Shown: positions 1 through 42,537, numbered from the stretch's first letter. The stretch is DNA of 42,537 nt from an uncultured Desulfobulbaceae bacterium (GCA_945787445.1 CALZHT010000020.1:1-42537); one strand, 5' to 3'. Translations and numbers: made by a program. Notes: generated by a model not told the origin, from the sequence alone.

Positions 1-50
1 GTCTCCGAAGCCGCTTAAAACTTCGAAACCATAATTTTGCATGCCACCCA

Positions 51-76
51 GAAAGTCGGGAATTCGGTTCATGGGC
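51..76. repeat. Dispersed short repeat, copy 1
   Basis: This 26-base stretch matches 19430-19455 at 21 of 26 positions, with the shared core AAAGTCGGGAA followed two bases later by CGGTT. It lies inside a small hairpin (CCAGAAAG at 48-55 against CTTTCTGG at 76-83). It looks like a degenerate intergenic repeat. No function can be assigned. Confidence 0.35.
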
Positions 77-226
77 TTTCTGGTTTGAAGTGGGTATAGG
101 GCAGGCTGTATCGTATACACATCCATTGCCAGTGTACCTGTAAAGCTAATAATAACTTTTGATATTTATTACAATGGTGGATTGAGAGGCCTGGAATAAT
201 CAAGTCAAATTTTTTTAGCCTGGATT

Positions 227-406
227 ATGAACGGTTTTTCCAAAGGGCTCACTAACCTTGCACACGCGCAGAATTTTGTTGACTTTGTTGAATACGGCTT
301 GTTATTGCAGGATTATGGAACCGTGCCCCTGATAACAAAATTTGCATTGATGATAGCCGATCTGACGGCCAGAGGGAAGTCAAAGAACGATTGGCAAGTA
401 GAATAG
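227..406 (+). CDS. Possible 59-residue small protein or gene remnant
   Basis: An ATG at 227 opens a 59-codon frame ending in TAG at 404-406. The middle of the product is hydrophobic and reads plausibly as protein (NFVDFVEYGLLLQDYG, then VPLITKFALMIADLTARG). I do not recognise a family. There is no convincing Shine-Dalgarno site before the ATG, and no neighbouring gene on this strand until 631. It could be a degraded end of a longer gene or chance. The rest of 1-630 holds the repeat at 51-76 and the promoter of the next gene. Confidence 0.2.
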   Translation: MNGFSKGLTNLAHAQNFVDFVEYGLLLQDYGTVPLITKFALMIADLTARGKSKNDWQVE

Positions 407-579
407 AGCGTTTGACAAGGTTTGGCGATTACAATCAAGGAAAGTCATTGTAAACAGAATAGGATCGCGAATACCTGCTTATGAAGAAATTATATGGTTC
501 TATGCAAAATGGTGCTGTTTCCAAATCTCAACAAGCAAAAGAAACGCAGGGGAGAAGCTCTCTTCCAATTCTGTAACTG

Positions 580-606
580 TTGAATACACAATTTGATTGT
601 TATAAT
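580..606 (+). promoter_or_regulatory. Putative sigma70 promoter of the OmpA-domain lipoprotein gene
   Basis: A perfect -10 box TATAAT lies at 601-606. The best -35 candidate, TTGAAT at 580-585, is only 15 bases upstream, so the -35 is weak. A Shine-Dalgarno AAGGAG at 618-623 stands seven bases before the ATG at 631, which places the likely transcript start just before the ribosome site. Confidence 0.5.
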
Positions 607-630
607 TAAGATTATTTAAGGAGAAACGTA

Positions 631-2232
631 ATGAGAAGGAAACTCTTTACCAATGGTGCTTTTTTAGTTGTTCTTATTCTTGTCTTATGGGGTTGTGCCG
701 GGCCAAAAGTGCAGGTAGAACCCATTGCCGTCACGGAAAATCCCGGAGAACAGGTCAGCATGTTGGATACCGAAATAATCGCTGCAAGGAAAGATCAGAT
801 TAACGTCCTTGCCCCTTCATCATTTGCCACAGCAGAGGAAAATCTTAATGGAGCCAAGGATGGCCTAAACCGGGGGGATGAGATTTCGGGTATCCTGGAT
901 AACGTCGCTCAAGGGCGTGCCTATCTGAAACGTGCTTTGGATAATGCCGAGGTCGCGAAAACCGCTCTTGCCAAACTGATAGAAGCACGAGGGGATGCGA
1001 GAACCGCCGGCGCAACTATTTTTGAAAAAGACTATGCTGCGGCGGAAAAAAGGTTCCTTGAACTTACCGGGGCAATAGAAGATGATAATCTCAAATGGGC
1101 TCAGAAAAACCAGGTCAGGCTGGTCGAGACATTCAGAATCCTTGAACTCAGGGCAATCAAAGAGAAGACCCTCGGTGATGTCCGCCAGACAATCAAATGG
1201 GCGGAAGATGAAGGCGCAAAAAAAATTGCCCCGGATATTTTAGCTGAGGTTAAAAAGGAACTTGCTGCCGTTGATACCTTTATAACGGAAAATCCTTATA
1301 AAAAAGAAGAAATGCTCCGGATGGCAGGCAGTGCACTTTTTAATGCCCAGCGACTTGTTGAATTGACTGTTCAGAGCAAAAAACTCCAGACAAAAAAGCC
1401 CTTTGAACTAACACTCTGGGCGGAAGGAATGCTTGCCCCCATTACCAGCAAGCTTGTCGCACCGGACATGAGAAACCAGCCCTTTGAGACCCAGGTGGCC
1501 AACATCATTGGTACGATCGGCACATTGCAGGCCGATCGTCAATTCATGGCTGATAAAGTAAAAAAACAGCAGAACGAAATCGAAGGACTCAAGAATGATT
1601 ACCGGACTGAGACCGTGGATCTGAAAGGCAGATATGAGGATGAGGTGCGGACATTGAACGCCAAGATTGCAGAACTTGAAGGGATAACAAAGGAGGAACA
1701 GGCTGCGAAACAACTGCTTGAGGAAGAAAAACTTGCAGCAGAGGCCCGGCTTGCTGCAGAAAAACAGGCAGCCGAACAACGACTAGCGGCAGAGAGGCGC
1801 TTTAATCAACTCTATAATGAGGTGCAGGCCTTTTTTGGAGAGGATGAAGCCGAGGTCTACAAGCAGGGGAACAAGCTGGTCATTCGTCTAAAAGGTATTC
1901 ATTTTCCGGTGGGTCAGGCAATAATCATGCCTGCGAATTATGGACTGCTCAGCAAGGTTCAGCGCGCGGTCCGGACGTTCGACGAACCCGTGGTGGTAAT
2001 AGAAGGGCATACCGATTCCACCGGCTCGGCGGCAACGAACGAGCACCTGTCAGAGCAGCGTGCCAAAGCGGTGCAGGAATATCTCGTGGCAAACCAGACC
2101 CTGCCGGCCAGCAAGACCACAGCGATAGGCTATGGTTCAATCCGTCCCCTGGCTTCCAATGCTACCCCGGAAGGGCGGGCGGTAAACCGCAGAATCGATA
2201 TTGTTATTACTCCTGAGAGTACCCTTCTGTAA
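631..2232 (+). CDS. Outer-membrane lipoprotein with DUF4398-like N-part, coiled coil and C-terminal OmpA domain
   Basis: The product (533 aa) is probably a cell-envelope lipoprotein tying the outer membrane to peptidoglycan. It starts with a positively charged, hydrophobic signal peptide ending in a lipobox (LVLWGC, lipidated Cys22). Residues about 55-125 look like the DUF4398 helical region. A long charged, Ala/Glu/Lys-rich coiled coil covers roughly 300-400, with repeated AEARLAAEKQAAEQRL-type heptads. The last ~125 residues are an OmpA/MotB-type peptidoglycan-binding domain with the diagnostic EGHTDSTGS and NRRIDIVI motifs. The AAGGAG site seven bases before the ATG supports the start. It is a single-gene unit with its own promoter and terminator. 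The family assignment is firm; the exact physiological role is inferred. Confidence 0.88.
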   Translation: MRRKLFTNGAFLVVLILVLWGCAGPKVQVEPIAVTENPGEQVSMLDTEIIAARKDQINVLAPSSFATAEENLNGAKDGLNRGDEISGILDNVAQGRAYLKRALDNAEVAKTALAKLIEARGDARTAGATIFEKDYAAAEKRFLELTGAIEDDNLKWAQKNQVRLVETFRILELRAIKEKTLGDVRQTIKWAEDEGAKKIAPDILAEVKKELAAVDTFITENPYKKEEMLRMAGSALFNAQRLVELTVQSKKLQTKKPFELTLWAEGMLAPITSKLVAPDMRNQPFETQVANIIGTIGTLQADRQFMADKVKKQQNEIEGLKNDYRTETVDLKGRYEDEVRTLNAKIAELEGITKEEQAAKQLLEEEKLAAEARLAAEKQAAEQRLAAERRFNQLYNEVQAFFGEDEAEVYKQGNKLVIRLKGIHFPVGQAIIMPANYGLLSKVQRAVRTFDEPVVVIEGHTDSTGSAATNEHLSEQRAKAVQEYLVANQTLPASKTTAIGYGSIRPLASNATPEGRAVNRRIDIVITPESTLL

Positions 2233-2281
2233 AAAGAAAAAAAACTGCAAGGGAGACATTTTCCCACTATGGGAGATAAAG

Positions 2282-2312
2282 AAGGCCCTCTGTCCCTGGA
2301 GGGCCTTTTATT
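2282..2312 (+). terminator. Rho-independent terminator after the lipoprotein gene
   Basis: Perfect 9-bp arms AAGGCCCTC (2282-2290) and GAGGGCCTT (2299-2307) enclose an 8-base loop and are followed by a T-rich stretch. It lies 50 bases after the stop at 2232. Confidence 0.85.
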
Positions 2313-2577
2313 ATAACTTCAGCCCAATCGCCATAAGAATTGTCGAACTTTTTCATGCCAAATGTTTATGAATGGAGTGTGTATATAGGGCAAGAACGGG
2401 ATTTTTTCCAGAAATACGGCGGGTCTTGGGCTTTCTCAAAGAGCTTCGGTTGAATGTTATCTTTGCTCACCACTGATTCCGGTGAGGGGAAAGTTGCTGG
2501 CTTTGGTGGGTATCATACGGTCGATCCTTGCTGAATAAGGAGAAAAGCTGGAAAAAGGTGAGCCGGAAAAGTTTCCA

Positions 2578-2693
2578 CCTTGCATCTTAAGGCAATAAAG
2601 CAAGAACGTCCCTTTTTAACTCCCTTGCATCTTAAGGCAATAAAGCAAGAACGTCCCTTTTTAACTCCCGTCCCTTTTTAACTCCTTTTTAAC
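2578..2693. repeat. 45-bp tandem repeat with decaying partial copies
   Basis: Two identical 45-bp units run 2578-2622 and 2623-2667, each beginning CCTTGCATCTTAAGGCAATA. They are followed by shrinking partial copies of the unit's last part (GTCCCTTTTTAACTCC, then TTTTTAACTCC). The array sits in the 527-bp gap between two convergent genes. Apart from the terminator at 2282-2312 I see nothing else in that gap. Confidence 0.85.
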
Positions 2694-2759
2694 TCCTGTC
2701 TTTCCTTTACTTGGAGCTTCATGCTCTAAAGCTTCACTATGGCATCGTGGCCGCATGTG

Positions 2760-3470
2760 TTAATTTTGGGCTTTTTCTGGATCCGTTGCTTCCTGAACTT
2801 TTTCCGGCTCCGCTGCCTCCTGGGCTTCTTCCTTTTTTTGGGTCAATTCACTGATTGTGTTGAATACCGCTTTTAATTCCTGATTTTCTTTTTCTAAGGC
2901 AGAAATGCGCTTCTGCAGGTCCTTACCCAATGTACTCTGCTCCTCACCCTGCGTTGTCTCTTTCCGGGCTTCGGACAGCTCGACCTGCAACTTGTTGAGC
3001 ATGTTCTCTCTATCGGTTATATCCTGTTGCGCTTTTTGCACCTGGCCTATAAGGTCCTGATTCTCATTTTCCAAAATGGTGGTCCGTACCTTTAATTCCT
3101 CGCTCTGGGCCAGGAGTTCTTTTTCGGCTTCCGCCTGTTGTTCTCCTTCTGCGGCCTTGGCCTGCAATTCTGCTAATGCACTTTCCTTTTCCGTTATTTG
3201 CTGCAACGCATGCTGCAGTTGGGCTTCCAAATCCTGTTTCTCCTTTTGCAGCATTACCGCTCCCTCACTTTCTGCTTTAGCTGCTGCCAATGCTGCCGCC
3301 AACTCCTGATTTTTCTTATCAACACCTTCAACTTCTTTGTTGATCTGCTTGAGCAATTGCTTCATATCAGTCTTGCCTGTCTCTTTTTTCCCCCAAATTT
3401 CATACCCTCCTACCAGGCCGACCGCGACACTTAATAGAACTGCTACTATAAACAGTTTGTTAATCTTCAT
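2760..3470 (-). CDS. Membrane-anchored coiled-coil protein, unknown function
   Basis: The product (236 aa from the second ATG) has one N-terminal hydrophobic segment (roughly residues 6-23, ending GLVGGYEIWG) and then about 190 residues of almost pure charged coiled coil rich in Glu, Gln, Lys and Ala. The layout is that of an inner-membrane anchor or uncleaved signal with a long periplasmic rod. A G-rich Shine-Dalgarno lies directly against an ATG at 3476 but six bases before the ATG at 3470, so 3470 is preferred. No enzymatic motif is visible. The Ala/Glu repeats make database matches unreliable; an OmpA/TolA-like spacer role is possible but unproven. The 330 bases upstream (3477-3806) hold no gene I can support. 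Confidence 0.6.
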   Translation of the reverse strand: MKINKLFIVAVLLSVAVGLVGGYEIWGKKETGKTDMKQLLKQINKEVEGVDKKNQELAAALAAAKAESEGAVMLQKEKQDLEAQLQHALQQITEKESALAELQAKAAEGEQQAEAEKELLAQSEELKVRTTILENENQDLIGQVQKAQQDITDRENMLNKLQVELSEARKETTQGEEQSTLGKDLQKRISALEKENQELKAVFNTISELTQKKEEAQEAAEPEKVQEATDPEKAQN

Positions 3471-3806
3471 GCCCATCCCCCTTTTTAAAAAATTGGTTGA
3501 TAATCAATATACTTTGTATCTGGAATTTTGAAAATTAAAGCAATTTCTCTGGGTACACTTATACGCTAGTAGGTATTAAGGTTGCAGGCAACTCTTTAAT
3601 TGATCTTAAGAAAAACAAAAAAAATGGTCTACACCGTTATTATCCGCATGATTTAGCGCTGGATCGAATAGGCTTATTTTGGTTACTGGTGACAGAAAAA
3701 TCCGATCTATATTGTTGCGGTGATTTCGCTATCAAACAAAGCGGATCTAAAGGCATGGGCGGTCGTTGAGCTGCTGGAGACTGTATTCCACAGTACATGG
3801 CCCGAA

Positions 3807-4388
3807 TTATTCATGCCATTGCACAATTTCCTCAGTGGCAACCCTGTCGGTCCTGAACGCGTTAGCCGGGGATTCCATTTCCGGATAGCCGATGGAGATA
3901 CCGAGAACAAGGCGCTTTGTCTCGGGAATGGCAAGAAACTTTTTAACCTCCTGGGCATAATCAGTGGCGAATGCCTGGGGCACTGTTCCGAGGCCTTTGG
4001 CATGGGCGGCGAGCGGGGCGCCATAGAAACCGAAGTTTGCTTTCTTTGCCATTCTGATGACCTTGGCATCGTTCAGATCAATGCCTGTTGCTTCGGCGCG
4101 CATTTTATACAGATGATCAATCCTGGCGGATTGGGCAGCGGGCCACGATTGGGGTTCCGGCAGGTCAGGGTTGGGTGTTTCGCCCTGTTCCAGATATTCG
4201 ACCAGCAATTTGGTGAGCTCCTCTTTTTTCTCGCCTGAGAGGATTATAACTTCCCACGGTTGGGTGTTTTTATAGGACGGACTCCATTTTGCAATATTGA
4301 TTATTTCCATGAGAATTTCTTTTGGTACAGGCTCCGGCCTGAATTTGCGGATGGACATCCTAGTTTTGATGCACTTAATAGTGTCCAT
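3807..4388 (-). CDS. Nitroreductase-family FMN protein, apparently with an internal deletion
   Basis: Nitroreductase-fold proteins bind FMN and use NAD(P)H to reduce nitro groups, quinones or other electrophiles. The N-terminus carries the family motif (SIRKFRPEPV, residues 12-21) and AKWSPSYKNTQPWEV, which contributes to FMN binding. The C-terminal half has AAHAKGLGTVPQAF and the closing LVLGISIGYP. The protein is 193 aa, shorter than the usual ~215-230. Around residues 124-126 the sequence jumps from FYGAP straight into LAAHAKGLG, where relatives have about 30 further residues (a strand and the start of a helix). The reading frame is intact on both sides, so this looks like an in-frame deletion (near base 4013). 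AAGGAG five bases before the ATG supports the start. Whether the protein still folds is unknown. Confidence 0.75.
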   Translation of the reverse strand: MDTIKCIKTRMSIRKFRPEPVPKEILMEIINIAKWSPSYKNTQPWEVIILSGEKKEELTKLLVEYLEQGETPNPDLPEPQSWPAAQSARIDHLYKMRAEATGIDLNDAKVIRMAKKANFGFYGAPLAAHAKGLGTVPQAFATDYAQEVKKFLAIPETKRLVLGISIGYPEMESPANAFRTDRVATEEIVQWHE

Positions 4389-4406
4389 AGTTTCTCCTTA
4401 TCTTTT

Positions 4407-4700
4407 TCACTGTTTTTGATGCAGAATGGTAAGAATCATATTCACTAAATACGGCATACAGCCAACATCGGTAAATAATGGTATCCAGCAAATAGTAAGA
4501 CGTTCAGATAACGATCCGACCGGCATGATTAATATACCAATACAGCCCGAGATACCGCCGATGAAGGGAGCGAGCGAAGGCCCTTTCTTTTTATAGGATT
4601 TATAGAGCAGCTGACCATAGTGGTAAGCGTTCACCATGGCAAAGAAGCCGAATACTACCAGTAAAGTCAGGCTTAATATCCAAAAAGTATTACCTGCCAC
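4407..4700 (-). CDS. Small integral membrane protein, unknown
   Basis: A 97-aa hydrophobic protein with about three predicted membrane segments (residues 6-25, 45-65 and near 68-92) separated by a short basic loop (YKSYKKKGPS). It starts at GTG (4700) with GGAG eleven bases upstream. It ends 18 bases before the nitroreductase start, on the same strand, so the two may be co-transcribed. I recognise no family. The hydrophobic pattern and tight spacing are the support for a real gene. Confidence 0.5.
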   Translation of the reverse strand: MAGNTFWILSLTLLVVFGFFAMVNAYHYGQLLYKSYKKKGPSLAPFIGGISGCIGILIMPVGSLSERLTICWIPLFTDVGCMPYLVNMILTILHQKQ

Positions 4701-4784
4701 AGGTTGGTCTACTCCTTATTATTGTTTGTGCCCAGCAATGGCTTGCTAAGCTATTATTCTTTTTTCGCACAAGATTTACAATAG

Positions 4785-5114
4785 GCAATTCAATACCAGT
4801 TGCATATGCTGAAAATTATTGCCACTGGAAGTCCTAATTTGTTCAAACATGTGTTGGATAACAAAGTCGGGGTATGGGTCAGCCCGGAGAAGACTGACTT
4901 GCTGGAAATGTTGAATGATGGCGTGGTTAAGCTACTGGGCGGCAATGCTTTTTTGGTTGCTCCCATTATTGTGAACAAGCAATCCATCGGCTTGTTTTAC
5001 TCGGACCGGATGCCGAGCGGCCGGGAACTTGACCAGCAAAGTTTTGAAAATTTTGAGTATTTTGCCCAGCAGGCAAGCCTTGGTCTTGATTACATTAACA
5101 GAATGAAGAGATAG
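4785..5114 (+). pseudogene. Remnant of a GAF-like domain protein (C-terminal fragment)
   Basis: The frame encodes about 100 residues resembling the C-terminal GAF-like half of HDOD-domain or two-component signalling proteins: VGVWVSPEK, then AFLVAPIIVNKQSIGLFYSDR, then FAQQASLGLDYI. The usual upstream domain is absent. An in-frame TAG at 4782-4784 closes the frame, and the possible starts (TTG 4800, ATG 4806) have no Shine-Dalgarno site. It lies alone between two minus-strand genes. The most economical reading is a 5'-truncated pseudogene. A short free-standing protein from 4806 remains possible. Confidence 0.5.
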
Positions 5115-5140
5115 TAGGCAAGCCTGCTTAGTATTAGCCG

Positions 5141-7825
5141 TTACGCGGCTACCTCTCCAAGCCGTTTGATGCTTTCGGCTATTTTGGCCAGTTTGGCGGT
5201 CAGCACTTCCTGTTTTTCCTTTTCTTTGGCAACCACATCCTCAGGCGCATTGCTTAAGAACTTTTGATTGTTGAGCTTCCCTTCCACTTTCTTGAGCTGC
5301 TGCTCCACTTTTTCCTGCTCTTTACCAAGCTTTGCGGTTTCTTTTTCAATGTCTACCAGACCTGCCAGGGGCACGAATATTTCAATGTTCTCATAGATAT
5401 ATGAGGCAGCACCTTTAGGCCGCTCACCTTGCCTCGCAATAGCAAGGTCTTCCACCCGGGTGAGGACCTTGATTGTTTCTGAATGGCTTTCAAGGGGGGC
5501 GGTCTTGTCAGGACCATGGCATATAATACTGGCGTTGATTGGGGCAGAGGGATGGATCATCATTTCACTTCTGATGTTGCGGATTCCGGTGATCACCCCC
5601 ATGAGCAGTTCGGTGGTCTTTTCCGCCGCTGCATTGTCCCAGGCGGGATTGGTCCGCGGAAAGTCTTCGGTCATGATACTTTGTCGGGCACCAGGCAGAA
5701 CCTGCCAGATTTCTTCGGTGACAAAGGGCGTAATAGGGTGCAGCAGCTTGAGCACTATTTCAAGCACGCTGTGGAGTACGGCCCGGCCAATGTCGCGGGT
5801 CTCTTTATTATCACCGTAGAGATCCGGTTTGATCCATTCTAGGTACCAGTCACAGAACTCACGCCAGACAAACTGGTAGACTGCCAGGGCTGACTCGTTG
5901 AAACGGTAGTCATCCAGTCCTCGGCGCACCTCTGAAATTGTGCGGTTCGCCCTGCTCAGAATCCATTGGTGGGGCAGGGCGAGATTGTTATACTCCGGCA
6001 TGGTCAGGTTGCCGGGATCGACGTCCTTAAGATGCATGAGGGAGAAGCGGGCTGCATTCCAGATCTTGTTGATAAAGTGGCGATAGCCTTCGATCCGTTC
6101 TTCGGAGAGCCGTACATCACGGCCCTGGGCAGCAAATGCCGTCAGAGTGAAACGTAGGGCATCAGTGCCGTATTTGTCCATGATCAGCAGAGGGTCCATG
6201 ACATTACCCTTGGATTTGCTCATTTTCTGGCCGTGCTTGTCGCGCACCAGGGCATGCAGGTATACATCCCGAAAGGGAATATCTTCCATGAAGTAGAGGC
6301 CCATCATCATCATGCGCGCCACCCAGAAGAATATGATGTCAAAACTGGTGATCAGCACCGAGGTCGGATAAAACATTGCCAATTCTGCGGTTTTATCCGG
6401 CCAGCCAAGAGTGGAAAAGGGCCAGAGTGCTGAGGAAAACCAGGTGTCCAGCACATCGGTTTCCTGCTTGAGAGCAGGTTCCTTGCATTTCGGACATTCA
6501 GTGGGATCCGTTTCTGAAACGATGAGTTCACCGCATGATTCGCAGGTCCAGGCGGGTATCTTGTGGCCCCACCATATCTGCCTGGAGATGCACCAGTCAC
6601 GTATATTGTACATCCAGTCGAAGAAGGTGTTTTCCCAGGACTTGGGATGAAATTGTATCCGGCCGTCTTTGACTGCGCCAATGGCTTTTTCCGCCAGGGG
6701 TTTGATAGATACGAACCATTGTTTGGAAAGAGCGGGCTCCACTACGGTACGGCAACGATAACAATGACCAACGCCATGCTGGTAGTCCTCGATTTTTTCC
6801 AGCAGGGACTGTTCTTCAAGATCTGCCACTATTTTTTTACGGCATGCGAAACGGTCGAGCCCCATATACGGGCCGGCTTCGTGGTTCATAATACCGTTGT
6901 CATCCATGACTTTTAAAGAAGGCAAATTGTGACGACGACTTATTTCAAAGTCGTTCAGGTCATGGGCCGGAGTAACTTTGAGTGCCCCGGTACCGAATTC
7001 CCTTTCAACATGTTCGTCAAAAACAATAGGGATCCTGCGGTTGACAAGCGGTAAAATAACCGCTTTTTCCGGCAAGCGGTTATAACGTTCGTCATCGGGA
7101 TGCACTGCGACCGCCGTGTCGCCCAGCATGGTTTCAGGCCGGGTGGTTGCCACCACCACGTAGCCGTCCCCGGAAGCATATGGATAACGGATATGGTAAA
7201 GTTTGCCGTCAGTGGGTTCGTGTTCCACTTCCAGGTCGGCAAGGGCAGTGTGGCAGCGGGGGCACCAGTTAATGATGTAGTCGTCTTTATAGATTAGCCC
7301 ATCATTATAAAGGCGGACAAAGACTTCGCGGACGGCGCGGGAAAGGCCCTCGTCCATGGTGAACCGCTCCCGGTCCCAATCACAGGAGCACCCCAGCCGC
7401 TTGAGTTGATTAATGATCTGGCCGCCTGATTCCTCTCGCCATTGCCAGACACGATCGATAAATTGATCACGGCCCATATCGTGCCGGTTTTTCCCCTCCT
7501 CAGCAAGCTGGCGTTCCACCACGTTCTGGGTAGCGATACCTGCATGGTCAGTGCCGGGCAGCCAGAGCGTGTTGCACTTGTCCATCCTTTTGTAGCGCAC
7601 AAGAACATCCTGCAGGGTATTGTTCAGGGCATGCCCGACATGGAGAACACCGGTAACATTTGGTGGCGGGATGACAATAGAAAATGAGGGTTTGTCCTCA
7701 TCAAGGGATGCAGCGAACAGTTTGCCCTCGTCCCACCGTGCGTACCATTTCTGTTCAACATCTTGAAACTCGTAGGCTTTTGCCAACTCATTATTATTTC
7801 CAGGAGTTTTATCTTGATCATTCAT
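5141..7825 (-). CDS. valS: Valyl-tRNA synthetase
   Basis: This cytosolic class I aminoacyl-tRNA synthetase charges tRNA-Val. Counting from the GTG at 7837 (898 aa), the HIGH-type signature HVGH is at residues 66-69 after PPPNVTG. The editing-domain motif TTRPETMLGD is near 231-240, a zinc-type Cys pair CESCGE...CPKCKEP is at about 432-454, and KMSKS is at 538-542. The last ~65 residues form the charged C-terminal coiled-coil arm typical of ValRS (LAGLVDIEKETAKLGKEQEK). Full family length. The start is ambiguous between GTG 7837 and ATG 7825 (four codons later); the ATG is preferred, with a weak GGA eight bases upstream. I see no T-box-like leader in the 170 bases upstream. It converges with the GAF remnant. 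Confidence 0.97.
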   Translation of the reverse strand: MNDQDKTPGNNNELAKAYEFQDVEQKWYARWDEGKLFAASLDEDKPSFSIVIPPPNVTGVLHVGHALNNTLQDVLVRYKRMDKCNTLWLPGTDHAGIATQNVVERQLAEEGKNRHDMGRDQFIDRVWQWREESGGQIINQLKRLGCSCDWDRERFTMDEGLSRAVREVFVRLYNDGLIYKDDYIINWCPRCHTALADLEVEHEPTDGKLYHIRYPYASGDGYVVVATTRPETMLGDTAVAVHPDDERYNRLPEKAVILPLVNRRIPIVFDEHVEREFGTGALKVTPAHDLNDFEISRRHNLPSLKVMDDNGIMNHEAGPYMGLDRFACRKKIVADLEEQSLLEKIEDYQHGVGHCYRCRTVVEPALSKQWFVSIKPLAEKAIGAVKDGRIQFHPKSWENTFFDWMYNIRDWCISRQIWWGHKIPAWTCESCGELIVSETDPTECPKCKEPALKQETDVLDTWFSSALWPFSTLGWPDKTAELAMFYPTSVLITSFDIIFFWVARMMMMGLYFMEDIPFRDVYLHALVRDKHGQKMSKSKGNVMDPLLIMDKYGTDALRFTLTAFAAQGRDVRLSEERIEGYRHFINKIWNAARFSLMHLKDVDPGNLTMPEYNNLALPHQWILSRANRTISEVRRGLDDYRFNESALAVYQFVWREFCDWYLEWIKPDLYGDNKETRDIGRAVLHSVLEIVLKLLHPITPFVTEEIWQVLPGARQSIMTEDFPRTNPAWDNAAAEKTTELLMGVITGIRNIRSEMMIHPSAPINASIICHGPDKTAPLESHSETIKVLTRVEDLAIARQGERPKGAASYIYENIEIFVPLAGLVDIEKETAKLGKEQEKVEQQLKKVEGKLNNQKFLSNAPEDVVAKEKEKQEVLTAKLAKIAESIKRLGEVAA

Positions 7826-8004
7826 TGTTTTGTCCACAGAGATCAGTTGGTTAATTTATTCTAGGTGCCCGGCTATATTTATAAATTCATCCCAGAAAGG
7901 CAAAGAAATAATGAGGGGCGAGCACAATAAAAAAGGAGCTGCAGGAGGAAGTTCAGGGATATCCGCCGGAAAATGCGGCGGCTGAAATAGCCTGACCGGT
8001 GGTA

Positions 8005-9048
8005 CTATAACACGCTCCAGGGCTTGGGGAAGAAAATATCCGCATAAAGATCCAAAGCATAGCGGTCGGTCATGCCGGCTATAAAATCGCAAACCTTGCG
8101 GTGGGCAGGAGTGCTGTCATCATAAATAATGGAATTTTCCCAAACGGTTTCATGTTCGAGGAAATAGTAATACAGTTCCCGAAGGATCTTTGCCGATTTG
8201 ATGAAATCATTGTGCACCTTGCTCACTTCATAGACATGATCATAGAGAAAGGCGCGCAGATCTTGGATGGCCCGCATGATATCAGGGCTCATTGTTAGTC
8301 GGGTTCCACCGGTCTCCAGCGTCCGGATGATAAGGTCATTAACCATACTGCCAATACGCTGGGAGTTACTTGCACCAACAATGCGCAGCAGATCATCAGG
8401 CAGATTTTCATCCTTAATCACCCCGGCCCGCATTGCATCATCCAGGTCGTGGTTCACATAGGCAATAATATCTGCGACCCGCACAACCCGACCTTCCATG
8501 GTCTCCGGGAGTTCCGCCAGGTCATCCGGCAGGATCTCATCTCTTCCCTTGGAGTGTTTGATAATACCGTCCCGTACTTCGTGGGTGAGGTTTAGGCCCT
8601 TTCCCTTTTTTTCCAGGAAGTCCACCACCCGTATACTCTGTTCGTAATGCCGGAAACCGCCGGGATAGAGTTCGTTTAGGGTTGCTTCGCCGGCATGACC
8701 GAACGGCGTATGACCAAGGTCGTGGGCAAGGGCAATGGCTTCGGTGAGCGGTTCGTTGAGCCGCAGCGCCACGGCAATAGTCCTGGCAATCTGAGAAACT
8801 TCAAGTGCATGGGTCAGGCGGGTTCGATAATGGTCGCCGGTGGGAGCAAGGAAGACTTGTGTTTTGTGTTTCAGCCGCCGGAAGGTTTTGGAGTGAATGA
8901 TCCTGTCGCGGTCACGCTGGAATGCTGTACGGATAGGGCATTCCTGCTCTTGAAGTGCACGCCCCTTGCTGTTTTTGCTGAGGGTGGCGTAGGGTGATAG
9001 GTTTTGCTCTTCGCGGTCTTCTAATTCCTTCCGTAGATTTATGGCCAT
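8005..9048 (-). CDS. dgt: Deoxyguanosinetriphosphate triphosphohydrolase-like HD-domain protein
   Basis: Members of this family hydrolyse dNTPs to the deoxynucleoside plus tripolyphosphate and influence dNTP pools. From the ATG at 9048 (347 aa) the metal-binding HD signature is visible: RLTHALEVSQ (His80), AHDLGHTPFGHAGE (His109-Asp110), and a later Asp in VRVADIIAYVNHD. The leading RTAFQRDRDRIIHSKTFRRLKHKTQVF is the strongly conserved N-terminal block of dGTPase type 2 proteins. A TTG at 9054 would add two residues; ATG 9048 is preferred, although the ribosome site is weak. The gene lies upstream of valS on the same strand, separated by about 180 bases that contain no recognisable gene. Confidence 0.93.
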   Translation of the reverse strand: MAINLRKELEDREEQNLSPYATLSKNSKGRALQEQECPIRTAFQRDRDRIIHSKTFRRLKHKTQVFLAPTGDHYRTRLTHALEVSQIARTIAVALRLNEPLTEAIALAHDLGHTPFGHAGEATLNELYPGGFRHYEQSIRVVDFLEKKGKGLNLTHEVRDGIIKHSKGRDEILPDDLAELPETMEGRVVRVADIIAYVNHDLDDAMRAGVIKDENLPDDLLRIVGASNSQRIGSMVNDLIIRTLETGGTRLTMSPDIMRAIQDLRAFLYDHVYEVSKVHNDFIKSAKILRELYYYFLEHETVWENSIIYDDSTPAHRKVCDFIAGMTDRYALDLYADIFFPKPWSVL

Positions 9049-9088
9049 GACCAATAATTGTAAAGATGTTTTGTTATGTTCATTTTTT

Positions 9089-9127
9089 AAGCCGAGGAAG
9101 ACAGATCATGAGTGTCTTCCTCAGCTT
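9089..9127 (-). terminator. Stem-loop downstream of the carbonic anhydrase gene
   Basis: Arms of 15 bp (9089-9103 and 9113-9127, one mismatch) enclose a 9-base loop, 16 bases after the carbonic anhydrase stop on the minus strand. There is no U-tract on the minus-strand side; a T run (9083-9088) lies on the plus strand instead. It is therefore a strong hairpin but not a textbook intrinsic terminator. Confidence 0.45.
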
Positions 9128-9143
9128 GCAAGTTGGAGACTCT

Positions 9144-9947
9144 TTATAGAGCAGGCGCTATACTGCCGACATGCTTGACGATTTCACTTTTGGACAATTC
9201 CTTAAGAAGAGGATCGTTCATAATTTTATTGGGATCGGATTGGCCGTTTATATTAGTGATAACAAGTGTACCGCGTCCCTTGCCATAGTTATCTTTAAAG
9301 TCATATACCGCCCCGACCACAGCCATTTCATCGTGATCGATTTTATCACCATAAATTTGCAGAGCATAGGCCACCTGGTAATCCACGTTGCGTTCCACGT
9401 TTTTGTTCCAGCGTTCAGTAAAGGAACCTTCACCCTTATCGAAAGCGAGGACCGGTATCAAGGTGTCGAGTTCAGCTTTGATGCCCGTGGTTTCTGAGGA
9501 ATAATCTCCCATGGCCGCCTTTACCGCGCCGCAGCCGGCATGGCCCATGACAAGCAGAATTTTGGTGGGCAAATGGCGGACGCCGTAGTCCACTGATCCT
9601 TCGGAATTGCGGATTTGATTGCCGACATTGCGGATAATGAAGATATTGTTGTGGGGATCCATACCGAACAGGGGAGTGTGCACCCTGGAGTCGGCGCAAC
9701 TGATAACAGTGAGATTGGGGCTCTGGCCGGACTGATAGGGCTCAAAATAGTTGAGATCATGGTGGCTGGTAAATTGGCTGTTCCCCTCAACAGCCGCCTT
9801 GATGGCTTCTTTTTTCGTCATAGCTTTGCCGGTAGACGCTGCACCATGGCCTCCGCCTTCTGATGCAAACGCTGCAGTCCCCCATATAAACAACGCCGAT
9901 ACCATCAGGGCAAGCATGATGCATTTCTTCTCGATCTTCATGTTCAT
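9144..9947 (-). CDS. Secreted (periplasmic) beta-class carbonic anhydrase
   Basis: Interconverts CO2 and bicarbonate with an active-site zinc. The 267-aa product begins with a clear Sec signal (basic MNMKIEKK, hydrophobic core, cleavage probably after AAFA near residue 28), followed by a Gly/His-rich linker. The zinc ligands of beta carbonic anhydrases are all present: Cys84 and the Asp86-Arg88 dyad in SCADSRV, then His136 and Cys139 in GHAGCGAVKAA. Beta-class enzymes are usually cytosolic, so the signal peptide places this one in the periplasm, where it could help CO2/bicarbonate exchange. AAGGAGG six bases before the ATG gives a very strong ribosome site. A MITE-like repeat lies 65 bases upstream (10013-10221), within or next to its promoter region. 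Confidence 0.93.
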   Translation of the reverse strand: MNMKIEKKCIMLALMVSALFIWGTAAFASEGGGHGAASTGKAMTKKEAIKAAVEGNSQFTSHHDLNYFEPYQSGQSPNLTVISCADSRVHTPLFGMDPHNNIFIIRNVGNQIRNSEGSVDYGVRHLPTKILLVMGHAGCGAVKAAMGDYSSETTGIKAELDTLIPVLAFDKGEGSFTERWNKNVERNVDYQVAYALQIYGDKIDHDEMAVVGAVYDFKDNYGKGRGTLVITNINGQSDPNKIMNDPLLKELSKSEIVKHVGSIAPAL

Positions 9948-10012
9948 TGGTAACCTCCTTCCCTATTGCATGTTACTGAAAAAGAACAAACGAGTAATCC
10001 CTCAACATCTCA

Positions 10013-10221
10013 CCTAAATTGAGCGATTTTCGAGTTGGCCGAAGATGCGCGAAAGAGGACATTTCGCTATAGTTAGCTATGCGGATTGTCCTCTAACAAA
10101 GCAGAATCGGTGAAATCGAAAATCCCGGAGGGTTTCAAATTTTGACACCCCAAATCAATTATTAGTACATTATAAAAAGCCCAAAAAAATCCTTTTCAAA
10201 ATTTGAAACGCTTAATTTAGG
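10013..10221. repeat. MITE-like structured repeat, copy 1
   Basis: A 209-bp element bounded by 13-bp terminal inverted repeats (CCTAAATTGAGCG at 10013-10025, and the complement of CGCTTAATTTAGG at 10209-10221, one mismatch). Inside are two side-by-side hairpins. The first is CGATTTTCGA (10024-10033) against TCGAAAATC (10116-10124), with a nested AGAGGACA/TGTCCTCT pair. The second is GTTTCAAATTTTG (10132-10144) against CAAAATTTGAAAC (10197-10209). The same element lies in opposite orientation at 17641-17881. No ORF is inside, so it is a non-autonomous element. Flanks TCTCA and TATCA may be a decayed target duplication. Confidence 0.85.
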
Positions 10222-10310
10222 TATCAATATCGCTGATCTATACTGACAAATCACCATCCGGTCAAGTAGGTTACGAATTTTTTAGCAAAAAGTTGCATGG
10301 TCTCGGGCTG

Positions 10311-12287
10311 TCATACCATCTCAAATTTGTTTTCAATTTCTTCGATTTTGGCGTGTGCTTCTTCCCACTTCATGTAGTTCCTTGCCAGGCGTCGTTCCAC
10401 CTCCTTGTATTCACGGCTCTTTTGCCCAAAAGCCTCCTGATCCTTGTATAATTCCGGGTCGGCAAGTTCCGCTTCAAGTTGTGCTTTTCGTATCTCAAGC
10501 ACATCTATTTGTTTTTCAGCCACGGTGGCTAATTTTTTATATGGAGCAAGTTTATTGTTTTTTTCCTGGCGGATTTTGGCTTGCACCTGTCTGGTTTCCT
10601 TTTTGCTTGCCTTTGTCGGTATTTCCATTTCCGGCACGTGTTTTTCCGGGAGAGGGTTTGATTGATATGGAGATATGCGGCTATTACTGGTCTTTTCAAG
10701 ATAATAGGAAATGTTGCCATCAAACAAAGTGGCAATGGAGTTTTTGATCTCCAGAACTCTGTTGACAAATTGGTCGGCAAAAAAGCGATTGTGCGATACT
10801 ACGATGATGGTGCCGTCATATTGGGCCATGGCTTGCTGCAATACTTCCTGCGACATCATGTCAAGGTGGTTGGTGGGCTCGTCCATGATCAGAAAGTTGG
10901 CTGGTGTGGCTATCATTTTGGCAAGGGCCAGACGACTTTTTTCACCGCCGGAAAGGATCCGCACCTTTTTATCCACATCATTACCCCGGAAAAGGAAAGC
11001 GCCCAGCAACGAGCGCATCTGGGTTACAGTCATGTCGTTGCCATCAATTGCCATGGTTTCCAGGACCGTCAGATTCTGGGCAAGCTCCTGTGCCTGGTGC
11101 TGACCAAAATAGGAAACGTTGACATTGTGACCAAATGCAATAAGACCTCTGTCCGGCGTAATCAAACCGGCGATGAGTTTTGCAAGGGTAGATTTGCCCG
11201 CCCCGTTCACACCAACAACCGCTATCTTTTCTCCCCGCCGCAGCTGAAAAGAAATATCGGTAAATACGACATGATCGTCAAAACTCTTGCCAACACCCTT
11301 CACGTTAAGTGCATCCTTACCGCTTGGAGTTGCCGGTGGAAAACGGAAGGAGGCTTCGAGTTCGGTATCCTCAAGTTCAATCCGTTCCATCTTGTCAAGC
11401 TGTTTAAGGCGACTCTGCACCTGCCTGGCCTTGGTTGATTTGGCCCGGAACCGTTCAACAAACCGCATGGTTTGCTGGATCTGGGCCTGTTGGTTGTCAT
11501 ATGCCGCTTTTTGAATCTCCTGCCGAAGCTCTTTTTCTGCCAGGTATTTTGTGTAGTTTCCCTTATATACCGTTAAGTTGCCCAGGCTGAGTTCCCAAGT
11601 GGAGGTGGTTAGGTTATCGAGGAACATCCGGTCATGGGAGATGATCACCAGGGCGCCGCTGTATGTTTTAAGGAACTCTTCCAGCCAGGTGAGGGAATCG
11701 ATGTCCAGGTGGTTGGTTGGCTCGTCCAGGAGCAAGAAGGCAGGCTTTGTTAGGAGAAGTTTGGCGAGCATCAGCCGCATGAGCCAGCCACCGCTTAGGG
11801 TTTGGCAGTTACGGTCAAAATCTGATTCTTTGAAACCTAATCCCAGCAGTACTTTTCCGATTATGGCACGGATCCGGAAAAGGTCAGCCTGCTCAACACG
11901 ATGTTGCAGCTCGCCTTGCTGTTTGAGAAGAGTATCAAATTCCGGACTTGATGGTCCTGTTTTAGCGAGCGTGTGGTTGATATCTTCAAGTTTTTTTTGG
12001 GCTGCAAGAATATCGGCAAAGGCATTTTCAGCTTGCTGATATACAGTCCGACCATCTGGAACCGATGTCACCTCTTGGGGAAGGTAGCCGGTGGACGCCA
12101 TTCTGGCCCGCATAACCACACCATCGTCGGTTTCCATAATTCCGGAGATTAACTTGAGAAGTGTTGATTTTCCTGTACCATTGACCCCGACCAGGCCGAT
12201 TCTGTCCGTTTCGGTCAGCCTGGCCGACAGGTTTTTAAATAGGTGTTTTTCACCGTATTGAATTGTGAGACCGTTAATTGTGATCAT
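10311..12287 (-). CDS. ABC-F family ATPase (YheS/Uup-like)
   Basis: ABC-F proteins have two fused ATPase domains and no membrane part; they act on the ribosome, for example on stalled translation. In this 658-aa product the first domain has Walker A GVNGTGKST (34-42), signature LSGGW (164-168) and DEPTNHLD (188-195). The second has GVNGAGKST (359-367), LSGGEKS (445-451) and DEPTNHLD (469-476). Between them lies the charged P-site tRNA-interaction linker (about 250-310, with RFRAKSTKARQVQSRLKQL). A C-terminal coiled coil (about 560-655) resembles the extension seen in YheS/Uup-type members. It is the housekeeping type rather than an obvious antibiotic-resistance one; assigning a subgroup needs a tree. 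No strong ribosome site is visible before the ATG. The 330 bases upstream (12288-12616) contain no gene I can support. Confidence 0.93.
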   Translation of the reverse strand: MITINGLTIQYGEKHLFKNLSARLTETDRIGLVGVNGTGKSTLLKLISGIMETDDGVVMRARMASTGYLPQEVTSVPDGRTVYQQAENAFADILAAQKKLEDINHTLAKTGPSSPEFDTLLKQQGELQHRVEQADLFRIRAIIGKVLLGLGFKESDFDRNCQTLSGGWLMRLMLAKLLLTKPAFLLLDEPTNHLDIDSLTWLEEFLKTYSGALVIISHDRMFLDNLTTSTWELSLGNLTVYKGNYTKYLAEKELRQEIQKAAYDNQQAQIQQTMRFVERFRAKSTKARQVQSRLKQLDKMERIELEDTELEASFRFPPATPSGKDALNVKGVGKSFDDHVVFTDISFQLRRGEKIAVVGVNGAGKSTLAKLIAGLITPDRGLIAFGHNVNVSYFGQHQAQELAQNLTVLETMAIDGNDMTVTQMRSLLGAFLFRGNDVDKKVRILSGGEKSRLALAKMIATPANFLIMDEPTNHLDMMSQEVLQQAMAQYDGTIIVVSHNRFFADQFVNRVLEIKNSIATLFDGNISYYLEKTSNSRISPYQSNPLPEKHVPEMEIPTKASKKETRQVQAKIRQEKNNKLAPYKKLATVAEKQIDVLEIRKAQLEAELADPELYKDQEAFGQKSREYKEVERRLARNYMKWEEAHAKIEEIENKFEMV

Positions 12288-12616
12288 GATTGCATGGCAG
12301 TTTGCATGTTGGTGAAAAGAAGATGATCCGGGTAAAAATTTGAGGAAACAGTTTCTATGTTATTTGATTTCAAAGGCTTAGAATACTATACATCGATGAG
12401 CTTCTCATTTTTTTCAAATTCATCAAGCTGGGACGGCACAAAGTAGCATATTTTAATGAAATTCACCACGGCATGTCTCTTGCGGTAAATGGATTTCCGG
12501 CAATTCATGGAGAAATGTTTGGTTTTCTGAGATTAGTACTTCCCTTTGAGACAATGAAGAAGCACCGTTATAAAGAGCAAGAGGATCAGATTTATGGAAT
12601 GAGGGTGTTTGGTTTC

Positions 12617-13009
12617 CTAAGCTTCTTTACTTTGCTTGGCTCCAAACTGCTCAACGAATTCTTCGGCAAGTGTATAGGGATCTTCCGAGTGATAGAGAAG
12701 GATAGTCTGTAAGTCAGTATAACTTCTAAAATTCATGTCGCGAAAGAGAATTGCGATTCCCTCATTGTCCACCCGGACGACCTCACCCCTCATTCTGATT
12801 ATGCGGAATATATTGTTAGCTTGCTTTTCAGATATTTCAATCTCGCAGCGTTCTCCCATTTTCTGGTCCAGACAATCATAAACCCACAACCCGCTCAGAC
12901 AGAGGTCGCGTGTTTTGCATTGTTCATAAAGACGGTTAGGGAATATGAGGCTGATGCCGATTTCTACAGGGACTCGAGTATTTCTGCGTCGTGACTCTTG
13001 ATCTTCCAT
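12617..13009 (-). CDS. PilZ-domain protein
   Basis: A 130-aa single-domain protein that probably binds cyclic di-GMP. The N-terminus has the PilZ RxxxR element in SRRRNTRVPVEIGIS, preceding a beta-barrel-like stretch with CKTRDLCLSGLWVY, which occupies the place of the D/NxSxxG motif but is imperfect: it has LCLSG rather than DLSxGG. The remainder (ISEKQANNIFRIIRMRGEVVRVDNEGIAILF) fits the barrel's later strands. It follows the sugar ABC operon on the same strand after 195 bases with no gene, so it may be independently transcribed. Binding of cyclic di-GMP is inferred from the family. Confidence 0.75.
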   Translation of the reverse strand: MEDQESRRRNTRVPVEIGISLIFPNRLYEQCKTRDLCLSGLWVYDCLDQKMGERCEIEISEKQANNIFRIIRMRGEVVRVDNEGIAILFRDMNFRSYTDLQTILLYHSEDPYTLAEEFVEQFGAKQSKEA

Positions 13010-13204
13010 TCAGGGATCTCCACTGGATACTGTAAATCTGTATTATACAAAAAAATAAAAGATATTGAAACAGGTTGGCCCTGTCACAATTGTGCTCTTC
13101 AACCATATAAAAGAATTCTGCCCGGTAATCGTCAATATACACAGGTCGTTAGCGGTTGTCATTTATAATTTTGTTTTTTGTTTGACGGGTGCGCAGGTCC
13201 TCCT

Positions 13205-14092
13205 TTACTGCTTTTGGCCGGTGCCGCTTGCCGCCACCCCTTTGACAAACCAACCCTGAAAGAGAAGAAAGACAATGAGGATGGGTGCCACCATCATGAC
13301 GCCGAATGCCATGATATCGCCCCAAAGTTTAACCTGATTTTCAAAGGCGGCCATGGCCACAGGCAGAGGTCGGTACGTCTCGCCGGTTGTTACCATGAGC
13401 GGCCAGAGGTAACTTCCCCAACGCATGAGAAAGGTAAGGATGGCCACCGTGGCGAAAACAGGTCTGGCCAGGGGCACAATGATATACAAAAGTGTACGCC
13501 AGGGCCCGGCGCCGTCGATGCGTGCTGCTTCTTCAAGTTCTCTGGGCATGCCGATGAAAAAGCTGTAGAAAAGATAAATGGAAAAGGCATCGGCTATAAA
13601 GGGTATGATCTGGACGTGGTAGGAGTCGCGCCAACCAATGATGCTTACCTGGTAAAAGAGCGGCACGGCAATGGTTTCAAAAGGAATGATCATCAGAGCC
13701 AGGATAAAAGTGAGAACAACTTCCCGGCCTCGCCATTGCAAGCGCGCCAGAGCATAACCGGCCAGTGCATTTACCACTAGACCGCAGACCATTATCATAC
13801 CTGTGATGAACATGGAGTTGAACATGACACGGCCAAAAGAGACTCTTCTGAAAACATCCTGAAAGTTTCGCAGCGAGCCCTCAACCGGGATAAAGGCAAG
13901 GATTGAACCACCATCGGTAAGAACCCTGCTGTCTGGTTTGAGGCTGCTGACCACCATATAGACAATGGGCGCAATATAGAAAAGGGCCATGAGGGAGAGG
14001 CTCAGGTAACAGATCAATGCGGAGATGGGCAAACCCAGTTTGATAGTGGCCTTTGGTCTTGAGGATATATGATACGATTTAATTTGGTTCAT
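13205..14092 (-). CDS. Carbohydrate ABC transporter permease, MalG-type
   Basis: An inner-membrane permease subunit (295 aa, about six transmembrane segments) of a CUT1-type sugar importer. After a basic cytoplasmic N-terminus the first segment is LICYLSLSLMALFYIAPIVYMV. The EAA loop that docks on the ATPase is clear near residues 205-225 (EEAARIDGAGPWRTLLYIIVP). The start codon overlaps the last base of the preceding permease stop (TAATG), which implies translational coupling. It is the last gene of the four-gene importer operon. Confidence 0.93.
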   Translation of the reverse strand: MNQIKSYHISSRPKATIKLGLPISALICYLSLSLMALFYIAPIVYMVVSSLKPDSRVLTDGGSILAFIPVEGSLRNFQDVFRRVSFGRVMFNSMFITGMIMVCGLVVNALAGYALARLQWRGREVVLTFILALMIIPFETIAVPLFYQVSIIGWRDSYHVQIIPFIADAFSIYLFYSFFIGMPRELEEAARIDGAGPWRTLLYIIVPLARPVFATVAILTFLMRWGSYLWPLMVTTGETYRPLPVAMAAFENQVKLWGDIMAFGVMMVAPILIVFLLFQGWFVKGVAASGTGQKQ

Positions 14093-15039
14093 TACCGTAT
14101 CTCCCGTTCTTGCCGTGAAATCCTGCGCTGCAGGAGAGTTACCGCGAGGACAACCAGAAAAAATACCACGCTCATCGCAGATCCCCTTGCCACATCCTGC
14201 CTCTTGAACACGGCCCGCACCGTTTCAAAAATAATAGTTGTTGTCGCCCGGTTCGGTCCGCCCTGAGTGAGGATCCAAATTTGGTCAAATAGGCGGAATG
14301 CGAGGATTGAAGTGACCAATGCCACAAAAATTATGGTGTTCTTCATCTGCGGCAGAGTGATATGGATTAGCTGCTGCCAGCGATTGGCGCCGTCAATGGC
14401 TGCTGCCTCATAGAAGGTTTGCGGAATGGACTGCAGGCCGGCCAGCATGATGATCATCTGGAATCCAACGCCCTGCCAAAGGGACAGGATCATGATTGCA
14501 GGAAGGGCCAAGTCAGGATGGTGCAGAAAATCAAGGGGCTGCCAGTATCCGAGAGTGACGGTAGAGAGAAATGCGTTCAAAATACCATTGGCTCCAGGCG
14601 CATAGATTAATTCCCAGACAATTGCCACCAAGGCCATGGGAAAGATGACCGGCATGAAAAATAGGGTGCGGAATAATACCATACCCTTTAAAGGTCGGTT
14701 GATGAGCAGGGCCAAACCCAGGGCTATCGCACATTGCAGCGGTACTATGAAGAGAGCAAACAAGCTGTTATTGACCAGAGCCTGTTGGAAGGCCTCGTCG
14801 CTGAAAATGCGGACGAATTGCTGAAACGCTACAAAGTCTAGCGGGAGAGGGGAGCCAAGCCTGTAGTTTGTAAAAGCGAAAAAAATTGCGATAATGAACG
14901 GTGCGGCAATGAAGAGCAGGAGACCAAGAAATGCCGGTGCGGCCATGATCCATGCAGTCCGCTCATCCGACGCCTGGGACCTGCTTTGTGTTTTTAGCTT
15001 TTGGGGTGTTTTTGCCTGAACCTTTGTCATTGTAATCAT
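14092..15039 (-). CDS. Carbohydrate ABC transporter permease, MalF/UgpA-type
   Basis: The second integral membrane subunit (315 aa) of the same CUT1 importer. The N-terminus is hydrophilic and basic, followed by about six membrane helices beginning at AWIMAAPAFLGLLLFIAAPFI. The EAA loop is seen in YEAAAIDGANRWQQLIHITLP. It starts 21 bases after the binding-protein stop and overlaps the next permease by one base. The short length (no large periplasmic P2 loop as in E. coli MalF) fits the UgpA/LacF-like subgroup rather than true MalF. Confidence 0.93.
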   Translation of the reverse strand: MITMTKVQAKTPQKLKTQSRSQASDERTAWIMAAPAFLGLLLFIAAPFIIAIFFAFTNYRLGSPLPLDFVAFQQFVRIFSDEAFQQALVNNSLFALFIVPLQCAIALGLALLINRPLKGMVLFRTLFFMPVIFPMALVAIVWELIYAPGANGILNAFLSTVTLGYWQPLDFLHHPDLALPAIMILSLWQGVGFQMIIMLAGLQSIPQTFYEAAAIDGANRWQQLIHITLPQMKNTIIFVALVTSILAFRLFDQIWILTQGGPNRATTTIIFETVRAVFKRQDVARGSAMSVVFFLVVLAVTLLQRRISRQEREIR

Positions 15040-15060
15040 GTGGAAGTGATCCGGTGTGCA

Positions 15061-16371
15061 TCAGAGATCAGGGTACCCTTTATTATCTTTGATATCCTGG
15101 TTGATCATCGACGCTGCCTGGTCAAGTGCTTGTTTCACATCCCTGCCATGTCTTATATCCTGAAAAGCCTGTTGGAATACAGAAGTGATAACCGGATACG
15201 CCGGCGTTTGCGGTCGTGGTACGGCATAGCCTCCTTCCAATTGGCGGGCGAAAAGATGCAGAGGTCCATTGTCTTGATAAAGGGTCGAGGCGGCAATGGC
15301 AGATTTGCGGGCCGGAACAGCACCGTTTGCACGGCACATTGCCAGGATTTCTGTGGGCCTTAGGAGAAAAAGGAGAAATTGCATGGCTCGTTGAGGATTT
15401 TTGCAGTTGCTGGTAATAGACCAACACCATGAACCCATGCCGGTTTTGGTGCCATTGCCGAAATCCGGCAGGGGAAGTACAACAAGATCATTGCCCAAGG
15501 CCGTGCTGTAACGGGGATATTCCCAGTGTCCACACCAGGAAAGAGCCACACGGCCATTTACAAAACTGTTCGTGTCAGTATTCGGGTCCACATACTGCTT
15601 TGCAAACCAGACCTTAATATGTTGCATGGCTTTAACCGCTGATGGACCATTGAGGATACCTGTTGCATTCTGAAAATTGTCACGGTTAATAAGGTCACCG
15701 CCGCCTGAATGGATTGCCGGCGAAAATGCATAGGTGAACCATTCTCCCCTATAATCCATGCGAAGGTCCAGGACTTTACCGTCCTTATCTTTTTGGGCCA
15801 GGGCCGCAAGTATCTTTTCGAATTCATCTATTTTCCAGGCATTTTGTGGTCCCGTTGGAATATGGGCGGCAACGGCTGACAGGAACTTCCGGTTGCCGTA
15901 AAGCCCCAGGCCGGAATCAAAGGTGCCTATTGCATAGAGTTTGCCTCTGTACGTACCCTGCTCGATGATGGAGGGCAGGAGATCTTTCTTTATTTCATGG
16001 GGCAGAAGGTGGTCAATCGGGATGAGATGTTTTTTCCAGGCATAGTTGTAAACATATGGGCCATCAAGGTCAAGCAGGTCGGGGAGTTTGCCGTCCGCTG
16101 CCGCAGCTTGAATCTGCGTATTGTAGTCACCTTCCGGAATGAGAGTGAGCCTTACCTTGATTTTGTCCTGGCTTTCGTTAAACCGTTTTACCTGATTTTC
16201 CATCACCTGTTTTTCTTCAGGCCTGCCGGTATGAAACCAGACCGAGATAATAGTTCTGCCAAGGCCATCGGTATCCTTTTCTCTGGAGCAGCCAGTCAAC
16301 AGAAAAGATACCATCATGATGAAGAAGGTGAAAAGGATTGGTTTGTAGAATACGAAACGATTTCTAATCAT
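15061..16371 (-). CDS. Sugar-binding lipoprotein of the ABC importer (family 1 extracellular solute-binding protein)
   Basis: A periplasmic substrate-binding protein (436 aa) anchored by a lipid. The signal peptide runs to the lipobox FLLTGC with lipidated Cys28. The mature part shows the usual family 1 features: an early [20 protein letters not shown] stretch, the [17 protein letters not shown] ligand-site region, and a central [12 protein letters not shown]. Its ATG overlaps the end of the ATPase gene by four bases (ATGA), so the ATPase, binding protein and both permeases form one operon. The sugar cannot be named from sequence; no glycoside hydrolase or sugar kinase accompanies it, so a disaccharide, glycerol-phosphate-like compound or polyol are all open. 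Confidence 0.92.
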
Positions 16372-17504
16372 GACAGATCACCTGACTCGTTGTTGTTCAT
16401 CGTGAGCTCATTTTCTTTGGTGGGGTGGAAAAAACAACTCCGTTCCATATCAATCACCAGTTTGATTTTCTGATCAGGATGAATGTCTGTTTTGGCAGAG
16501 AATCTTACGATGAATTCATGTTTCCCTGAAGTGCACGTAGCAAAAACCTCACTCCCCAATGGCTCAATATATTCAATCCGGGCGGAAATCTGTTGTTTTA
16601 AGGGAGGACATATTTCAGGGCGCATCTCATGAATATCTTCAGGACGAACACCAAGGATCACCCGGTTATCCGGTAAGTTGCTGCTTTTAATCACCTGCAG
16701 GAATGTATCAGGAAGAGTCAACTCAAAATCATCTGTTACAATTGTGAATCGTTGTGCATCTTTTCGGATTTTGCAATGGAAGAGATTCATTGGTGGGCTG
16801 CCGATAAAACCCGCCACAAATAAATTGGCGGGGTGCTCATAGATGCCAAGGGGCTTGCCGATCTGTTGAACCTTTCCTTCATGAAGGACAACAAGCCGGT
16901 CCCCCATGCTCATAGCTTCAACCTGATCATGAGTCACGTATATCATGGTGGTGCCAAGTTTCTTATGCAGTTTGATCAGCTCTCCCCGCATGGCCACCCG
17001 CAGCTTGGCGTCCAAATTACTTAATGGTTCGTCAAAGAGAAAAAGCTTGGGCTTGCGAACTATTGCCCGGCCCAGGGCCACACGTTGTTGCTGCCCCCCT
17101 GAGAGGGCCTTTGATTTTCTGTTAAGGAGATCCTGAAGCTTGAGAATTTTGGCCGCCTCCAGTACCCGATTATCAATCTCTTCCTTGGAAATTTTTCGCA
17201 TTTTGAGCCCAAAGGCCATGTTCTGGTATACGGTCATATGGGGGTATAGAGCATAGTTTTGAAAGACCATGGCTATATCACGGTTCTTGGGTGGCACGTG
17301 ATTAATATTATTGCCGTCTATGATGATTTCACCGGCGTGATCCGTCTCCAAGCCTGCTATCAGACGGAGAAGGGTGGACTTGCCGCAGCCGGACGGCCCT
17401 ACCAATACGATAAATTCGCCATCTGTTACCTCAAGGTTGACATCTGAGACAGCTGGAACAGTTCCAAAGAATTTGGTTATGTTAATCAGTCTCAAATTTG
17501 CCAT
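16368..17504 (-). CDS. Sugar ABC transporter ATPase (MalK/UgpC/MsmX type)
   Basis: The energising subunit (378 aa) of the CUT1 importer, acting on the cytoplasmic face. Walker [10 protein letters not shown] is at 36-44, the Q-loop [12 protein letters not shown] near 81-92, the signature [14 protein letters not shown] at 134-147 and Walker [13 protein letters not shown] at 154-165. The His switch lies in [10 protein letters not shown]. Residues about 240-365 form the MalK-type OB/TOBE regulatory domain ([10 protein letters not shown]). It is the first gene of the operon, and its promoter must lie between 17505 and the MITE-like element beginning at 17641. Placing the ATPase first, before the binding protein, differs from many CUT1 operons. 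Confidence 0.95.
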
Positions 17505-17640
17505 GGTAAAAAGAAAAAAAGGAATAAAGGCAAAGGGGGCTGATAAAAATTTTTTTGGGCATAATGAGATTTTTCCTATCCAATTAACTAGTTATTACAG
17601 CATAAGAAAACTTGTCTCTATAATTCAAGAATTACTTTAA

Positions 17641-17881
17641 CCTAAATTGAGCGTTTCAAATTTTGAAAAGGAATTTATTTTGTTTTTTTTAATGTGCTTA
17701 GACTGATTTGAGTTTTTAAAATTTGAAACGCTCCGGGATTTTCGATTTCATCCCGCTACAGCGGGACTTTGTCAGAGAACATCCCGCATAGCCAACTATA
17801 GCGAAATATCCTCTTTCGCGTACCCCAAGGGCATTTCCTTTGGGCACATCTTAGGCCAACTCGAAAATCGCTCAATTGAGG
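17641..17881. repeat. MITE-like structured repeat, copy 2
   Basis: The 241-bp inverse-orientation relative of 10013-10221. Ends are CCTAAATTGAGCG and the complement of CGCTCAATTGAGG. It is flanked on both sides by TTTAA (17636-17640 and 17882-17886), a 5-bp direct repeat of the kind left by transposition. It differs from copy 1 mainly by an extra hairpin of about 27 bases (CCCAAGG...CCTTTGGG) and an added CCCGCTACAGCGGG hairpin. It sits between the divergent sugar-importer operon and tpx. Confidence 0.88.
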
Positions 17882-17905
17882 TTTAAAAAACCGCTTGAGT
17901 TTTAT

Positions 17906-17934
17906 TTGACATGCGTATGCCAAACTTTGATAAT
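17906..17934 (+). promoter_or_regulatory. Near-consensus sigma70 promoter of tpx
   Basis: A perfect -35 box TTGACA (17906-17911) is separated by exactly 17 bases from GATAAT (17929-17934), one base off consensus. Transcription should begin near 17941, leaving a leader of about 73 bases before the ATG. The promoter begins 20 bases beyond the target duplication of the adjacent MITE-like element, so it is native DNA rather than part of the element. Confidence 0.8.
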
Positions 17935-18013
17935 CGAAATATCTTCCTTTGAACTCGAGAAAAACAAATTTTTAGAAATCGAGGTAATACGTATCTACTT
18001 GGAGGTGATCATT

Positions 18014-18526
18014 ATGGAACGCAGCAACATTGTTACCATGAAAGGCAACGCGGTAACGCTTCTTGGCCATGAAGTAAAAGTGGGAGACGAGGCGCCTGAT
18101 TTCAAGTGTATAGATACTGATCTTAAGCCGGTGGGATTGCAGGACTATTTAGGGAAGGTGTGCATCCTTTTATCGGTCCCTTCGGTTGATACCCCTGTCT
18201 GTGACATTGAAACCAAGAGGTTCAATACGGAGGCGGAAAAGCTCGGTCCGGATGTTCATGTTCTCACTATCAGCATGGATCTTCCCTTTGCCCAGAAACG
18301 TTGGTGTGGGGCAGCCGGGGTGGAAAGAGTGACCATGCTCTCTGATCATCGCAATGCCAGCTTTGGCATAACCTATGGCGTGCTTATCGAAGAAATGCGG
18401 CTGCTGGCACGGGCGGTTTTTGTGGTGGACCGCAACGGAATTGTCCGTTATGTGGAGATAGTTGAAGAAATTGCCAATGAGCCTGACTATCAGGCAGTAC
18501 TTGAAACGGTTGAAAAAATTAAGTGA
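18014..18526 (+). CDS. tpx: Thiol peroxidase (atypical 2-Cys peroxiredoxin)
   Basis: Reduces hydrogen peroxide and organic hydroperoxides using thioredoxin-type electrons, in the cytosol. The 170-aa product has the Tpx hallmark SVPSVDTPVCDIETKRF with peroxidatic Cys63 and the resolving Cys98 in KRWCGAAG, plus the early VGDEAPDF. Length matches the family. The frame is open upstream to a TTG at 17876, but the ATG at 18014 follows a perfect GGAGGTG (18001-18007), so it is the real start. Transcribed from the strong promoter at 17906-17934, alone, convergent with an outer-membrane protein gene. No OxyR or PerR site was recognised. Confidence 0.95.
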   Translation: MERSNIVTMKGNAVTLLGHEVKVGDEAPDFKCIDTDLKPVGLQDYLGKVCILLSVPSVDTPVCDIETKRFNTEAEKLGPDVHVLTISMDLPFAQKRWCGAAGVERVTMLSDHRNASFGITYGVLIEEMRLLARAVFVVDRNGIVRYVEIVEEIANEPDYQAVLETVEKIK

Positions 18527-18588
18527 ACATATGTAATGGCCGCAATGCAAGAAGCTTCTGATCAGCGGAGTAATGCATTGATAACACC

Positions 18589-19200
18589 CTAATACCAATA
18601 GCGTATACCCAAGATGACGCTGTGGCCGCTATATTCTACCGTCGTATCTGTCAATTCAAGATCATCCGCTTGAAAATATCTGTACCCTATATCGAGATCC
18701 ACATTTTCCCAGAAAACGAATGAGACTCCGGCCCCAATCTGAAAAGCAAAAGCAGTGTCGGTGTCGTCCGCTATTCGTATGTTGTTTACGCTAATATCAT
18801 CTGTGGATACCCTGGCAAGACCAAGACCTGCAAACAGAAAAGGGGTAACAGGAGAATTGATCTGTATGTCAAAATATGAGTTGGCCATTAAAGTAACGGT
18901 ATAGAATGAACCATCGCTTGCCCTGATTGAGTCATATTTATCAACTTCGTTATAGATGGTGCCAAGCTCACCCTCAATACGAAACATGCCAAAATCATAG
19001 CCCGCGGCGATACCCAGGTCATATCCTAAATCGAAATCTATATCGAATACATTGCCTGTAATGTTATCTGTTACAGAGGAGTCATCCAGCATGACAATGC
19101 CGGCATGGCCGCTTACATATGGTCCACGATCATCCGCATGCAAAGTTGTGGAGGTGAATACAATAACAGCAGCACACATGATGAGAATTAATCGGTTCAT
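18589..19200 (-). CDS. Outer-membrane beta-barrel protein (OmpA-like/opacity family)
   Basis: The 203-aa product has a cleavable signal peptide (MNRLILIMCAAVIVFTSTTLHA) and then alternating hydrophobic/polar strands typical of an eight-stranded barrel: YVSGHAGIVML, LGIAAGYDFGMFRIEGELG, VTPFLFAGLGLARVS, FQIGAGVSFVFW, and the closing SVILGIRYWY. The C-terminal aromatic residue fits the outer-membrane insertion signal. No peptidoglycan domain follows. Similar small barrels are common in Proteobacteria, without a defined role. The gene converges with tpx; between them 62 bases hold only a weak hairpin. Confidence 0.82.
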   Translation of the reverse strand: MNRLILIMCAAVIVFTSTTLHADDRGPYVSGHAGIVMLDDSSVTDNITGNVFDIDFDLGYDLGIAAGYDFGMFRIEGELGTIYNEVDKYDSIRASDGSFYTVTLMANSYFDIQINSPVTPFLFAGLGLARVSTDDISVNNIRIADDTDTAFAFQIGAGVSFVFWENVDLDIGYRYFQADDLELTDTTVEYSGHSVILGIRYWY

Positions 19201-19429
19201 TCGCTTTCCCTCCCAGAAGGTATTCTTAGAATCGGACTACCTGTTAATTGAAAATCTGCTTCATTATTTAAAAAATATAACGTAAAAATCAAGGGGAAGA
19301 AAAGGAATTAGGCAGCATGTTACACTGTTTTTGATCAAGGTAATTTGGGCTGTTTTACAACCAAGGACTTGATTGGGGAGAGTAATTGAGCTAGATTTTT
19401 TTTAACGCATCAATTGTGATGATCCCGCA

Positions 19430-19455
19430 AAAAGTCGGGAAAGCGGTTAATGTGC
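19430..19455. repeat. Dispersed short repeat, copy 2
   Basis: The counterpart of 51-76 (21 of 26 bases identical). A small CCCG/CGGG hairpin spans 19424-19439. It lies in an 823-bp gene-free stretch (19201-20023) that also holds the inverted pair AGACCCTTTA/TAAAGGGTCT (19659-19668 and 19741-19750), a CCCGC-TCT-GCGGG hairpin (19754-19766) and the 16-bp unit repeats at 19800-19950. Confidence 0.35.
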
Positions 19456-19799
19456 CATGTAATTTCAACTAGTTACAACGTAATACATCGATGAACTGGC
19501 AACAGCTTTTCAATAAATCAAGGCTGAACTTATCGCCCCTTTTCATCACAAGGAATCATGGTGGTCAACGCGTCCGCGCAGTAGACAAATCGTATTTTTT
19601 ACAATTTCATCAATTTCTCAATTTCTAATTTCAAATAACCTGGTCTCGGCAGATTTTTAGACCCTTTATCCGAAATATCTGCGTAAAAGCGTGTATGTTG
19701 TGAGTTGGTGTAGCGAACTTTTCTGCAATGATTTAGACTGTAAAGGGTCTTATCCCGCTCTGCGGGGTTAGTTGATACCGAAAATACGAGCATAAAAGA

Positions 19800-19950
19800 A
19801 GTGCCTAAAGTTTGAAGTGCCTAAAGTTTGAAGTGCCTAAAGTGCCTGAAGTTATGGTACTATTCTGATTAGACTATTTTCAGTGCCCCATTGGGGTATA
19901 AATCTTTTAACTTTAGGCACTTCAAACTTTAGCTCACTTTAGGCACTTTA
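19800..19950. repeat. Long hairpin built from 16-bp tandem units
   Basis: The left half holds two identical units GTGCCTAAAGTTTGAA (19801-19816 and 19817-19832) and a partial third (19833-19844, GTGCCTAAAGTG). The right half (19908-19950) carries the complementary units, ending CACTTTAGGCACTTTA. The two halves can pair over about 40 bases, with a small CCCC-AT-TGGGG hairpin in the loop. It ends about 75 bases before the DUF362 gene. Confidence 0.85.
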
Positions 19951-20023
19951 TAGGTATCATTGCAAACTCCGAGAATGTTTTAGAACCCTTAGAAATTACG
20001 TTTCGAGCTCAGGAGTTCTGAAT

Positions 20024-20890
20024 TTGTATAAACAGGATCATAGCGTGACTATGCATCAAAAGGGAATGCATGAATTGGGCAAGGTTTTTGTCTGTGACTT
20101 TGCAGCATGGGATGCAAGCGTCTCAAGGTTATTGGAGGCCGTTGATCTTGTTGCTTCGATCAACGTTGCAAGCTCTAATACTATTCTTATCAAGCCTAAT
20201 TTGGTTGAGGCCCTTGATCCGCCTATAACGACGCCGGTTGGGCTCGTGGCTGCAATTGTGACTTACTTGCAGTCCTGTCTGCCGGATAGGCAAATTATTG
20301 TAGCAGAAGGGTCCGGTGCCCGGGATTATGACACCGGGCACAGTTTTGAAAGCCTGGGATACACGGATATGGCCCGAGAAAAGGGCATTGAGCTGGTGGA
20401 TTTGAATGAGGCGCCGTTAGTTGGTCTTTCGAATCCTGACTGTCGGAGATGGCCTGAAATGCATCTTCCTGAAATGGTTTTCCAATCCTATTGTATTTCA
20501 GTCCCGGTTTTGAAAGCACATAGTTTGGCTGAGGTAACCTTGACCATGAAAAATATGATGGGTATTGCTCCTCCGTCACATTACCAAAAAGGTGGGCACT
20601 GGAAAAAAGCTTCATTTCACCAACACATTCAGGAAGCGATAATGGACCTTAACCGGTATCGGACCCCGGATTTTACCGTGCTCGATGCAACCGTCGGCAT
20701 GCAGGAGGCACACCTCTGGGGGCCGACCTGTAATCCGCCGCCCAACAAATTGGTGGCAAGCTATGACCCTGTTGCCGTTGATGCATATGGCACGGGATTA
20801 TTGCGGCGGGATTGGCAAAAGGTGGGTCATTTACAAATGGCTCATAAAGAACTCGGCTTAGCCGAACCTCTTAATGTGCTTAGTGTGTAG
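20024..20890 (+). CDS. DUF362 domain protein
   Basis: A 288-aa protein of the DUF362 family, which is often found fused to or next to ferredoxin domains; its biochemical role is not settled. The family blocks are visible: NTILIKPNLVEALDPPITTP near residues 52-71, IIVAEGSGARDYDTGHSFE near 94-112, a VPVLKAHSLAEVTLTMKNMMG stretch, and the closing SYDPVAVDAYGTGLL. No CX2CX2C ferredoxin segment is present, so this is the ferredoxin-less form. The start is taken as TTG 20024 because AGGAG stands eight bases upstream (20011-20015); an ATG at 20051 lacks such a site. It is monocistronic and ends 91 bases from the convergent ppsR-like gene. Confidence 0.85.
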   Translation: MYKQDHSVTMHQKGMHELGKVFVCDFAAWDASVSRLLEAVDLVASINVASSNTILIKPNLVEALDPPITTPVGLVAAIVTYLQSCLPDRQIIVAEGSGARDYDTGHSFESLGYTDMAREKGIELVDLNEAPLVGLSNPDCRRWPEMHLPEMVFQSYCISVPVLKAHSLAEVTLTMKNMMGIAPPSHYQKGGHWKKASFHQHIQEAIMDLNRYRTPDFTVLDATVGMQEAHLWGPTCNPPPNKLVASYDPVAVDAYGTGLLRRDWQKVGHLQMAHKELGLAEPLNVLSV

Positions 20891-20981
20891 TAATAACGTA
20901 TTTACAATAAATTAATTAGTTTATTCAATGTAAGTCTTTAATTTTTGGTCTTTATAGTGTTGAGAGGGAGGTGAATTTGTA

Positions 20982-21815
20982 TTATTTCTTCTCGCCAAGG
21001 TTCGCAGGTTTTTTTGAAAGGCCGAGTTCCTGAGACACTTGGGTGGCAATTTCTTCAATGGATTTTCCAGCCGTGGAAATAACCGGCATCTTATGTTTCT
21101 TGAAAATTCTCTCTGACTGCTGGATCTCTTCCGAACAGGTTGATAATTTTGCATAATTACTCCCCTGATAGCGTTTTTCTCTTATATTATGCAATACTTC
21201 CGGGGTAGTTGTGAATGCGATGGTTCTTTTGATATTTTGTAATATTCCAGGGGGAAGATTATATTTGGTAAGATATTCTTTGGTAAGGGGAAAATTTGCC
21301 GATTTGAGTCCCATTTGTGTCGCAATATAGACGCTGACCGGAGTTTTTCCTGCCCGCGAAACACCAACGAGAATCACATCTGCTTCGTCAAATTCATCGA
21401 CTTTCGTGCCATCATCATGACTGAGACAATAGTTGATGGCTTCGACCCTCTTGGTCATGGTCACGGAATCAATGTGGCGCGAGAACCCGGCCACGCGCAA
21501 CGCTTTGGCCTCCAGGCAGTTTTCAAGCCTGTCCAGAAAAAGTTCAAAAGCGTCAAAAAGCTCAACTTCAGGTGCATTAAAGACCTCTCTGATCTTTGGA
21601 TCCATCAACGTGCTGAATATAAGAGGTCTTCTGCCACCGGATTGCTTTTTAATGTAGTTAAGTGTCTTCTTTGCTTCTTTTACCGTTTGGATGAAAGGAA
21701 ATTTTTCCTCATGGAAACTTATTTCCGGGAATTGACAGATGAGCGCCTGGCCAATACTTGTCGCCAATATGCCGGTGCTATCAGAAATATAATAGACATC
21801 TTTAGAACTCCACAT
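20982..21815 (-). CDS. PEP synthase / pyruvate phosphate dikinase regulatory protein (DUF299)
   Basis: This bifunctional ADP-dependent kinase and Pi-dependent pyrophosphorylase switches PEP synthase or pyruvate phosphate dikinase off and on by threonine phosphorylation. The 277-aa product opens with VYYISDSTGILA (7-18), the family N-terminal motif, and has the P-loop GVSRAGKTP at residues 151-159, followed by SVYIATQMG. Length is typical. AAGGA seven bases before the ATG supports the start. Its target enzyme is not in the window, so PEP synthase and PPDK cannot be told apart. It lies downstream of the glucan phosphorylase on the same strand, a pairing that fits control of carbon flow between glycogen and pyruvate. 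Confidence 0.93.
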   Translation of the reverse strand: MWSSKDVYYISDSTGILATSIGQALICQFPEISFHEEKFPFIQTVKEAKKTLNYIKKQSGGRRPLIFSTLMDPKIREVFNAPEVELFDAFELFLDRLENCLEAKALRVAGFSRHIDSVTMTKRVEAINYCLSHDDGTKVDEFDEADVILVGVSRAGKTPVSVYIATQMGLKSANFPLTKEYLTKYNLPPGILQNIKRTIAFTTTPEVLHNIREKRYQGSNYAKLSTCSEEIQQSERIFKKHKMPVISTAGKSIEEIATQVSQELGLSKKPANLGEKK

Positions 21816-22004
21816 CGTGGTTCCTTCGGTGGAATGTAAGGATACACAGCATTTTAAGTCCTTTACATCCCATTATGCTTCGTCACTTGCTGTAGTGCCA
21901 GCTTATCCTCAGGCAGACGTCGCCGGCACCTCCTCGTTCATTTTATAGCCGGATGGTGCTTGCCTGACTTGCGCCTCGAATGTATGCCGTTATGTATAAG
22001 TATG

Positions 22005-24212
22005 CTAAAAGTCACTCTGATATAAGGCGGCAAATTTCTGCATTTTTTTGGCAGAGGGTGACGGGAGGTCAAGCTCATATTTGCTTACGTATTCAGCCAC
22101 CATTCTATGTGTATTGAATATTGGGCAGTTGAGAATGATGTTCATGATACATTTGTCAATATATCGGGTTCGTAATTCCGGATCATAGAAAGTTTTCAGT
22201 ATTTCAGGGAAAATTTTGTAAAAAGAGGCGGAATCCTCTTCGTAAAGGAGGGAGGAGGGATGTTCTGTTAGTGCTTCTTCATCCACCTGACTTTCATAAC
22301 CGAATTTCCATCCCGTCTTGCCGCCCTGATAGCCCTCGCTCCACCACCCATCCATAATACTGATGTTGGGGACAGCATTCATGGCAGCTTTCATGCCACT
22401 GGTGCCGCTTGCTTCCAATGGCCTTTTGGGGCTGTTCAACCATGCGTGTGATCCTGAAACCATCATTTTGGCGATTTTCATATCGTAACCAGGGATGAAT
22501 ACTAATTTGGCAAGGCCATTGGTTTTTTCATAGAGCTCCTTCTGGACATCCAAAACTTGCTTTATAAGCTGTTTGCCGGGTTCGTCTGAAGGGTGTGCCT
22601 TGCCGGCATAAATGAAATTGACAGGCCTGTCATGTTCATTGATGATCTTTGCCATGGTGTCAATATCATCAAAGATAAGATCAGCTCTTTTGTAAGTTGA
22701 GAATCGTCTTGCAAACCCTATAGTATAAACCTCTGGACTCAACTGACTATCTTCATCATCAAGAAAGGAGAGATAGTTTGGCGGATCTATCCAGGTTTCG
22801 TGCATTTGACTCCGGTGGGCAATGAGCATTTGATTTATGTAGGCAATGAGAATTTTATTATCAGTTAGCCATGCTTGCTCTAAGTAGGTTCGGAATTTTT
22901 TGTTGGTAAGCAGTGATTGCGCCTTTTTAAAAACGCTTGGGTCCTGCCGCCAATTTTTCAGTTCAGGAAAACTATCATATACTTCAGCTTTGGCATCGCT
23001 GATCCAGGAAATATGATGTACACCGTTGGTTATTGCTGAAATTTTATCCGCATATTGTGGAAATTGTTTTTGGGTGACCTTTTTGTGCAATCGGCTCACA
23101 CTGTTTGTCGCCCTATTGACCCGCATGGCCATGGCGGTAAAATTAAAATAATCGGAATTATCTTTGTCCTCTGCCAGTAGGTGTAATATTTTCTGGCAAA
23201 ACGAATGGCCGATTTCGCTGTAAATTTTTTTACTGAACAGGTCATGCCCCGCCTTTACCGGTGTATGTATGGTATACACAACGCGCTGAGTAACTTTTTC
23301 AGTAGCATTTTCTATATCAGAATTTGTGGCGCGGAAGAGGTAATCATCGCCGAAGCGCTGCTGTAGTTCTTCGGAAATCAGATGCAGAACAAAAATAACT
23401 CCATGTTGTTCATTAAGATGTATGGTTCTTGATGTGATGCCCAAAGACTGCATGGCAGGTATTACGCCGGCGCCAAGGAGGCGGCGCTGGACGGCTTTTG
23501 TCCTTTCTGAACTGCTGTCATACAAGTTATGAGCAGCTTCCTGAATCCATTCAGGAGATTCTGGCACATTGTAGTCGAGAAGTACTTCCGGCACAAAGTT
23601 ATCAAGGTTGTGCGAAACTTCCATTTTTAGCCAAAGTTGGGCAAATGCCTTTTCCTCCTTGTCGTGTGGGCCATAAAAGGGAACTTCAATTTTCAGTGAA
23701 TTTTTTGAATTTTCAGGATCTTTGAGAAGATATAATGTTGGAGTCTCCTCGGGAAACCAATCACTTGACCAGGAAACCTGGCCGATTTTACCGTCCACCA
23801 ATTGAGAGAAATAGCCCTTTTGATATAAGAGAGAAATGCCGGCCACAGGAATTTTGCAGTCCGCAAAACTCTTCAATGTGTCACCGGCCAGAATTCCAAG
23901 ACCACCGCTGTAGTTCGGTATTTTTTCAGGGCCGGAGAGAAAGCGTTTTGTGTAGAAGTCAAGTTTTTGGTCGGTGCTTTCTGATACATCGAGGGAATGA
24001 AGTTTGTTTTTAACAGGATTGTATACATCGCAGTCAGCGCCAATTTCCATGGAAATGTATGTTACAGAATTTCCTTCTGGCGATTTGAGCTGCGACCAAA
24101 CTTTATCAAGCGTTTCTTGCGAAACACCAAAAAATTCTCCAATTTCATTGGAGGCCAGCATGTTCTTTAAATTCCGTTCTTTGTCGATGAGAATACTTTG
24201 TTTTTTTTTCAT
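22005..24212 (-). CDS. Alpha-glucan (glycogen/maltodextrin) phosphorylase
   Basis: Cleaves alpha-1,4-glucans with phosphate to give glucose 1-phosphate. The 735-aa product belongs to the shorter, archaeal/bacterial-type alpha-glucan phosphorylase group, about 100 residues below the E. coli GlgP/MalP length. Visible blocks are NYSGGLGILAGDTLKSFAD near residues 100-118, HLNEQHGVIF, TNGVHHISW, and EASGTSGMKAAMN, in which Lys608 is the expected Schiff-base lysine for pyridoxal phosphate. IMDGWWSEGY follows. The ribosome site before the ATG is weak. The nearest downstream gene on this strand is the ppsR-like regulator, 190 bases away. Confidence 0.93.
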   Translation of the reverse strand: MKKKQSILIDKERNLKNMLASNEIGEFFGVSQETLDKVWSQLKSPEGNSVTYISMEIGADCDVYNPVKNKLHSLDVSESTDQKLDFYTKRFLSGPEKIPNYSGGLGILAGDTLKSFADCKIPVAGISLLYQKGYFSQLVDGKIGQVSWSSDWFPEETPTLYLLKDPENSKNSLKIEVPFYGPHDKEEKAFAQLWLKMEVSHNLDNFVPEVLLDYNVPESPEWIQEAAHNLYDSSSERTKAVQRRLLGAGVIPAMQSLGITSRTIHLNEQHGVIFVLHLISEELQQRFGDDYLFRATNSDIENATEKVTQRVVYTIHTPVKAGHDLFSKKIYSEIGHSFCQKILHLLAEDKDNSDYFNFTAMAMRVNRATNSVSRLHKKVTQKQFPQYADKISAITNGVHHISWISDAKAEVYDSFPELKNWRQDPSVFKKAQSLLTNKKFRTYLEQAWLTDNKILIAYINQMLIAHRSQMHETWIDPPNYLSFLDDEDSQLSPEVYTIGFARRFSTYKRADLIFDDIDTMAKIINEHDRPVNFIYAGKAHPSDEPGKQLIKQVLDVQKELYEKTNGLAKLVFIPGYDMKIAKMMVSGSHAWLNSPKRPLEASGTSGMKAAMNAVPNISIMDGWWSEGYQGGKTGWKFGYESQVDEEALTEHPSSLLYEEDSASFYKIFPEILKTFYDPELRTRYIDKCIMNIILNCPIFNTHRMVAEYVSKYELDLPSPSAKKMQKFAALYQSDF

Positions 24213-24676
24213 AAGGTAGGTAATCTCGTTAGAATCCTGCCGAAAAAATGAAGCTTTATCAATGTTAAATAGATTAAATTTGATATTCTAATTTTGACTA
24301 AGTTGCAATAGTATTGTTTGACAAATTTTATGATGCCGGAAAAATCGCGGGAATAAGATTCCCATGGCGTGTGGTTTCGGGGAATTGTAAGCCGCTCACC
24401 AGAGGCGAAGAGGTTTTACCGGGACGACAATTTGAAGTTCTGGCGTATACATAAAATTTTTCTATGGTACAGATGGAATATGGAAAGATTATGTTGTAAA
24501 CCTCCACGATCTTTCTTTATCGTGTATTTTTATAAAATATTTATATTGAAAAAAACGTTGAACTTCCTGAATCTTTTTTATAAGGTTACTGAACTTTTGA
24601 ATAATGCTTTTCTCGTGTTGCGTTTAAGAATTGATTTCTTGGATATTCCTGGGCCAAATATTGAGGAGGAAAAATG

Positions 24677-25297
24677 ATGAAAAAAGATTTGTTTAGGGCG
24701 TTGACTATTGCGGTTTTGGCCGCGGCTCTTCCACTGCTGAGTAGCGGGTGTGGTCAGAAAAAAGTGAAAACTGCTGATGAAAGCCTCGCTACAACCAGTG
24801 TGAGTGAGGTGCAAGCCCCTGACGTTACATCCCCTGAGGCAGGCCGGATTGCAGAAGGAGATATTGCAGCTCAGGCCTTACAGGAGGGAGAGGAAGAGTC
24901 ACTCATGGCTCAAGCTGCTGCTCAGGCAGCGGAACAAACCGCTGTTTTAGAAGGAAGAACAAACGGTCCAATGCTGCCTATATATTTTGATTTTGATAAA
25001 TCAAGTATCCGCGAAGACCAACAGGATAGGTTGGTTGGAAATGGTTCATTCATGAAAACCAATATTGGTTTACGGGTCCGAATTGAAGGAAACTGCGACG
25101 AGCGCGGCACAAACGAATATAATATGGCATTAGGTGAGCGCCGTGCCATCAGCGCTAAAAACTACCTTATAAATTTGGGAATTGCTGAAAACCAACTGGA
25201 GACCATAAGTTATGGTGAGGAAAGGCCTCTTAACTATGGACATGATGAACTTTCTTGGTCTCAGAACAGGCGTGGCGATTTTGTAATCATAAACTAA
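24677..25297 (+). CDS. pal: Peptidoglycan-associated lipoprotein (Pal/OmpA family)
   Basis: An outer-membrane lipoprotein that binds peptidoglycan. Counting from the first ATG (24674), a signal peptide ends at lipobox LLSSGC, lipidated Cys26. A 70-residue acidic, Ala/Gln-rich linker follows, then the OmpA domain with YFDFDKSSI (104-112), EGNCDERGTNEYNMALGERRA (138-158) and the closing NRRGDFVI. GAGGAGG (24663-24669) is seven bases before the second ATG (24677) but only four before the first, so 24677 is preferred. The tolB/tolQRA genes that usually accompany pal are not adjacent, so it could be a Pal paralogue. The 460 bases upstream (24213-24673) hold no convincing gene. Confidence 0.88.
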   Translation: MKKDLFRALTIAVLAAALPLLSSGCGQKKVKTADESLATTSVSEVQAPDVTSPEAGRIAEGDIAAQALQEGEEESLMAQAAAQAAEQTAVLEGRTNGPMLPIYFDFDKSSIREDQQDRLVGNGSFMKTNIGLRVRIEGNCDERGTNEYNMALGERRAISAKNYLINLGIAENQLETISYGEERPLNYGHDELSWSQNRRGDFVIIN

Positions 25298-25320
25298 AAA
25301 AATCATTTTTTTTGAAATAA

Positions 25321-25367
25321 ACCGGAAATGAAGCATTATTTCTCATAATGCTTCTTCCGGTTTTTTT
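25321..25367 (+). terminator. Rho-independent terminator after pal
   Basis: Left arm 25321-25339 and right arm 25345-25361 pair over 17 bases with a two-base bulge; seven T residues follow at 25361-25367. It separates pal from the OmpH-like gene that follows. Confidence 0.88.
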
Positions 25368-25427
25368 CTTGGTTTTACAAGCATAATCATTGTAATTTAT
25401 CCGTAAATATCAATAGGGGGTTTGCCC

Positions 25428-25991
25428 ATGAAAAAACAAATTTGTCTCGCACTCATGATACTATTCCTTCCAGTGACAGTTTATGGAGGCAATGTGTTGG
25501 CTTCAGAGGAAAAATCTGCTTTGAAAATCGGCACTATTAATCTCCAGAAAATTATGAGGGATTCTAAAGCCGGCCAGAATGCAAAAGAAATTATTGAAAA
25601 TAAGGTTGCTGAGTTCCGGCAGAAGTTTGAAGGACAACAAGATGAATTACTCACCTTGAAAAACGAGATCGAGAAGAAAAGCTCTGTTTGGAGTGAAGAC
25701 GTTCGTTCTGAAAAACAAAGAGATTATGAAAAAAAAATTGGTGTCCTCAAGGTGGAATCCGAAGTAGCCCAAAACGAAATGAAACAGCTTGAAAAGAAAC
25801 TCATGGAACCTGTTGTTAAAGAGCTCGCTGCGGTTATTAACGAGGTGGGCCGTGAACAGGGATTTTCACTTGTTCTGGAATATAATCCAGATGCTTTCCG
25901 CTCAGTTTCTGGGGTGTTTTATGCCAGTGACTCCATTGACATTAGTGAAATAGTCCTTAAAAAACTAGACAGCAGAGCGGCAAAAAAATAG
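25428..25991 (+). CDS. OmpH/Skp-family periplasmic chaperone
   Basis: Skp-type proteins hold unfolded outer-membrane proteins in the periplasm. The 187-aa product has a signal peptide (MKKQICLALMILFLPVTVYG), then LKIGTINLQKIMRDSKAGQNAKE, the start of the OmpH fold, followed by a long charged coiled coil (about 60-130, the Skp tentacles). The last part, GREQGFSLVLEYNPDA, corresponds to the closing barrel strand. The frame opens at a TTG (25422), but AGGGGG at 25415-25420 points to the ATG at 25428. No bamA or lpxD neighbour is present, unlike the usual skp context. It follows pal, so the stretch has an envelope theme. Confidence 0.88.
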   Translation: MKKQICLALMILFLPVTVYGGNVLASEEKSALKIGTINLQKIMRDSKAGQNAKEIIENKVAEFRQKFEGQQDELLTLKNEIEKKSSVWSEDVRSEKQRDYEKKIGVLKVESEVAQNEMKQLEKKLMEPVVKELAAVINEVGREQGFSLVLEYNPDAFRSVSGVFYASDSIDISEIVLKKLDSRAAKK

Positions 25992-26045
25992 CATTACGAT
26001 CCCTAGATGAGGGGAGATCCATTCGAAATGAGAAAGGATTTCTGT

Positions 26046-27551
26046 TTACGGTTCTGCTTTGAGGTTAGGCAGATACAGCACAAGAATCATTCCTGGGACA
26101 GACAGCAGAAAGCTAATACCAAAAAAATAGCCATATCCAAGCCATGATGCCAGGAATCCACTCATAATTCCTGCATAGAGACCGCTTACGCTCATAAGGC
26201 CGGTTCCAATTGCATAATGGGCTGCCTTGAAATCAGTAAGGCATATTCGCATCAGGTATATCATGAGAACAGCTGTTCCCAGGCCGCCGGCGAACTGGTC
26301 GAATCCATGGACCAGGGCTACAGACAGAAGATTTATGGCGCCGATGGCAACTGGATCCTGGTTTGCAGTATTTATCGTCAGGTAGTCAGTCAGACCTAAT
26401 GCAAGAAACATGTAAATGATATTGGTAAGATTTTGTGCCCATAAAAAAGGCCATACCATCTTTTGCAGTGAATATCTCCCTATCAATGCGCCACCAACCA
26501 TGGCACCGATAATCGAACAGGGCAGCCCTACACCAGCAGAAATCCAGCCATAATGGATTTTGATACCCAGATCCACAAGGAATGGGGAGGCCATAGCACT
26601 CAACATAAATTCACCGGTGCGGATTAAAATGATAAACGCCAAAATTATGCCGATTTTTTCCCTATCCATATATTTCAGGAATGCTCTGGCATAAAAAGAA
26701 TCCTCGTTTTGTTGTATTTTGCCATGGATTTGTTTGCGGAAGACAACAATCGATACCAACGCGACAAACAATAATATTCCTACCCATCCGGCAAAATTCA
26801 ATTTTTTTAATAGTGTATAGGTCTTCTGAAGGTCTACGTACCATCCAGAAACGGTCAGCTTTCTGAGGCCCAGGGTGGCTAAGGCAATGGCGGCTGCACT
26901 TACAAGAAATCGCCATCTCAGTAACGAAATTGCAAAAGCCATGAAGCTTTTTTGCTCTTTTTCGCAGGTTGGTAGAAAAAAGAGATGAAAAACACAGAGA
27001 CTACCCATTACCATGCCGGCACTAAGAAAAGCCCAGAACCAACTGATGGTCGTGCCGATGGTGACGACAACGCCGGTGCCGGTCATCATCGCAATCCGGT
27101 AAGCCATGACCCGGTATCCGACAAATTTTGCCTGGCCGTCTATGTCGAGTGCTTCCATGTAATACCCGTCAATGGCTATGTCATGGGTTGCCGCAACAAA
27201 ACTGCCCAGAAAAAAAAGAGCTGCTATCCCCTGTATTGCCCAGGAAAGAGGTGCTAAAAAGGCGGTAAACAGGATCATTACGGCAAGAAGGCCCTGGGTG
27301 TAAAGAAGCCATTTGCGTTTGGTGGCAAATTCGTCAACTTGGGGACCCCAGAGAAACTTGATAATCCAGGCCAGGCCAAAGAGTGAAGTAAGACCAATGG
27401 ATTCAAGACTCATGCCCCTGTCTCTAAAAAAAACAGAGGATATAGTTCTTATGATTGTATAGGGAAATCCCTCAGTAAAGTAGGTAGTAAATGACCAGAT
27501 GTATGGGTTGGCTGACCATCGCCCTTTACTTTTAGGAAGAGAATTATTCAT
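26046..27551 (-). CDS. MFS permease, AmpG/PAT-like
   Basis: A 501-aa, twelve-helix major facilitator resembling AmpG, which imports muropeptides for peptidoglycan recycling, and the acetyl-CoA transporter (PAT) group. Family-like features are the N-terminal YFTEGFPYTIIRTISSVFFRDRG, ending in a charged loop, and GLAWIIKFLWGPQVDEFATKRK (motif A region). VDLGIKIHYGWISAGVGLP begins the second half. A large hydrophilic loop near residues 265-300 separates the halves. The substrate cannot be settled from sequence: AmpG-like muropeptide import is the simplest reading, but the N-terminal helices also resemble other PAT members. The ATG has no strong ribosome site. The gene converges with ompH. The 392 bases upstream hold nothing I can support. 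Confidence 0.78.
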   Translation of the reverse strand: MNNSLPKSKGRWSANPYIWSFTTYFTEGFPYTIIRTISSVFFRDRGMSLESIGLTSLFGLAWIIKFLWGPQVDEFATKRKWLLYTQGLLAVMILFTAFLAPLSWAIQGIAALFFLGSFVAATHDIAIDGYYMEALDIDGQAKFVGYRVMAYRIAMMTGTGVVVTIGTTISWFWAFLSAGMVMGSLCVFHLFFLPTCEKEQKSFMAFAISLLRWRFLVSAAAIALATLGLRKLTVSGWYVDLQKTYTLLKKLNFAGWVGILLFVALVSIVVFRKQIHGKIQQNEDSFYARAFLKYMDREKIGIILAFIILIRTGEFMLSAMASPFLVDLGIKIHYGWISAGVGLPCSIIGAMVGGALIGRYSLQKMVWPFLWAQNLTNIIYMFLALGLTDYLTINTANQDPVAIGAINLLSVALVHGFDQFAGGLGTAVLMIYLMRICLTDFKAAHYAIGTGLMSVSGLYAGIMSGFLASWLGYGYFFGISFLLSVPGMILVLYLPNLKAEP

Positions 27552-27943
27552 CGAGTATTATTGGCAAGAAGAGTGGTGCGATATAAATAGAAGCGACCGT
27601 CATGTGGTTTAGCATGCGATCTATTTGTAAGATATGTATCGCCGACATCTTTTTGAGTATATCATAATTTAGGCATGGCCTGAAGGGATTATGCAGTGAA
27701 ATAAAAGGTAAATTTTCAGTAATGAAAAGCCCAGGTGATCTTACAATTTCGCCTACCTTATCATTTTGTCATGGAAACAACAACAGCAACATGCGATTCA
27801 GTAGATATAAACAAAATGGATTGTTTTTTATTACCTAAAAACAATAATATAAGCTGTAATGTTAATGAAAATTATTGTCCTGGGCGCGCTTGATTTTACG
27901 AAGCGGCAAGCTTGGCCGGTTTGGGAATTTACAGGTATGGCGG

Positions 27944-28324
27944 CTATTTTTGGCCGGTGGTGAGGTCGTTGATAAAGGCGATCAATTGGGTGTTTTGTTC
28001 GGGAGTCAAATCAAGGAACTGAACGCTTCTACGTTTCATTTTTATATAGTGCGGCTCATTCTCTGAATAATAGCTGTCAAAAACAGTGCGTGAGGATAAG
28101 TGTTCCACATAAATATTTTGTCCGGATAAGATACCCAGTTCTAAAGTTTCTTTTTCGAGTTCTTGATTGTCAATAAAGTAGCGGAAGGCGAGACCTCCCT
28201 GGCTGATGTCTATAATGTGATATAGCTTTCGTGAATCCGACGGGCCGATCATAACAAATGCACGACCTTGTACATTGAATCTTTGATGTTTCCTCCGTTC
28301 GTTTTTTTGTTCCTCAGTTTTCAC
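27944..28324 (-). CDS. PilZ-domain protein
   Basis: A 126-aa cytosolic, probably cyclic di-GMP-binding protein. Its N-terminus ERRKHQRFNVQGRAFV has the PilZ RxxxR motif, and IIDISQGGLAF supplies the D/NxSxxG motif, both intact, unlike the PilZ protein at 12617-13009. The GTG at 28324 is the first possible start, because an in-frame TAG lies two codons upstream. It stands alone, 392 bases from the AmpG-like gene and about 360 bases from the divergent TetR gene. The sequence between (28325-28684) is AT-rich and holds no gene I can support. Confidence 0.8.
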   Translation of the reverse strand: MKTEEQKNERRKHQRFNVQGRAFVMIGPSDSRKLYHIIDISQGGLAFRYFIDNQELEKETLELGILSGQNIYVEHLSSRTVFDSYYSENEPHYIKMKRRSVQFLDLTPEQNTQLIAFINDLTTGQK

Positions 28325-28684
28325 GCCCTAGTGCACCACATTTCGAATTCATTTTAGAAGAGAATAATGCCTTAGATAAAAAAAATGCGAGGGTGAAACT
28401 CAAGTAATTATTTACTTATATTACCATTATCAGTTCATAATAACAACAACTGTCAATACATAATCCTGCATCCTATTTTTATTTGATTTATTGTAATTTC
28501 TTATTAAATAAAGAAATAGGTTAGGTAGGGGATGATATTGCGCTAGCTAAAAGAGATACTTTTAAAAAGCTAAAAAAACGGATTCTGATCCTTGTAATTG
28601 TAATGGTTTAAAACTGCAAGCATCTGTTAATTTGTAGTTTGCCTATTTCATCAAAAAAACATTGCGGAAATATGTACTATTATT

Positions 28685-28708
28685 TAATGTGACCACCTGG
28701 TCACATTA
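28685..28708. promoter_or_regulatory. Perfect 24-bp palindrome at the TetR gene start: probable operator
   Basis: Eleven-base arms TAATGTGACCA and TGGTCACATTA meet around a central CC. The last base is the A of the start codon. Size, symmetry and placement are those of an autoregulatory TetR-family operator. Occupancy would cover the ribosome-binding region and probably the transcription start. No second copy was found in the window. Confidence 0.75.
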
Positions 28709-29376
28709 TGGAATCATCACTGGCAATTGAAACAAATACATTCAGAAATTTACCTGAAGAGAAGAGACAGCGAATACTTGAGGAGGCGGTCAAGGAGTTT
28801 GCTGCAAACGGCTATCAGAAGGCAAGCTTAAACACGATTGTCAAGCGCCTCGGAATAGCAAAGGGGTCACTGTATCAATATTTTAACAATAAGCAGGCCC
28901 TCTTTCTTTTTATTTTTGATAGACTTACCCACCTTGTCAAGGATACGGTGAAGCGGAGTGTTTCCGAAGGAGAAGAAGCTGATTTTTTTGAACAAGTCAG
29001 AAGAATTATTGTTTCCGGTATCAATTTCATTGATTCATTTCCTGCTTATTATCAGATTTATTTAAAAGTCCTTTTTGAGCCTGATGTGCCCCAGCGTGAG
29101 GAACTAATAGCAAAGGTACGCCTATTTTCCATGGAGTTTTTCGCACCCCTCTGCAACGCCGCCCAGGGAAAAGGCCAAATACGCCACGACATACCAACAT
29201 CATTGGTTGTTTTTATCCTTGATGCGGTAGTTGATCGTTTTCTCCAGGGATATGCCAAGCCATACCTTGACGGCGGCCTTAATCTATCGGCCAAATCCCC
29301 TCAGGGCCTTGAAGAAGACGTGAATATGATTATTACGATTTTGCAGGATGGTTTATGCCTGCAAAAAGGAGAATAA
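28708..29376 (+). CDS. TetR-family transcriptional regulator heading the menaquinone operon
   Basis: A 222-aa DNA-binding regulator. The N-terminal TetR helix-turn-helix spans about residues 18-65: RQRILEEAVKEFAANGYQKAS, then the recognition part IVKRLGIAKGSLYQYFNNKQ. The rest is a helical ligand-binding domain without an obvious signature. The ATG at 28708 is the only good start, yet the ribosome site is masked within the palindrome at 28685-28708, which suggests tight self-repression. Its stop lies five bases before mqnE, and the seven downstream genes are nearly contiguous, so one transcript likely covers regulator and pathway. The ligand is unknown; a pathway intermediate, quinone or isoprenoid are possible. 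Confidence 0.92.
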   Translation: MESSLAIETNTFRNLPEEKRQRILEEAVKEFAANGYQKASLNTIVKRLGIAKGSLYQYFNNKQALFLFIFDRLTHLVKDTVKRSVSEGEEADFFEQVRRIIVSGINFIDSFPAYYQIYLKVLFEPDVPQREELIAKVRLFSMEFFAPLCNAAQGKGQIRHDIPTSLVVFILDAVVDRFLQGYAKPYLDGGLNLSAKSPQGLEEDVNMIITILQDGLCLQKGE

Positions 29377-29380
29377 GGAT

Positions 29381-30475
29381 ATGGACACCATGGTGGTTCA
29401 GGCAGGTTTGGGAGACATCCTTGAAAAAGTGGGGGGAGGTGAACGCCTTACAAAGGAGGATGCTTTCCGCCTCTTTGCGAGTCCAGATATCCTGTCCGTT
29501 GGGTACCTGGCCAATATTGTCAGGGAAAGATTGAACGGTAACAGGGCCTATTTTATTTATAACCAGCACATCAACTACTCAAACATTTGTACAAACCTTT
29601 GTAAATTTTGCGCATTCGGCAAAGAGAAGTCATCTGTACTGGCCTATGAAATGTCTGTGGATGAAGTTATTGAAAAGGTTAAGGAGAGGGATAGCGAGCC
29701 CATTTCTGAAATCCATATGGTGGGCGGCATACATCCTGATCTGCCATATTCCTATTACAGAGGTTTGCTGGAGGGCATCAAAACTGTTCGGCCGGATATT
29801 CATATCCAAGCCTTTACCTGTGTCGAAATTGCTCATTTGGCTGAGATTTCCGACCAATCTGTTGAAGAGACACTTGGAGATCTTCAGGCTGCAGGGCTGG
29901 ACTCGATTCCAGGTGGAGGAGCTGAAGTATTTAGCCCGAGAATCCGTAAGATAACCTGCGAAAAAAAGCTTTCGGGCGAGGGGTGGCTTGAGGTAGCCAA
30001 GACGGCGCACCGGCTCGGTATAAAAAGCAATGCCACCATGCTTTATGGTCATATTGAAACCATTGAGGAGCGCATTGAGCATCTGGATATGCTCCGTTCA
30101 GCCCAGGATGAGACAAAGGGTTTCCTGACCTTTATCCCCCTGGCATTTCATCCCAAAAACACCGAAATGTCAGAGCTGTCCAGGACCAGCGGCATGGAAG
30201 ATCTGAAAAACATAGCTGTGGCACGATGTTTTTTGGATAACTTTCCACATATAAAAGCCTATTGGATAATGATTGGCCCCAAGCTATCCCAGGTAGCTCT
30301 TTCTTTTGGAGCGGATGATGTGGATGGCACGGTTAAGGAGGAGATTATCACCCATATGGCAGGTGCTGATACAGACCAGGCCATGTCTCGTGACCAACTG
30401 GTGCGCATTATAAAAGAGGCTGGGAGGATTCCGGTTGAGAGAGATACGCTTTATAACGAAATTTCAGTATATTAG
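29381..30475 (+). CDS. mqnE: Aminofutalosine synthase (radical SAM)
   Basis: Radical SAM enzyme of the futalosine route: it joins adenosyl radical to the enolpyruvyl benzoate made by MqnA, giving aminodeoxyfutalosine. From the ATG at 29381 (364 aa) the cluster motif CX3CX2C is at Cys70, Cys74, Cys77 (ICTNLCKFCAFG). MqnE-type blocks follow: EIHMVGGIHPDLPYSYY, IQAFTCVEI, and DSIPGGGAEVFSPRIR. The frame continues upstream to 29348, inside the TetR gene. AAGGAG (29366-29371), nine bases before ATG 29381, fixes the start. The distinct IHMVGG block separates it from MqnC, the next gene. Confidence 0.95.
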   Translation: MDTMVVQAGLGDILEKVGGGERLTKEDAFRLFASPDILSVGYLANIVRERLNGNRAYFIYNQHINYSNICTNLCKFCAFGKEKSSVLAYEMSVDEVIEKVKERDSEPISEIHMVGGIHPDLPYSYYRGLLEGIKTVRPDIHIQAFTCVEIAHLAEISDQSVEETLGDLQAAGLDSIPGGGAEVFSPRIRKITCEKKLSGEGWLEVAKTAHRLGIKSNATMLYGHIETIEERIEHLDMLRSAQDETKGFLTFIPLAFHPKNTEMSELSRTSGMEDLKNIAVARCFLDNFPHIKAYWIMIGPKLSQVALSFGADDVDGTVKEEIITHMAGADTDQAMSRDQLVRIIKEAGRIPVERDTLYNEISVY

Positions 30476-30506
30476 ATTAACTAATTAACAATAAATATTA
30501 AGATGT

Positions 30507-31586
30507 GTGGTGGTGAATACGGTGCTTAATTCACTCTGTGATAAGGTGTTGGCAGGAGAACGGCTTACTATTAACGAAGCAGAGATGTTGGCAGAAAACG
30601 CTGATTTATATCAGCTAGGATTCCTGGCGAATAGCATCAGGAAACGTTTGCATCCTGACCCAGTTGTCACCTATGTGATAGACCGAAATATAAATTATAC
30701 GGACATCTGCATATCCGCTTGTAAGTTCTGCGCCTTTTTCAAATCACCTGAGGATAAAAATGGTTCGATTATCTCCTTTGCAGAGCTTGGTAAGAAAATC
30801 GAAGAAACGCAAAAATTAAAAGGTACTCAAATTCTTCTCCAAGGCGGACTTCATCCAGATAAGCCTTTGGAATTTTATGAAGAGATGCTCCTCTTTATTA
30901 AGGGTTATGGTATTCATGTCCATGGTTTTTCACCCCCGGAAATTCACCATTTTTCTGATCTGTCCGGACTTTCTGTCCAGGAAGTGCTTGCCCGACTCGG
31001 AAAGGCAGGGCTCAATTCCATTCCGGGCGGCGGAGCGGAAATTCTTTCTGACCGAGTCCGTGGTGCCATATCACCCCGAAAATGTAGCGCAGATCAGTGG
31101 ATCAGCGTAATGGAAGAGGCGCATAAAATGGGAATGCGCACAACCGCCACCATGATGTTCGGCCATATCGAGACCATGGAAGAGCGGCTGGAACATTTAT
31201 CCAGAATACGGGATCTTCAGGATCGTACAGGGGGCTTTACCGCATTTATTCCATGGCCGTTTCAACCGTTAAACACTGCTCTAAATCATATTCCTGCAAC
31301 CACGGGTATGGCCTACTTGAAGATGCTGGCGTTTTCCCGGATTTTTCTAGACAACGTTCCCAATATTCAAGCTTCCTGGGTGACCCAGGGGCCGAAAATC
31401 GCCCAGCTCTCTCTCTTTTTCGGCGCCAATGATTTTGGCAGCACCATGATTGAGGAAAATGTTGTAGCAGCCGCAGGGGTGAGCTTTCGACTCTCGGAAA
31501 AGGAAATTCGCAAACTGGTCACTGGGGCAGGATTTGAGCCCCGTCAGCGCAGGATGGATTATAGCTTGGTTGATGAGGCGGCGTAA
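30507..31586 (+). CDS. mqnC: Cyclic dehypoxanthinyl futalosine synthase (radical SAM)
   Basis: The second radical SAM enzyme of the route; it cyclises dehypoxanthinyl futalosine. The 359-aa product has CX3CX2C at Cys68, Cys72, Cys75 (ICISACKFCAFF), then ILLQGGLHPDKPLEFYEE, the MqnC-type version of the block that reads IHMVGGIHP in MqnE. SIPGGGAEILSDRVR and FGHIETMEERLEHLSRIR follow. It begins 31 bases after mqnE. The exact start is uncertain: GTG at 30507, 30510 and 30513 are possible, as is GTG 30522 with a GGTGG-like site upstream. The two enzymes are paralogues of similar length. Confidence 0.94.
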   Translation: MVVNTVLNSLCDKVLAGERLTINEAEMLAENADLYQLGFLANSIRKRLHPDPVVTYVIDRNINYTDICISACKFCAFFKSPEDKNGSIISFAELGKKIEETQKLKGTQILLQGGLHPDKPLEFYEEMLLFIKGYGIHVHGFSPPEIHHFSDLSGLSVQEVLARLGKAGLNSIPGGGAEILSDRVRGAISPRKCSADQWISVMEEAHKMGMRTTATMMFGHIETMEERLEHLSRIRDLQDRTGGFTAFIPWPFQPLNTALNHIPATTGMAYLKMLAFSRIFLDNVPNIQASWVTQGPKIAQLSLFFGANDFGSTMIEENVVAAAGVSFRLSEKEIRKLVTGAGFEPRQRRMDYSLVDEAA

Positions 31587-31589
31587 AAC

Positions 31590-32801
31590 GTGAGTACTAT
31601 GTTGCACCGGGCACGCTGGATTGTCCCCATGGAACCGGGTTTGCCGGAACTCATTGAGGATGGGGGGATTCTTTGTAATGACAAAAAGGTAATAAAGGTA
31701 GGATTTTTCAAGGACTTACAACGAGAAAACGCTTTAATCACTCACCATGAGGGAATAATTGTTCCTGCCTTGATCAACGCCCACATCCATTTGGAACTTT
31801 CACATCTGGCTGTTCAACAAAGCGAAGATACCAACCTTTGGCAACCTGGTGATATAGCTTCGTGGATAGGTTCTCTTTTAGCGAAGCGCCAGGAAATAAC
31901 TGATCCGGACAATGCCAGGAAGAACAGCCAAAAGGCGTTGGATTTCATGTATCAGCAGGGGTGCGCCGTGGCACTTGATATTGGCAACCAGCTCGAATCT
32001 AAATACATTGGCGAAAGCCATACCATGGATGTGCATTTTTTTCTGGAGATTTTAGGCTTATCAAGATTCGCCCAAGATAAAGCATTTGCGGTCCTGGCAA
32101 AACTTCCAGATAGCATGAATGCTACGGCCCATGCCTTGTATTCCACCGGCACTGATATGCTAAAAGCTTTAAAAAAACGATGTGTGAAGACAGATACTGT
32201 GTTTCCCTTACATGTGGCCGAGTCACACGATGAAATTACTTTTTTACAAAATGGTACAGGAAAAATACGGGAACTCCTTGAACAAAGAGACGCTTGGGAC
32301 GGTACTTTCGCTCCACCGGGAACCGGTGCGGTTCACTATCTTGAAAATCTCGGCCTCTTGGATGAAAAAACCCTCTGTGTGCATGCAGTTCATGTGAATT
32401 CTGATGAGATCAGCATATTGGCAAAAAAACGTGCCAAGGTATGCCTATGCCCCGGGAGCAATCGGTATTTGGGCATCGGTAAAGCGCCTGTTGAAGAATA
32501 TTTGAATAATGAGATGCTGCCGGCATTGGGGACGGACAGTGCAGCAAGTAATCCATCTTTAAGTATCTGGCGTGAAATGCGCTTGTTGTTGGAGGATCAT
32601 CCAGAGGTGGACCCTGTACATATTTTTGCCATGGCAACACAGGGAGGGGCTCAGGCGTTAGGCCTGGAGAAGGAAATGGGGGGACTTGGGCCGGGAAAGA
32701 AAGCTGTCATGTTATTGATCAGTTGTCCGGAGATACCAGGGAAAGATATTTTTCAGTATCTGGTGAATGCTGGAGATGCGGAACCTATTAAGTGGCTTTG
32801 A
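31590..32801 (+). CDS. mqnX: Amidohydrolase, probable 6-aminodeoxyfutalosine deaminase
   Basis: The 403-aa product belongs to the amidohydrolase superfamily and, by context, likely deaminates aminodeoxyfutalosine to futalosine, the alternative entry to hydrolysis by MqnB. Metal-site residues are visible: HIH (65-67) in INAHIHLEL, His208 in PLHVAESHDE, His265 in CVHAVHVN, and Asp316 in LGTDSAAS. The GTG at 31590 is three bases after the mqnC stop; an ATG at 31599 is an alternative. It sits between mqnC and mqnA. The family is certain; the substrate is inferred from the operon, because related amidohydrolases act on many purine and pterin substrates. Confidence 0.82.
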   Translation: MSTMLHRARWIVPMEPGLPELIEDGGILCNDKKVIKVGFFKDLQRENALITHHEGIIVPALINAHIHLELSHLAVQQSEDTNLWQPGDIASWIGSLLAKRQEITDPDNARKNSQKALDFMYQQGCAVALDIGNQLESKYIGESHTMDVHFFLEILGLSRFAQDKAFAVLAKLPDSMNATAHALYSTGTDMLKALKKRCVKTDTVFPLHVAESHDEITFLQNGTGKIRELLEQRDAWDGTFAPPGTGAVHYLENLGLLDEKTLCVHAVHVNSDEISILAKKRAKVCLCPGSNRYLGIGKAPVEEYLNNEMLPALGTDSAASNPSLSIWREMRLLLEDHPEVDPVHIFAMATQGGAQALGLEKEMGGLGPGKKAVMLLISCPEIPGKDIFQYLVNAGDAEPIKWL

Positions 32802-32807
32802 GAATCG

Positions 32808-33662
32808 ATGCGTATTTCCGAAACAGTACATAGCAATACCCGGGCCCGCATCGGCATGGTCAATTTTATTAACACGGCGCCTCTATATGAAACGTGGAAC
32901 ACTACTGCCCAGAAAGAGGAATGGCAGGTTACGGAAGCAGCACCTACGGTTCTCAATCGCTTGATATATGAAAACAAGCTCGACCTGGGATTCATTTCGT
33001 CCCACGAATATGCTGCCCATCCAAATCTTTACAAGATATTAAGCGATCTTTCCATCAGTTCTTCCGGGCCTGTAGGCAGTGTGTTTCTTTTTTCAACCAA
33101 AAAGCCGGAAGAACTGTCCAATGGACTCGTTTTATTGAGTGACCAGTCCCAGACGTCGGTCAGTCTTGTACAGATAATCCTTGAGGAGTTCTATAAGATT
33201 AGGCCCAGATATGCATCAGGTGTATATCTTGATTATGCAGAAGAAGAGGTCCCTGCCGCGCTTTTAGCCATTGGCGATGAAGCATTGCGTTTGAAGGATC
33301 AGGGAGTTTTCCCTTTTAGTATTGATCTTGGGGAGATATGGCATCAGTTCACCGGTTTGCCCTTTGTGTTCGCGCTCTGGGCCGTACGGGAAGATTTTTG
33401 TGCGCAAGACCCCGATGCTGTGGTGGAGATCCACCAGGAACTGCTGCGCTGTGTGTGGGAAGGAAAAAACAACCTGGCCGCTATCTGTGAAAAAGTTGCG
33501 CCCAGGATCCCGATATCAGTGGAGAAATGCTGCAACTACCTCCAGGGCATTGAATATGACTTAGGAGGGGAAAAGCAGAGAGGCCTCAGACGATTTTTTG
33601 AATATCTCATACAAAGAGGGGAGGCTGATGCAACGGCACTTCCTTTGAAGATTTGCGGATAA
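32808..33662 (+). CDS. mqnA: Chorismate dehydratase
   Basis: The first committed enzyme: it converts chorismate to 3-enolpyruvylbenzoate. The 284-aa product has the MqnA/MqnD-type periplasmic-binding-protein-like fold: RARIGMVNFINTAPLYETW at the N-terminus, then a LDLGFISSHEYAAHPNLYKILSD segment, SGPVGSVFLFS, and LDLGEIWHQFTGLPFVFALWAVR. The early VNFINTAPL and the SSGPVGSV block favour MqnA over the similarly folded MqnD. It starts six bases after mqnX and is followed after eight bases by the methyltransferase. MqnD itself is not in the window. Confidence 0.92.
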   Translation: MRISETVHSNTRARIGMVNFINTAPLYETWNTTAQKEEWQVTEAAPTVLNRLIYENKLDLGFISSHEYAAHPNLYKILSDLSISSSGPVGSVFLFSTKKPEELSNGLVLLSDQSQTSVSLVQIILEEFYKIRPRYASGVYLDYAEEEVPAALLAIGDEALRLKDQGVFPFSIDLGEIWHQFTGLPFVFALWAVREDFCAQDPDAVVEIHQELLRCVWEGKNNLAAICEKVAPRIPISVEKCCNYLQGIEYDLGGEKQRGLRRFFEYLIQRGEADATALPLKICG

Positions 33663-33670
33663 AGTAACTT

Positions 33671-34378
33671 ATGCGAAGCCCGGAAGATAAAAAGACCTTT
33701 GTAAAAGCAAAGTTTTCTTCAATAAGCAAGAAATATGACTTTCTTAACTCTGTTTTGAGTTTTCAGATAGACAAGTATTGGCGGTGGGTAACAACCCGTA
33801 TGTTGCGAGAATTTCCAGAAGGACCGGTGCTGGACCTTTGTGCCGGTACCTTGCCCCTTTCCCTGGAGCTTGCCAGGCAAGCGGCCAAGCGGCAAGTTGT
33901 GGCGATGGACTTCTGCGAGGATATGTTGCGGGCCGGTGTTGATAATTTACCAAGCGATGAACGTCTTCTCCGTATCTTTCCGGTATGCGGTGATGGAGAA
34001 GAACTGCCGGGCGCAAGCGGTTGTTTTTGGGGAATCACTGTGGCTTTTGGTGTCCGTAACCTGGCCCAGACCCAGAAGGGACTGAGGGAGATGTGGCGCG
34101 TATTGAAGCCCGGTGGCAAGTTGTTGATTCTTGAGTTTTCCAGGCCCCGGAATCCTGTTGTGAAGATTTTATATAATTTTTATCTGAATAGAGTTCTGCC
34201 AAAGGTTGCCGGGATGGTCTCAGGCGATAAGGAGGCTTATGAATATCTGGCAAGCTCCATTGCAGAATTTTATGAACCATCAGAACTTCTTGCAATGATG
34301 GAAAAAGCCGGTTTTTCAAAAACATATTTACGACCCTTAACCATGGGGATAGTTACTGTTTATGTGGGGATAAAATGA
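33671..34378 (+). CDS. ubiE: Demethylmenaquinone methyltransferase (UbiE/MenG family)
   Basis: The last step of menaquinone formation: SAM-dependent C-methylation of demethylmenaquinone. The 235-aa protein has the UbiE N-terminal blocks VKAKFSSISKKYDFLNSVLSF and the SAM motif VLDLCAGT (53-60). GITVAFGVRNLAQTQKGLREMWRVLKPGGKLLILEFS, with the UbiE signature pair, follows. It overlaps the next gene by four bases (ATGA at 34375-34378). Position behind mqnA and before the prenyl-transfer and decarboxylation genes supports a menaquinone rather than ubiquinone role. Confidence 0.94.
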   Translation: MRSPEDKKTFVKAKFSSISKKYDFLNSVLSFQIDKYWRWVTTRMLREFPEGPVLDLCAGTLPLSLELARQAAKRQVVAMDFCEDMLRAGVDNLPSDERLLRIFPVCGDGEELPGASGCFWGITVAFGVRNLAQTQKGLREMWRVLKPGGKLLILEFSRPRNPVVKILYNFYLNRVLPKVAGMVSGDKEAYEYLASSIAEFYEPSELLAMMEKAGFSKTYLRPLTMGIVTVYVGIK

Positions 34379-34935
34379 AAAAAAAGATAATCCTTGCTAT
34401 AACGGGTGCAAGCGGTAGTCTGTATTCGTGTGAATTCTTAAAAGTTTTGCAAGAGGTGGATGTTGAAGTTCATGCCATGATCTCAGATGCTGGTCGTAAG
34501 GTTTTGGGGCTGGAACTCGGCATAAAACCGGAAGAAATGGAAAACGTTACACGTTGGTATGATGTGCATGATTTTACCGCAGCCATGGCCAGCGGTTCCA
34601 GTCTTTTTCACGGTATGGTGGTGTTGCCCTGTTCCATGGGAACCCTGGCGGCAATTGCCAATGGTATTTCGGCTAATCTTATTCACCGGGCCGCGGATGT
34701 AACCTTGAAAGAACAGAGGCCACTCATTCTGGCAGTGCGTGAAACGCCATTAAACAGGACTCACTTGCACAATATGTTGAAAGCTCATGAAGCAGGAGCG
34801 ATTATCTGTCCACCCATGCCTTCTTTTTATCAAAAGCCCCGGGATCTTAAAGAAATGGCCAGGGCTTTTGCCGGGCGCCTTACGGAAATATTCGGCTTCC
34901 AGGTCGCCAGTTTGAAACGATGGGGCGATAAATAA
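34375..34935 (+). CDS. ubiX: Flavin prenyltransferase, UbiX-type (mqnM-like)
   Basis: Makes the prenylated FMN cofactor needed by UbiD-type decarboxylases. The 186-aa product shows LAITGASGSLYS (GASGS at 11-15), VVLPCSMGTLAAIANGISANLIHRAADVTLKEQRPLILAVRETPL and AICPPMPSFYQKP-like ends (IICPPMPSFYQK), all UbiX signatures. Its ATG overlaps the methyltransferase stop. In futalosine-pathway bacteria the UbiX homologue is called MqnM. The matching UbiD-type decarboxylase (MqnL) is not adjacent, so it must be elsewhere. Confidence 0.94.
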   Translation: MKKKIILAITGASGSLYSCEFLKVLQEVDVEVHAMISDAGRKVLGLELGIKPEEMENVTRWYDVHDFTAAMASGSSLFHGMVVLPCSMGTLAAIANGISANLIHRAADVTLKEQRPLILAVRETPLNRTHLHNMLKAHEAGAIICPPMPSFYQKPRDLKEMARAFAGRLTEIFGFQVASLKRWGDK

Positions 34936-34955
34936 TATTTTTTAAGGAAAACAGT

Positions 34956-35810
34956 ATGTTGAAAAAAATTACCATACTGCTTGAAATGATCAAGTTCGAA
35001 CACACTGTTTTTGCTCTGCCGTTCGCCTTGATGGGCGCTTTCCTGGCGCAAAGGGGAGTTCCTGATCCTGTGGTTTTTTGCTGGATAGTCTTGGCTATGG
35101 TTGGCGCTAGAACATGCGCCATGGGATTCAACCGCATCGTTGATCTTGAGTTTGACAGGAAAAATCCCCGTACCGTAAACCGCGCCCTAGCGGCAGGCAC
35201 GGTAAAATTGTGGGAAGCTTGGGCCATGGTGATTTTTGCCGCCATGTTGTTTTTTTTCGCCAGTTACAATTTGAATACACTCACCTTTATTCTCTCTCCT
35301 TTTGCCCTTGGTATGACCCTGCTTTATTCCCTCACTAAACGTTTCACCTGGCTGTGTCATGCAGTACTTGGCGTGGCCCTGGCATTTTCACCACTTGGTG
35401 GATATGTAGCGGTGAAAGGAGCATTTGCCGGATATCCATTTGTATTATCACTTGGAGTAATATTTTGGGTTGCTGGTTTTGATACAATATATGCCTGCCT
35501 GGATGCAGATTTTGATCGGGATGAGGGGTTGTTTTCATTGCCGGCTCGGTTCGGCAGACGAAACGCCTTCATGATCGCTGTTTTTCTGCATCTCCTTGCC
35601 TTTGCAATGTTCATCGCCACCGGGGTCTTGGCTAAGCTTAATTATTTTTATTACTTAGGCATATTTTTTACAGGATTTGCCCTGCTTTATCAGCATATCG
35701 TGTTGAATCCAAGGGATCTTTCGCGAATCCGTCTTTCTTTTTTCACCATGAACGGGCTTATCAGCCTGACTCTTTTTGTGGCAACTTGGCTTGCCTTGGT
35801 TATTTCCTGA
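34956..35810 (+). CDS. ubiA: UbiA-family prenyltransferase (mqnP-like)
   Basis: Attaches the isoprenoid tail to the aromatic acid of the pathway, in the inner membrane. The 284-aa protein has about eight membrane helices and the two Asp-rich Mg-diphosphate motifs: NRIVDLEFDRKNPRT (59-73) and YACLDADFDRDEG (179-191). By context it is the MqnP-type enzyme working on the futalosine-derived naphthoate. It is the last gene of the operon. Its stop TGA (35808-35810) lies within the left end of the inverted-repeat element at 35806-35998, so its last codon is next to foreign sequence. Confidence 0.93.
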   Translation: MLKKITILLEMIKFEHTVFALPFALMGAFLAQRGVPDPVVFCWIVLAMVGARTCAMGFNRIVDLEFDRKNPRTVNRALAAGTVKLWEAWAMVIFAAMLFFFASYNLNTLTFILSPFALGMTLLYSLTKRFTWLCHAVLGVALAFSPLGGYVAVKGAFAGYPFVLSLGVIFWVAGFDTIYACLDADFDRDEGLFSLPARFGRRNAFMIAVFLHLLAFAMFIATGVLAKLNYFYYLGIFFTGFALLYQHIVLNPRDLSRIRLSFFTMNGLISLTLFVATWLALVIS

Positions 35811-35998
35811 ATCCGTGAGCGTTCGTCAGCGGCCCGGCACCCCAAGCACTTCCTTCAGGGTGTCTGCTTCGGAGTTTCGCAGGCTTGCGTGCCTGTCTGT
35901 ACCTCTTTGATATAAAACAAGAAAAATCGAATTCGTTCCCTTCTCGTTTATGCGCTTTAAGGTGATTCGGCCCACTGACAAACGTTCACGGATTCAGG
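35806..35998. repeat. Inverted-repeat element between ubiA and pgl
   Basis: A 193-bp segment with inverted ends of 23 bp (35807-35829 against 35975-35997, two mismatches), core CTGAATCCGTGA and GTCAG. A looser match extends inward over about five more bases. Ends are unrelated to the MITE-like repeats at 10013 and 17641. It has no ORF. Flanks TATTT (35801-35805) and TGTTT (35999-36003) could be a decayed target duplication. It may also serve as a terminator between the convergent genes. Confidence 0.7.
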
Positions 35999-36026
35999 TG
36001 TTTGTATGACGTTACAAGGAGAATAT

Positions 36027-36782
36027 CTACTCGCAAAGATACCAGGAAAGTTTATGGTCGGCTGTAATACGGGCGGCCGGATAATGACCGGTGTGTTTAG
36101 GATCATTGATAATTGCTTCGGCAATATGCCTCTTATCCTCGCCTTGCACCAGGAAAACTACTGAACGGGCCTGGTTGATGACAGGGTATGTTAAGGTAAT
36201 GCGCGGTACATTGGGAGAAGTAGTTTCCAGCGGCATGGCTGTTGTAACCCATCTTCTTCTTTCGTTGAGAGCTTCGGTGTCTGGGAAAAGTGAAGCGGTA
36301 TGGCCGTCAATTCCCAGACCGAGCAAAACCAAGTCGAACTGCGGCGCTATTTCTACTTTTGGTTGATTCGTTTGTTGCGTACCTTGAACATCATTGAAAA
36401 ACCCGCGAATGTCCCGTTCATATGATGAGGCGGAAGCTTCGGGAGATTGCAGATTCGTTGGAATGGGATGCACATTATCCGGAGGAATTTCCACATGCGA
36501 CAGAAATGCACCGTTGGCCATGGCAAAATTGCTGTCCGCATGATCATGGGGGACAAACCGTTCATCACCCCAGAATAGATGGACCGCCTGCCATGGCATT
36601 TGGTCGGCAAAGGGATACCCTGCGAGAAGTTTATACAATAATTGAGGGGTGTTGCCGCCGGAAAGCACCAGGCTAAAAAAATGCTTTTTGGCTATCTCCA
36701 CCCTTGCCATTTTTAGGATCACCGCGGCTAGACTGCGGCTGCCTTCTTCAAGCGACGAAAAATTCAGAATTTCTTTTTCCAT
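36027..36782 (-). CDS. pgl: 6-phosphogluconolactonase (DevB/SOL family)
   Basis: Hydrolyses 6-phosphogluconolactone to 6-phosphogluconate in the oxidative pentose phosphate route. The 251-aa product has LVLSGGNTP (SGGNTP 41-46), HLFWGDERFVP (WGDERFVP 71-78) and LLGLGIDGHTASLFPDT, the family signatures. The frame stays open upstream to 36911, inside zwf, but family length and content point to ATG 36782, 31 bases after the zwf stop. The ribosome site is weak (a purine run is absent), so coupled translation with zwf is likely. Confidence 0.92.
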   Translation of the reverse strand: MEKEILNFSSLEEGSRSLAAVILKMARVEIAKKHFFSLVLSGGNTPQLLYKLLAGYPFADQMPWQAVHLFWGDERFVPHDHADSNFAMANGAFLSHVEIPPDNVHPIPTNLQSPEASASSYERDIRGFFNDVQGTQQTNQPKVEIAPQFDLVLLGLGIDGHTASLFPDTEALNERRRWVTTAMPLETTSPNVPRITLTYPVINQARSVVFLVQGEDKRHIAEAIINDPKHTGHYPAARITADHKLSWYLCE

Positions 36783-36813
36783 AATTTTTTGCAGGTATTT
36801 ATTTAGGTATATA

Positions 36814-38379
36814 TTACAGAATAAGTTGCATCCATTTTTCAGCCCGTTTCGGTCCCCAACTTCCGGACGCATAGGGATGAAGTCTTTCCCCTCTGTTTCC
36901 GCAGGTTTCACATTCTTCCAAAATAGGAGAAAGGAAAGACCAGGACTGTTCTACTCCGTCTTGCCGCCAGAATAGCATATGGTCGCCAAGAATGCAGTCG
37001 AGAAGTACCTTGGCATACGCCTCAAGTGCCGGCCCTTCAAATCCCTGTTTGTAGGTAAAATCCATGGTTACGGTGCGGAGACAAACCCTGGCTCCGGGGC
37101 TTTTGGTCTGGAAAGTGAGCGTAATTTCCTCTTCCGGATAAACACCGAAGGTGAGTCGGTTGGCAATGATATGCTTGCCGAGAACATTCTGGAACAGGGA
37201 ATGGGGCACTTCTTTGAACTGCACAACCAATTTCGTCACTTTCCTAGCCAACCGTTTACCTGAAACAAGGTAGAAGGGCACTCCCTTCCACCGCCAATTA
37301 TCGACAAATATCCTCATCATGGCAAAAGTTGGCACCAGAGAGTCGGGCGCTATGCCAGGTTCCTCTCTATACCCCGAAACATGGTGGCCGTCAATTTTTC
37401 CAGGGCCGTATTGGCCAAGGACAAGCTCTTCATCAAATTTTCCAACATCAAACGGTTTCATGGCCCGGAAAACTTTTATTTTTTCATCTCTGACCCGATC
37501 CGCTTCAAAGGAAGCCGGCGGTTCCAACGCGATCAGGGCAAGCAATTGTTTCATGTGATTTTGGAACATATCGCGCAGCACCCCGGCCTGTTCATAATAA
37601 CCGGCCCGATGTTCAACACCAAGCTGTTCTGCGGCGATAATGCCTATATAATCGATAAAGCTCCTGTTCCAAATGGGTTCGAATATTGCGTTGGCGAATC
37701 TGAACATCAAGATGTTCTGCACTGTTTCTTTTGCAAGGTAGTGGTCAATCCTGAAGATTTGGTGTTCATGGAAATCGGTATGAAGGATACGGTCGAGTTC
37801 AAGAGCCGAGTCTAGATCACTGCCAAAGGGTTTTTCAACAACGATCCGGGACCAGCCGTTTCCTTCCCGGCCTTCGCGGGAGAGCCCTGCTTGCCCTATC
37901 ATCCGGGACAATTTGGGATAGAGACTTGGGGGAACCGCGAGATAAAATATCCAATTACCTCCGGTGTTTTTTTCGCTATTGAGAGCGCGCAGATAGATGG
38001 CGAGTTCGGAAAAAGACCTTGGGGATTCATAGTCGACCTTGCGGTAATACAGATTTTCTGCAAATTTTTGCCAATCCCCCGGTGATTGCCCTGGGATATG
38101 TTCACAGGCGTATTTCATTTTTTTCCTAAAATCGTCACCGGAGAGATCTGTCCTGCTGCATCCCACAATATTAAAGGGGTTGGGCAGAGAATTGTTGAGA
38201 AAGAGTTCAAAGAGGGCAGGGATCAGTTTTCGGGCGGTGAGATCCCCGGAGGCCCCGACAATAATCAAAGTGCAGGAGGTAAGCGGCTCGGTAATGAGGC
38301 ATTTGCCGGCCGTGGGTTGTGATGATACTTCTTCAACTACAGCACTAAATTTTTTAGTTTCCAATCGAGTCTCATTCAC
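36814..38379 (-). CDS. zwf: Glucose-6-phosphate 1-dehydrogenase
   Basis: Oxidises glucose 6-phosphate to the lactone with NAD(P)+. The 521-aa product shows VGASGDLTARKLIPALF (nucleotide fold, GASGDL 42-47), VEKPFGSDL (from 181) and the catalytic RIDHYLAKE (210-218). Length is normal. The GTG start at 38379 has GGGGA eight bases upstream, and no better ATG exists nearby. It forms a tight pair with pgl. No 6-phosphogluconate dehydrogenase gene is adjacent. Confidence 0.95.
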   Translation of the reverse strand: MNETRLETKKFSAVVEEVSSQPTAGKCLITEPLTSCTLIIVGASGDLTARKLIPALFELFLNNSLPNPFNIVGCSRTDLSGDDFRKKMKYACEHIPGQSPGDWQKFAENLYYRKVDYESPRSFSELAIYLRALNSEKNTGGNWIFYLAVPPSLYPKLSRMIGQAGLSREGREGNGWSRIVVEKPFGSDLDSALELDRILHTDFHEHQIFRIDHYLAKETVQNILMFRFANAIFEPIWNRSFIDYIGIIAAEQLGVEHRAGYYEQAGVLRDMFQNHMKQLLALIALEPPASFEADRVRDEKIKVFRAMKPFDVGKFDEELVLGQYGPGKIDGHHVSGYREEPGIAPDSLVPTFAMMRIFVDNWRWKGVPFYLVSGKRLARKVTKLVVQFKEVPHSLFQNVLGKHIIANRLTFGVYPEEEITLTFQTKSPGARVCLRTVTMDFTYKQGFEGPALEAYAKVLLDCILGDHMLFWRQDGVEQSWSFLSPILEECETCGNRGERLHPYASGSWGPKRAEKWMQLIL

Positions 38380-38544
38380 CGGTAATGTCCCCTGTGTTTT
38401 TGTGGTCCATCAATCTCGATGAAATCCTCCAAAAAATAGATTGCTTGCTATTTATTTAAAAGCCATTAGGTATTATTGTAAAGGTACGTTGTCATATTCA
38501 TCGCTGTCAAGTTATTTAGAAATTCATGAAATAGAGGCGTATCA

Positions 38545-38613
38545 ATGAAAAACAAGGAAGAGTATAATTTTATCCGTTTCTTTTTCATGGGAATTTTTAA
38601 GGAAATATCGTAA
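38545..38613 (+). CDS. Possible 22-residue leader or small protein
   Basis: ATG 38545 opens 22 codons ending in TAA at 38611-38613. AGAGG at 38533-38537 stands seven bases upstream. The peptide is basic then aromatic (IRFFFMGIF). It lies in the 370-bp AT-rich gap between divergent zwf and the cytochrome gene, which otherwise holds nothing recognisable. Chance ORFs of this size are common, so support rests on the ribosome site alone. Confidence 0.2.
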   Translation: MKNKEEYNFIRFFFMGIFKEIS

Positions 38614-38759
38614 AGTAAAATCCTGTTGATAGGTAACTTAACCTTGCCCCTGTAAGCTATTTTTGCTATAATTAATTGTAAATTAATATATGTTTCTCCT
38701 TAATATTATTAATAAAGAATAATTGCTTTGGGCACTGTCCTGCCAGGAAGCTGATGATA

Positions 38760-39953
38760 ATGGATACCGATAAAACATATTTATTCTTTGTAATATTTTT
38801 TTATGCCTTCGGACTTTTTTTTGTTCCAGCCGCCTTTTCAGCGGTTACCGGCGGCACCTGCTCGGACTGCCACACTATGCACAACAGCCAAAACGGTTCA
38901 CCCATGGTGAGTGCAGGGGCCGGGGCACGGTGGGATGGTTCAAATCAACTCTCCGGTGGCTCTGATACCTCTCCGCAAGCCGGACTGCTGAGGACCGATT
39001 GCGTCGGCTGCCATAGCAGTTCCACCGCCAGTACCATTGTTTCGGTCGGCACCTTGGACATCCCCATAGTCTTTAATACAATCGCTCCAGTTAATCCTTT
39101 GGCAGGCGGTAATTTTTTTTGGATGTGGACGAGTTCTGACGATACTATGGGTCACAATGTTCACGGCATAAGCGGTCAGGACGGCAACCTTTCCCAAGCT
39201 CCGGGCCGGGCTGCAGGGCAGGGCTGCGCCAATAGTTGTCATGAGAGCCTTGCCATTGCAACTTCCTCAACAACATGTACTGGTTGTTCAAGTGGCTGGG
39301 GCAATGGCTGTTTAGGGTGCCATCATAATGTCAAACATCATGGAACCGATCCTGCAGTGGACCAGCCAGAGACAGCAGCAAGTGGTTGGTACCGTTTTTT
39401 AGGAGGGCCGCATCCGCCTAATCCTGGCGTAATTGGGATTGAGTCGGCAGATTGGGAACAAAATGCTTCGGATGCAAATCACAACGTATATCGAACCGAA
39501 GATGCATCAGTGAGTGATGCAACTCCACGCCCTATTAGCCGGCTTTGTACAAAATGCCATTTTGCTTTTCATTCCCCTGGCTTGGATTGGACTTTTTTAG
39601 GCACGCAATATAACAGTGGTGGATTTGGCGGTGATCCGTGGTTCAGGCACCCAAATGATGTGGTTATTCGCAATACTGCAGGTACCGAATATAGTCAGAT
39701 CGATGGCGTCCCGTACAATCCAACTGTGCCTGTCGGGAAAATATTCCCAGATGACACAACCCCCCCGGCATCGCCAGACGTAATTCAGGCAGGATCGGAT
39801 AGAGTTATTTGTCTGTCATGCCACCGTGCGCATGGAAGTGATCAATCTGATCTGCTGCGCTGGAATTACAACACCGGCATGATCTCCCATGCTTCAGGAC
39901 CGAACGATAATACCGGCTGCTTCTTCTGTCATAGGGAAAAAGACGACTTATAA
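38760..39953 (+). CDS. Secreted multihaem c-type cytochrome with seven haem-binding sites
   Basis: A periplasmic or cell-surface electron carrier (397 aa) with a signal peptide (hydrophobic core YLFFVIFFYAFGLFFV, cleavage probably after AFSA). Haem attachment motifs are CSDCH (34-38), CVGCH (81-85), CLGCH (184-188), CTKCH (263-267), CLSCH (351-355) and CFFCH (387-391), plus a CX3CH site, CANSCH, at 156-161. Linkers are Gly/Ser/Pro-rich, with scattered His residues for distal ligation. ATG 38760 has AGGAAG nine bases upstream and is preferred to ATG 38754. No porin, membrane reductase or other cytochrome is adjacent, so its partner is unknown. It is monocistronic, with a strong terminator. Confidence 0.9.
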   Translation: MDTDKTYLFFVIFFYAFGLFFVPAAFSAVTGGTCSDCHTMHNSQNGSPMVSAGAGARWDGSNQLSGGSDTSPQAGLLRTDCVGCHSSSTASTIVSVGTLDIPIVFNTIAPVNPLAGGNFFWMWTSSDDTMGHNVHGISGQDGNLSQAPGRAAGQGCANSCHESLAIATSSTTCTGCSSGWGNGCLGCHHNVKHHGTDPAVDQPETAASGWYRFLGGPHPPNPGVIGIESADWEQNASDANHNVYRTEDASVSDATPRPISRLCTKCHFAFHSPGLDWTFLGTQYNSGGFGGDPWFRHPNDVVIRNTAGTEYSQIDGVPYNPTVPVGKIFPDDTTPPASPDVIQAGSDRVICLSCHRAHGSDQSDLLRWNYNTGMISHASGPNDNTGCFFCHREKDDL

Positions 39954-39972
39954 ATTTGAATTAGGTTGATAT

Positions 39973-40021
39973 ACATAAAAAACCACTTTCCGGTTATGAG
40001 CTGGAAAGTGGTTTTTTATGT
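39973..40021. terminator. Bidirectional rho-independent terminator
   Basis: Perfect 19-bp arms (39973-39991 and 40003-40021) enclose an 11-base loop. The arms begin with A-rich and end with T-rich sequence, so both the plus-strand cytochrome transcript and the minus-strand synthetase transcript can end here. Confidence 0.92.
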
Positions 40022-40048
40022 CTGAATTATCGATTGAAGTAATACACT

Positions 40049-42238
40049 TCAGCCGCATGATCGATCCGGGTCGAGCAGGATTCTACAATCCGCTACCGAG
40101 CAACCTTTCCCTTGTTCATGGACAATAAGAGGATTGATATCAAGTTCCGCTATTTCAGGATTTTCCGTTGCCAGATAGGAAAGCCGCAGAAGACACTTTT
40201 CCAATTCTTCGATATCGCATAGCGCTGCGCCTCTGGCGCCGGTAAGCATGGGAAATGCTTTGATGGAACGGATCATGAAGCGGGCGCCGTTATGGCGGAT
40301 TGGTGCAAGCCTGAAACTCACGTCTTTAAAAATTTCAACGAAAATCCCACCCAGGCCGAACATGAGCAAGGGGCCAAAAACTTTGTAGCGGTTGATGCCG
40401 AGGATTACCTCAACGCCCGGTTTGGCCATTTGTTGTACATAGATACCTCTAATATCTGCTCCCGGCGCTTTTGTTCCAACCGCGGACATGATTGCGTCAA
40501 AGGCGGCAATGGCCTCCTCGGGTGTTGTAATGCCGACCTTTACTCCACCAATGTCGGACTTATGGACAATTTGGGGTGAAACAATTTTGAATGCACATGG
40601 CCCGAACTCCTTGACAGCTGCTGCTGCATCTCGGGAACTTGTGGCAAGTTTAGCGGACAATATCGGAAATCCATAGGCAGCAAGAATTTCATTCCCCTCA
40701 ACTTCTCCCAGATAACGGGTCCCTTGCCCAAGTGCTTTTTGAATGATTTTCCTTGTTTTCTCTGTGTCGGCCTCTAAGACCAGCTCTTTCAAGTGTTGGC
40801 GGTGAATCCACTGTGAATGATGGTATAAGGCGCTCATGGCCCTGGTTGCGGTTTCGGGGAAATGGTAATGGGGGATGCCGTTCTGTTCAAGAATTTCTGC
40901 GCCACGGGTGACATCCATCAGTCCCATAAAGGATGCAACAACAGGTTTGCCGCTTTTTTTCGCTAGGTTAGGGATCATGGCAGCGGTCTCTTCAATCTCG
41001 GTCATGGATTGCGGCGTCAGGATAAAGATCACCCCGTCTACGTTTTCATCGTTCAGAACAGCGGACAGGGCTGCTTTGTATCTGTCCGATTTTGCATCGC
41101 CAATGACATCGACGGGATTGCGAACACTGGCTGTGCTTGGCAAATGGCTTTGCAGAACTTCCGTTGTTTTTTCTGTGAAATTCGCCAGCTTCAAGCCGGA
41201 ATGGATGGTCACATCGGTCGCGATGATACCCGGGCCTCCGGCATTGGTGATAATGGCGATTCTGTTTGAGCGTGGTAACGGCTGGCAGCCAAAGGCCACG
41301 GCAAAATCAAACAATTCCTCAATGGTCTGGGCGCGGAAAACCCCTGCTTGTTGGAAAAGGGCATTGTAAACCGCTTCAGATCCGGCAAGTGATCCGGTAT
41401 GCGAACTGACCGCCGCCGCCCCTTCTGTAGTTCTACCCGATTTGATAGCGAGAATAGGGGTAGGTTTATCACCCCCGGTAACTTCTCTGACGGTTTCAAT
41501 GAATTCGTGCCCGTGGCGAAGTTCCTCCACATACATCATGATCACTTTGGTTTGTGGATCTTCATGAAGATAACGGATGAGCCCGAGTTCCCCCACATCG
41601 GCTTTATTGCCTACAGAGATGAATTTTGAAAATCCGATGTTGCGTTTGGCGGCAAAATCCAAAACCGCCGTACAAAGCGCACCGGACTGGCTGATAAAAG
41701 CGATGTTACCGGAGGATGCTTTGCGTCTTGCAAAGCTTGCATTGAGGCCGATTTGTGGGTCGGTGTTTATAACTCCAAGGCAGTTGGGACCAATCAGGCG
41801 GATCTTGTTTTCCCGGCAAACTTCCAACAATTCCTGTTCGAGTCCGGCGCCGTTAACGCCTGTTTCCCTGAAGCCGGCAGAAATGACGACCAGCCCTTTA
41901 ATCCCTTTGTTTGCTGCTTCTCTTACCACACCTGGGGCATTCGCTGCAGGAACGATAATGACACCCAGATCAACCTCATCAGGAATATCGGCAACAGTGG
42001 GATATGCGCGAACTCCGCAAACGGATTTGGATTTGAGGTTGACAGGATAGATAATCCCGGAAAAATTGGCCTCCAGGATGTTTGTGAACACGGCATGGCC
42101 GACACTTCCGGTTCGGTTGGACGCACCGATTACTGCTACCGAAGCAGGGCGGAATATGGCATCAAGCCCATCCGGTGAGGCGGATTGGGCCCGGTTGCAG
42201 GGATCACGATGCGTCTCGCCGGGATTGGGTGAAGCCAT
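40049..42238 (-). CDS. ADP-forming acyl-CoA (acetyl-CoA) synthetase, fused alpha-beta
   Basis: Interconverts acyl-CoA, ADP and phosphate with the acid, CoA and ATP, giving ATP by substrate-level phosphorylation. The 729-aa product has the CoA-binding Rossmann domain (SVAVIGASNRTGSVGHAV, 33-50), IGPNCLGVIN (149-158), FISQSGALCT, and the phosphohistidine SSHTGSLAGS (His280). An ATP-grasp domain fills about 500-725. There is no GNAT acetyltransferase domain, so it is not a full Pat-type protein. AGGAG five bases before the ATG supports the start. It follows the TPR gene by eight bases in one operon. Acetyl-CoA is the usual substrate, but other acyl-CoAs are possible. Confidence 0.93.
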   Translation of the reverse strand: MASPNPGETHRDPCNRAQSASPDGLDAIFRPASVAVIGASNRTGSVGHAVFTNILEANFSGIIYPVNLKSKSVCGVRAYPTVADIPDEVDLGVIIVPAANAPGVVREAANKGIKGLVVISAGFRETGVNGAGLEQELLEVCRENKIRLIGPNCLGVINTDPQIGLNASFARRKASSGNIAFISQSGALCTAVLDFAAKRNIGFSKFISVGNKADVGELGLIRYLHEDPQTKVIMMYVEELRHGHEFIETVREVTGGDKPTPILAIKSGRTTEGAAAVSSHTGSLAGSEAVYNALFQQAGVFRAQTIEELFDFAVAFGCQPLPRSNRIAIITNAGGPGIIATDVTIHSGLKLANFTEKTTEVLQSHLPSTASVRNPVDVIGDAKSDRYKAALSAVLNDENVDGVIFILTPQSMTEIEETAAMIPNLAKKSGKPVVASFMGLMDVTRGAEILEQNGIPHYHFPETATRAMSALYHHSQWIHRQHLKELVLEADTEKTRKIIQKALGQGTRYLGEVEGNEILAAYGFPILSAKLATSSRDAAAAVKEFGPCAFKIVSPQIVHKSDIGGVKVGITTPEEAIAAFDAIMSAVGTKAPGADIRGIYVQQMAKPGVEVILGINRYKVFGPLLMFGLGGIFVEIFKDVSFRLAPIRHNGARFMIRSIKAFPMLTGARGAALCDIEELEKCLLRLSYLATENPEIAELDINPLIVHEQGKGCSVADCRILLDPDRSCG

Positions 42239-42246
42239 ATGAACTC

Positions 42247-42537
42247 CTAATGATCGTGGTCCTTATGGGCTTCTATCAGTCCATCCAGCATTTCCCGCAA
42301 TGTCTGGCCATTTGGTGCCGATGCCATGGGATTTATAGCAAGAACTTCCTCCCAGGCCTGAATCGCACCATCTTCATCTTTGAGGTCATACAGGAGGACT
42401 ATCCCTTTGTTAAATCGGGACTGTTGGTGACGAGGATCGATTTTTGCCGCCTTGTCAAAAGATGCAACCGCTTCAACATATTGCCCGTTGCGGCGGTACA
42501 TGACCCCGAGATCGGTGAGCACATTGGCATTGTTTGG
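42247..42537 (-). CDS. TPR-repeat protein, N-terminus beyond the window
   Basis: The visible part (96 codons, cut by the window edge) has about two tetratricopeptide repeats: DLGVMYRRNGQYVEAVASFDKA and the following IDPRHQQSRFNKGIVLLYDLK. A short His/Asp-rich tail ends the protein (EAHKDHDH). The frame is open through the last base, so a GTG at 42522 is internal rather than the start. It lies directly upstream of the acyl-CoA synthetase on the same strand. Proteins of this type act as interaction scaffolds; no specific role can be assigned. Confidence 0.8.
   Translation of the reverse strand, partial: PNNANVLTDLGVMYRRNGQYVEAVASFDKAAKIDPRHQQSRFNKGIVLLYDLKDEDGAIQAWEEVLAINPMASAPNGQTLREMLDGLIEAHKDHDH

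Follow-up and report, generated by a model that had tools for sequence, protein, structure and literature searches.

A TetR-family protein as the probable dedicated repressor of a futalosine menaquinone operon in Desulfobacterota

Menaquinone (vitamin K2) is a respiratory quinone whose synthesis is usually studied one enzyme at a time. In the window, the whole 42.5-kb stretch of DNA analysed here, a gene for a TetR-family regulator opens a run of menaquinone genes and a palindrome reaches its start codon. The locus therefore raises the question of whether this synthesis is under a regulator of its own, in which direction the control would act, and to which signal it might respond. The preliminary description proposed a dedicated repressor and held that menaquinone genes are generally treated as constitutive. 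The latter was too strong, as SinR is linked to menaquinone synthesis in Bacillus subtilis in the accessible text of PMC8183045. A search of the open literature (subscription papers and RegPrecise lay outside it) found neither a dedicated menaquinone TetR nor a transcriptional regulator of the futalosine route, and the regulon survey of Proteobacteria in PMC5343134 left quinones unmentioned. The features of the locus are as follows.

28662..28667, plus strand: −35-like element TTGCGG, with TTGC at the matching offset in orthologous promoters
28685..28708, no strand: predicted operator TAATGTGACCA CC TGGTCACATTA, core TGACC-N4-GGTCA, 11-bp arms and 2-nt centre
28685..28690, plus strand: −10-like element TAATGT, 17 bp after the −35-like element, overlapping the left edge of the operator
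28708..29376, plus strand: TetR-family regulator, proposed repressor of the menaquinone operon (PF00440 54.1 bits, PF21256 28.1 bits)
29381..30475, plus strand: mqnE, aminofutalosine synthase (TIGR03700 498.5 bits, cut-off 434.55)
30507..31586, plus strand: mqnC, dehypoxanthine futalosine cyclase (TIGR03699 477.8 bits, cut-off 428.1)
31590..32801, plus strand: amidohydrolase, probable aminofutalosine deaminase (PF01979; best NCBIfam model NF006269, 150 bits, below its cut-off of 320)
32808..33662, plus strand: mqnA, chorismate dehydratase (PF02621 191.5 bits)
33671..34378, plus strand: ubiE/menG methyltransferase (TIGR01934 223.4 bits, over the cut-off)
34375..34935, plus strand: ubiX flavin prenyltransferase (TIGR00421 220.1 bits, over the cut-off)
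34956..35810, plus strand: ubiA-like or MqnP-type prenyltransferase (TIGR01475 300.9 bits, over the cut-off; MqnP models 224–291 bits, below theirs)

Recomputed open reading frames and family models agreed with the gene run first described, TetR-mqnE-mqnC-amidohydrolase-mqnA-ubiE-ubiX-ubiA. With mqnE taken from the in-frame ATG at 29381, the gaps from the TetR gene onward were 4, 31, 3, 6, 8, −4, and 20. The remaining pathway genes of this genome lay outside the operon, a single UbiD at C1:25201 and a second PF02621 protein (MqnD) on contig C109, and the operator was absent from both of these loci. Directly after ubiA, the window holds a 189-bp MITE/REP-like element (35808-35996) with inverted terminal repeats of about 22 bp (TGAATCCGTGARCGTTYGTCAG); this terminal repeat showed 25 copies in the genome and none in the reversed control.

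The regulator matched the TetR_N helix-turn-helix model in its N-terminal part well above the cut-off of 24, and exceeded the cut-off of 27 for PF21256, in keeping with a C-terminal ligand-binding domain. Its AlphaFold model (pLDDT 92.3) showed the all-helical TetR fold, and TetR chains of the PDB aligned to it with Z values of 15–19, the best being 3nrg_A (19.4). The nearest solved structures were 3nrg, FasR, FadR, and TM1030. Long hydrophobic ligands are bound by several of these structural neighbours; a quinone ligand for the modelled protein would be compatible with this, though it is not demonstrated by it.

The palindrome had been described as perfect over 24 bp and abutting the ATG. Its 11-bp arms are indeed perfect and it ends on the A of the TetR start codon, but the 2-nt centre is non-complementary, so that 22 of 24 positions pair. 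It was the sole inverted repeat of the window with arms of at least 11 and a spacer of at most 8, and its core occurred once in the whole genome at zero mismatch. Regulon members of this genome were sought by pattern search. Other near-palindromes were rejected as members, being associated with an integrase gene and with NrfHA-type cytochrome genes. One of these places (C6:52777-52829, L006:1501-1553) carries two tandem palindromes, TTGTTACCA-NN-TGGTAACA, between divergent genes for a sensor kinase and multihaem NrfH/NrfA-type cytochromes, and is probably the operator of another regulator. The other (C198:4696-4715, L008:1501-1520) is a palindrome, ATGTGAACAAATGTTCACAT, just 5' of an integron-type integrase gene.

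Promoter elements were conserved together with the operator. Among 29 orthologous promoters, 26 had TTGC at an offset of −26 or −25 relative to the operator 18-mer, and all 29 had T at −25 (shuffles gave at most 3 per column); the first two −10 positions were T in 28 and A in 27. As the operator overlaps both the −10 element and the expected transcription start, a bound dimer would block the polymerase, which argues for repression.

The preliminary description had named a palindrome not conserved beside a conserved TetR-mqnE pair as refuting its proposal. In 58 genomes of the order we found 29 TetR orthologues (42–60% identity), and mqnE was directly downstream in all 29. The operator consensus TRTGACCRSSTGGTCAYA was kept at 16–18 of 18 positions beside the TetR start in 30/30 loci, the window included. 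Shuffled upstream regions gave a mean of 10.9/18 and reached 16 in 0.02% of trials. The TGAC and GGTCA core positions were invariant across the 29 aligned promoters.

mqnE itself was found in every sampled genome of the order that was at least 90% complete, and several families had it without TetR. The mqn operons of these TetR-less relatives showed a largely unchanged gene order, and none of 20 such operons contained the operator, the best chance match over 5–13 kb being 14/18 and most being 12–13. In TetR-less relatives of family f4 (L043-L048) mqnE follows an apparent sigma factor gene, judged from its C-terminal residues, in a different promoter context. The strict 18-mer TRTGACCRNNYGGTCAYA was present in 25 of the 58 genomes, with one site each, always at the TetR-mqnE promoter, and in none of the TetR-less genomes of this sample; its reversed control matched in 2 genomes. 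A loose 14-mer pattern was also searched in 243 genomes; among the matches listed, each genome had several background sites, and the pattern was unusable alone.

TetR mapped onto the mqnE tree with 4 changes, 1 of them forced by well-supported branches, and a test on independent pairs was therefore powerless. The contrast of 0/20 with 30/30 should thus not be read as 50 independent observations. TetR and operator appear to have been lost or gained together on this tree, with few independent events firmly resolved.

The comparison was extended to the phylum Desulfobacterota through named contigs together with 297 sampled genomes. When one TetR sequence was used to scan the whole collection, no relatives came up; a scan with the TetR alignment recovered them. 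The TetR-operator-mqnE unit was observed in records named Desulfurivibrio, Desulfobulbaceae, Desulfobacca, Syntrophobacterales, Syntrophales, and Desulfosoma. Among 109 loci with TetR adjacent to mqnE, a set that includes some genomes twice, TGACC-N4-GGTCA was exact nearby in 101, and the other 8 deviated slightly from it, in most cases by a single mismatch. The palindrome thus persisted with the gene pair in the phylum (109/109, exact or near-exact) as in the order. TetR relatives in Chloroflexi and Trueperaceae had no mqn genes nearby.

One locus (L105) was first taken as an operator-less exception, which was rejected since its operator is intact about 249 bp upstream. A repeat end similar to the TGAATCCGTGARCGTTYGTCAG element lies there between operator and TetR, and a repeat insertion has apparently pushed the two apart. 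In some relatives (L251:5984-6850, L198, and others) the mqn operon contains a gene for a PNP/MTAP-like nucleosidase or phosphorylase, which perhaps replaces mqnB.

In some relatives TetR is remote from mqnE; several of the examined cases have it ahead of mqnB and mqnD (identified in L207 by matches to TIGR03664 and PF02621). The TetR proteins of this remote set were only 34–41% identical to that of the window. The operator was missing at the TetR gene where it precedes mqnB/mqnD, and ten phylum genomes with a remote TetR showed one or two operator sites 56–186 bp upstream of mqnE, where a whole genome has a background of only about 1–5 core sites. In L235 the site lies inside the promoter, between a TTGACA −35 and a CATAAT −10 element. 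The distant family f29 carried two sites 43–57 bp apart upstream of mqnE, these duplicate copies standing 115–186 bp before the gene. In G298 TetR is beside mqnB/mqnD and the core site was not found, and in G526 the locus was interrupted by contig ends. We regard the remote-TetR result as the strongest evidence, because here the operator follows the target gene and not the regulator gene.

Dedicated TetR control of the menaquinone operon, as first proposed, is thus supported by the conserved operator, the co-occurrence with TetR, and the sites before remote mqnE genes. Comparison of sequences shows that the TetR-operator-mqnE unit is conserved, that TetR and operator strictly co-occur, that each genome has a single target, and that the operator stands ahead of mqnE even where tetR is remote. 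It is very probable that this TetR represses the futalosine operon, its own gene included, as a dedicated regulator. Binding of the protein to the operator, with local control, is very likely, and repression is the likely sign. A TetR dimer would bind TGACC-N4-GGTCA over the −10 element and the expected transcription start and would keep RNA polymerase from starting, so that the regulator gene and the seven biosynthetic genes would be shut off jointly. Binding would be released, or strengthened in the case of a co-repressor, by a small ligand that occupies the C-terminal domain.

The regulator and operator might be as proposed and the protein might yet activate, or do both, as certain TetR proteins of the LuxR/FasR type do. 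FasR and LuxR are among its structural neighbours and can act as activators, and the paired sites of family f29 could also suit such a role. However, a dimer over the −10 element and expected start in the order, or within the promoter spacer of L235, would exclude the polymerase, and we consider activation unlikely.

A narrower role, in which the operator autoregulates tetR alone and transcription from mqnE onward is independent, appears very unlikely. Sequence by itself leaves room for a further promoter, but the tetR-mqnE gap is only 4 bp in the window, the operator is at mqnE rather than tetR where the two genes are apart, and in L251 the sole operator site is between tetR and mqnE. The protein might also be a regulator with many targets or a role in stress (efflux, fatty acids) that is merely located here, since its helix-turn-helix resembles the AcrR/MtrR/FadR families and acyl-CoA regulators are among the PDB neighbours. 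This reading is highly improbable in view of the single strict site that each of 25 genomes has, in every case at the menaquinone operon, the NCBIfam equivalog scores, all far under their cut-offs, and the menaquinone gene partners of the closest relatives with a nearby operator. It is hardly credible that the palindrome is an RNA element (a start-codon hairpin or terminator) to which TetR is unrelated: in the window it directly adjoins the start codon, and a leader transcript might fold there, but its distance to the start varies widely among loci, the f29 duplicates lie far from mqnE, the L235 copy in the promoter spacer would stay untranscribed, 9 of 29 promoters have A-C at pair 1/16, and its presence tracks the TetR gene rather than the operon.

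For the dedicated repressor, the nature of its signal is suggested by six genomes without detectable mqnE. Three of them (G286, G249, and G378; 97–98% complete) had TetR, operators on both sides of TetR, and an operon of ubiD, ubiA, and an ABC transporter, with no mqnE match; their relative G450 has the same kind of operon, still containing mqnE and mqnC. The other three (G280 and G341, 98–99% complete, and G401, 73%) showed TetR, operator, a homologous transporter, menG, and menA. Their substrate-binding proteins were 31–36% identical to that of G286. The transporter loci are the following.

L248:5220-7651; L249; L250; L251:10811-13302; L252:4639-7092; L253:9096-11567: NMT1/SsuA-type ABC transporter sharing an operon with ubiD-ubiA or menG-menA, following TetR and operator

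Since TetR persists here without the early futalosine enzymes, it is unlikely to sense early products. We therefore put forward, as a hypothesis, that the signal is a naphthoate or quinone from late in the pathway and not one of the early futalosine intermediates, and that the transporter is a candidate importer of such menaquinone precursors. In the open literature we found no known importer of DHNA or of another menaquinone precursor. The wider picture, that a phylum-wide and hitherto undescribed menaquinone regulator adjusts synthesis as well as salvage in response to a late naphthoate or quinone, with the transporter importing naphthoate precursors in lineages without mqnE, is put forward tentatively and is somewhat more doubtful than probable. 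If true, species would exchange quinone precursors with one another. Import of such precursors bears on cross-feeding in anaerobic communities.

As the TetR-operator pairing is kept across the phylum, quinone synthesis in these bacteria appears to be actively controlled. A dedicated regulator with a defined 18-bp site, recognisable by sequence across Desulfobacterota, makes this a testable switch, and the same site predicts regulon members and points to a late-pathway signal.

Among known systems, the FadR/FasR-type TetR regulators share the fold, the C-terminal ligand domain, and pathway-specific control with the window protein. They differ from it in binding acyl-CoA and controlling fatty acid genes, and against the FadR model of Bacillus (NF053878) the window protein reached 45.3 bits versus a cut-off of 200, so full-length membership fails. 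The consensus of RutR from Escherichia coli, TTGACCANNTGGTCAA, is nearly identical to the window operator. RutR likewise has the TetR fold and a palindromic box of about 16 bp (PMC10891134). It differs in its target pathway, pyrimidine use, and binds uracil (PDB 4JYK); the score against TIGR03613 was 29.4 bits versus a cut-off of 368 and covered the DNA-binding part only, so full-length membership fails here as well. By operator architecture alone, the window locus is similar to that of SbtR, a homodimer of the TetR family from Thermus thermophilus, with a 14-bp operator, TGACC/GGTCA half-sites, a 4-bp centre, and promoter overlap; according to the available part of PMC4948773, TGACCCGCTGGTCA is among the sites bound by SbtR, and the protein reduces transcription in vitro. 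It has several sites per genome instead of one, and that part of the paper links neither its targets nor its ligand to menaquinone. The closest solved relative is 3nrg (Caur_2714 of Chloroflexus aurantiacus; E 1.4e-35, 3.3 Å over 205 residues, 28% identity), an uncharacterised TetR protein with a solved structure. Next to these systems, the regulator of the window would be ordinary in kind, a pathway-specific local repressor of the TetR type, but new in its target and unusually well supported by comparison.
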